A stretch of 43,576 bases of DNA from Deltaproteobacteria bacterium. GTDB taxonomy: Bacteria > Desulfobacterota > Desulfobulbia > Desulfobulbales > Desulfocapsaceae. Numbering within the stretch: position 1 is the stretch's first letter; each line of letters begins with the position of its first letter. The stretch lies in the NCBI GenBank assembly GCA_024280265.1, contig JAJRQL010000051.1:1-43576 (forward strand). Reading direction: 5' to 3'. The position numbers and the translations under genes are program-made. Below, piece by piece: positions 1 to 43,576 of this stretch. The notes under the pieces were generated by a model. The model searched no databases. It worked only from the letters and a program-made list of their open reading frames with translations, and was not told the origin of the DNA.

Positions 1-792
1 ACAGATGAAAAAGTTCTGGTTATTGCACTGAGAAGGAATTTCGGGCAGACGGCAGCGATGTCGGCAGGCTTTGATCATGCCAGTGGTGATATCATTATTA
101 CCATGGATGGGGACCTGCAGAATGATCCCCACGATATTCCGAATATGGTAACCAAACTGAATGACGGTTATGATGTAGTTACCGGTTGGCGTTTTGACCG
201 TAAAGACCCCTTTATTTCCCGAAAACTGCCCTCTATGATGGCAAACAAACTGATCTCCTGGATCACCGGTGTGGGGCTGCATGATTACGGCTGTACCCTC
301 AAGGCTTTTCGTAAGGAGGTAACAGAAAACATTCGTCTTTATGGCGAAATGCATCGGTTTATTCCCGCCATTGCCTCCGGGATGGGGATCTCATTTACTG
401 AAGTGAAGGTGAATCACCGACCACGTCGTTTTGGAACGTCCAAATATGGGATTTCACGTACCATCCGGGTGGTGCTGGATTTGTTGACGGTGAAGTTTCT
501 CCTGAGTTATGCTACTCGGCCGCTGCACGTTTTCGGGACTGTAGGTGTTATTTCAGGTGGCATTGGTGTGCTCATGGCACTTGTCATGACCCTGCAGCGC
601 TTTTTTGCAGGGGTGCCACTCTCTGACAGGCCGTTGCTGCTGCTTGCGGTGTTGTTGATTTTTATGGGAATACAGTTTGTCACCATGGGCCTTCTTGCCG
701 AACTGGTGGTGCGAACTTACCATGAGTCTCAGCACAAACCGATCTACTATGTACGAAGTATCACTGGTCGAAACCGTACGGAAGATGACTGA
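1..792 (+). CDS. Family 2 glycosyltransferase, DPM1/GtrB/ArnC type (5' end outside window)
   Basis: The reading frame is open from base 1, so the gene starts upstream of the window and only the C-terminal 263 or so residues are seen. It contains the GT2 metal and nucleotide-sugar region with the D-G-D-L-Q-N-D-P motif typical of polyprenyl-phosphate hexose/mannose transferases, then the R-x-x-R-x-G-x-S-K-Y-G motif. The end carries two hydrophobic helices (around bases 520-600 and 630-710), as in GtrB/ArnC-like enzymes that load a sugar onto a lipid carrier at the inner face of the membrane. It leads a run of four glycosyltransferases, so a role in cell-surface polysaccharide or lipid-linked sugar synthesis is likely. 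The sugar donor cannot be told from sequence. Confidence 0.85.
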   Translation, partial: TDEKVLVIALRRNFGQTAAMSAGFDHASGDIIITMDGDLQNDPHDIPNMVTKLNDGYDVVTGWRFDRKDPFISRKLPSMMANKLISWITGVGLHDYGCTLKAFRKEVTENIRLYGEMHRFIPAIASGMGISFTEVKVNHRPRRFGTSKYGISRTIRVVLDLLTVKFLLSYATRPLHVFGTVGVISGGIGVLMALVMTLQRFFAGVPLSDRPLLLLAVLLIFMGIQFVTMGLLAELVVRTYHESQHKPIYYVRSITGRNRTEDD

Positions 793-847
793 TGGCAGTA
801 AAGAATCCTGCATTCCCCGCAGATCTGTATAAGGACGCAAAAGCGGT

Positions 848-1888
848 TTGAACTCCATACAGTTGGATATTGTCATTCCCAATTTTAACGGGAAAGTCTT
901 TCTCAAAGACTGTCTTGCCTCTTTGCAGCGGCAGAGCTTTCAGAAATTTCGGGTCATAGTTGTTGATAATGGTTCAACAGATGGCTCACTGGAGCTGTTG
1001 CGTCGGGACTATCCTGAAGTAGAACTCATTGCCTGGAATGAAAACCGTGGATTCAGCGTGGCGGTCCATGCTGGAATTGCGTATGGTTCGACCCCTCTGG
1101 TTTTCTTGCTCAATAATGATACTGAGTTGGACACGCAGTGTCTGGCAGAGCTTGTACGGGTGGCTGAAGAAAAGCCGGAGTATGATTTCTTTGCAGCCAA
1201 GATGCTCAACTACCATGACCATTCCCGCCTTGATGGCGCAGGGGAGGCATTTTTACGCGGTGGCGTCGGTTACAGGCTGGGTACCATGGAAGAGGATGCT
1301 GACTGTTATTCAACCCCCAGGCAGGTATTTGGGGCGTGTGCCGGTGCCGCGCTGTATCGGAGGAAGTTTTTTGTAGAACTTGGTTCTTTTGATGAAGACT
1401 TTTTTGCTTATCTTGAGGATGTTGACTTAAATCTGCGTGCCAATAGTCGCGGCAGGAAGTGTTGGTATGTCCCTGAGGCTCGGGTTTACCATATTGGCAG
1501 TGCCACCACAGGATCAAAGATCAACCCTTTCACGGTTCGCTTGTCCACCAGAAATAACTTCTGTATATTGATCAAGAACTATCCGCTTGGCCTTCTTTTT
1601 CGTTTTGCCCCTGCGATCTGTGTGTACCAGTTTTTCTGGCTCTGTTTTGTCATTAAAAAACGGCAATTTGGATCTTATTGCAGCGGTATAGTACAATTTG
1701 TGAAAATCATGCCTCTGATGCTTGAAAAACGTAAAGAGACCCTGGGGCTTGCCACGGTTGATGCCACAAGGCTTGCCGGCATCATGCGGAAGGCTGAAGA
1801 TGAGGTTCTTCAGTCCACTATGCGAAGACGAGATGCTGCGAAGAGGAGTAACCACCTCTTCTCTCTCTACAGACGTTTATTCCTTTAA
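848..1888 (+). CDS. Family 2 glycosyltransferase (rhamnosyltransferase-like)
   Basis: A 346-residue GT-A fold glycosyltransferase. The N-terminus reads IVIPNFNG, followed by V-D-N-G-S-T-D-G and L-L-N-N-D-T, the usual nucleotide-sugar and metal (DxD-like) blocks of GT2 enzymes; F-F-A-Y-L-E-D-V-D-L is the usual catalytic/acceptor block. A hydrophobic stretch near residues 240-270 suggests membrane association. The only start matching the family N-terminus is TTG at 848, with AAGGA at 831-835 as a somewhat distant ribosome site. It sits 55 bases after the preceding transferase in the same operon. It probably adds a sugar (rhamnose-like enzymes are the nearest in character) to a growing surface glycan. 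Substrate unknown. Confidence 0.85.
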   Translation: MNSIQLDIVIPNFNGKVFLKDCLASLQRQSFQKFRVIVVDNGSTDGSLELLRRDYPEVELIAWNENRGFSVAVHAGIAYGSTPLVFLLNNDTELDTQCLAELVRVAEEKPEYDFFAAKMLNYHDHSRLDGAGEAFLRGGVGYRLGTMEEDADCYSTPRQVFGACAGAALYRRKFFVELGSFDEDFFAYLEDVDLNLRANSRGRKCWYVPEARVYHIGSATTGSKINPFTVRLSTRNNFCILIKNYPLGLLFRFAPAICVYQFFWLCFVIKKRQFGSYCSGIVQFVKIMPLMLEKRKETLGLATVDATRLAGIMRKAEDEVLQSTMRRRDAAKRSNHLFSLYRRLFL

Positions 1889-1901
1889 ACTAACCTGTCA
1901 T

Positions 1902-2720
1902 ATGTTGCCAAAAGTGGCTGCCATAGTTGTTTCTCACGATTCCGGATCAATACTTGAGCATTGTCTGCAGTGTCTTGAGTCTCAGGAGCATGCACTTGCA
2001 AATATCATTATAGTGGACAGCGGATCTTCTGACAGGGCCTATCTGCAGCTTATTGAAAAACGAGTCCAGGTTCAGCTGCTCTGTACGGAAAATATCGGAT
2101 TTTCCAGGGCCAATAATCTCGGCCTAGATACACTCGCAAAAGATATTGATTTTGTACTTTTTGTAAATCCGGATCTTTTTTTGCCCCCGGATTTTGTGCA
2201 GCGGGCACTTTCCTTCTGTGAAAAAGATTCGGCAATTGGAATAATTGGTCCAAAATTACTGGCCTATGACCTTGGGGCTGGCAGGTCCGATGGCCGAATA
2301 GACTCAACGGGTATTTTTAGAAAATGGTATGGCCGCTGGTATGATCGTGGCCAGGGGGAGCTTGATGAAAATCAGTATGATACTGCTGAGGAGATGTCTG
2401 CTCTGTGCGGTGCCCTGTTGTTTTGCAGGATGGCTGCCTTGAAATCCCTTGGTGGCCCGGTTTTTGATCCTGATTTTTTCCTCTATAAAGAAGATATTGA
2501 GTTCTGCCTTCGACTTGGAAAGCAGGGCTGGAAGATCCTGTATCAGCCGAAACTTGTGGCGTATCACTGCAGAGGCTGGCAGGGTGAACGTGCTGCAATG
2601 TCTTTTGAGCTTCGCAAAATTGCAGCAGGGAGTGAGGTTCTTCTTTATAAAAAACATCCGTCTCCATACATGCTCTGGGCGGTTTTCAAGTATCTTCTGG
2701 TCGTTGTTTGCCGAGTCTGA
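1902..2720 (+). CDS. Family 2 glycosyltransferase
   Basis: A 272-residue GT2 protein starting at ATG 1902; the frame is open further upstream, but that part overlaps the preceding gene and lacks family character. It shows A-A-I-V-V-S-H-D-S at the N-terminus, V-D-S-G-S-S-D, the F-V-N-P-D-L metal-binding block and F-F-L-Y-K-E-D-I-E-F-C as the acceptor/catalytic block. The gene lies 13 bases after the previous stop and 9 bases before the next start, so it is surely co-transcribed. Like its neighbours it should transfer a sugar from a nucleotide donor during surface polysaccharide assembly at the cytoplasmic face. The specific donor is not visible. Confidence 0.84.
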   Translation: MLPKVAAIVVSHDSGSILEHCLQCLESQEHALANIIIVDSGSSDRAYLQLIEKRVQVQLLCTENIGFSRANNLGLDTLAKDIDFVLFVNPDLFLPPDFVQRALSFCEKDSAIGIIGPKLLAYDLGAGRSDGRIDSTGIFRKWYGRWYDRGQGELDENQYDTAEEMSALCGALLFCRMAALKSLGGPVFDPDFFLYKEDIEFCLRLGKQGWKILYQPKLVAYHCRGWQGERAAMSFELRKIAAGSEVLLYKKHPSPYMLWAVFKYLLVVVCRV

Positions 2721-2729
2721 GAGGAGAGG

Positions 2730-3671
2730 ATGGATAAGGTGAGTCAGGTGCAGCTATCTGTGATTATACCAACGTTAAATGGCGGTGAACTGTTTGCTGA
2801 TCTGATGCGTAAGCTTTCACAGCAGGCAGTTACTGTAGGGGAAATTCTGGTGGTTGACTCCACCTCCAATGACCACACCTGCAAGGTTGCCAGAGACTAC
2901 GGTGCAAGAGTTATCTCCGTAGCCAGGACAGATTTTGATCATGGTGCCACGCGAAGCATGGCCGCAAAAGAGGCAACGGGGGAGTTGCTGCTGTTTTTTA
3001 CTCAGGATGCAGTACCGGCAGGCGATAACCTGATCGAAAATCTGATAGCGCCGCTGCTGAAGGATAAAACCGTGGCAATCTGTTATGGCAGACAGTTGCC
3101 GCAACCGGGGGCAACTCTGTCTGCTGCTGCTCTCAGGAATTTTAACTATCCGGAACAATCAGTTGTACGCGAATTTGCTGACAGGGAAAAACTTGGTCTG
3201 AAGACCGTCTTTGTTTCAAACTCCTGCGCTGCATATAGGAAAACTGCTTTGGAAGAGGTAGCCTTCTTTCCTGAGAAACTCATATTTGGCGAGGATACCT
3301 GTACAGCCGGGAGACTACTCCAGAAAGGCTACAAGGTAGCCTATGTAGCAGAAGCAGAAGTGTATCACTCCCATAATTACAGTCTCAGTGAAGAATTCAG
3401 GCGATCTTTTGATATTGGAGTGCTCCACGCCATCGAACATTGGCTGCCCGACACCTTTGGCCGTGCAGAAGGTGAGGGGCTCAGATATATCAAGTATGAG
3501 CTGGGGGTCATCCTCCAGCAAAAAAAGATCCACCTGTTGCCCCTCTTTTTTTGCAGAAACCTCACAAAATTCATTGGCTATAAGTTTGGGAGCAAGTATG
3601 ATATCCTGCCCCGGTGGCTGCTTCCACATCTCAGTATGAATTCAGGATGGTGGAGGCCTTACGTACCATAA
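2730..3671 (+). CDS. Family 2 glycosyltransferase (rhamnosyltransferase-like)
   Basis: A 313-residue GT2 enzyme with a clear GAGAGGAGAGG ribosome site just before ATG 2730. The N-terminus L-S-V-I-I-P-T-L-N-G-G, the V-D-S-T-S-N-D-H-T block, F-F-T-Q-D-A as metal-binding motif and F-G-E-D-T as the catalytic block are characteristic. The S-x-D-x-G-x-x-H segment near residue 230 and the long C-terminal tail are common in dTDP-rhamnosyltransferase-type proteins. It is the fourth consecutive glycosyltransferase in the operon and precedes the initiating sugar-phosphate transferase. The donor assignment is inference from family character only. Confidence 0.85.
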   Translation: MDKVSQVQLSVIIPTLNGGELFADLMRKLSQQAVTVGEILVVDSTSNDHTCKVARDYGARVISVARTDFDHGATRSMAAKEATGELLLFFTQDAVPAGDNLIENLIAPLLKDKTVAICYGRQLPQPGATLSAAALRNFNYPEQSVVREFADREKLGLKTVFVSNSCAAYRKTALEEVAFFPEKLIFGEDTCTAGRLLQKGYKVAYVAEAEVYHSHNYSLSEEFRRSFDIGVLHAIEHWLPDTFGRAEGEGLRYIKYELGVILQQKKIHLLPLFFCRNLTKFIGYKFGSKYDILPRWLLPHLSMNSGWWRPYVP

Positions 3672-3705
3672 TAATTTCAAGTAGCTGCAGGTGGTATTAC
3701 CCATT

Positions 3706-5121
3706 ATGAATATGCTTTCCACTAATCTCAAAGAACAGAGCTCTATCATGGCCAGGCTGCTGCACGTCGTTGACTGCATCGTTGTCGTCGGCTATATGTG
3801 GCTTCTTCTTCTCTGGTACAGGGTTCCATGGACCCCTTATTATACCCGGTTTGCCATTCTTACTACCGTCCTCTGTATGATAACATTTCAGTCTTTTCAG
3901 CTCTACCGTTCCTGGCGTGGCTGGAAATTCTTTCAGGAGTTCCTCGTTATTATACGTGCCTGGGGCACGGTTATCGGCATGTTGCTCTTCTATTTCTTTA
4001 TCTTTAAAATTTCCCATGCCTATTCGCGGGTAGTTTTTCTGATATGGTCAATTTCTACACCATTGCTGCTTTTTACAATACATGTTGTGGCACGGAAAAT
4101 TCTTCGTCACTTCAGATCACAGGGGAAGAATCTTCGTTACGCTGTGGTTGCTGGTGCCGGTGAGTTGGGAGTCTCTTTAGCCAAAGAGCTTGAAACCATA
4201 CCCTGGGCAGGAATTGATGTACTTGGTTTCTTTGATGATAAGGTTGAGGAAAGTGATCAGCTGAAAAAAATGGGTAAGACCATACTTGGCGACATAAAAA
4301 AACTTCCCGAATATCTTGAGAGTAATGATATAGATTATGTGTATATTGCTCTTCCCATGCGGGCAGAGAAAAAGATTTTTAAAATCCTCCGTGAGTGTCG
4401 TTCCCTTGGATCGCGTATATATCTTGTCCCGGACCTATATGTCTATGGCCTCCATCATGCGGAAATGCAGTCACTTGGGAATCTCCTGGTCTTAAATTTC
4501 AATCCCAACACCGAGTGGAAGAGAAGCTTTGATGTGATTTTTTCCACTGCGGTGCTGGCCTGTATCTTCCCTCTTATGCTGTTCATCGGTTTGATGGTGA
4601 AACTACAGGATGGTGGTCCGATCTTTTATAAACACCGCAGAATCACCTCTGCTGGTAAGGAGTTTGAGTGTCTGAAGTTCAGGTCAATGGTGGTGGATGC
4701 AGAAGAGCGTCTGGAAAAAATGCTGGAGGCAGATCCGGCACTTCGTGAAGAGTGGGAAAGAAGTTTTAAGTTGAAAAACGATCCTCGGGTTACGAGGCTT
4801 GGTAAATTTTTGCGGAAAACCAGCCTTGATGAGCTGCCCCAGTTTATCAACGTATTGAAAGGCGAGATGAGTGTGGTTGGAGCCAGGCCCATTGTGGGTA
4901 AGGAGCTCACTGATTTCTATAAAGAGAGTGCCGGGCGTTACTGTTCCATGAAACCCGGGATCACCGGGCCATGGCAGGTGGATCGCCGTTCTGACAGTAC
5001 CAGTTACGACGAACGGGTGGGCATGGACGACTGGTATATTCTTAATTATTCCCTGTGGACAGATATCAAGATTATTTTCAAGACCATCAAACGTGTTTTT
5101 GATGGTCGGGGTGCTGTCTGA
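3706..5121 (+). CDS. Undecaprenyl-phosphate sugar phosphotransferase, WbaP type
   Basis: This enzyme would start polysaccharide repeat-unit synthesis by moving a sugar-1-phosphate from a nucleotide sugar to undecaprenyl phosphate. The N-terminal 130 or so residues form four membrane helices. A nucleotide-binding-like domain follows (V-V-A-G-A-G-E-L-G), then another membrane segment, then the bacterial sugar transferase domain with K-F-R-S-M-V, D-P-R-V-T-R-L-G, L-R-K-T-S-L-D-E-L-P-Q and V-G-A-R-P. About 470 residues is normal for WbaP/EpsE-like proteins. ATG 3706 has AGGTGG about 12 bases upstream; GTG 3691 in the same frame is possible. It ends the operon and converges with the next gene, whose stop codon begins only two bases away. 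Confidence 0.88.
   Translation: MNMLSTNLKEQSSIMARLLHVVDCIVVVGYMWLLLLWYRVPWTPYYTRFAILTTVLCMITFQSFQLYRSWRGWKFFQEFLVIIRAWGTVIGMLLFYFFIFKISHAYSRVVFLIWSISTPLLLFTIHVVARKILRHFRSQGKNLRYAVVAGAGELGVSLAKELETIPWAGIDVLGFFDDKVEESDQLKKMGKTILGDIKKLPEYLESNDIDYVYIALPMRAEKKIFKILRECRSLGSRIYLVPDLYVYGLHHAEMQSLGNLLVLNFNPNTEWKRSFDVIFSTAVLACIFPLMLFIGLMVKLQDGGPIFYKHRRITSAGKEFECLKFRSMVVDAEERLEKMLEADPALREEWERSFKLKNDPRVTRLGKFLRKTSLDELPQFINVLKGEMSVVGARPIVGKELTDFYKESAGRYCSMKPGITGPWQVDRRSDSTSYDERVGMDDWYILNYSLWTDIKIIFKTIKRVFDGRGAV
5082..5107. other. Perfect 10-bp hairpin at the end of the sugar transferase gene
   Basis: A perfect 10-bp inverted repeat (GACCATCAAA and its complement) with a six-base loop lies inside the last codons of the sugar transferase gene. 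It also lies just beyond the convergent cooC-like gene's stop. No U-tract follows on either strand, so it is not a classical terminator. It could still limit read-through between the convergent transcripts or protect their 3' ends. Confidence 0.4.
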
Positions 5122-5122
5122 T

Positions 5123-5875
5123 TTACTGATTGATGCTCTGGAGTAAGCGGGATGGCGCATTCCCTGCTGCTTTTTCAAGGTTACCAATGGGGATTTCCTG
5201 GCGTTCCGCCTTTCTTATGGCTTCCGAGTCTGGAAAGAAGGCGATGGGGAGCTCTCCCAGCCCTTTTTTAAGAAAGTTTTTGTCATCATCGTCCCGTACC
5301 AGGTTAGCCACAAAACTGATACGTGGTATGTTGACATCCTCAGCAAGTTTCTTGACTTTCTGTGCTGTGCGGATGGATGATTTTGAAGGAATAACAACGA
5401 TTAACAGTTGGTCAATTCCTGCAATAGTTCCTCTACCCAGGTGTTCCACCCCCGCTTCCATGTCGAGCAGTACCACCTGATTTTTTGAGAGAAGCAGTTT
5501 TGTGAGCATCCGGCGCAAAACATTGTTTTCCGGGCAGGCACAGCCTTTGTCTCCAGTTTGGATAGCTCCGAGTACCATGAGCTTCATCCCGTCATGCTGT
5601 ATCATGAAATCAACGAGAAGATCGTTTACCTCAGGGTTCATGTTGTACATTGGAGAACCTTCAGTTTTTCCGGATCGTTCAATCAGCAGCCTGGTCATTT
5701 CAGCAATGGGTCGGATTTTTTCCGGATCCTCGACCCCAAGAGTTTCAGCCATGTGGGGGCTTGGGTCTGCATCAATAACCAGTACCTCCTTGCCTGACTT
5801 CTTGAATTCCTGAGCAAGTAAAGCCATTATGGTGGTCTTTCCAACACCGCCTTTTCCACTGATTGCAATCTTCAT
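5123..5875 (-). CDS. cooC: CooC-type nickel-delivery P-loop ATPase
   Basis: A 250-residue MinD/SIMIBI-class ATPase. The N-terminus has the deviant Walker A motif G-K-G-G-V-G-K-T-T at residues 7-15, then V-I-D-A-D-P-S-P-H (switch I) and L-L-D-M-E-A-G (Walker B/switch II). Cysteines at 112 and 114 form the C-x-C motif that bridges a metal in dimeric CooC proteins. The family delivers nickel to carbon monoxide dehydrogenase/acetyl-CoA synthase; no CODH gene is visible here, so the client is inferred from family. The frame runs upstream to 6007, but the family N-terminus begins at ATG 5875, with GAGGT about 10 bases ahead. The symbol is by family resemblance. Confidence 0.8.
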   Translation of the reverse strand: MKIAISGKGGVGKTTIMALLAQEFKKSGKEVLVIDADPSPHMAETLGVEDPEKIRPIAEMTRLLIERSGKTEGSPMYNMNPEVNDLLVDFMIQHDGMKLMVLGAIQTGDKGCACPENNVLRRMLTKLLLSKNQVVLLDMEAGVEHLGRGTIAGIDQLLIVVIPSKSSIRTAQKVKKLAEDVNIPRISFVANLVRDDDDKNFLKKGLGELPIAFFPDSEAIRKAERQEIPIGNLEKAAGNAPSRLLQSINQ

Positions 5876-6195
5876 ATATAATGTACCTCTGTTGCGCGTT
5901 TTTTTTGATATAACGTTGTTTGACATGGATGCATCCGAGAAAGTATGTACCGTAATTGTATTCCTGCGTAAACCAGAATTCGTGAAGACTGTGCAGGCAT
6001 TACGCACAGTTCAACATATTGGTTTGCCAATCTGATTACCATCAAAAGTCAGCCTTGCCGAACCGGATCTGCAACGCATTTCTACTTTTTCTCTTCTGCT
6101 ACCGCTTTTTCTTGCATGCTGATCTAAAATGGTTATATCATAACTGGGCATTAAATGTATTTGTAATATGACATAAAATAAAAAGGAGTTTAGGT
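5876..6195. other. Intergenic region between divergent cooC-like and Bax-inhibitor genes
   Basis: About 320 bases without a convincing gene. It must hold the promoters for the two divergent genes. An AAGGAG ribosome site stands before 6196, and the stretch just upstream (about 6130-6180) is AT-rich. No repeat copy or RNA gene was recognised. Confidence 0.5.
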
Positions 6196-6903
6196 ATGGA
6201 ACATGTGAGTAATCAAATAACTCTGACTCAGGCTAGGCAGGAGGCGTCCACGATCTTTCTGGCAAAGGTTTTTAATTGGATGGCTGCCGGGCTTGGTATC
6301 ACGGGGGTTGTTGCCTGGTTTATGGCGTCAAGTGGCCTTGCGGCACAACTTGTAGGCAGTCCATTTTTTATGATTATTCTCTTTGCAGAGCTGGGTCTTG
6401 TCTTCTATCTGTCTGCTCGGATCAATAAAATTCAGGCAGGAACCGCAACAGGGATTTTCGTTGGCTATGCAGGGCTTAATGGCCTTACCCTGTCCATGAT
6501 TTTCCTGGCCTATACCAATTCGTCCATTGCAGCGACTTTTTTCATCACTGCCGGGATGTTTGGTTCCATGGCAGTTTACGGTCTGGTGACCAAAAGAGAT
6601 CTGTCCGGAGTGGGTTCATTTCTCTTCATGGGCCTGATCGGTATTATCATTGCTTCGGTGGTGAATATCTTTTTGCAGAGTTCATCTCTGTACTGGGCCA
6701 TCTCACTTATTGGTGTTTTTGTCTTTGTAGGCCTCACCGCCTATGATGTACAGAAGATTAAAAATATGGGTGAGCAGGGGATCATGGAGCAGGGTGAAGA
6801 GGCCATAAAGAAGGGCGCAATCATGGGTGCTCTGGCTCTCTATCTTGACTTTATCAACCTCTTTCTCATGCTGCTGCGTTTCTTTGGTGGAAGTAGGAAT
6901 TAA
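6196..6903 (+). CDS. Bax inhibitor-1/YccA family membrane protein
   Basis: A 235-residue, very hydrophobic protein with about seven membrane helices, the size and topology of bacterial Bax inhibitor-1 (YbhL/YccA) proteins. Typical blocks are F-N-W-M-A-A-G-L-G-I-T near the first helix, Y-A-G-L-N-G-L-T-L-S, the T-A-Y-D-V-Q-K-I loop and A-L-x-L-Y-L-D-F-I-N-L-F at the C-terminus. Relatives act as pH-sensitive calcium leak channels or modulate the FtsH membrane protease; the role here is unknown. The gene is monocistronic, with an AAGGAG ribosome site and a terminator about 65 bases downstream. Confidence 0.88.
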   Translation: MEHVSNQITLTQARQEASTIFLAKVFNWMAAGLGITGVVAWFMASSGLAAQLVGSPFFMIILFAELGLVFYLSARINKIQAGTATGIFVGYAGLNGLTLSMIFLAYTNSSIAATFFITAGMFGSMAVYGLVTKRDLSGVGSFLFMGLIGIIIASVVNIFLQSSSLYWAISLIGVFVFVGLTAYDVQKIKNMGEQGIMEQGEEAIKKGAIMGALALYLDFINLFLMLLRFFGGSRN

Positions 6904-6967
6904 GTGCCAGTTTTTTGTAGGTTTTGTGGAGTGAGGCACTGAGTGTTAGGTTGTTGGCAGGGGTACG

Positions 6968-7008
6968 AAAAGCATGTTTTGCCTATGGGCGGAGCATGCT
7001 TTTTTTTG
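6968..7008 (+). terminator. Rho-independent terminator of the Bax-inhibitor gene
   Basis: AAAAGCATG and GCATGCTTTT pair around a loop of about 18 bases, followed by an uninterrupted T-tract (7000-7008). It lies 65 bases after the stop of the Bax-inhibitor-1 gene. Confidence 0.7.
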
Positions 7009-7239
7009 TTTTCACGCCGCCGGGACAAGCGTCCTTGGCCCCCTCTGTTTTTCTCCCTTTTAGAGTATGTTTTCTTGTTTCTGGTTCTGCTCCGGCCAGC
7101 TGGAAGTGGGCATTCTTCCAGGCCACTTTTTTGACTGATACGAGTTACGAAAAAAAGAATTATGTGGAGATAAACGTTAAAAGGCAATAAGAAGAACAAT
7201 GGTTATGTCAAGGAGCGAGCCATTGAGCATAATCAGGTA

Positions 7240-7380
7240 GTGCCTGTCCAGAAATGGCCTTTTTCTCTTAACTCTTAGTCGCGTTGAAAATTTTATCCTT
7301 GGAATATCAGACATATGCCTCCGGTAAAATTTATTCTGCACCTCGATTTAGAAGAAAAAATCTCATTTTTGGACGGACAC
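7240..7380 (+). repeat. MITE-like dispersed repeat, copy A
   Basis: This 141-bp element begins GTGCCTGTCCAGAAATG, and its far end is the near-complement (CATTTTTGGACGGACAC), giving imperfect terminal inverted repeats of about 17 bp. Copies at 15668-15807 (same orientation) and 32436-32619 (opposite orientation) match across the whole length. It has no coding potential. CAGGTA just before it and CAGATA just after could be a decayed target duplication. It ends 36 bases before the coaBC start. The rest of the 6904-7416 gap holds only the terminator and featureless sequence. Confidence 0.75.
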
Positions 7381-7416
7381 CAGATAACGTATTGATATTT
7401 AGTGAGTCAGGAATCT

Positions 7417-8625
7417 ATGAAAAGCCAGTTTGACGGGAAAAAAATTGTGGTTGGAGTCACCGGATCCATAGCTGCCTTCAAGGTTGCGGGGTGGGTGAGC
7501 AGCCTTGCCAAGGAGGGGGCTGATGTCACAGTTGTTATGACAGAGTCTGCATGCCGATTTGTGGCACCCCTCACCTACGGAGCACTTACCGGTAATCCGG
7601 TGTTGACCGATATGTTTGCTGCGGAAGAGTCAAATGCCATCTCTCATATTCAGCTGGGTGAAGAAGCTGATCTGATAGTAATTGCTCCGGCCACTGCCAA
7701 CACCATTGCCAAATTTGCCCATGGTATTGCAGATGATCTGTTGTCCACCTCGGTACTTGCTGCAGACTGCCCCATCTTTGTAGCTCCGGCCATGAACTCC
7801 AGGATGCTTGCCAACACAGCAACACAGCGTAATATTGGAATTTTAAAAGAATTGGGTTTTAGGCTTATAGAGCCTGAAAGTGGTCAGATGGCCTGCAAGA
7901 CTGAGGGGCCGGGGCGACTGCCGGAATGGGATCGTGTTCGGGAAGAACTTCTTGCTGCATTCACTCCGCAGGATCTGAAAGGAGAGACGTTTGTAGTAAC
8001 GGCAGGTCCCACCAGGGAGGCACTTGACCCGGCACGTTTTCTCAGTAACAGATCATCGGGGAAGATGGGCTATGCGATAGCATGTGCTGCAAGAAGAAGG
8101 GGGGCTGAAGTTCTGTTGATCAGTGGACCCACGGCATTAGCTGCACCTTTTGGAGTTTTATGCAGAGAGGTTCAGACGGCAGAGGAGATGTATGAGGCAG
8201 TGATTCCTGCCTCTCATGAAGCCTCTGTGATCATAAAATCTGCTGCGGTGAGTGATTTTAGCCCGGAGACGGCGGCTGTTGATAAGGTTAAAAAAGATGA
8301 TGCCGGATTTGTTCTTCAGCTTAGGAAAACTCCTGATATCCTGCAGGAGCTAGGCGCGGAAAAGGAGAAGTATGGCTACCTGCTGGTGGGTTTTGCGGCA
8401 GAGAGGTGCGAGCATTTGGAGGCAGGAGAGAAGAAATTAGTCAAAAAGAATCTTGATCTTATAGCTATTAATGATATTGGTGGTAAAGAGACTGGTTTTG
8501 AGACAGACACAAATCAGGTGACCCTTTTGGATCGACATGGTTTCACAGAGCTTCCGTTTACCAGCAAAGCAGCTACTGCCGATCTCATCTTAGACAGGGT
8601 TTGCAAGCTGCTGTCAGAGAAGTAA
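7417..8625 (+). CDS. coaBC: Bifunctional phosphopantothenoylcysteine decarboxylase/phosphopantothenate-cysteine ligase
   Basis: Catalyses two consecutive steps of coenzyme A synthesis. The N-terminal flavoprotein half (about residues 1-185, CoaC) shows G-V-T-G-S-I-A-A-F-K, the histidine-containing I-S-H-I-Q-L, A-P-A-M-N-S-R-M and M-A-C-K-T-E-G-P-G-R with the catalytic cysteine. The C-terminal half (CoaB) starts near V-T-A-G-P-T-R-E and has the D-P-A-R-F-L-S-N-R-S-S-G-K-M-G dimer/nucleotide motif. Length is about 402 residues, as usual. ATG 7417 with AGGA just upstream is preferred; GTG 7402 is also possible. Copy A of the repeat lies immediately upstream, so this gene's promoter may be inside or next to it. 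coaE, a later step of the pathway, is at 21016. Confidence 0.93.
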   Translation: MKSQFDGKKIVVGVTGSIAAFKVAGWVSSLAKEGADVTVVMTESACRFVAPLTYGALTGNPVLTDMFAAEESNAISHIQLGEEADLIVIAPATANTIAKFAHGIADDLLSTSVLAADCPIFVAPAMNSRMLANTATQRNIGILKELGFRLIEPESGQMACKTEGPGRLPEWDRVREELLAAFTPQDLKGETFVVTAGPTREALDPARFLSNRSSGKMGYAIACAARRRGAEVLLISGPTALAAPFGVLCREVQTAEEMYEAVIPASHEASVIIKSAAVSDFSPETAAVDKVKKDDAGFVLQLRKTPDILQELGAEKEKYGYLLVGFAAERCEHLEAGEKKLVKKNLDLIAINDIGGKETGFETDTNQVTLLDRHGFTELPFTSKAATADLILDRVCKLLSEK

Positions 8626-8686
8626 ATGTACTCAACCTTTTGTAAAATTACAATAGGTTACGGATAAGAAATAACGTACAAAAGAA

Positions 8687-9886
8687 ATGACTCATAGGGA
8701 ACGTTCTATCTTAAAGGTGACCTGTTTCGGTCATTTTGTAAGCCATTTTAATATGCTGGTCTTCCCAGCCGTGCTGTTGCCCCTTACAGCTCGAATGGGA
8801 ATGGGGCTTGTTGAAACACTGGCTCTTTCGTTCTGGATGTACCTGCTCTTTGGCGTGACAGCTCTGCCATGGGGGTTTCTTGCCGATCGTTTCGGCTCCC
8901 GTCCCCTGCTGATTCTCTTTCATCTGGGGGCTGGCTGCTGTGGGATTCTCGCATCTTTTAACGTATCAAATCCTGCGATTTTCACCTTTTGTCTTGCAGG
9001 AATTGGGTTCTTTTCAGGTATTTACCATCCAGTGGGACTTGGTTGGATAGCAAAAGAGATTGAAAACACCAGCCGGGGGATGGCCCTGAACGGTATGTAT
9101 GGAAATCTGGGGCTTGCAGCAGCTCCACTACTTGCCGGTTCATTGAACTTTTTCTGGGGTGTTGAAGCTGTTTATATGGTTCTTGGTGCTGTGAACCTTA
9201 TCGGGTTGCTCCTTTTATATCTTGTGCGTAATGGTCATTCAGGAAAACAGAAAGCCTCTATGGCTGGAGGGCAGCTTAAGGGCAGTTTTAAACCTTTTGT
9301 GGTGCTTTTACTAGCTATGATGCTTGGAGGAGTGGTATACCGGGCCACCACGGTAACTCTTCCGGCATATTTTGAACTGCAGAATCGGGATCTGTATCAG
9401 ATGTTCCTGGGGATTTCGGGACAGCTGGGTTCTGCCAACCTTTTTGCAACCCTTATAACTTCCATGATCTATCTCGTTGGTATGGCGGGACAATATTACG
9501 GAGGAAGGGTGGGGCAGAAAATTGATCTTGGAAGGGGATATCTTCTTTTTCATTTGATCACCATTCCTGCGGCACTTGCCATGGCCTGGACCAGTAATAC
9601 ACCACTGGTCATCTTTGATATGATCCACTCTTTTTTTCTGCTTGGAATGCAACCGCTGGAGAACACCCTGGTGGCCAGACTCAGCCCACCGAAGCTGCAT
9701 TCATCAGCCTATGGGTTGAAATTTGTCCTCACCTTTGGAGTTGGCGCCCTCAGCGTGAGTATGGTGGGCGGAATAAAAGAGATATTTGGTTTGAATGCAG
9801 TGTATATTGCCTTGGCGCTAGTTTCTGTCTGCCTCGTTTTTGTAATTATGCTGCTTAACCATTACCGTTACCAGCAGGCAATATAG
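8687..9886 (+). CDS. Major facilitator superfamily transporter
   Basis: A 399-residue protein with about twelve hydrophobic helices in two halves. After the second helix it has the loop motif G-F-L-A-D-R-F-G-S-R-P-L, the MFS motif A. The middle loop (around residues 185-200) is short and basic. A proton- or ion-coupled small-molecule transporter or exporter is likely, but the substrate cannot be read from sequence. No strong ribosome site is seen before ATG 8687. It follows coaBC by 61 bases and is convergent with glnS; it ends with TAG. Confidence 0.82.
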   Translation: MTHRERSILKVTCFGHFVSHFNMLVFPAVLLPLTARMGMGLVETLALSFWMYLLFGVTALPWGFLADRFGSRPLLILFHLGAGCCGILASFNVSNPAIFTFCLAGIGFFSGIYHPVGLGWIAKEIENTSRGMALNGMYGNLGLAAAPLLAGSLNFFWGVEAVYMVLGAVNLIGLLLLYLVRNGHSGKQKASMAGGQLKGSFKPFVVLLLAMMLGGVVYRATTVTLPAYFELQNRDLYQMFLGISGQLGSANLFATLITSMIYLVGMAGQYYGGRVGQKIDLGRGYLLFHLITIPAALAMAWTSNTPLVIFDMIHSFFLLGMQPLENTLVARLSPPKLHSSAYGLKFVLTFGVGALSVSMVGGIKEIFGLNAVYIALALVSVCLVFVIMLLNHYRYQQAI

Positions 9887-9911
9887 CTTTCGAACAGAAA
9901 GTCAAGGGGGC

Positions 9912-11611
9912 TTATTTCTTTTTTTGTTTTGCCCAGGAATCTCGCAAGCCAACGGTACGGTTAAAGACCAGACTGCCTGGTTTTGAGTCTTTGGAATCAA
10001 CGCAGAAATATCCCTGTCTCTCAAATTGAACGCAGGTTCCGGGGGCGGCATCAGCCAGTGATGGTTCCACTAGACAGTTGCTCAAGGTGGTGAGAGAATC
10101 CGGATTTAAGTGTTCCTTGAAATCTGTTGCTTTATTCGCATCAGGATTTTCAACATCAAAGAGACGATCGTAGAGGCGCACTTCGCAGCTGACAGCATGG
10201 GGGGCTGAGACCCAGTGGATGGTTCCTTTGACCTTGCGCCCGTCCGGGGCATTACCCCCATATGTTTTTGGATCATATGTACAGTGCAACTCAGTGATTT
10301 TTCCAGTTGTTTCATCCTTGATCACAGCATCGCAGGTAATAAAGTAGGCATACCTCAGCCGCACCTCGCGACCGATGTCCAGGCGGAAGAATTTTCGAGG
10401 TGCATTTTCCAGAAAGTCACTGCGTTCAATATAGATTTCTCTGGAAAAGGGAACCTTGCGGGACCCCATATCCGGGTTTTGGGGGTGGTTTTGGCCTCCA
10501 CACCCTCCACCTTGTCTTCTGGGTAGTTGGTAATAACAACTTTCAGTGGATCAAGTACCCCCATCACCCTCGGTGCTTTGGTGTTAAGGTCATTTCTCAC
10601 GGAATTTTCAAGTACCCCCATATCGATCCAGCTGTCACGCTTACCAACGCCTATTTCAGCACAGAAGTTACGTATGGAATCCGGGGTGTAGCCACGCCTC
10701 CTGAGACCCGAAATGGTAAGCATACGGGGATCATCCCAGCCGGTCACATGGTTTTCGTTTACCAGTTGCATAAGTTTACGTTTTGACATTACGGTATAAC
10801 TGAGATTGAGTCTGGCAAATTCAATCTGCTGAGGGTGTGCAGGTGTCTCGAGGGTGTCAAGTACCCAGTCATACAGGGGCCTGTGATCCTCAAACTCAAG
10901 GGTGCAGAGTGAGTGGGTTATCTCTTCGGTTGAATCAGAGAGACAGTGGGTGTAATCGTACATCGGGTAGATACACCACTTGTCGCCAGTACGGTGATGG
11001 TTGACATTCATGATTCTGTACAGGATAGGATCACGCATGTTCAGATTTGGTGAAGCCATGTCTATTTTAGCACGCAGGACATGGCTTCCTTCGGCATGAA
11101 CACCATCCTTCATCTCCTGAAAAATCCTGAGATTCTCTTCGATAGTGCGGTTACGGTGAGGACTTTCCCTGCCTGGCTCTGTGAGTGTCCCACGGTATTG
11201 CCGCATTTTATCAGCGTTGAGGCAGCAGATGTAGGCCTTCTCTTTTTTGATAAGTTCCAAGGCGTATTCATAGAGTTTATCAAAGTAGTCTGAAGCGTAA
11301 AAGAGATTCTCACCCCAGTCAAAACCCAGCCATTTTACATCCTTTTTAATGGAATCAACATAGGCTGACTCTTCTTTGCTGGGGTTGGTGTCGTCAAAGC
11401 GGAGGTGACAACGGCCACCAAATTCATTGGCTATACCAAAGTTTAAACAAATAGATTTGGCGTGGCCAATGTGGAGAAAACCGTTTGGCTCAGGAGGAAA
11501 ACGGGTGACCGGAACGGCATGTTTCCCGCTGGCCAGATCCTCAGTAATCATCTGCCGAATAAAATCAAGGGGCTTGGTGTTCTTCTCACTGCTGTTGTCT
11601 TGGGTATCCAT
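9912..11611 (-). pseudogene. glnS: Glutaminyl-tRNA synthetase, interrupted by a one-base frameshift
   Basis: GlnRS charges tRNA-Gln. The first part (from ATG 11611) has [16 protein letters not shown] with the HIGH motif and V-M-S-K-R-K-L as the KMSKS loop. The anticodon-binding C-terminal part (M-G-S-R-K-V-P-F-S to the end) continues in another frame. The break lies at 10474-10485, in a C/A homopolymer context (minus strand C5-A4-C3). Adding one base there gives T-T-P-K-N-P-D-M-G-S-R and a 566-residue protein, the normal GlnRS length. Apart from the indel nothing looks decayed, so a sequencing error is plausible. It follows gltX in the same direction. An earlier GTG at 11683 is also in frame. 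Confidence 0.9.
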
Positions 11612-11692
11612 GGTTTGTCTCGTTGTTAAACAGTTCTTGACGACCTTCTCTGGTAACAGACACTTTCCAGATATTTTTCGCACCGCGCGTGT

Positions 11693-13171
11693 CTACTGAT
11701 ATAGTTTTTCAACCTCGGAAAGACGACGCACCACGCGCTCCCGACCAATGATTACCAGAATGTCGAACATGGACGGGCCGGCAAGCTGGCCTGTGACTGC
11801 GGTGCGCATGCCGTTAATGATAATACCCGGTTTAATGTCAAGCTCTGTTGCAAGATCCCGGGCTGTCTGTTCCACTGTTTCAAGGGTGAATTCATCGAGT
11901 GCTTCGTAGCGTTTTGCCAGCATTGGCAGCCATTCTTTGAGACCCTCATGTTTTAAGATGTTCTTTTTTAATGGCTTGGCCTCCACGGGGAACTCATCGC
12001 AGAAATATGCACGTCCCAGGGTCGCAAAATCAGTGAGGGTGTGAAAGCGATTCCGGATAAGGTTCAGGGTTTGCAGGAACCACTCCTTTTTTTCTCCTTC
12101 GTAAGCGCTATCCCAGAGGTTCTTTTCTTTCAGGAATGGTTTTACCATGTCAGCTATCTCTTCAATAGGCATGGTGCGCAGGTAATGCTCGTTGATGGCG
12201 ATGGCTTTGGGATCCGTGAAAAATTTGGCATCACCTTTACGATAGTTGAATATGGAATTCGATTTATTGATCCTTTCAAGAGAGAAAGCCTCTATCATCT
12301 CTTCCCTGGAATAAATCTCGGTATCATCACCAGAGGACCAGCCAAGCAGAACCAGGAAATTGGACAGAGCCCAGGGGATAAAGCCATGCTTCTGGTAAAA
12401 CTGTACAGCAACAATTTCACCATGGCTGCGTTTTGAAATTTTGGCCTTTTTGAGATCCAGGGTCAGTGGCATATGGGCAAAAACAGGAACGGGTGCTTCA
12501 AGGGCCTCATAGAGAAGAACCTGACGCAGGGTGTTGGTCATGTGATCCTGACCGCGGATGACATGGGAGATGCGGTCGCGGATATCATCGACCACATTGC
12601 AGAGCAGGTATAGAGGTTTGCCGGTGGAGCGCACAATGACAAAATCTTCTATTTCGCTGTAAGCAGCCTTTATCTGACCAAGAACTTTGTCGTCATAGGA
12701 GAGGATTTCATCACGCCTGGGAACCTTGAAGCGGATGACAAAGGGAAGCTGGGCCGCTTCTTTTCGGGCTATCTGTTCAGCGCTCAAATTACGGCAGGTG
12801 CCATCATAACCATAGGTGGTTTTGTTCGCCTGAGCAGCCTGTCGCTTGGCGTCAAGTTCTTCTTTTGTGCAGAAACACTTGTAGGCCTTTTGAGTCTTGA
12901 GCAGCTTCTGGGCAGAGGCTACATGGTCAGCATCAAAATCGGTTTGAAAGTAAGGGCCCTCATCCCAGTCTATGCCAAGCCATTCCATTCCTTCAATAAT
13001 ACCTTTGATGGATTCTTCGGTGGATCGTTCTGCGTCAGTGTCTTCGATACGAAGGATGAGTTTTCCGCCGGTTTTTTTTGCATAAAGCCAGTTGTAGAGA
13101 GCAGTTCTTGCACCACCAATGTGAAGATAACCGGTGGGACTTGGTGGAAAACGTAGCCGTGTTTCAGTCAT
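11693..13171 (-). CDS. gltX: Glutamyl-tRNA synthetase
   Basis: A 492-residue class I synthetase charging tRNA-Glu. F-P-P-S-P-T-G-Y-L-H-I-G-G with the HIGH-like motif lies at residues 17-20, R-I-E-D-T-D follows, and K-I-S-K-R (residues 244-248) is the KMSKS loop. The helical anticodon-binding C-terminus is complete (family norm is about 470-500). It heads a minus-strand pair with glnS. It ends with TAG, and the frame then stays open for 27 codons straight into the glnS ATG. Confidence 0.95.
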   Translation of the reverse strand: MTETRLRFPPSPTGYLHIGGARTALYNWLYAKKTGGKLILRIEDTDAERSTEESIKGIIEGMEWLGIDWDEGPYFQTDFDADHVASAQKLLKTQKAYKCFCTKEELDAKRQAAQANKTTYGYDGTCRNLSAEQIARKEAAQLPFVIRFKVPRRDEILSYDDKVLGQIKAAYSEIEDFVIVRSTGKPLYLLCNVVDDIRDRISHVIRGQDHMTNTLRQVLLYEALEAPVPVFAHMPLTLDLKKAKISKRSHGEIVAVQFYQKHGFIPWALSNFLVLLGWSSGDDTEIYSREEMIEAFSLERINKSNSIFNYRKGDAKFFTDPKAIAINEHYLRTMPIEEIADMVKPFLKEKNLWDSAYEGEKKEWFLQTLNLIRNRFHTLTDFATLGRAYFCDEFPVEAKPLKKNILKHEGLKEWLPMLAKRYEALDEFTLETVEQTARDLATELDIKPGIIINGMRTAVTGQLAGPSMFDILVIIGRERVVRRLSEVEKLYQ

Positions 13172-13635
13172 GGGGAAAGCCTTGTTTGTATTTGAAAATA
13201 TTGCCTGGTCAGGTTGAAGCCTTTATATTATGCCTGATGTATATCGTTTTCAATCAGTTTGTTCAATAACAATTGACTGGAAAAGAATGAATTGAATGAA
13301 TTGATACTCGCGGGCTTGAAAAACAGTTAAATATTTTTAGTTGTTCTCTTTGCTGGAACTCGTTATAGTTCGTTCTTTTTAGTGCCTTACTTTATGAAAA
13401 CCGTTACAAAAAACAGGCCAGCGAGATACGAGACTCTAAGATTATATCAGAGTGAAACAATATTAAGATGTTACAAATAACAACAGGGCACTTGACCAGC
13501 GACTCTAAAAAGTTTACCGACTTGTTGGGTTAGCTGTTTTTATGTAAAGTTTTTCGTTGCAGAGAAAACTACACACTGTGGTGTTCGTGGGTTGTATAAT
13601 AAAAGAGAGAATTTCAGGGTAGGGAAGGAGTGAAG
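13172..13635. other. Intergenic region between divergent gltX and serA
   Basis: This stretch of about 460 bases contains no credible gene. It holds an attC-like palindrome (13494-13536), a TATAAT at 13595-13600 that could be the serA -10 box (its -35 match is poor) and an AAGGAG ribosome site at 13625-13630 that favours ATG 13636. The gltX promoter must also lie here, reading leftward. Confidence 0.5.
13494..13536 (+). repeat. attC-like palindromic repeat, copy 1
   Basis: The 34 bases from CGACTC to GGGTTAG (13500-13533) match 42537-42570 at 31 of 34 positions. The outer ends CAGC and GCTG can pair, with unpaired bases on the right arm, and the right end is GTTAGCT, close to the integron core site GTTRRRY. 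There is no cassette-like gene or integrase next to it, so it would be a solitary site if it is attC at all. Confidence 0.45.
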
Positions 13636-15222
13636 ATGAAAGTATTGATCAGTAATAATATGTCTCCCTCAGGGGAAAAAATTCTGGTGGATGCCGGGCT
13701 TGATGTTGATGTGAAAACAGGGCTTGCACCAGAAGAGCTCAAGGAGATCATTGGCGAGTATGATGGTCTGGTTGTGCGTAGTGCCACTAAGGCAACTGCA
13801 GAAATTATTGATGCTGCTGAAAATCTGAAGGTTATCGGGCGTGCCGGGATCGGCCTTGATAACGTGGATATTCCTGCTGCAAGCCAGAAGGGTATAGTCG
13901 TCATGAATGCCCCCGACGGTAATGCAACAACAGCTGCAGAACATGCCATCGGCATGATGATGTCCCTGTCTCGTAATATACCCCAGGCAACTGCTTCCAT
14001 GAAGGAGGGGAAATGGGAAAAAAAGAGTTTTATGGGACGTGAACTCACCGGAAAGACCTTTGGTATTTTTGGTATTGGCCGTATCGGAGCCATTGCAGCC
14101 AATCGTGCCCAGGGGCTGAAGATGAAGGTTATTGCCTATGATCCCCATATGCCTGAAGATCTGGTGAAAAAGCTTGGAGGTGAGCTGGTGAGTGTTGAAG
14201 AGCTTGCAAAACGCGCTGATTATATCACTGTGCATGTGCCACTCACTAAAGAGACTGCCAATGTGCTTTCCACTGAATTTTTCTCCAATATGAAAAGTGA
14301 TGCCATGTTCATCGATTGCGCCCGGGGCGGTGTCTGCGATGAAGAAGCACTGTACAAGGCACTGGTTGATGGCGAAATTGCTGGAGCTGCCCTTGATGTG
14401 TTTGCTCAGGAACCCACTACAAAAGAAAACTGTCCTCTGCTTGGTCTGAAGAATTTCATCTGTACGCCACATCTTGGTGCTTCAACCAGTGAGGCTCAGG
14501 AAAATGTCGCAACCGCCATTGCGAAACAGGTTGCAGATTACCTGAACAAGGGTGTGGTCACCAATGCAGTGAATGTTCCCTCGGTGAGTGATGATGTGCT
14601 GGCCCAGGTCGGTCCATATGTCAACCTTGGTGAAATGCTTGGTTCCCTTCATATGCAGATCGCAAAAGGAGGCGTCCAGGAGGTGTCTCTTGAATATTCC
14701 GGAGAGCTTGCCGAGTTGAACACCAGTCCTGTCACTGTGGCCTTTTTGAAGGGCCTGTTTGCCCCCATCCTTAAAGATGCTGTAAACTATGTGAATGCTC
14801 CGGTGATCGCAAAGGATCGTGGTATTCGTGTCGTTGAGTCGAAAAGTGACAGGTCAAATGACTTTGTAAATGTGCTCAGGATTAAAGTAGTTACAAATGA
14901 GGGCGAGAATGAGCTGGTGGGAACGGTATTTGGCAAAAATGAACCTCGTCTGGTTCGTATGAATACCTTCCGTCTTGAGGCACAGGCTGAAGGACCCATG
15001 CTCCTTGTTTATAATAACGACGTACCCGGAGTCATCGGGGCGCTGGGTACAACTCTTGGCAATAGCGGTGTGAATATTTCCCGGATGACTGTTGGACGCG
15101 AAGAGGCTTCAAGCCAGAATATAATCCTGCTCAGCACCGACTCTGTTATCTCTAAAGAGTTGCTGGAAGAGGTCAAGAAACTGGAAAACATTGATGATGC
15201 AGTTTCCCTGGAACTTAACTGA
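13636..15222 (+). CDS. serA: D-3-phosphoglycerate dehydrogenase
   Basis: First enzyme of serine synthesis: oxidises 3-phosphoglycerate to phosphohydroxypyruvate with NAD. The 528-residue length is that of the long form. The substrate/NAD part has I-G-R-A-G-I-G-L-D-N-V-D, the G-I-F-G-I-G-R-I-G nucleotide loop, C-A-R-G-G with the catalytic arginine and P-H-L-G-A-S-T with the catalytic histidine. An intervening domain and a C-terminal ACT domain (V-P-G-V-I-G-A-L-G onwards) follow, the usual site for serine feedback. ATG 13636 follows AAGGAG by five bases; GTG 13630 is inside that site. A terminator follows. Confidence 0.95.
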   Translation: MKVLISNNMSPSGEKILVDAGLDVDVKTGLAPEELKEIIGEYDGLVVRSATKATAEIIDAAENLKVIGRAGIGLDNVDIPAASQKGIVVMNAPDGNATTAAEHAIGMMMSLSRNIPQATASMKEGKWEKKSFMGRELTGKTFGIFGIGRIGAIAANRAQGLKMKVIAYDPHMPEDLVKKLGGELVSVEELAKRADYITVHVPLTKETANVLSTEFFSNMKSDAMFIDCARGGVCDEEALYKALVDGEIAGAALDVFAQEPTTKENCPLLGLKNFICTPHLGASTSEAQENVATAIAKQVADYLNKGVVTNAVNVPSVSDDVLAQVGPYVNLGEMLGSLHMQIAKGGVQEVSLEYSGELAELNTSPVTVAFLKGLFAPILKDAVNYVNAPVIAKDRGIRVVESKSDRSNDFVNVLRIKVVTNEGENELVGTVFGKNEPRLVRMNTFRLEAQAEGPMLLVYNNDVPGVIGALGTTLGNSGVNISRMTVGREEASSQNIILLSTDSVISKELLEEVKKLENIDDAVSLELN

Positions 15223-15255
15223 TCGGAATGAAAAGCAGTTTTGAACTCGCAGGAG

Positions 15256-15289
15256 AAGTCGGGTGTCAGCATCTCTCCCGGCTTTTTTT
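15256..15289 (+). terminator. Rho-independent terminator after serA
   Basis: AAGTCGGG pairs with CCCGGCTT (one G-U pair) around a 13-base loop, followed by a run of T residues. It lies about 34 bases after the serA stop. Confidence 0.7.
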
Positions 15290-15317
15290 ATGAGCCTTCA
15301 ACTTAAAAGGAAAAACT

Positions 15318-15650
15318 ATGATCTCTGAATATGAACAGGGTTGTCCCTGTGGTGATGGGAAAGTACCAGATCAGGAAGGAAAATGTGTGATGCCGGAGGT
15401 TACCTTCACGGCCTTTATCATGTCACTGAACACATCAGCTCTGTTTCATCTGGGAGAAATAGCAGATCCGGAGACAGGGGAGAAGGTGATTGACTTTTCT
15501 CTGGCTCGTCATGCCATCGATACTCTGGTTTTGCTTCAGGAAAAGACAAAGGGCAATCTGGATTCTGATGAGACGGAGATGCTGAAGAACATTCTCTATG
15601 ATGTGAAGCTCCGTTTTGTGAAGGCGGTCAAGGATCAGAAAGAATCCTGA
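15318..15650 (+). CDS. DUF1844 family protein
   Basis: A 110-residue soluble protein with the conserved DUF1844 (PF08899) pattern. F-T-A-F-I-M-S-L-N-T-S-A-L-F-H-L-G is followed by D-P-E-T-G-E, H-A-I-D-T-L-x-L-L-Q-E-K-T-K-G-N-L and a C-terminal Y-D-V-K-L-R-F-V. The N-terminus has a C-P-C-G-D-G-K-x(8)-C cluster that might hold a metal. The function of the family is unknown; such genes are often found among housekeeping genes in Desulfobacterota. The AAAAGGAAAAACT before ATG 15318 gives a reasonable ribosome site. Confidence 0.85.
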   Translation: MISEYEQGCPCGDGKVPDQEGKCVMPEVTFTAFIMSLNTSALFHLGEIADPETGEKVIDFSLARHAIDTLVLLQEKTKGNLDSDETEMLKNILYDVKLRFVKAVKDQKES

Positions 15651-15667
15651 AGAGTCTTTTTGGGTCG

Positions 15668-15807
15668 GTTTCTGTTCGGAAATGGCCTTTTTCCCCTGAC
15701 TCTTCGTTGCTTTAAAGTTCTATCCTTGGAGTATCAGATATATACTTGCGGTATAATTTCTTTTGAGCCTCGAGTTAGAAGAAAAACTTTCATTTCTGAA
15801 CATTTAC
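15668..15807 (+). repeat. MITE-like dispersed repeat, copy B
   Basis: This 140-bp copy has the same orientation as copy A, about 70% identical by eye. Shared blocks include GGAAATGGCCTTTTT, CTATCCTTGGAGTATCAGA and TTAGAAGAAAAA. The terminal repeats are more decayed (GTTTCTGTTCGG and TCTGAACATTTAC). A TATAAT at 15752-15757 inside it could act as a -10 box. It ends 49 bases before the ispE start. Confidence 0.72.
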
Positions 15808-15856
15808 ATTTCGTGCTTTTTTATATTTCCAGCGATTACACTGAATAATTACAAAA

Positions 15857-16747
15857 ATGGTTAATCATGCCGAATCCCTTGTGCTACGTGCACCGGCCAA
15901 GGTGAACCTGTACCTGAAGATTGTAGGGAAACGCGCAGACGGGTATCACGATCTTGATACTGTGATGCAGAAATTGGATCTCAGTGATACTGTCAGCTTG
16001 TCTTTTTCTGAAAATCCGGGGATAAACCTCACTTGTCCGGGAACGGATCTGCCTGAAAATTCCTCCAACCTTGTGTGGAAGGCAGCAGATGTTTTCTTGA
16101 GGGAAACAGGTCTTGGCGAGCGGTTCGGAGTAAACATTGTTCTTGAGAAAAAGATTCCCATTGCAGCGGGACTTGGTGGTGGTAGCAGTGATGCGGCATC
16201 TGTCCTGAATGGAATGAACCGACTCTTTAAAATTGGCCTGTCTGAAGACACCCTGCTGGATCTAGCCAGACCCCTTGGTGCTGATGTCCCCTTTTTTGTG
16301 GTTTCCTGTCCTGCTGTCAGGGCAACGGGCATTGGCGACAAGATGGGCAGCTGGCTATCCCTCTCTGCTTGTTCATTGCTTTTGGTCAATCCCGGATTTT
16401 CCGTGGCTACGACCTGGGTGTATAAAAATTTTACGTTGACAAGGGGGGATAAAGATTCTAGTCTGTCTGATTCTCGTAAAAATAAGGTTGATGTCGACGG
16501 GTTTTGCCCACTGTTTAATGATCTTGAAACGGTAACAATCAAGAAATATCCGGAACTTGAATGGATTAAACAGCGAATGCTTGAATATGGCGCATCCGGT
16601 TCTCTTATGTCTGGGAGTGGCCCGACGGTCTTTGGAATTTTCCCTGATCAATCCGGTGGCAAAAAAAGTGCTGTTGTTGAGTGTGCAGACTATTTTAAAG
16701 AAATGTACCCTCAGGGAGTTTTTGTAACTCGTCCTGCTGTTACGTAA
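15857..16747 (+). CDS. ispE: 4-diphosphocytidyl-2-C-methyl-D-erythritol kinase
   Basis: A GHMP-family kinase of the non-mevalonate isoprenoid pathway, phosphorylating CDP-methylerythritol with ATP. The 296-residue protein opens with R-A-P-A-K-V-N-L-Y-L-K-I, has the glycine-rich ATP loop P-I-A-A-G-L-G-G-G-S-S-D-A-A-S near residues 95-110 and G-S-L-M-S-G-S-G-P-T-V-F near the C-terminus, all diagnostic. dxs and ispA at 36131-38955 serve the same pathway. Repeat copy B is immediately upstream and may contribute the promoter. It is followed by tRNA-Gln and prs. Confidence 0.95.
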   Translation: MVNHAESLVLRAPAKVNLYLKIVGKRADGYHDLDTVMQKLDLSDTVSLSFSENPGINLTCPGTDLPENSSNLVWKAADVFLRETGLGERFGVNIVLEKKIPIAAGLGGGSSDAASVLNGMNRLFKIGLSEDTLLDLARPLGADVPFFVVSCPAVRATGIGDKMGSWLSLSACSLLLVNPGFSVATTWVYKNFTLTRGDKDSSLSDSRKNKVDVDGFCPLFNDLETVTIKKYPELEWIKQRMLEYGASGSLMSGSGPTVFGIFPDQSGGKKSAVVECADYFKEMYPQGVFVTRPAVT

Positions 16748-16774
16748 ATAAGTGCAGGTTGTGTATTGTGGTGA

Positions 16775-16850
16775 TGGGGCGTAGCCAAGCGGTTAAGGCA
16801 CCGGGTTTTGATCCCGGCATTCGGAGGTTCGATCCCTCCCGCCCCAGCCA
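16775..16850 (+). tRNA. tRNA-Gln (anticodon UUG)
   Basis: A 76-base cloverleaf including an encoded CCA end. The acceptor stem pairs TGGGGCG with CGCCCCA. The anticodon stem CCGGG/CCCGG encloses TTTTGAT with anticodon TTG. The T-arm reads GGAGG-TTCGATC-CCTCC. It sits between ispE and prs and is probably transcribed with them. Confidence 0.97.
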
Positions 16851-16908
16851 GATTTGTTCTGAAAGAAAACAAAAATTATTTTAATCCCTCGTACTGAGAA
16901 AAGAGATT

Positions 16909-17847
16909 ATGCCGAACATCATTAAGGTTTTTTCTGGAAATGCCAACCCGGTTCTGGCTCAGGAAATTACTGACTATCTGAAAATGCCGTTGTCTGAAGC
17001 AGAAGTTAAGCAATTCAGCGATGGTGAGATTTGCGTTGAGATAAAAGAAAATGTTCGTGGCACTGATGTTTTTGTTGTGCAGCCAACCTGTACACCGGTG
17101 AATGACAATCTCATGGAACTGGTGATTATGGTTGACGCTCTGCGACGTGCATCAGCACGAAGGATCACTGCCGTGGTTCCCTATTATGGATATGCGAGGC
17201 AGGACAGAAAAGTTGCTCCGCGTGTACCTATTTCTGCTAAAGTTGTTGCAGAGATGTTTATGGCAGTCGGGATTCGCAGGGTTCTCTGTATGGATCTCCA
17301 TGCCGGACAGATTCAGGGATTCTTTAATATTCCCGTGGATCATCTCTATGCGGCACCTGTTATACTGGACTATATAAAAGATAAATTTACCGATGTTGTT
17401 ATGGTATCGCCTGATGCTGGTGGGGTAGAAAGAACGCGTGCCTTTGCCAAGCGTCTTGATGCGGGACTTGCCATTATTGATAAGCGGCGGGACCGTCCCA
17501 ATGAATGTGAGGCAATGCATGTAATTGGTGACGTAAAGGGAAAGACAGCCATACTGCTTGATGATATGGTAGATACAGCAGGAACTCTGTGTAACGGCGC
17601 CGCCACTTTGATGAAACATGGTGCCAAAGAGGTACATGCCTGCTGTTCTCATCCTGTTCTCTCAGGACCTGCTGTTGAGCGCTTAACCAAATCTGTAATC
17701 AGTTCACTTGTGGTTACCAATTCGATACCCCTGCGTGGTGATGCCTTGAATTGTGATAAAATTAAGGTGCTGTCAGTGTCTAAGCTTCTCGCACAGGCAA
17801 TAGACCGTATTCATAATGAAGGATCTATCAGCTCATTATTTGTATAG
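16909..17847 (+). CDS. prs: Ribose-phosphate pyrophosphokinase
   Basis: Makes PRPP from ribose 5-phosphate and ATP, feeding nucleotide, histidine and tryptophan synthesis. The 312-residue length is standard class I. It shows F-S-D-G-E-I near the N-terminus, Y-G-Y-A-R-Q-D-R-K (the ATP/flexible loop region), [11 protein letters not shown] with His131 and the PRPP-binding motif D-D-M-V-D-T-A-G-T at residues 218-226. It lies in the common ispE - prs - rplY - pth order. It ends with TAG. Confidence 0.97.
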
Positions 17848-17948
17848 CTGGTGTGTAAATAGAGTAGATATTAAAAAAGATAAATACTATTGAGATAAAA
17901 CCTGGCGGGTCGAATTGTTACGATAGGGTCAGGACTAAGGAGGAATAT

Positions 17949-18509
17949 ATGCTTCAAGTAGACATGTCTGCTTCAAAAAGAGATAGTTTTGGTAAATGTG
18001 CCATGCGTCGCCTGCGCGTCAGTGGAAACACTCCAGCGGTACTGTATGGAAATGATAAGGATGTTATGGCCCTGCAACTTGAGACGATCCCTTTTCTGAA
18101 GACTCTTTTTCGGATCAGTCGTAAGAATGCTATTGTCAATCTGGCCATAAGTGATGAAGGGACTCGTCCAGTTATGGTGCGTGAAGTTCAGACTGATCCT
18201 GTTACGGATAGTCTGATCCATGCTGATTTCTATGAGCTGGACCTTGAAATACCTACGCGTTTTACCGTACCCGTTGAGTTTATAGGAGTTGCAAAGGGTG
18301 TTGATCTTGGTGGAGAGCTGGTGGTTCATAGCTCTTCTGTTGTAATCGAAGGAATTCCTCTTGAAATCCCCGATGTTGTAACCGTTGATATCAGTGACAT
18401 TGGTATTGGTGATTCTATTACGTTTTCTGATCTTGAAATTGCCAGCAGTCTGACCATGATGACAGAGGGAACAGATTTCTGTGTCGAGGTTATTGCTCTG
18501 GCTTCATAG
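17949..18509 (+). CDS. rplY: 50S ribosomal protein L25/general stress protein Ctc
   Basis: 5S rRNA-binding protein of the large subunit. The 186 residues correspond to the long CTC/TL5 form: an N-terminal L25 domain (K-R-D-S-F-G-K-C-A-M-R-R-L-R, then P-A-V-L-Y-G) and a C-terminal beta domain with D-L-G-G-E-L and D-I-S-D-I-G-I-G-D-S. It has a strong AAGGAGG site before ATG 17949. It ends with TAG followed directly by TAA, and a strong terminator follows. Confidence 0.94.
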   Translation: MLQVDMSASKRDSFGKCAMRRLRVSGNTPAVLYGNDKDVMALQLETIPFLKTLFRISRKNAIVNLAISDEGTRPVMVREVQTDPVTDSLIHADFYELDLEIPTRFTVPVEFIGVAKGVDLGGELVVHSSSVVIEGIPLEIPDVVTVDISDIGIGDSITFSDLEIASSLTMMTEGTDFCVEVIALAS

Positions 18510-18532
18510 TAAATCGGTATGCAGTTTTCTTG

Positions 18533-18574
18533 TCCGGAAACACCCTCGGTGAGGGTATTTCCGGATTTTTTTTT
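18533..18574 (+). terminator. Strong rho-independent terminator after rplY
   Basis: TCCGGAAA-CACCCTC pairs with GAGGGTATTTCCGGA around a three-base loop, followed by nine T residues. It is the best intrinsic terminator in the window and separates prs-rplY from pth. Confidence 0.9.
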
Positions 18575-18639
18575 GACATTAAAAACGTATTGATACAGGG
18601 CGGCTGGTTTACCGGCTGCAGTTCTTATGGGTACTTAAT

Positions 18640-19233
18640 GTGGCTGAAAACACTTTTCTGATTGCAGGTCTTGGGAATCCCGGAACCAGGTACGAGAACA
18701 CCCGGCATAATGTGGGATTTATGGTGCTGGATGCCATTGCGCGGAATGCAGGGGTGCGGCCTGAACTCACAAAGTGGGATGCCGATTACTGCAAGGCTGC
18801 AATATGGGGCGCCAAGGTCTTTTTTGTGAAACCTCAGACATTCATGAATATCTCTGGTCAGTCAGTTGCCAGGTTTGTGAATTTTTTTAACATTGATATC
18901 GGAAACATCTTGGTTGTGCATGATGACATCGATATGCACCCAGGCCGTGTAAAGCTGGTTGGTGGTGGCGGACCAGGTGGGCACAACGGCATTCGTTCTC
19001 TTATTCAGTGTATTGGCAGCAGAGAATTTTTCCGGCTCAAGTACGGAGTTGGAAGGCCTGGCCAGGCCGGAGTGCACCCCGATATACCTGTTGACCGATA
19101 TGTTCTTGCTTCTCTTGAGGGGGAGGAGGCTGGTCTTCTTGATACACGGATGAATTCGATTGTTGAGGGAGTTCGCACTTTTGTTGAGAGTGGAAGTCAG
19201 CCAGCCATGAATTTACTGAACAGTATAAAATAA
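18640..19233 (+). CDS. pth: Peptidyl-tRNA hydrolase
   Basis: Recycles peptidyl-tRNAs released by stalled ribosomes by cleaving the ester bond. The 197-residue protein shows A-G-L-G-N-P-G-T-R-Y-E-N-T-R-H-N-V-G-F with the catalytic histidine, F-V-K-P-Q-T-F-M-N-I-S-G, V-H-D-D-I-D and G-G-G-G-P-G-G-H-N-G-I-R-S, all typical of bacterial Pth. The start is GTG at 18640, overlapping an out-of-frame ATG at 18638; the ribosome site is weak. Confidence 0.95.
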   Translation: MAENTFLIAGLGNPGTRYENTRHNVGFMVLDAIARNAGVRPELTKWDADYCKAAIWGAKVFFVKPQTFMNISGQSVARFVNFFNIDIGNILVVHDDIDMHPGRVKLVGGGGPGGHNGIRSLIQCIGSREFFRLKYGVGRPGQAGVHPDIPVDRYVLASLEGEEAGLLDTRMNSIVEGVRTFVESGSQPAMNLLNSIK

Positions 19234-19328
19234 CAGGGGACTGGAGTTCCTTTTTTTGTATATTGTTGGTCCGCTCTTTTGTGGTATGATGGTTAGGCTT
19301 TTTTTTGAAAGCAAATTCTTTAAAAGTA

Positions 19329-19337
19329 TGGTATAAT
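19329..19337 (+). promoter_or_regulatory. Candidate extended -10 promoter for carD
   Basis: TGGTATAAT is a perfect extended -10 element about 130 bases upstream of the carD start, in the only sizeable gap of this region. A clear -35 at the right distance is missing, which extended -10 promoters tolerate. Confidence 0.45.
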
Positions 19338-19463
19338 GTACACTTGTTCGGGTTATGTTCTGCTCGGGCAGGATGTGGTGAACCGCTTGCTGTCACAGCG
19401 TGGCAATTTTAACATAAGAAAGGTTTTTTTTAGTGTTGGCATTTTCAGTCCCTCTGAGAGTGT

Positions 19464-19979
19464 ATGCCTGAATCCCCGATGTTATTCCAGGAGGATACTT
19501 TGTTTGTTCAAGGTGATATGGCCGTTTATCCGGCGCACGGTGTAGGTGTTATAGAAGCTATTGAGAGTCAAACTGTTGCTGGTATTGATCAGGCATTTTA
19601 TGTCATGAAAATACTGGACAATGATATGAAAATCATGATTCCGACTGCCAGCAGTGATAATGTCGGACTTCGTGCGATTATCAGTAAAAAGGAAGTGGAG
19701 GCGGTTCTTGATATTTTGCGCGATCGAAACTCTGAGATAGGATCTCAGACGTGGAATCGTCGCTATCGAGACTATATGGAGAAAATTAAAACAGGGTCGA
19801 TCCATGAGGTTGCTGCTGTTCTTCGTGATCTCTATCTCCTGAGTGTGGATAAGGATCTTTCCTATGGTGAGAGAAAGATGATGGATACTGCCAAAAATCT
19901 GCTGGTGACGGAGATATCACTTGCGAGAAAGGTTGATGAATCCAAGATCGAAACTCTCATCGATGATATGTTTCATTAA
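19464..19979 (+). CDS. carD: CarD family transcriptional regulator
   Basis: A 171-residue CarD/CdnL/TRCF-RID-type protein. The N-terminal RNA-polymerase-binding Tudor-like domain begins at F-V-Q-G-D-M-A-V-Y-P-A-H-G-V-G-V-I-E. The C-terminal helical DNA-contacting domain has W-N-R-R-Y-R-D-Y-M-E-K and L-S-Y-G-E-R-K-M-M-D-T-A. These proteins bind the RNA polymerase beta subunit and stabilise open complexes, for instance at rRNA promoters. ATG 19464 is used here; ATG 19479 in frame is also possible. Confidence 0.9.
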   Translation: MPESPMLFQEDTLFVQGDMAVYPAHGVGVIEAIESQTVAGIDQAFYVMKILDNDMKIMIPTASSDNVGLRAIISKKEVEAVLDILRDRNSEIGSQTWNRRYRDYMEKIKTGSIHEVAAVLRDLYLLSVDKDLSYGERKMMDTAKNLLVTEISLARKVDESKIETLIDDMFH

Positions 19980-20032
19980 TTGACACGTTTTTGTTGTTAT
20001 CAAAGTTATTTTCCAGGCCATTGTTCCCGGTC

Positions 20033-21019
20033 ATGACCTCTTCATCAGATAAATCATCTCCTGCAGATGCCAGGGTGATATTTGACTTTCACGTGTCAAA
20101 TGAACACGCCGGGGTACGTTTTGATCATTTTCTCGTTCAAGCAGTGGCTGATGTTTCCAGGAGCTGTCTGGTTCAGTCTATCCGCATGGGGCTTCTCCTT
20201 GTAGATGGTCATAAAAAGAAAAGCAGTTACCGGCTTAAGTCTGGTGAACGTATCCTTGGAAGCATTTATGAAGCTCCGCCGCAGGTGCTGGTTCCACAGC
20301 CCGTTCCCTTTGATATCCTCTTTGAGGATGAATTTTTATTGGTTGTTTCCAAGCCCCCAGGTATTGTAGTTCACCCTGCTGTCGGTAATCCGGATGGAAC
20401 TCTTGTCAACGGTCTCCTGTACCATTGTATGGAAATTGCGAGTATTGGTGATGAGATGCGACCGGGTATTGTTCATCGACTGGATAAAGATACCTCCGGC
20501 ATAATGGTGGTAGCCAAGTCTTCGCTCTGTCACCGTCTCTTGGTTGATATATTTAAGGAGAGAGAGGTCGAGAAGGAGTATCTTGCCCTGGTTCACGGAT
20601 ACCTGCGGGACAGGCAGGGCCGCCTGGTTGCTCCCATAGGCAGGCATCCGGTACAGAGACAGAAAATGACCGTGTGTGAGGAGCATTACGGTCGCTATGC
20701 TGCGAGTAACTGGCAGGGTCTTGAGGAATATACTGAAGGCTGCAGTTTGCTTCGGATCGGGATAGAGACCGGACGGACCCATCAGATACGAGTTCATATG
20801 GCCTCATTGGGGCATCCTGTGGCCGGGGATACCCTTTACGGCAGGGCAAGGAATACCAGGAATTACCCCAGACAGATGCTGCACGCCCATCGCCTCCGGT
20901 TCGCTCACCCGATCACAGGTACAACTGTGGATCAAATAGCTCCTCTCTGGTCAGATTTCCAGTTGATTCTTGATCAGTTGCGTGATATTGAGCATGAAAC
21001 GCTGGTGGAAGGAGCATGA
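20033..21019 (+). CDS. RluA/RluD family 23S rRNA pseudouridine synthase
   Basis: Converts uridines of large-subunit rRNA to pseudouridine. An N-terminal S4-like RNA-binding domain (V-R-F-D-H-F-L to K-S-S-Y-R-L-K-S-G-E) precedes the catalytic domain with P-G-I-V-H-R-L-D-K-D-T-S-G, carrying the catalytic aspartate, and G-R-T-H-Q-I-R-V-H-M. Length is 328 residues from ATG 20033; a TTG at 19991 would add 14. The stop overlaps the coaE start (ATGA), so the two are translationally coupled. RluD is the likeliest subtype because of the S4 domain. Confidence 0.9.
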   Translation: MTSSSDKSSPADARVIFDFHVSNEHAGVRFDHFLVQAVADVSRSCLVQSIRMGLLLVDGHKKKSSYRLKSGERILGSIYEAPPQVLVPQPVPFDILFEDEFLLVVSKPPGIVVHPAVGNPDGTLVNGLLYHCMEIASIGDEMRPGIVHRLDKDTSGIMVVAKSSLCHRLLVDIFKEREVEKEYLALVHGYLRDRQGRLVAPIGRHPVQRQKMTVCEEHYGRYAASNWQGLEEYTEGCSLLRIGIETGRTHQIRVHMASLGHPVAGDTLYGRARNTRNYPRQMLHAHRLRFAHPITGTTVDQIAPLWSDFQLILDQLRDIEHETLVEGA

Positions 21020-21603
21020 ATATCGCCGTAACTGGTGGCATGGGTTCTGGGAAAAGTTTTGTTGCAAAGGAACTGGCTCGGATTTTAGGATGTGAATATG
21101 TCAGTGCAGATAAAATCTGCCGCAATCTTTTGGAACCGGGTAATCTTGGATATGTACTGGTCAGCAGAACATTTCCTGACAGGTTTTTTATGGCAGGTGG
21201 TGAGATTGACCGAACTGTTTTACGCCAGGCGATATTTTCAGATAGCAAATTACGATTAAAACTTAATGATATTTTGCATCCTCTGGCTCGAGAGGAGATG
21301 AAAAGGCTGTGTTCCAGTGCAGAGGCCGGAGAAAGAAACCTGGTGGTTGAAGTACCTCTTCTTTTTGAAACTGGTTGGCAGGACGACTTTGATTGTACTC
21401 TGGTGGTTTTTGCCGATGCCGGGACTTGCATCTCCAGAGTAGTGCATAGAGATTTGGTGCCTGAGAACGATGCCCTGAAGGCATATTCCTCTCAGATGAC
21501 ACTCGAGGAGAAATGCAGTCTCGGTGACAGGATTATTGATAATTCTGGAACCTTCGAGGAAACCAGAGCCGCAGTGCGGTTATTTGCGACTGAAATACAG
21601 TAA
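21016..21603 (+). CDS. coaE: Dephospho-CoA kinase
   Basis: Last step of coenzyme A synthesis: phosphorylates the ribose 3'-hydroxyl of dephospho-CoA. The 195-residue protein has the P-loop V-T-G-G-M-G-S-G-K-S at residues 5-14, then S-A-D-K-I-C-R, H-P-L-A-R-E-E and the V-E-V-P-L-L-F-E-T-G-W motif. It overlaps the end of the upstream pseudouridine synthase gene by four bases. coaBC at 7417 belongs to the same pathway. Confidence 0.94.
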   Translation: MNIAVTGGMGSGKSFVAKELARILGCEYVSADKICRNLLEPGNLGYVLVSRTFPDRFFMAGGEIDRTVLRQAIFSDSKLRLKLNDILHPLAREEMKRLCSSAEAGERNLVVEVPLLFETGWQDDFDCTLVVFADAGTCISRVVHRDLVPENDALKAYSSQMTLEEKCSLGDRIIDNSGTFEETRAAVRLFATEIQ

Positions 21604-22066
21604 AAAATTGTTTCTAAAGGTGAAATCGCAAGAGAGGGTGCAAAAAGGCTTGACAGCTATTTCCCGAAACCTTACTATACTATAATCAAACGCCAGTCCT
21701 GGCTGAGATTCTGCTCGAAATAGGGGATTCAGTTAACCGAAATTTGATGTCCCGGTTCCAAAAAAACGTTAAAAGATATAAAAGAAGTGCAGCCCGCTAT
21801 TTGCACGATGTAATACTATTCAATTATTCCCATATAATCCTATCTAACAAACTACATATATCTATTTGTTGACAGAGTTGCCAGGCTAATTATATGGCAT
21901 TCTTGTAATGTGAGATTCCTGAAACGTATTTGTTAATAATAGTGACATTATTATCCTGATTATAATCGACTAATAATTTGTAAACTCAACGTTCCTGTCT
22001 GTGCAGGAATTGTATAACTATGCTTACTGCCTAGTAAAACAGCCTCTATAAAGGAGAAAAGTATTA
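21604..22066 (+). promoter_or_regulatory. Long rho leader with candidate promoters
   Basis: These 460 or so bases before rho hold no gene. Two TTGACA boxes are seen: 21650-21655, with TACTAT 17 bases later, and 21869-21874, with TATATG at 21891-21896 (16-base spacer). The second leaves a leader of about 165 bases before the ribosome site AAAGGAG. Long leaders are known for rho in other bacteria, where Rho terminates its own message early; that such control operates here is inference. Confidence 0.45.
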
Positions 22067-23317
22067 ATGAATCTGGCTGACTTAAAACTCAAGAAAATAG
22101 TTGACCTGGTAAAACTTGGGCGTAAACTCAAGGTGGAAAGTGTTAACACTCTGCGTAAACAGGAATTGATTTTTGCCATTCTTCAGGCTCAGGCAGACAA
22201 GGAAGGGAAGATGCGAGGTAATGGCGTCTTGGAAATTCTTCCTGATGGCTTTGGTTTCTTGCGGGCACCTGATTACAATTATCTTCCAGGTCCAGATGAT
22301 ATATATGTTTCTCCATCACAGATACGGCGTCTCGGCCTGCGAACTGGTGATACCATTGAGGGGCTTGTGAGGGCCCCAAAAGATGGCGAGCGTTACTTTG
22401 CTCTGCTCAAGGTTGAGGCTATTAACTTTGACTCTCCTGAAGCGGCGAAGAAAAAGACGGTTTTTGGCAACCTGACCCCTTTGCATCCTGAGGAAAAGTT
22501 TAACCTTGAATGTGAACCGAATAACTACTCCATGCGGCTCATGGAAATGATGTGTCCACTCGGGAAAGGACAGCGAGGCCTGATTGTTGCCCCCCCCAGA
22601 ACAGGAAAAACCGTTCTTATCCAGAAACTTGCCAATGCCATAGCTAAAAATCACAAGGAAGTATATCTCATCGTTTTGCTGATAGATGAGCGTCCTGAAG
22701 AAGTAACTGAGATGAAACGTACCGCGACGACAGCGGAGGTTGTCAGTTCTACCTTTGATGAGCCCCCCCAGCGCCATATTCAGGTTGCCGAGATGGTTAT
22801 TGAAAAGGCCAAGCGATTGGTTGAGCACAGAAAAGATGTGGTAATACTCCTTGACAGTATTACTCGGCTCGCCAGAGCCTATAATACAGTTACTCCTGCG
22901 AGCGGCAAGATTCTTTCCGGTGGCGTTGAAGCTAACGCTCTTCATCGTCCCAAACGTTTTTTCGGTGCAGCCAGGAATATCGAAGAAGGTGGCAGCCTGA
23001 CCATCATTGCCTCTGCCCTTGTTGAGACTGGTAGTCGCATGGACGAAGTGATTTTTGAAGAGTTCAAAGGAACCGGTAATATGGAGGTAGTCCTTGATCG
23101 TAAGATGTCAGATAGAAGGATTTATCCAGCCATTGATGTGAGGAAATCCGGTACTAGAAAAGAAGATCTTCTCCTTGAGCCGAGCGTGCTGAACCGTGTC
23201 TGGATTCTGCGTAAGCTGCTGTCTTCCATGAACCCTGCCAATGGTATGGAGTTTATTGTTGATAAGCTGAAGCAGCATGAAACAAATGAAGAGTTCTTTG
23301 ATTCTATGAACAGCTGA
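22067..23317 (+). CDS. rho: Transcription termination factor Rho
   Basis: Hexameric RNA-dependent ATPase that ends transcription. The 416-residue protein has the N-terminal Rho domain ([12 protein letters not shown]), the cold-shock RNA-binding fold ([14 protein letters not shown]) and the ATPase core: Walker A A-P-P-R-T-G-K-T at 175-182, then [14 protein letters not shown] and [13 protein letters not shown]. No family-specific insertion is seen. An AAAGGAG site precedes ATG 22067. Confidence 0.97.
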
Positions 23318-23463
23318 TTGATGATTGGGTATCTAAGTTTTTTATGACTGCGAGCGTTTTTTGTTGAAATTCCTGCCAGCTTTTATTATGTTTCAAATCC
23401 TTTGATATGTTGCAACACAAAATGTGATCATGAGATCACTTCTATTTTTAAGGAATAAAGATT

Positions 23464-23682
23464 ATGAGAAGCGATATACATCCAGAATATCATCAAATCA
23501 CAGCTATTTGTGGTTGTGGTAACGAAGTTGAGATTGGATCTGTAAATACAGAGATGAATGTTGAGATCTGTTCAGCATGTCATCCTTTCTTCACCGGAAA
23601 GCAGAAGCTTATTGATACTGCTGGACGAATTGAGAAATTCAAGAAACGTTACGCAAAGCATTTCGAGAAAAGCAAGAAATAA
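23464..23682 (+). CDS. rpmE: 50S ribosomal protein L31
   Basis: A 72-residue ribosomal protein of the zinc-binding type. A C-x-C pair lies in I-C-G-C-G-N, and a C-x-x-C pair in [13 protein letters not shown], followed by the typical [13 protein letters not shown]. An AAGGAATAAAG ribosome site precedes ATG 23464. It lies between rho and prfA, the common order. Confidence 0.95.
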
Positions 23683-23751
23683 CAACCGGACGTTCTGTCT
23701 TCTGCATACAGGGTCCTTTTTTTCTCATTTGCTGCTTTTTTTTTCTTTGCT

Positions 23752-23786
23752 GATCCACAGTCTGTTCGCAGGTTGTGGATCTTTTC
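23752..23786 (+). terminator. Terminator-like hairpin between rpmE and prfA
   Basis: GATCCACA and TGTGGATC pair around a 14-base loop and are followed by TTTTCTGTTTT. It lies 70 bases after the rpmE stop and about 40 bases before the prfA start, so some separation of the two transcripts is likely. Confidence 0.6.
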
Positions 23787-23826
23787 TGTTTTATGGACTT
23801 GACAATTTTTCTTTTGGTATCCCTTC

Positions 23827-24897
23827 ATGATAGATAAACTCACTGACCTTGATGAAAAAATATCTCACCTTGAAGGAAGACTCTCCGACCCCTCTCTTAT
23901 AAACGATCAGAAGGCGTATCAGAAGGTTGCCCAGGAGCATGCCCATCTCACCAGTCTCCAGTTGCTTTACGATGAACTCAATGGAGTTGTTGCCTCTATC
24001 ACTGAAAATAGAGAGCTTCTCCAGGATGGAGATGAAGACCCGGAACTCCTTGAGCTCGCTCGGGAAGAGATTGAAGAACTGCTTGAGCAGGAAAAGAAGC
24101 TTGAGCAGGAAATCATGCTGCTGCTGCTTCCAAAAGACCCCAATGACGAACGTAATACCTTTCTGGAAATCAGGGCTGGGACAGGTGGAGATGAGGCAGC
24201 ACTTTTTGTTGCAGACCTGTTCCGCATGTATTCCCGTTATGCAGAGTCCATGGGCTGGAAAGTATAAGTTATGAGTTCCAGTCCCCTCGGAATTGGTGGT
24301 TTTAAAGAAATAATTGCACTTATCACCGGTGATTCTGTTTATTCACGGCTCAAGTATGAGAGTGGTGTTCATAGGGTTCAGCGGGTTCCTGAAACAGAAA
24401 CCCAGGGACGAATTCACACCTCAGCTGTTACGGTTGCCATCCTTCCTGAAGCTGACGAGGTAGAACTTAATATTAATCCCAGTGAATTGAAATTTGATGT
24501 ATACAGGGCATCGGGACCCGGTGGTCAGTCTGTAAATACTACCGACTCTGCAGTTCGTATCACCCATCTTCCCACAGGGCTTGTTGTCACCTGTCAGGAT
24601 GAAAAATCGCAACACAAGAATAAGGCCAAGGCTCTTATTGTTCTTCGGGCCCGTCTTCTTGATAAGATGGAACAGGAACATCATGACAAGATTTCGGAAG
24701 AACGTAAGAGTCAGGTTGGCAGCGGAGACAGAAGTGAAAGGATCCGTACATATAATTTTCCTCAGGGAAGAATGACAGATCATCGTATAAATCTTACACT
24801 CTATAAGTTGGACACTATCATGGCCGGAAAGCTCGAAGAGGTTATCAATCCGCTCATTACTCACGATCAGGAAGAAAAACTGAAACAGATCCAATGA
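23827..24897 (+). pseudogene. prfA: Peptide chain release factor 1 gene with an in-frame TAA at codon 147
   Basis: RF1 ends translation at UAA and UAG. The frame codes a normal 356-residue RF1 except that codon 147 (24265-24267) is TAA. Reading through gives G-W-K-V-x-V-M-S-S-S, where relatives have glutamate (V-E-I/V-M), so a single G-to-T change of GAA explains it. Beyond the stop lie P-E-T at 188-190 (the PxT stop-codon reader) and G-G-Q at 232-234 (the hydrolysis motif), so the first fragment alone cannot work. Both fragments are otherwise well conserved. It may be a sequencing error, a real nonsense mutation or, least likely, regulated read-through. prmC, the methylase that modifies this GGQ, follows. 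Confidence 0.92.
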
Positions 24898-24952
24898 ACA
24901 GTGTTTGCATTTTTGCCGGATATGGTGCCGTTTTCACCATAAGGGGTGAGTA

Positions 24953-25849
24953 GTGCTTGTTCATCAGGCGATTCAAGCTGCCACCCAGCGTCTTGCTGCT
25001 GCCGGTGTCGATACTCCAGAACTTGATGCAACACTTCTTCTCGGGCACTGTCTTGGGAAATCTTATACAGAGTTGTACCTTATGGCTGCAAGTGAGCTTG
25101 AAAGTGGCAAAGAAAGTCAGTTTCTTGAATTTCTTGCATTGCGAGAGCAGCGCCACCCTCTTGCATATATCACAGGCAGCAGGGAATTCTGGTCCATGGA
25201 TTTCCTGGTTGGCCCCGATGTTCTCATACCTCGACCGGAAACAGAACTCCTGGTAGAAAAAGCGATTGAATTGTACAGAAACAACTCCTGTCCCAAAGGC
25301 GTGATTCTTGATCTCTGCACTGGAAGTGGCGTAATTGCTGCTGTCCTCGCCCGGGAACTTGGATGTCCAGTGCTGGCCATTGACATTTCCTGTAATGCTC
25401 TGCAGGTAGCCAGAAAAAATGCCAGCACCCATGGCGTTGAAGATCTGATCACTTTTGTGCAGTCAGATCTTCTCTCAGCCATCCAAGCACTTCCTCTATT
25501 TTCTCTAGTTCTCTCCAATCCGCCCTATGTAAGTAGTGTTGAGATGAATGAAGGCCTACAACCTGAAGTTGATCTTCATGAGCCCCACCTCGCCCTTGAC
25601 GGTGGGGACAAGGGGCTTGAGATAATAAAAAAGATCTCCAGACAGCTGCTGCCGCTTTTTTTACCTGGTGCTTCTCTTCTAATGGAGATAGGAACTGAAC
25701 AGAGTGATGATGTTCTTTCCATGTTCAGCGCTGTTTCTTCTGGAAACAGGAGCTATACTGATCTTACTATAAGCAAAGACTACAGCGGTCATGATCGTAT
25801 CTTATATGGAAAGCTGAAAGACAATTCTGACACTGCAGAGGTGATATAA
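24953..25849 (+). CDS. prmC: Release factor glutamine methyltransferase
   Basis: Methylates the glutamine of the GGQ motif in release factors using S-adenosylmethionine. The 298-residue protein has an N-terminal helical part, then the SAM-binding fold with [11 protein letters not shown] and the catalytic N-P-P-Y motif ([10 protein letters not shown]). The start is GTG 24953 after an AAGGGGTGAG ribosome site. It lies 55 bases after prfA, the usual gene pair, and two bases before murA. Confidence 0.94.
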
Positions 25850-25851
25850 AG

Positions 25852-27123
25852 ATGGAAAAATTAATTATTGAAGGTGGTCGGGCACTCCATGGGGAAGTTT
25901 GTATAAGCGGCGCTAAAAATGCTGCTCTGCCACTTATCGCAGCAAGCCTCCTGGCACCAGGTATTCATGTTCTCCACAACGTTCCGGATCTGCGAGATAC
26001 CAGGACAATTCTGAGACTTCTTGAATCTCTCGGACTGAGCTGGGAGCGCCAGGGAAGTACTCTGAAGATTGACGGTACAGGTTTGAATCGTTCTGAGGCC
26101 TCTTATGAGCTTGTGAAGACTATGCGGGCATCGGTTCTTGTGCTGGGTCCTCTGCTTGCAAGACTTGGACGTGCAAAGGTGTCTCTTCCCGGAGGCTGCG
26201 CCATAGGCGCTCGTCCCATCAATTTCCACCTCATGGGATTTGAACACCTCGGGGTTCGCTGTGATCTTGAACATGGTTACGTTGATGCGCGGATTGAGGG
26301 ACGGTTGCAGGGCGGGACTGTTTATTTTGATATTCCATCAGTTACCGGTACAGAAAATCTCCTTATGGCGGCAGCTCTGGCAGAGGGGACAACAGTAATA
26401 AAAAATGCTGCCCGGGAGCCTGAAATTGGAAATCTTATTGATATGCTCAGTGGTATGGGGGCCGTGATCGAGGGGAAAAACAGTGAGCGGTTAACCATTC
26501 ATGGAGTAGAAGAACTTACGGCTTCCGAAAGTACTATTATTCCTGATCGTATTGAAGCCGGAACCTATGCTATCACCGTGGCGGCAGCAGGCGGCGATGC
26601 CATGATTAAAAATTGTGATCCCGGACACCTGCCCTCATTACTTGAAAAATTACGACTGGCAGGTGTTGGAATTGAAGTTGGAGATGACTGGATTCGGATC
26701 ACAACAGCTGCGCAGGATCATGTAACGAAGGCAGTGGATGTGACAACCATGCCGTATCCTGGATATCCAACGGATCTTCAGGCCCAGTTCATGGCTCTGA
26801 TGACCTGCAGTGATGGTCTCAGCGTTATTCATGAGACTATTTTCGAAAACAGGTTCATGCATGTACCAGAGTTGCAGCGCATGGGGGCAGATATTCAGAT
26901 TGACGGGCGGGTTGCGATGGTTAAGGGACTTGGCAGGAATTTACTCACCGGGGCCCAGGTGATGGCAACGGATCTTCGGGCAAGCTCCTCCCTCGTGATA
27001 GCTGGCCTTGCCGCCGCCGGGAGAACTGATATTTCCCGTATCTATCACTTGGAACGTGGCTATGAAAATATGGTTGACAAACTCACCGGACTGGGCGCTA
27101 CGGTGTGGAAAGAAGACGAATGA
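25852..27123 (+). CDS. murA: UDP-N-acetylglucosamine 1-carboxyvinyltransferase
   Basis: First committed step of peptidoglycan synthesis: adds enolpyruvate to UDP-GlcNAc. The 423-residue protein has S-G-A-K-N-A-A-L-P at the N-terminus and [10 protein letters not shown] with the catalytic Cys116, the residue attacked by fosfomycin in this family. [12 protein letters not shown] and [15 protein letters not shown] follow. It starts two bases after the prmC stop and closes the housekeeping block; it converges with the sensor kinase gene. Confidence 0.97.
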
Positions 27124-27149
27124 ACAGGGAGTCGTACTGGCTTGTTATA

Positions 27150-28871
27150 TCAGGGCAGTGGAAAAGAGATGGTGAGTTTTGCACCTCCGAGGGTTGATCT
27201 GCCGACCTCAATAGTACCATGATGTTCTCTTATCATCTGTTTGACGATGGCTAGTCCCAACCCGGTGCCATCGATACGTTCAGTGTAGAACGGTTCAAAT
27301 ATTTTTTCCTCTTTGCCAGGAGTAATTCCAGGGCCATTATCTTACACCGTGATGTCAAGCCATTCAGTCCCTCCATTCTCCTTAGTTTCTTTGGCGCTTA
27401 TACGGATCTTTTCGCTTCCGAGAGGTGTAAATGCCAGAGCATTTTGAAGGAGATGATTCAGTATGGTGAAGAGCTGATATTGGTCAGCCCAGATATCCAC
27501 GATATTTTCAATCTGGATATCAAAATCAATATCCTGAGGCCAGGATGGAGCAGCTTTTGCCACATCAATCACTTCATCGAGACATCGTTTCAGGGAAAAC
27601 CAGTCTTTTTCAGCATGCTCAGGGCGTGCAAATTTCAGAAAATCTGAAACAGTATCGGAGAGTCTGTTGGACTCCCGCAGGATAATTGTTATCAGTTCGG
27701 TGTTGGTTTGTTGCTGCGGTACCTCCAACTGACGCAGCTCATTGGCAAGAACCTGGGCAGACCCGGAAATGGCGGTGAGCGGGTTTCTGAAATCATGGGC
27801 AATACCGGCACTCATTCTTCCTATGGCTGCAAGCTTTTCTGCCTGCTGCATCTGTTTCTGGAGCCGCTCTACTTCACTGATATCCTGGATGGTAATGACT
27901 CTGCAGTTATCACACTGACGCGTATTTTTCTTCTTCTGTTGCCTTTTCCGGAGTTGTTTGTATTGCAATATGGAGTATGAGTATCCTATCTGAATGATAT
28001 CGCCATCTCTTCGCTGCAAGGGTGCTGAGTGTCGTGATCCTTTGTTGGTGAAACTCACATTTGGGAAGATTTCATGGAATTCCCTGTCAAGGAGCTCGGA
28101 CAGAGGAAAGCCTGTTATCTGAGTTGCGGAATTGTTTGCGGATGTTATCAGGTTATGGTCGTCTGTAGTGATGATGCCGGTGCTTATGTCGTCAAAGATC
28201 TGTTTGTAAAGAAGGCTCAACCTGTCATAGTCACGCACTGAATCAGAGAGGGCATCTTCTGTTTTACGGAGACGGCCTGCAAACAGGCTGCTCAGGATTG
28301 CGACCAGAAAGAATGTGAGCCCATATACTGCAAAAAGATTAAGGGTAGCCAGTTCATCCTGACCGTTATCATAGAATGGAACATTAAGGAATTCAGGATA
28401 GATAAGATAGTATTCGAGGATGAGTACCAGCGCATATTGCAGGGTTGCAGCACCAGCTGCGATGAGTCCGCCGAGGCGCGGTAAAATAAAGCCTCCGGCA
28501 ATGATCGGGAAAAAGTAGATAGGTGAGAAAATTGAGTGTGATCCGCCAGTATAGTAAAGAAGCAACGATATAAAAAAAGTGTCGAGCAGGATCTGCTTTA
28601 TGCCGAATGACCTGGGCTTGATTTCTGTCTTGAGAAGGATAAGACTTGAAACGATGGATGTGACATAGACCAGTAGAATGAAGAGAAATAACAGTGGCGG
28701 AGGAAGAACAACAACGTTGAACTGACCTGACTGGAGGTATGCGCTCACCCCAAGAAGCAGGGTATAGAGAACCACACGGAGAAACAGCATCCAGAGGAGC
28801 TGGTTGATCATTAGCCTGTGGACGGTACTCTGGGGCAGTGTTGATTTGTTCGAGGTTAATGCAGTTGCCAT
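27150..28871 (-). pseudogene. PilS/NtrB-like sensor histidine kinase with an in-frame TAA at codon 510
   Basis: Membrane sensor kinase partner of the sigma-54 regulator encoded just upstream. About six helices fill residues 20-200, followed by a PAS domain (about 220-300) and the H-box with His359 (A-G-I-A-H-D-F-R-N-P-L). The ATP-binding domain carries its N-box (L-N-H-L-L-Q-N-A). At codon 510 (27342-27344) a TAA interrupts W-L-D-I-T-V-x-D-N-G-P-G-I, just before the G1 box. The same frame then continues with F-E-P-F-Y-T and G-T-G-L-G-L-A-I-V to a TGA at 27150, giving 573 codons. Without read-through the kinase lacks both glycine boxes and should be inactive. An AAGGA site precedes ATG 28871. 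Confidence 0.85.
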
Positions 28872-28882
28872 CACTGGTGTCC

Positions 28883-30259
28883 TTAGTCTATCGCATACTT
28901 TTTAACTTTATATCGAAATGATCTGAAGCTGATACCGAGTAGCTCTGCCGCACGCATCTTGGAGTTTCCGGTCTTTTCAAGGGCTGCTTGAAGAAGTCTT
29001 TTTTCTGTGTCTGCCATGACTTCTTCAAGGCCCCTGGAAAAAAGTTCATCCTCATTGGCAACAACCTGAAAAGGTGCAGAATCTGAATTGTCTTTTGTGT
29101 TGTTTGCCTGTCGAAAGGTGGAGAGGGTCAGGCTCTCTGGTAGGATGATATTTGACGACTCAAGGGCAACCCCTCGCTCAATGATGTTTTCAAGTTCTCT
29201 GACATTGCCTGGGAAGTCGTATTTCATCAGAACCTCCATGGCATAGGAGGACATCTCCTGGATTTTTTTTCTAAAGAGTTTTGAATATTTTTTCAGGAAA
29301 AAGTTGACCAAAAGGGGTACGTCTCCTTTTCGTTCACGTAAGGGGGGAACCCTTAATGGCACAACTGCAAGCCGATAAAAGAGGTCTTCCCGGAAGCGGC
29401 CTGCCATGATCTCCTCTTCTAGAATTCGGTTTGTTGCAGCAATGATTCGAACATTGACTTTTTCCACCTCAATGCCGCCGACAGGTTTTATTTCACGTTC
29501 CTGAAGAACCCGAAGCAATTTAGTCTGAATGATTGGAGTCAGTTCTCCTATTTCATCGAGAAAAGCGGTGCCATTGTCAGCAAGCTGAAACAACCCCTTT
29601 TTATCTGTGATGGCGCCGGTGAAAGAACCTTTGACGTGCCCGAACAGTTCGCTTTCCATCAGTTCTTCAGGTATGGCGCTGCAGGTGATGGGCACAAAAA
29701 CCTGGTCGTTTACATGGGAATGGCGGTGGATGGCCTGGGCCACAAGCTCTTTTCCAGTCCCTGACTCCCCGTAAATCAGCACATTCGCAGGAGTAACTGC
29801 AATACGTTGAATCATCTCGAAAATCTTTATCATCTCCCGGCTTTCTCCAATTATTTCAGGAAATGCAGCTGAGACGGATTTTGCCAGGGTGCTCTGTTTT
29901 TCCCCAGAGGTGGCAGAAGTGATGACAGATTTTATTTCATCAACATTGAAGGGTTTGCTGATATAGTCAAAGGCGCCGTTTTTCATGGCGAATACAGCAT
30001 CATTCGGAGAGGCGAAGGCGGTAATCAGGACAACAGGAAGGGCTGGGTATTCGTCTTTGATGGATCCGAGAAGTTCAAGACCATCCATTTTTCTCATGCG
30101 GATGTCGGTAATTACCAGGTCAACAAGACCCTCACCAAGAATAGCAAGGGCCTGGTTGCCACTTGATGCAACTTTTACCTGATATCCTTCTTTGACAAGA
30201 AGGATTTTCAGGAAGTCCCGCATGCTGCGTTCGTCATCTACGACGAGGATTGAGGTCAT
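28883..30259 (-). CDS. Sigma-54-dependent response regulator, NtrC/PilR family
   Basis: A 458-residue enhancer-binding protein. The receiver domain carries the phosphorylation site Asp52 (V-I-T-D-I-R-M). The AAA+ domain has Walker A G-E-S-G-T-G-K-E and the sigma-54 contact loop G-S-F-T-G-A. A Fis-type helix-turn-helix ends the protein (M-R-A-A-E-L-L-G-I-S-F-R-S-F-R-Y-K). It lies 11 bases upstream of its kinase in one operon. The kinase's six-helix sensor and the regulator's D-F-P-G-N-V-R-E-L-E-N segment suggest a PilR/PilS-like pair, but no pilin gene is in the window, so the target regulon is open. The family N-terminus fixes ATG 30259. Confidence 0.9.
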   Translation of the reverse strand: MTSILVVDDERSMRDFLKILLVKEGYQVKVASSGNQALAILGEGLVDLVITDIRMRKMDGLELLGSIKDEYPALPVVLITAFASPNDAVFAMKNGAFDYISKPFNVDEIKSVITSATSGEKQSTLAKSVSAAFPEIIGESREMIKIFEMIQRIAVTPANVLIYGESGTGKELVAQAIHRHSHVNDQVFVPITCSAIPEELMESELFGHVKGSFTGAITDKKGLFQLADNGTAFLDEIGELTPIIQTKLLRVLQEREIKPVGGIEVEKVNVRIIAATNRILEEEIMAGRFREDLFYRLAVVPLRVPPLRERKGDVPLLVNFFLKKYSKLFRKKIQEMSSYAMEVLMKYDFPGNVRELENIIERGVALESSNIILPESLTLSTFRQANNTKDNSDSAPFQVVANEDELFSRGLEEVMADTEKRLLQAALEKTGNSKMRAAELLGISFRSFRYKVKKYAID

Positions 30260-30411
30260 GTTTCTGTATTTGAGATAATGTGAGATTACGTGTTCTGTCA
30301 GTAATACCTGACCCGACAAGTCGAAAAACGTTTTCTGAAGTGCAGGATTTAGGTAACAGGATATATTTAACTTACCGCATTAACCAGAAATTTTCCATTC
30401 CTTAAAAACAT

Positions 30412-30678
30412 TCACCCGAACATTCTTATCAACTCTTCCTTCTCTTTTTTTCTGAGACGCTTTATTGCATATTCCCTTGAGGAGGCAAGAGATCTGCTTG
30501 GTTGCTCTTCCGAATAGACAAGAGAAACCGGTCTGCGTCCCCGTGTGTATTTGGCACCTTTGGTCGAGTGGTTGTGTTCAGCAAGACGTTTGGTGAGATC
30601 GGTTGTGATGCCGGTATAAAGTGTATGGTCACTACAGCGGACCATATAAACGCACCAGGCCGGTTGGTCAGGTGCCAT
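30412..30678 (-). CDS. GIY-YIG domain protein, UPF0213 type
   Basis: An 88-residue single-domain GIY-YIG protein. V-Y-M-V-R-C-S-D and L-Y-T-G-I-T-T-D form the GIY...YIG-type pair, followed by the R-L-x-E-H-N loop, K-G-A-K-Y-T-R-G-R-R-P and the glutamate-containing E-Y-A-I-K-R-L. Small YhbQ/UPF0213 proteins of this kind are annotated as putative nucleases; the cellular role is unclear. ATG 30678 is chosen; GTG 30687 is in frame. Confidence 0.85.
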   Translation of the reverse strand: MAPDQPAWCVYMVRCSDHTLYTGITTDLTKRLAEHNHSTKGAKYTRGRRPVSLVYSEEQPSRSLASSREYAIKRLRKKEKEELIRMFG

Positions 30679-30799
30679 GGGGTCCACGGGAATAGGTGGT
30701 TTTTGAAAAGATGTTTTTTGCTTCTGATACCATTACTTAAGGTAATAGTTAAAGTGTTGATGGATAGTGGAACTCAAAAATTCGGAATGAACTCAGGAT

Positions 30800-30845
30800 A
30801 AAAAAAGGCCTGTACTTTCTTCATCGTAGAAGATAGTACAGGCCT
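30800..30845 (-). terminator. Strong terminator of the octaheme cytochrome gene
   Basis: AGGCCTGTACT and AGTACAGGCCT form a long stem extended by a further TTCTTC/GAAGAT pairing around a short loop. On the minus strand it is followed by seven U residues. It lies 35 bases past the stop of the cytochrome gene and makes that gene a single-gene unit. Confidence 0.88.
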
Positions 30846-30879
30846 CCCAGAACGCCAATAGATTTAAAATAAAACCAGA

Positions 30880-32163
30880 TTATTTATGGTTTGCTCTCAT
30901 GGTTCTGGCAAGTTCTTTGATCTCACCCAGGTCTTCGGTCATCATATTCCAGCCATACCAGTAGGCATAGTCAGGATTTATGTGAAAGAATGCCTGATAA
31001 GCCCGCATGCGATGTTTCATGTACATACGCAGGAGAACCTGATCAATGTAAGAGAGCCTGTCAAGATCCTCATTCCAGGCAGCACCGTTCGTGTGCATGA
31101 AAGAGAGGAGGAATGGGTAATTAAAGGGATAACTCTCTGGCTTTTTGATGATGCCCTCTTTATAGAGAGCGGCAACGGTCTCAATGGCCTCTGCCATCAG
31201 ACGGTCAGCTTTGCCAAGGATGGAATCTCCCATCTCAAGCTGGTTTTTTGCGTAGTTTTCAGAGTGACACTGGGTACAGATTTTGAGCATTTTGTTACGC
31301 TCCTTGTCCCAGGAAGCCTGGTCAAGGCGGACCATATCAACGGCTTTTACCGCGTCAAGAATTGGGGTACCCTCACCTGTTTCAGGATCCAGTACGCCAA
31401 GTGCTTTGAGGATGACTACCCGGTCTGCGGCTTCCTGTTTGTCTTCAGGGAGCGGCAGGCGAACACCGAGAAATCCCCATGCTGTGCGGTTCTCATGGGT
31501 ACCATCTGGAAGATGACAGGTCTGGCAGGTTGGTGCAGCTGCACCCTCTGGAAGATCACCGGCCTGTTTGGCAAAATAACGTATTCCGTGTTTGGAACTG
31601 GACCACATCTCCCACTGAGGATGATCATAACCCATGTGGCACTGTTGACAGGCACGGGGGTTGTTGGCCTCTTTTTTGGAAAATGCGTGGCGGGTATGGC
31701 ATTCGTCACAAGAGTTAACCTGGTAACGGTAGCCTTTTGCCAACTGATCTTTTTTCTGCTCTTCGGTTTTGATGCCCATGTTGTGACATCCACCGCAACC
31801 GCGGCCGCCTTCGATGAGCTCATCGGGCGCATAGTGGGTTGCCGGAATGGCATTCAAAGCGGTCCAGCCAAAGTTATGTTTTCCCATTGCAAAAGAGTCA
31901 TATTGTTCCTGATGGCACTCGGCACAGACGGCTTCGTCAGGCAGGACAGCTTTCATGGAATCTTCTGCTGTGGAATGTTTGTCACCGTGACAGGTTGAGC
32001 AGGTAACATCATTTTCTGAATGCTTCGATATTTTCCAGTCGTTAACCATACCCGGTGATACCTTTGTGTGGCAATCAACGCATGTGTCTGCGGCTCCAGC
32101 AATTCCTGCTGTACTGAACAGAGCAAAAACGCCTGCCACCAGTGCTGTTTTTAATTGAATCAT
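30880..32163 (-). CDS. Octaheme cytochrome c, hydroxylamine oxidoreductase (HAO) family
   Basis: A 427-residue exported protein. It has a Sec signal peptide (cleavage near A-G-A-A-D, residues 22-26) and eight C-x-x-C-H haem sites starting at residues 28, 55, 80, 123, 152, 172, 213 and 296, the last after the long gap typical of HAO. The C-terminal part is helical and haem-free, with H-I-N-P-D-Y-A-Y-W-Y-G-W at 394-405. HAO relatives in anaerobes either oxidise hydroxylamine or reduce nitrite, hydroxylamine or NO; which applies depends on the Tyr-haem crosslink and cannot be settled here. No NrfH/NapC-type electron donor gene is adjacent. GGGAGGG precedes ATG 32163; the longer frame to 32277 lacks a leader. 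Confidence 0.88.
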   Translation of the reverse strand: MIQLKTALVAGVFALFSTAGIAGAADTCVDCHTKVSPGMVNDWKISKHSENDVTCSTCHGDKHSTAEDSMKAVLPDEAVCAECHQEQYDSFAMGKHNFGWTALNAIPATHYAPDELIEGGRGCGGCHNMGIKTEEQKKDQLAKGYRYQVNSCDECHTRHAFSKKEANNPRACQQCHMGYDHPQWEMWSSSKHGIRYFAKQAGDLPEGAAAPTCQTCHLPDGTHENRTAWGFLGVRLPLPEDKQEAADRVVILKALGVLDPETGEGTPILDAVKAVDMVRLDQASWDKERNKMLKICTQCHSENYAKNQLEMGDSILGKADRLMAEAIETVAALYKEGIIKKPESYPFNYPFLLSFMHTNGAAWNEDLDRLSYIDQVLLRMYMKHRMRAYQAFFHINPDYAYWYGWNMMTEDLGEIKELARTMRANHK

Positions 32164-32235
32164 CTTCCCTCCCAATGGTGAAAATGGACTTTTTTTTAGT
32201 CTTTGTCGCCATTCGTCAAAGACTGTTTTCTGTAG

Positions 32236-32285
32236 CTGTGCATTTATAATGAATATTGAATCACAATTCTTTGACATAAGTCAAA
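32236..32285 (-). promoter_or_regulatory. HcpR-type operator and class II promoter of the octaheme cytochrome gene
   Basis: TTTGACTTATGTCAAA (32285 down to 32270) is a perfect palindrome of the form wTTGAC-N4-GTCAAw, the pattern I recall for the CRP/FNR-family regulator HcpR of Desulfobacterota. On the same strand TATAAA at 32248-32243 fits a -10 box. This places the operator centre at exactly -41.5 from the predicted start (near 32236), the classical position for a class II CRP/FNR activator. The start codon is 73 bases further. Confidence 0.72.
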
Positions 32286-32435
32286 TCAAAAAAATGAGGA
32301 TAACTATATTTTTTATTGAATGATCAGTTGGTTGTCGGTTTAATGGGAATTGAGATCAGAGCTGATTAAATTGTGGTCGCCCCCTTGTCAGACTGCAGGT
32401 TTTAAGGTAATAAGAGGCAGGATAGTTATTATAAT

Positions 32436-32619
32436 GTGTCCGTCTAGAAATGAGATTTTTTCTTCTTAATTGAGGCGTAGAAGAACTTTTACCGCAGACG
32501 TATATCTGTATTCAGAGGAAAAGGTAATCAGCTTATTATCAACGTTGTTAATAATACTGAGTGAAAAATTTTAAAAGCAACGAAGAGTCAGGTGGAAAAG
32601 GCTATTTTTGGACAGGTAC
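32436..32619 (-). repeat. MITE-like dispersed repeat, copy C (inverted, with insertion)
   Basis: The reverse complement of the copy A/B family, starting GTGTCCGTCTAGAAATGAG and ending TTTTTGGACAGGTAC. It is 184 bp because about 43 bases are inserted in its middle. The insertion includes a near-perfect 22-base palindrome (32533-32554, TTATTATCAACGTTGTTAATAA). The element ends 20 bases before the tatC start. Confidence 0.72.
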
Positions 32620-32639
32620 CGGAATGCAGGGAGGGTGGA

Positions 32640-33472
32640 ATGAGTGAGCAGGCAGCAGAGGATACAGTCAAGAATGATGGGGATAAGACGTCTTTTGAGT
32701 CTCAGGCTCTGACGGGACATCTCCGCGATCTGCGCTCATGTCTTATTAAATCATTTATAACCATTATTGTTGGCTTTGCACTTTCTTATGCTTTTATCAA
32801 GCCCATAGGGACCTGGTTTTTTAAGCCGCTTATTGACGTTCTCCCTGAATCCAGTTCCCTCATCTTCACATCCTATCAGGAAGGGTTTTTTTTTACCTAA
32901 AGCTCGCGCTTGTCTGTGGATTACTCTTTGCCAGTCCTGTTATTTTCTATCAAATCTGGCGTTTTGTGGCGCCGGGGCTCTACAAACATGAAAAACGGGT
33001 AATTGTTCCTTTCACTTTTCTTTCCACCGTTTGTTTTCTCGGTGGGGCGGCTTTCGGCTATTTCGTTGTTTTTCCTCCGGCTTTTAAATTTCTTGTAGGC
33101 TATTCAAATGAGTATCTTGCCTCTATGCCTGCGGTGAGTGAATATTTTTCCCTTGCATTACGACTTCTTATTGCTTTCGGGGTGATTTTTGAAATGCCAA
33201 TTCTGATGGTATTTCTTGCGAAGATGGGTGTTGTTACGGTCTCATTTCTTCATAAAAACCGTAAATATGCCATCCTTATAAACTTCATCATTGCAGCCAT
33301 CCTCACCCCCACTCCTGATGTGGTGAATCAGTTGATGATGGGTATCCCACTCCTGATCCTGTACGAAATCAGTGTGGTTTCCGTCTACTTTTTTGGCAAA
33401 AAAACCTTTCTTGGGTTTACGGAGAAGAAAACTGGAGGAACCGACACTGAATTACTTGAAAACAAAGAGTAA
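32640..33472 (+). pseudogene. tatC: Sec-independent translocase TatC, frameshifted at a T9 run
   Basis: TatC is the receptor subunit of the twin-arginine translocase for folded proteins. The first frame (G-H-L-R-D-L-R-S-C-L-I-K to Y-Q-E-G-F-F-F) stops at 32898-32900. The rest (L-K-L-A-L-V-C-G-L-L-F-A-S-P-V onward, with R-F-V-A-P-G-L-Y and the final helices) is in another frame. One extra T in the T9 run at 32886-32894 would give Y-Q-E-G-F-F-F-Y-L-K-L-A and a 277-residue protein. It may be a sequencing error, or polymerase slippage on the T-run may restore some product. ATG 32640 follows GGGAGGGTGG. An upstream in-frame GTG at 32592 lies within repeat copy C and is not the likely start. Confidence 0.9.
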
Positions 33473-33574
33473 ACTTTTCCTTACCGGGCTGGATTTTCGG
33501 CTCGTGATACGGTATAAAGGATGGGGTACCAGTGAACTGATAATGACCACACTAGAAGAAATATGGAGATTACC

Positions 33575-34855
33575 ATGAGCAACAGTACAGAGTATGCAAA
33601 GGTTCTTGAGATCGGTCGTCCGCCAAATATCAAAAGACTTTTTCCCCATTCCCAGGCCCTGCTTGTGAGTGGTAAAGTTGTGGATCGGGCAATGATTGCC
33701 AGGGGTGATGCCATGACCATGGCAGCCAATGGCCGTAACGCAATCGTCATCCGGGGAGTATTGCAGGCGGCCCAGCGTGCCAACAGTACAATTATTATTG
33801 AAATTGCACGTTCGGAAGGTGGTGCCAATGCATACTGTCCTGTCAACTTCTGGAACATGGCACGGATTGTGGACGCGATGTGCAACGAAATGAATATCAC
33901 CATTCCTGTGGCTATCCATGCTGATCACTACGGGATCAAGAAAGAAGAGGATATGGTGATGGCCAAGGTGGAAATACCCACTATTTTTGAAGCTGGTATC
34001 ACCTCCATTGCCGTTGATGCTTCCCATATGCCGGATGATAAGAATCTTCTGGCAAATATCGAACTGAACACTCTTATTCCCGACTGGGCAGGCCTTGAGA
34101 CAGAGGTTGGAGAAATAAAAGGTACTCTCGGGCTTTCCACTGTGGATGACGCATCCTTTCTCATTAAAGGGCTGAATGCACATGGCATCTGTGCAGACTG
34201 GATTGCCTTGAACAACGGTACCATTCATGGTCTGGAATCATCAGGTCAGGGAATCCAGGTAGAGCTCACATCTGAAATTCATAAGGCTCTCGCTCCCTAT
34301 GGAACCTCTGGAGCGCAGCATGGTACGTCTGGAAACAGTTCTGAACGCTTGCGAGCCATTGCAAAAGAGACGGCTACCACCAAAGCCAACGTCGCAACTG
34401 CGTTGCAGATGGTTGCCTGGGGTGTTGATGTGAATGACTATGGAAATGCCATTCTGGATAGTGACGGAAGGCTCCAGAAAGTGAAGGGAGAAGGGCTTAC
34501 TGAGGAGATGTGGGCAGAAATGGTAGCCTTCGCAGATGCTCAGGGTTGGCAGGGGGGGGATTACAAAAAACTCAATCTTCCTTTTGAAAATAAAATCAGC
34601 GGTCTTGCAAAAGAGATTCGTGAGCGAATGTGCAGACGCGTGGAGGAGTTCAGTTACAACCTCCTGGTAGATGTTTTTTCAGCGGAAGGTTCAGCAGATT
34701 TGGGAAAAGAGGCAATTATTGCTGCTGGTTCTCATGATCTTGGCCCGAAAGCTGACCGAATTGAGGACCCACTGGAGTGGACAAAAGAAAAAATTATTGC
34801 ACGAGCTGCAGAACTTGATACCGATAAGGGGCCTGAAGGGGATTTTGATGATTGA
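33575..34855 (+). CDS. Class II fructose-bisphosphate aldolase family protein
   Basis: A 426-residue metal-dependent aldolase of glycolysis/gluconeogenesis. I-H-A-D-H-Y is the zinc-ligand block. I-A-L-N-N-G-T-I-H-G and A-Q-H-G-T-S-G-N-S follow, the latter where most class II enzymes have H-G-G-S-G-S. The length exceeds the usual 300-360 residues, with extra C-terminal helices, as in a long class II subfamily. Fructose-1,6-bisphosphate is the likeliest substrate, but other bisphosphates are possible. GGAG six bases before ATG 33575 decides the start. The stop overlaps the epimerase start by eight bases. Confidence 0.82.
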   Translation: MSNSTEYAKVLEIGRPPNIKRLFPHSQALLVSGKVVDRAMIARGDAMTMAANGRNAIVIRGVLQAAQRANSTIIIEIARSEGGANAYCPVNFWNMARIVDAMCNEMNITIPVAIHADHYGIKKEEDMVMAKVEIPTIFEAGITSIAVDASHMPDDKNLLANIELNTLIPDWAGLETEVGEIKGTLGLSTVDDASFLIKGLNAHGICADWIALNNGTIHGLESSGQGIQVELTSEIHKALAPYGTSGAQHGTSGNSSERLRAIAKETATTKANVATALQMVAWGVDVNDYGNAILDSDGRLQKVKGEGLTEEMWAEMVAFADAQGWQGGDYKKLNLPFENKISGLAKEIRERMCRRVEEFSYNLLVDVFSAEGSADLGKEAIIAAGSHDLGPKADRIEDPLEWTKEKIIARAAELDTDKGPEGDFDD

Positions 34856-35882
34856 TGAACTGCAGCAGATACCAATGAAAAAGATCATGGTAACCGGGAC
34901 AGCTGGTTTTATCGGTTCTTTTCTGGCTAAAAAGTTGAGGGAAAGCGGTTGTGAGGTTATTGGTGTTGATACCATAACTGATTATTATGATGTGGGGCTC
35001 AAACGTGACAGGCTCAGCCATATAGCTGATGGAGATGGATTTCAGAACCTTGAAGTGGACATTTCTGACCGCGGTGCAATGGAGAAACTCTTTACTGATC
35101 ACAGCTTTGATGCTGTTGTCAATCTTGCAGCTCAGCCGGGAGTTCGTTACTCCCTCATTAACCCGGCTTCCTACATTGATACCAACCTGGTTGGTTTTGC
35201 CAACCTCCTTGAGGGATGCCGCCACTCAGGAGTAAAACATTTTGTGTATGCCTCTTCCAGTTCTGTTTATGGCGCCAATACCCATCAGCCTTACTCCGAA
35301 CATGACAATGTCAATCATCCGGTATCCCTTTATGCAGCATCTAAGAAATCCAATGAGCTGATGGCCCATTCCTACAGCCATCTCTTTGGACTTCCCTGTT
35401 CCGGCCTGCGTTTTTTCACGGTGTATGGGCCCTGGGGCAGACCTGATATGGCGCCAATGCTTTTTGCAAAGGCGATTCTTGCCGGAGATTCCATCAATGT
35501 ATTTAACAACGGCAATATGGAACGTGATTTCACTTTTATTGATGACATCGTGGAAGGTGTGGCCAGGGTGATACAAAAACCTGCAGAACCAGATTTTGAC
35601 TGGAAGAGCGATACTCCGGACCCTGCCACCTCCTATTGCCCTTACAGGATTTACAATATCGGAAATAACAAGAAAGAACGGCTGCTCTATTTTATTCAGT
35701 TACTCGAAGAGAATCTCGGGAAAAAAGCCGATAAGAACTTTATGCCGATGCAGCCAGGTGACGTCCAGGCCACTTATGCAAATGTTGATGACCTGATAAA
35801 GGACTTTGATTATAAACCGGATACACCACTTGATGTGGGAGTGAAAAGCTTTGTCGACTGGTACATGGAGTACCATACGTAA
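34848..35882 (+). CDS. NAD-dependent sugar-nucleotide epimerase, UDP-glucuronate 4-epimerase-like
   Basis: A 344-residue extended short-chain dehydrogenase. The Rossmann loop G-T-A-G-F-I-G is at residues 17-23, the catalytic serine block A-S-S-S-S-V-Y-G follows, and Y-A-A-S-K gives Tyr162 and Lys166. The segments D-Y-Y-D-V-x-L-K-x-D-R-L and R-F-F-T-V-Y-G-P-W-G-R-P-D-M-A are characteristic of UDP-glucuronate 4-epimerases. It would supply UDP-galacturonate for surface glycans. ATG 34848 overlaps the aldolase stop; ATG 34875 is an alternative start. Confidence 0.87.
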   Translation: MIDELQQIPMKKIMVTGTAGFIGSFLAKKLRESGCEVIGVDTITDYYDVGLKRDRLSHIADGDGFQNLEVDISDRGAMEKLFTDHSFDAVVNLAAQPGVRYSLINPASYIDTNLVGFANLLEGCRHSGVKHFVYASSSSVYGANTHQPYSEHDNVNHPVSLYAASKKSNELMAHSYSHLFGLPCSGLRFFTVYGPWGRPDMAPMLFAKAILAGDSINVFNNGNMERDFTFIDDIVEGVARVIQKPAEPDFDWKSDTPDPATSYCPYRIYNIGNNKKERLLYFIQLLEENLGKKADKNFMPMQPGDVQATYANVDDLIKDFDYKPDTPLDVGVKSFVDWYMEYHT

Positions 35883-36130
35883 TTTTTTATATGACCTGAA
35901 TCTTGTACTCCAGAAAACAGAAAAGATGCTTATCCTTTCGTATCAACATGTTGTGGTGTGTTTGCCGGAGCCAGCATTCACCTTTTGAGTAAAGATACAT
36001 TTTTTCGTTTTCTTTGTCCTGCGGGACTGTTTTTATTAAGGCATCCGTTCACTGTACAGTGCGGGTGCTTAATTGTGATGGCGGCGTAAAAACTCCCCTA
36101 TCTGCTTTGTTGCTGCAAAACACGCCGGAC
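35883..36130. other. Convergent intergenic region between epimerase and dxs
   Basis: About 250 bases with no gene. GTCC-TGCG-GGAC at 36016-36027 followed by TGTTTTTATT is a weak terminator for the epimerase. A perfect 12-base palindrome CACTGTACAGTG lies at 36050-36061. The sequence at 36078-36125 reads like non-coding repeat DNA, but I cannot place it. Confidence 0.4.
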
Positions 36131-38032
36131 TTACTTCATCAGTTCCATAGCAGCATTGATAATCGAGGGCGAATCCAGTTTCGAGATCTTCCAGAGTATC
36201 TACTGTGGTGCGTGTTCGATGAAGTTATCCGGGTGTCCCAGTAGCTGGGTCTTAACTGAGAAGAGTTTTTGTTCCGAGAGGAGTTCGAGCACCAGACTGC
36301 CAAATCCGCCATGTTCTGCATTATCTTCTATGGTAACTATTCGTCCGGTTTTTCCGGCCCATTCACAGATAAGTTCCTTGTCCAGTGGTTTGATGAATCG
36401 TGGATTAATAACGGCTGCATCAATACCAAGTTTTTCTAATCCTTCCGCAGCACGCATAGCTGGATAAACACGGTTGCCAATGGGGAGGAGGAGAATGTCT
36501 GTGCCTTCGCGGAGGAGCTCCCCCCGGCCGATTTCAAGTTGCAGCAGATCCTGATCCAGGGCTACATCTTCCCCAGCACCTCTGGGATACCGGACTGCGG
36601 TAGGTTCTGGAAAAGAGATTGCAGTATAGAGCATATGCTGCAGTTCATTTTCATCTTTTGGCGCCATATATGTAAGATTTGGAATAAAGCGTAGAAAAGA
36701 GATATCGAAGACACCGTGGTGAGTAGGTCCGTCATCACCAACAACACCACCCCGGTCAATGGCCAAGGTGACAGGCAGGGAGGGAATGCATATGTCGTGG
36801 ATGATCTGATCCAGTGCCCTCTGGAAAAATGAGGAGTAAATGGCCACAACAGGGTGTATTCCCTCGGTTGCAAGGCCGGCTGCAAAGGTAACTCCGTGCT
36901 GTTCGGCAATCCCAACGTCAAAGAACCGGTCAGGAAAAGTGCTGCTGAATGTACTGAGACCGGTACCGGCTGGCATAGCGGCTGATATTGCTATGACGTC
37001 CGGATTCTCTTTTGCGATTTTGCAGAGGGTGTTTCCAAAGACTTCAGTGTAGCTGATGGGACCACTTGAAGGGCAGGGAACTCCGGTCTTGATGTCAAAG
37101 GGGCCCAGGCCATGGTAGTTGCCAGGATTATCTTCAGCTGGCTGGTAGCCTTTGCCTTTCTGTGTTATCACATGAACCAGAACAGGACCGTCAACATGGT
37201 CTCTGATGTTTTCAAGTGTTGGGATAAGGTCTTCAAGTTCGTGGCCGGGAATGGGCCCGATATAGTAAAACTTAAGGGCTTCAAAGAGCATGCCGGGGGT
37301 GAAGAAGCTTTTGATGTTTTCTTCACTTTTCTTTAACACATTGAGAAACCGATCCCCCACACCATGGAGTTCCTTAAGGCCACTGGATATGTGTTTTCTA
37401 AGGCGGCGAACGGTCTTACTGGTGAGCTGCCTGGAGAGAAAGCTGGACATTGCGCCAACATTTTCAGAAATAGACATCTCATTGTCATTCAAAATAACGA
37501 TCAGGTCCTTATCGAGGTGACCTGCCTGGTTCAGAGCCTCAAAGGCCATTCCGGCAGTCATTGAGCCGTCACCAATGATGGCGACCACCTTGGCTTTGTT
37601 TTTTTTCAATTCTTTGGCACACGTCATGCCCAGGGCTGCTGAGATGGAGGTGGAGGAATGCCCTGTTTCAAAGGCATCATACTCACTTTCTTTAAACTTG
37701 GGAACACCACTCAGGCCTTTATACTGGCGCAGGGTATGGAATTTATCCTGTCTGCCGGTGAGAAGTTTGTGAGCGTAAACCTGATGTCCAACATCCCAGA
37801 CAAGTTTGTCATCAGGTGTGTTGAAAACGTAGTGAAGAGCAAGGGTGAGCTCTACAACCCCAAGGCTTGGCGCCAGGTGTCCACCGGTTTGAGACACTGT
37901 TCCAATAATCGTCTGGCGGATATCGTCAGCAATGATTTCCAGCTCGGGAATTGTCAGATTCCGAAGGTCAGCAGGAGATTGAATGTCTGTTAGTCTGGTA
38001 CTTTTGGATTCAGGGCTTTCAGGTGTTAGCAT
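36131..38032 (-). pseudogene. dxs: 1-deoxy-D-xylulose-5-phosphate synthase with an in-frame TAG near the end
   Basis: Thiamine-diphosphate enzyme starting the non-mevalonate isoprenoid pathway. It shows V-W-D-V-G-H-Q, the [15 protein letters not shown] diphosphate motif, V-G-I-A-E-Q-H and the C-terminal transketolase domain. At codon 611 (36200-36202) a TAG follows F-I-E-H-A-P-Q. The same frame then runs 22 more codons to TAA at 36131, giving 633 codons, the normal Dxs length, and relatives continue in this way past H-x-P-Q. Loss of the last 22 residues may be tolerated, so the gene may still work. It lies 26 bases after ispA in one operon. Confidence 0.88.
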
Positions 38033-38058
38033 TTTAGGTGTCCTAAAGGTCGCAGCAT

Positions 38059-38955
38059 CTAATGTGACCGTGTGTATATATAATCCGCAAGCAATCGTAA
38101 TGGCTTGGCCTTTTCGTCAAATCCGGTCAGACGGTTTTTTGCTTCTTCCACGGCCTGTTTTGCCAGGTGTCGTGTTTCCTCAATTCCGAAGTGAGCAGGA
38201 TAAGTGGCTTTGCCGCGTTCGGCATCACTTCCGGCTGCCTTGCCCAGCTGTTCAGTTGTGGCTGTTATGTTGAGAAGATCATCAACAATTTGAAAGGCAA
38301 GTCCTACTTTATCACCGTACTTTTCAAGGGCTGCAAGAGTGTCAGGAGCAGCTCCGCCGCAGATTCCTCCTGAGATGACAGACGCGGTAATCAGAGCACC
38401 CGTTTTGCTTCTGTGAATGGTCTGCAGGGTTTCAAAGGGGAATTCACTGTTTTCGTTTGCAATGTCCAGATCCTGGCCACCGACCATACCGTAGGAGCCA
38501 GCTGCCCGGGCAATACAGTGGGTGATGGCCAATTTTTTTTCAGCAGCAAGCTTACTGCTATCAGGATTTGAAAGTAGGTCAAAGGCCCAGGTCAGAAGTC
38601 CATCACCAGCGAGTATCGCTGCTGCCTCCCCAAAGAGAACATGATTTGTTGCTTTACCACGGCGCAGATCATCGTTGTCCATTGCCGGAAGATCATCATG
38701 AATCAGAGAATACGTGTGGATACACTCCAAAGCACAGGCTACGGGAAGAATATCCTGGTCATCAACGGATTCTCCGCCAACGGCTCTTGCAGCTGCCAGA
38801 CAGAGAATGGGACGGATGCGTTTTCCACCGGCAAAGAGTGAATAACGCATGGCTTCAATGTGCTTTTTGACAACTCCCTCTGCCTTAGGAATGAAGGTTT
38901 CAAATGCTGCTTCGACCAGGAGCTTCTGTTCGCTAAGGTAACTCTTGATCGCCAT
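38059..38955 (-). CDS. ispA: Geranyl/farnesyl diphosphate synthase
   Basis: Short-chain prenyltransferase of 298 residues joining isopentenyl diphosphate to allylic diphosphates. G-G-K-R-I-R-P is the IPP-binding block, [17 protein letters not shown] the first aspartate-rich motif and F-Q-I-V-D-D-L-L-N the second. ATG 38955 lies inside the end of xseB (23-base overlap), the classic xseB-ispA-dxs arrangement. It ends with TAG. Confidence 0.94.
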
Positions 38956-39178
38956 GGTCCAACTCGTCAAAAGGGCTGCCTGTGATTTCTCCCTGCTTCT
39001 CAAGGAGTAACTCAACCTTTGCCTTGGCCTCTGTCAGTGTTCTGTTGCAGTATTCAACGAGGCTGATGCCTTCGTCAAACTTCTTCAGACTTTTTTCAAG
39101 GCTGAGGTCTCCATTCTCAAGCTCTTCTGTTATCTGCTCGAGTTTGCTAAGGGCAGTTTCAAATGTTCGTTTGGCCAT
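38933..39178 (-). CDS. xseB: Exodeoxyribonuclease VII small subunit
   Basis: An 81-residue coiled-coil protein, the small subunit of the single-strand DNA exonuclease [29 protein letters not shown] is the diagnostic helix, followed by the second helix with [12 protein letters not shown]. The large subunit gene xseA is not in the window. It is first in the operon with ispA and dxs, divergent from xerC. Confidence 0.93.
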
Positions 39179-39291
39179 GGTGTGAATTTTGTATATTGTT
39201 GCTGAATTGATTTCCTTTCCGTATTAAGATTATTATATATATTCACAGTTGGAAGAGAAGTCGAGAATAAAGTGGTCTGGAAGGAACGTGG

Positions 39292-40203
39292 ATGAAGGGC
39301 AGAATCTATACATTGGTAAATACGTTTCTCGATTGGCTTGAAATAGAGAAGGGTTACTCAGCTCACACAATAAGCGGGTATGGGCGTGATCTTCGGGAGT
39401 TTGTACTGAGGTTACCCGAAGACCTCCACCCTGCTGAACTTGAAGTGACCCATGTGCGCCGCTTTGTGGTGAGTCTGCATGGGGAAAATTCCGGGGCGAC
39501 GGTAGCCAGGAAGCTCTCTGCTCTGCGATCATTTTTTAAGTTTCTGCTGCGGGAAAAGTATATTGCAACTGATCCGGGTGTTGGGGTTGCCGGTCCCAAG
39601 GTTGGGAAATATCTTCCTGTTTTTCTTACTGTTGATGAAGTCTTCAGGCTCCTGGAAACCCCTGAGGAAAGAGACAGATTCATGCTTCGTGACAGGGCTA
39701 TCCTTGAGTTGCTGTATTCCACCGGAATGCGTGTTGCAGAACTCGTCTCCAGAAATGCGGTAGACCTTGATTTCGAAACTGAAATGCTTAGGGTGAGGGG
39801 CAAAGGGAACAAGGAGAGGCTGGTACCCGTTGGAAGGCCTGCCCTTGAGGCTGTCCGGGGCTGGTTGCCCCTGCGCGGTCAGCTCATTGCTGCCCGTGCC
39901 AAAAGAGGTCGCCCCGTTGAGAGAGATGGACTGTTTTTAAATGGACGTGGCAGTCGTCTGAGCAGCAGGAGTGTTGAGCGAATGGTGAAGTCCTATGGGG
40001 AACGGGCCGGGATTCCGCAGGTGGTAACTCCCCATGCCCTGCGTCATTCTTTTGCCACTCATTTGCTGGAAATGGGGGCTGATCTGCGCTCTGTGCAGGA
40101 GCTGCTTGGTCATGCGAGTCTTTCTACAACTCAACGTTATACTCATTTGACACTTGATCATTTAACAGATGTGTATGATAAGGCTCATCCCCATGCAAAG
40201 TGA
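39292..40203 (+). CDS. xerC: Tyrosine recombinase XerC
   Basis: A 303-residue site-specific recombinase that resolves chromosome dimers at dif with XerD. The N-terminal SAM-like core-binding domain covers residues 5-90. The catalytic domain has Arg147 (S-T-G-M-R-V-A-E-L), a beta-hairpin lysine near 171-174 (G-K-G-N-K-E-R), His248 and Arg251 (H-A-L-R-H-S-F), His274 (L-L-G-H-A-S) and the nucleophile Tyr283 (Q-R-Y-T-H). The position before hslVU, the usual order in many bacteria, argues for XerC rather than a mobile-element integrase. Confidence 0.92.
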   Translation: MKGRIYTLVNTFLDWLEIEKGYSAHTISGYGRDLREFVLRLPEDLHPAELEVTHVRRFVVSLHGENSGATVARKLSALRSFFKFLLREKYIATDPGVGVAGPKVGKYLPVFLTVDEVFRLLETPEERDRFMLRDRAILELLYSTGMRVAELVSRNAVDLDFETEMLRVRGKGNKERLVPVGRPALEAVRGWLPLRGQLIAARAKRGRPVERDGLFLNGRGSRLSSRSVERMVKSYGERAGIPQVVTPHALRHSFATHLLEMGADLRSVQELLGHASLSTTQRYTHLTLDHLTDVYDKAHPHAK

Positions 40204-40302
40204 ATATTCTCTGAGAATTCATACATGGTTGCTGGTATCCCCCGTGGATAACTGCTCGTAACCTGATAATCCAAAAAAGACAATTACCTGAAATCAGATA
40301 CT

Positions 40303-40848
40303 ATGAAAATACGTTCAACAACAATACTTGCAGTGCGCCATAAAGGACAGGTTGCAGTGGCTGGTGATGGCCAGGTTTCACTGGGAAATACAGTGATGAA
40401 GCATCATGCCCGAAAAGTGAGACGTTTGTATGATGGCCGGGGTATAACCGGATTTGCCGGGGCCACTGCAGATGCCTTTACCCTTTTTGATCTTCTGGAA
40501 CAGAAGCTTGAACAGTATAAAGGGAACCTTATGAGGGCCGCAGTTGAGCTTGCCAAGGAGTGGCGTACAGATAAAATGCTCCGCAGACTTGAAGCTATGC
40601 TGGTTGCAGTGGATAAAGACTATTCTCTGCTGCTCAGTGGTACAGGTGATGTCATTGAGGCTGATAACGGTGTGCTGGCAATAGGCTCCGGTGGACCGTA
40701 TGCCCAATCCGCTGCACTTGCACTCATAGCCAATTCAAACCTTGATGCCAAAGAGATCTGCAAAGCTTCCATGGCCATTGCGGCAGATATATGCGTTTTT
40801 ACAAACCATTCCTTTGCAGTTGAAACAATCGATGAAAGAGAACAATAA
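40303..40848 (+). CDS. hslV: ATP-dependent protease subunit HslV (ClpQ)
   Basis: Proteolytic core of the HslUV complex, a threonine peptidase related to proteasome beta subunits. The 181-residue protein starts [11 protein letters not shown], with the nucleophilic threonine in the T-T pair exposed by processing. [13 protein letters not shown] and [12 protein letters not shown] follow. The stop is three bases before hslU. Confidence 0.96.
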
Positions 40849-40851
40849 AAA

Positions 40852-42270
40852 ATGATACCTGCGCAATCCTTAACACCCAAAGAGATAGTAGTTGAGCTTG
40901 ATAAATACATTGTAGGGCAGGCCGAGGCCAAGCGTTCTGTGGCCATTGCCCTGAGAAATCGCTGGCGCAGGAGGCAGGTTCCGGGCCCGCTTCGTGAAGA
41001 GATCGCGCCCAAAAATATCATAATGATTGGCCCCACGGGTGTTGGTAAGACGGAGATAGCCAGACGGCTTGCCAGTCTTGCTCAGTCACCTTTTATTAAA
41101 GTTGAGGCTTCAAAGTTTACAGAAGTTGGCTATGTGGGGCGTGATGTGGAGTCTATGATTCGTGATCTTGTTGAGATTGCGATTAATATGGTGAAGGATG
41201 AGGAAAAAAAGCGTTTGCAGGGGCTTGCTGAAGTAAGCGCTGAAGAACGTATCCTTGACATCCTTCTTCCTCCCGTGAGTGGTAATTCCAGTGAAGGGGG
41301 AGATACCATTCACGGTTTCCAGACCTATGGTACCGGTTCAGACGACAGTGGGCTGCCTGTGCTGAAAGAGAGTGGCGGGGGGACGGACAGTACCCGGGAA
41401 AAATTCCGGGACATGCTGCGTAACGGAAAACTGGACGGTCGCGAAGTGGAACTGGATCTTACTGAAATGCGTTCCATGCCGATGGTTGAGATTATGACCA
41501 CTTCCGGGGTAGATGATATGCAGTCCAGCCTTCAGGATGCCTTCAGTAAAATTTTCCCAAAGAAAAAAAAGAGACGTAAGGTGAAAATTCCGGATGCGCT
41601 GAAAGCCCTTACCGCCGAGGAGATGGAACGTCTTATTGATATGGACAGCGTTACCAATGAGGCCTTGAGGCGGACGGAAGAATCTGGCATTGTATTCCTT
41701 GATGAGATTGATAAAGTGGCATCCCGCAGTTCAGGTGGTCAAGGACCAGAGGTTTCCCGCGAGGGTGTGCAGCGTGACCTCCTCCCCATCGTTGAAGGAT
41801 CCACTGTCACAACCAAATATGGTATGGTGAAGACAGACCATATTCTCTTTATTGCAAGTGGTGCCTTTCACCTCTGTAAACCCTCTGATCTGATTCCGGA
41901 ACTCCAGGGACGTTTTCCCATCCGTGTTGAACTGACTCCTCTTGGTAAAGATGAGTTCGTGAGAATCCTCACAGAACCCGAAAGTGCTCTGGTAAAACAG
42001 TATATAGCCATGATGGCCACAGAGAATGTGGAGCTTGCCTTTGAAGCAGATGCCATTGATGAGTTGGCAGCCATTGCGGTTGAGGTAAATGAAAACACGG
42101 AGGAGATTGGAGCCAGGCGGTTACATACTGTAATGGAACGGGTTCTTGATGAGCTATCTTTTGATGCTAGTGAACGTGGCGAAGAAAAATTTGTGGTTAC
42201 TGCAGATTATGTAAAAAAACAGCTTCAGGATGTTGTCGAAAACCGGGATCTCAGCAGATTTATCCTGTAG
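40852..42270 (+). CDS. hslU: ATP-dependent protease ATPase subunit HslU (ClpY)
   Basis: AAA+ unfoldase feeding HslV. The 472-residue protein has [12 protein letters not shown] near the start, Walker [12 protein letters not shown], the [10 protein letters not shown] pore loop, a long intermediate domain (about residues 110-245), Walker [10 protein letters not shown] and the conserved C-terminus D-L-S-R-F-I-L needed to activate HslV. It ends with TAG. In many relatives hslU is followed by biosynthetic genes; here mobile-element debris starts at once. Confidence 0.96.
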
Positions 42271-42274
42271 ATGG

Positions 42275-42520
42275 TCAAGGCCATTCACGAGAGATCCACG
42301 CATCTTACGGGGTCTGGGCGAAATGGCCAGGAGCTGACGGCCAAAAGTCTTATTCCAATCTGGTCAACAGGATTCTGATGTGGTTTGGGTGTTGGTATGA
42401 CTTGGATTCGCCCTTGGTTCGGGTGGCTTTATATTGCTGCAGTGACAGATCTTCCCAATAGAGAAGTTGTCGAATGGACAATGAGTAACAAGATCAGATC
42501 ATTACCCTATAAAAACTGTA
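42275..42520 (+). pseudogene. IS3-family transposase (OrfB) remnant
   Basis: Fragments in different frames resemble the IS3 DDE transposase: V-K-A-I-H-E-R-S just after hslU, S-Y-G-V-W-A-K-W in another frame, and from about 42400 T-W-I-R-P-W-F-G-W-L-Y-I-A-A-V-T-D-L-P-N-R-E-V-V-E-W. The last resembles the D-I-T-Y-I...G-W-L-Y-L-A...D-L-F-S-R-K-V-V-G-W block. Frameshifts and deletions make it non-functional. Its end runs into the attC-like repeat at 42531. Confidence 0.7.
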
Positions 42521-42530
42521 ACAGAAAAGA

Positions 42531-42572
42531 GTCCAACGACTCTAAAAAGTTTTCTGACTTGTCGGGTTAGAT
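42531..42572 (+). repeat. attC-like palindromic repeat, copy 2
   Basis: Begins GTCCAAC, matching the integron R''-box pattern RYYYAAC, and ends GTTAGAT, matching GTTRRRY. The inner arms CAACGAC and GTCGGGTT pair with two unpaired bases on one side, a feature of folded attC sites. It shares 31 of 34 core bases with 13500-13533 and lies three bases from the stop of the integrase pseudogene. Confidence 0.5.
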
Positions 42573-42574
42573 GG

Positions 42575-43277
42575 TTAGCAATTCAGACTGTCGAGTAAAT
42601 TCGGTAGTGAGTCTGTGCTTTTATTCATGGCATGAGTGTATATTTCCGTGGTTTTCACATCAGCATGCCCGATAAGCTCTTGTAATACCGGATATTAACC
42701 CCTTTCTCAACCATATGGATGGCAAAACTGTGTCGCAGAGTATGACAACTGACTCGTTTTTGAATGTGGGCTTTAGTGACTGCTCTTTTCACTGTTTTTT
42801 GCAGGCCGGATTCCATGACATGGTGACGCCGTTCAACACCGGAGCGTGGATCAATGGATCGTTTCCTGGACGGGAACACATACTGCCAACCGGCTTCTCT
42901 GGCCGCATTTGGATATTTTTTTTGCTAAAGCATTGGGCAGGTAGGCTTCGCCATAACCCTGCTCAAGATCCTGGTGGTGTACAGATGTTACCCTTGCAAT
43001 ATCCTGTTGTAATTCCTCTGAAAGGTTAGGGGGGAGGACAGTAACTTGGTCTTTGCCACCTTCCCCGGATCGAACATAAATCTTTTTCTGACCGAAGTCG
43101 ACATCCTGAATCCGGAGGCGGAGACACTCCATAAGGCGCAATCAACGCTGTAGATCAGTTTAGCCATGAAAAGGTGCGTACCGTTCATCTGCAGAAACAA
43201 CCTATGCATTGGCAGTAAGTTTCCTCAGTACGATAAGCGTAATGGTAATAACGAAGGACCTCTTTTACCTGATCCAT
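42575..43277 (-). pseudogene. intI: Integron integrase IntI, heavily decayed
   Basis: Pieces of an integron-type tyrosine recombinase in at least three changing frames. The N-terminus M-D-Q-V-K-E-V-L-R-Y-Y-H-Y-A-Y-R-T-E-E-T-Y is followed by a jump to M-N-G-T-H-L-F-M-A-K-L-I-Y. Next come M-R-L-M-E-C-L-R-L-R-I-Q-D-V-D-F with the catalytic arginine, the integron-specific patch [19 protein letters not shown], and finally [13 protein letters not shown] with the tyrosine. About 100 residues after the first helix are missing. One frameshift is at an A7 run where relatives read K-K-Y-P-N-A-A-R-E. It ends with TAA at 42575-42577. Confidence 0.9.
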
Positions 43278-43440
43278 TAATTTGAGCTGAGGATTCGGAC
43301 GAAAGCTAGATTGTTTTTCTATGATTTATCTTTAATATCTGGAGTTTAGAGTTTCGTGCTGATGTAGCCTAAGATTCAACTAAAACTACATCCGCATAAA
43401 AAATAATAAAATTTAACGAAAAAACACATAAATATATTCA
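43278..43440. other. Region upstream of intI, where attI would lie
   Basis: AT-rich and non-coding. An inverted repeat GATGTAG/CTACATC (43361-43367 and 43386-43392) is the only structure noticed. In an intact integron the attI site and first cassette would lie here; no clear GTTRRRY core was recognised, and an insertion sequence begins at 43444. Confidence 0.4.
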
Positions 43441-43443
43441 GTA

Positions 43444-43576
43444 GTGTCCGGTTAGAAATTTGCAAACGAACGTTTTCGTCGTTTTCGTTGCTTTGCTCTC
43501 GGTTTTCGTTTTTCTTTTAGTGCAACCGCTTGTTTTTCAACTTGTTGCAATGCTTCATTTCGTATCTGAGTGCGAA
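43444..43576 (-). mobile_element. Insertion sequence, right part cut off by window end
   Basis: Its outer end GTGTCCGGTTAGAAATTTG lies immediately next to the stop codon of a transposase-like frame, as expected for an IS terminal repeat. The terminus matches the end of repeat copy C (GTGTCCGTCTAGAAATGAG) at 15 of 19 positions. The IS family cannot be fixed from this fragment. Confidence 0.65.
43452..43576 (-). CDS. Transposase, C-terminal fragment (5' part outside window)
   Basis: Forty codons before a TAA at 43452-43454, reading R-T-Q-I-R-N-E-A-L-Q-Q-V-E-K-Q and then a very basic tail (K-R-K-P-R-A-K-Q-R-K-R-R-K-R-S-F-A-N-F). A lysine/arginine-rich C-terminus ending at an IS terminus is typical of DDE transposases. 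The stop codon overlaps the terminal repeat. The catalytic part is beyond the window. Confidence 0.55.
   Translation of the reverse strand, partial: RTQIRNEALQQVEKQAVALKEKRKPRAKQRKRRKRSFANF

Follow-up and report, generated by a model that had tools for sequence, protein, structure and literature searches.

We found that a gene for an octaheme cytochrome c of the HAO type, encoded in a Desulfocapsaceae genome, is a well-supported member of the HcpR regulon, as judged from its promoter and from the same box in related genomes of Desulfocapsa-like, sulfur-cycling bacteria, and that it is probably part of nitric-oxide defence. The gene lies on a contig stretch of 43,576 nucleotides, hereafter the window. 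A sequence-only reading of this DNA had placed the gene in the HcpR regulon, and this placement is now strengthened by a candidate hcpR gene in the same genome, by the published consensus, and by a box common to hcp and frdX across the genus. With the octaheme gene, a known regulon gains a new member; the system itself is not of a new kind. In the portions of the HcpR literature available to us, mainly open-access, there is no statement of an HAO-type octaheme in the HcpR regulon.

Promoter architecture of the octaheme gene

Upstream of the octaheme gene, the plus strand contains the palindrome TTGACATAAGTCAA, which on the minus strand reads TTGACTTATGTCAA and comprises the operator core TTGAC-TTAT-GTCAA within an extended palindrome TTTGAC-N4-GTCAAA (Table 1). 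This bears out the earlier claim of a perfect TTGAC-N4-GTCAA on the strand of the cytochrome. The core is exact against wyTTGACnnnnGTCAArw, and the outer operator positions are GATTTGAC..GTCAAAGA. If the TATAAA hexamer is taken as positions -12 to -7, transcription would start at 32236 and the operator centre would lie at -41.5. The class II position that had been claimed thus stands relative to this putative -10; its description as exact holds for that hexamer only, the start itself being predicted. A promoter scan listed no full sigma-70 promoter at this site, and there is no canonical -35 at sigma-70 spacing, as expected if the operator takes the place of the -35.

The ATG of the octaheme gene is preceded by GGGAGGG. 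A 465-aa frame starting at 32277 was rejected as the octaheme gene because the Shine-Dalgarno sequence and homology put the start at 32163. The terminator-like repeat with its T run behind the gene, which is absent from the scan list (scan loop limit of 8), suggests that the gene is probably monocistronic.

Table 1. Features of the octaheme gene and its upstream region in the window
Feature	Position	Strand	Basis
HcpR-type operator TTGACTTATGTCAA	32271..32284, centre 32277.5	minus	sequence, ortholog conservation, held-out matrix score of 18.6 bits
-10 hexamer TATAAA	32243..32248	minus	first base 30 nt past the operator centre
Predicted transcription start	32236	minus	deduced from the -10 hexamer
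Leader hairpin 1, covarying stem, 5-nt loop	32198..32224	minus	fold and covariation
Leader hairpin 2, CATTTTC with start-codon region, Shine-Dalgarno in or beside the loop	32161..32186	minus	99.1% of cells paired (alignment A2)
Octaheme HAO-type cytochrome c, 427 aa, 8 CXXCH	30880..32163	minus	motifs and matches to HAO structures
Terminator-like inverted repeat and T run, 3' of the octaheme gene	30800..30844	minus	by eye

Conservation of the operator within and beyond the genus

In a protein search, 69 of the 93 family genomes gave an octaheme match. Within the genus, orthologs of at least 69% identity are present in 17 of 20 genomes; those of G014 and G015 are partial, and a 50-aa piece in G023 was left out of the count. 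An operator with at most one mismatch precedes 13 of the 17 orthologs, the window included, and is perfect in 11. The one-mismatch form TTGACTTATATCAA is that of G010 and G021, the G021 copy lying 301 nt upstream. Two mismatches were seen in the octaheme operator of G022, and no operator was found upstream of the gene in G006, G015 or G007 (431 nt covered in G007). Among 12 orthologs, picked because the operator is present, mean pairwise identity was 0.97 for the ten fixed operator columns versus 0.32 for the 30 columns before the operator. A TATAAT-like hexamer (at most two mismatches) stands at exactly +30 in 12 of the 13 operator-bearing orthologs, including that of G014, the exception being locus L016 of G010.

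Two copies deserve separate mention. The region upstream of the diverged G006 octaheme gene (L365; 71% for the gene) has no operator; by eye, a CATTTTC...GAAAAATG element is kept there, and a different long inverted repeat lies ahead of the diverged gene. The sister genome G011 carries a second octaheme copy (C58:34631-35845, 69%) with two in-frame TGA codons.

At the family level, 13 of 30 loci have the operator with at most one mismatch. Among named genomes, a scan returned 257 octaheme relatives, 80 of which were kept (608,180 bases of loci in total). Nearest are Desulfocapsa and Desulfobulbaceae, followed by Desulfuromonadales, MAGs labelled Zixiibacteriota and Krumholzibacteriota, and others. 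These 80 loci hold 12 perfect boxes, all of them at most 350 nt upstream of the octaheme gene; nine of the loci are genus genomes already counted, and these account for seven of the 12. The other five are in records not matched to the genus (L301 from a Desulfurivibrio sp., L307, L309, L316 and L319), where a TATAAT hexamer with two mismatches was seen only in L319 (+30) and L309 (+28), the remainder having at least three mismatches. With one mismatch allowed, the box is present in 16 of the 80 loci (8/9 genus, 8/71 others) and absent from 64, four of the 80 having less than 100 nt upstream. Read from these sequences, the operator wiring is genus-wide and patchy further out.

The same box precedes hcp and frdX

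Perfect boxes of the genus that are intergenic and lie away from octaheme genes number 29, and 11 of them precede a protein of about 249 aa with 4Fe-4S (Fer4) domains. We take this protein to be FrdX, since the ferredoxin published as the partner of hcp is FrdX. Targeted searches of the genus recovered 17 full hcp genes and, in G015, the 5' end of a further hcp, together with 14 frdX loci, of which one is fragmentary; hcp was searched with TIGR01703, since PF03063 also picks up CODH-like genes. A box with at most one mismatch was found within 350 nt upstream of 18/18 hcp and 14/14 frdX loci with the 5' end covered. It is followed at +29 or +30 by a TATAAT-like hexamer (at most two mismatches) in every hcp locus but L162 (17 of 18) and every frdX locus but L196 (13 of 14). 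The hcp boxes lie at -145 to -155, and that of the second hcp of G022 (L159) at -292.

In the window genome, hcp is cut off by a contig edge (C102), and the targeted search did not find frdX. The hcp and frdX boxes of the sister genomes match the octaheme operator in form. In the part of PMC545781 available to us, Table 10 gives HcpR sites of the same form for hcp/frdX of Desulfotalea psychrophila. A symmetric matrix was trained on 27 distinct hcp/frdX sites, leaving out all octaheme sites and L159, the weak second hcp of G022. This held-out matrix scored the window operator at 18.6 bits and the runner-up in the window at 7.2 bits.

Genomic surroundings and predicted function of the octaheme

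The window octaheme is flanked by an NtrC-like response regulator gene (28883-30319, same strand) and by tatC on the opposite strand. The tatC gene (about 32640-33472, plus strand) is read as two frames (32592-32900, 32966-33472) with a long T run nearby; its second half matches TatC, and the relative L254 has a single 278-aa frame. The split may be a true frameshift or an assembly error.

In relatives, other gene arrangements occur. One strand of G022 carries, in this order, the octaheme, a hemerythrin/PAS protein and hcp. In Desulfoprunum benzoelyticum (L273), ScdA/Ric-like, octaheme, hcp and flavodiiron-type (ODP domain) genes lie within 9.3 kb. Flavodiiron homologs are in the fetched flank of 5/80 wider loci, including L273, the source of the flavodiiron query; in L318 and L326, the flavodiiron gene shares the octaheme's strand and lies about 300 nt behind it. 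The fetched flanks of the 80 loci contain hcp in one (L273) and Ric in one. Judged by their sequences, these neighbours fit nitric-oxide chemistry, yet they are found at a minority of loci. Together with the co-regulation, the hcp and flavodiiron neighbours of some relatives make it plausible that the octaheme removes or reduces NO, hydroxylamine or nitrite.

The octaheme protein has a signal-peptide-like N-terminus (by eye), and its CXXCH Cys and His positions are kept in 80/80 wider loci, apart from C55 of a single locus, where a stop is read. In a PDB profile search, the first 7 of 17 matches were HAO or hydrazine dehydrogenase chains, with a best E value of 1.4e-30. In common with the HAO family (NeHAO, 1fgj/4fas; Kuenenia, 4n4j/6t5e/6h5l), the protein has eight CXXCH motifs and, by profile alignment, an Asp-His pair and a Tyr. 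However, it measures 427 aa versus 500-546 aa in the HAO-family chains, the best similarity is remote (109.8 bits), and its hosts are anaerobes of the sulfur cycle, unlike those of the compared chains. Its AlphaFold model is poor, with a mean pLDDT of 54, and says little on an HAO fold or trimer.

Within HcpR control, the purpose of the enzyme might instead be respiratory nitrite ammonification by a reverse-HURM route, in which the octaheme makes hydroxylamine and Hcp makes ammonium. The available text of PMC3701875 proposes hao and hcp as sequential in Nautilia profundicola, which resembles the pairing of an HAO-type octaheme with Hcp here; there the setting is a nitrate pathway and that text does not mention HcpR, whereas here the link is a common operator. 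The route would suit the 12 of 20 genus genomes, G022 included, that lack a full-length NrfA match. The window genome has a full NrfA of its own, however, so that the octaheme is not its sole candidate nitrite reductase, and the neighbours in L273, L318 and L326 are of the NO-detoxification type. We consider ammonification a possible purpose, though on balance a doubtful one.

An oxidase is an unlikely reading, though some residues speak for it. The pair D180-H181, conserved in 80/80 wider loci, falls opposite NeHAO chain residues 267-268, and Y401 aligns with residue 467 at high posterior and is Tyr in 79/80, the remaining locus not being covered; this alignment is remote, and a gap sits three columns ahead of the Tyr. 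We take NeHAO 467 to be the cross-link Tyr and 267-268 to be catalytic residues. Since the residue opposite the NeHAO cross-link Tyr is a conserved Tyr, the sequence does not imply a reductase over an oxidase. With a P460-type cross-linked heme, the enzyme could turn hydroxylamine into NO or nitrite and clear periplasmic hydroxylamine arising from nitrite reduction. Yet NO production under a regulator of NO defence would be counter-intuitive, and the remoteness and the gap weaken the alignment on which the residues depend. In addition, the portion of PMC8940962 at hand treats absence of the Tyr as a mark of reductive HAO and reports that 52 HAO-like mat proteins lacked it.

A structured leader upstream of the start codon

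Between promoter and start codon, the window leader folds into two hairpins (z -3.28), and both appeared each time when four leaders were folded singly (z -3.28, -1.35, -3.27 and -3.23). An alignment of 14 leaders (A2; 13 genus genomes and G033) showed two-sided, pairing-preserving changes at 6/8 pairs of hairpin 1, amounting to 14 such cells. The cell number, the percentage paired and the covariation score were reached in 0/500 shuffles, and slid controls were far lower; the structure came from RNAalifold on the same alignment, which favours hairpin 1 in this test. Hairpin 2 showed no compensatory change in A2.

A leader profile (R1), which is near to a sequence profile only and has its first helix mis-registered, matched 14 of 91 family genomes once each. 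These matches are the 14 training leaders and hence reveal no new leader elsewhere. The held-out leader of G014 was matched by R1 (E 0.00011) and missed under stricter filters, and the searched hcp and frdX loci gave no R1 match. An Rfam search over 30500-32700 returned nothing over the cut-off and three weak matches (E 0.61-4.1). The two-hairpin leader was seen at the octaheme gene only, in 14 genus genomes and G033, and it is retained in G007 and G033 without a box nearby. It is conceivable, but rather improbable, that control by HcpR at the promoter is joined by a second level of regulation, in which a new leader RNA, its hairpin 2 hiding the start codon, acts as a translational switch on a periplasmic NO/hydroxylamine enzyme and responds for example to NO, heme supply or redox state.

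A candidate HcpR in the same genome

The regulator survey covered proteins of the HTH_Crp_2 model, two of which exceed the cut-off in the window genome (C163 and C191:8902-9558). The C191 protein is of the Crp/Fnr type (PF00027 and PF13545) with no Cys, and its gene has dinB-like and L,D-transpeptidase-like neighbours (by eye). Its recognition helix GTIPETLSR is identical in 30/30 fetched orthologs. Numbered by eye against CRP, PETLSR agrees with Pro/Ser at position 180 and Glu at position 181. The accessible parts of PMC1274295 and PMC545781 describe Ser/Pro in place of Arg180 in HcpR of delta-proteobacteria except Desulfovibrio, and the box wyTTGACnnnnGTCAArw outside Desulfovibrio. The consensus cited in the sequence-only reading agrees with this published form for delta-proteobacteria outside Desulfovibrio, and the hcpR for which that reading advised searching has a candidate at C191:8902-9558 with an HcpR-type helix. 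For D. desulfuricans, the sections of PMC5701242 available to us give HcpR1 a different box, report heme binding by it, propose NO sensing, and place hcp under the control of HcpR2.

Orthologs of the candidate HcpR are present in 17/20 genus genomes, one as a contig-edge fragment, and in 80/93 family genomes (rows with E <1e-70). In seven genus genomes (G006, G008, G010, G016, G018, G019 and G023), this ortholog is the sole HTH_Crp_2 protein above the cut-off, and all seven bear the hcp box. This argues against another Crp/Fnr-type protein, such as FNR, DNR or the CooA-like C163 protein, as the reader of the box, which we regard as very unlikely. TTGAC-N4-GTCAA does resemble FNR/DNR half-sites, and C163 is a second Crp/Fnr protein in the window genome. 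Moreover, no hcpR ortholog was found in G015, G020 and G021 (completeness 72, 88 and 95%), which retain hcp boxes and, in G020 and G021, frdX boxes too. However, C163 differs in its helix (SSRQTVST) and shares 24% identity with the HcpR candidate, and its gene adjoins a truncated PF03063-family gene read as CODH. The HcpR candidate, being without Cys, would have no FNR cluster, which speaks against FNR. The C191 protein is our preferred reader of the operator.

Motif frequency and the predicted regulon of the window genome

Perfect copies of the consensus number two in the 3.3-Mb window genome, compared with three for a reversed control pattern, and 74 versus 92 over the 20 genus genomes; within the window, 16 matches with at most two mismatches were observed and 24.5 expected. 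Since the bare motif occurs at control frequency, the motif alone proves nothing. Unlike the bare motif, the sequence context of the operator is above chance, as seen in ortholog conservation, the held-out matrix score and its position in relatives. The palindrome is therefore almost certainly no chance match, whatever the control-level number of perfect copies in the genome, considering that conservation, that score and the positional enrichment. Of the 74 perfect genus sites, 11 are at octaheme genes and 63 elsewhere, 34 inside an open frame and 29 intergenic; most perfect sites inside open frames are probably chance. The second perfect copy of the window genome (C75:8892) was rejected as a regulatory site and taken as chance, because it falls within an ORF that by eye resembles a molybdopterin oxidoreductase, and its score is 5.0 bits.

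A looser pattern, TTGAYNNNNRTCAA, matched 24 places in the window genome versus 9 for its control. When the matrix was rebuilt with another background and other pseudocounts, the octaheme operator scored 19.3 instead of 18.6 bits and ranked second. Ranked first was a NapH/YccM-like polyferredoxin gene (24.3 bits, TATACT at +31; L333 1501-2764, G000:C35). Third came a PerR-like gene (18.4 bits, no good hexamer from +28 to +31; L360, G000:C210:6996) and fourth a ResB cytochrome c assembly gene (16.5 bits, AATAAT at +28; L332, G000:C35:7682). In G009 and G013, too, a ResB gene has a perfect box ahead of it (L105 and L122, the latter, from G013, assigned by its N-terminus only), as does a Fur/PerR-type gene in G012 (L119). 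The Desulfuromonas HcpR regulon in Table 10 of PMC545781, a source available in part, includes a polyferredoxin, yccM, as well as a 'cytochrome c (heme-binding protein)'. On sequence grounds, the NapH-like polyferredoxin is a candidate electron donor of the octaheme.

Discussion

Taken as a whole, we consider it likely that HcpR activates the octaheme gene in class II fashion, along with hcp and frdX, upon exposure to NO or nitrite, and that the product is a periplasmic enzyme of NO, hydroxylamine or nitrite. In this scheme, NO, or nitrite by way of NO, would activate HcpR, which would bind at -41.5, replace the -35 of a weak promoter and recruit polymerase. Expression of the octaheme gene would then be induced along with that of hcp and frdX. 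The octaheme would have NO, hydroxylamine or nitrite as its substrate on the periplasmic side, outside the cytoplasmic membrane, and Hcp with FrdX would handle NO or hydroxylamine inside the cell. Binding, activation, inducer, location, reaction and electron supply are what we infer from the DNA and its relatives.

As far as the available parts of PMC545781 and PMC1274295 describe it, the delta-proteobacterial HcpR regulon is alike in box form, in the core of hcp and frdX, and in Pro/Ser at 180. The present case differs from that description in the fixed -10 spacing across a genus and in the octaheme HAO-type gene, which those parts do not name.

HAO-like octahemes are widespread in anaerobic sulfur bacteria, with 257 relatives of this one clade in the scan. 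The promoter that the gene has in common with hcp and frdX ties this octaheme clade to nitrosative stress. If true, this would bring a secreted multiheme enzyme into the HcpR regulon and, through ResB, perhaps cytochrome c assembly as well.
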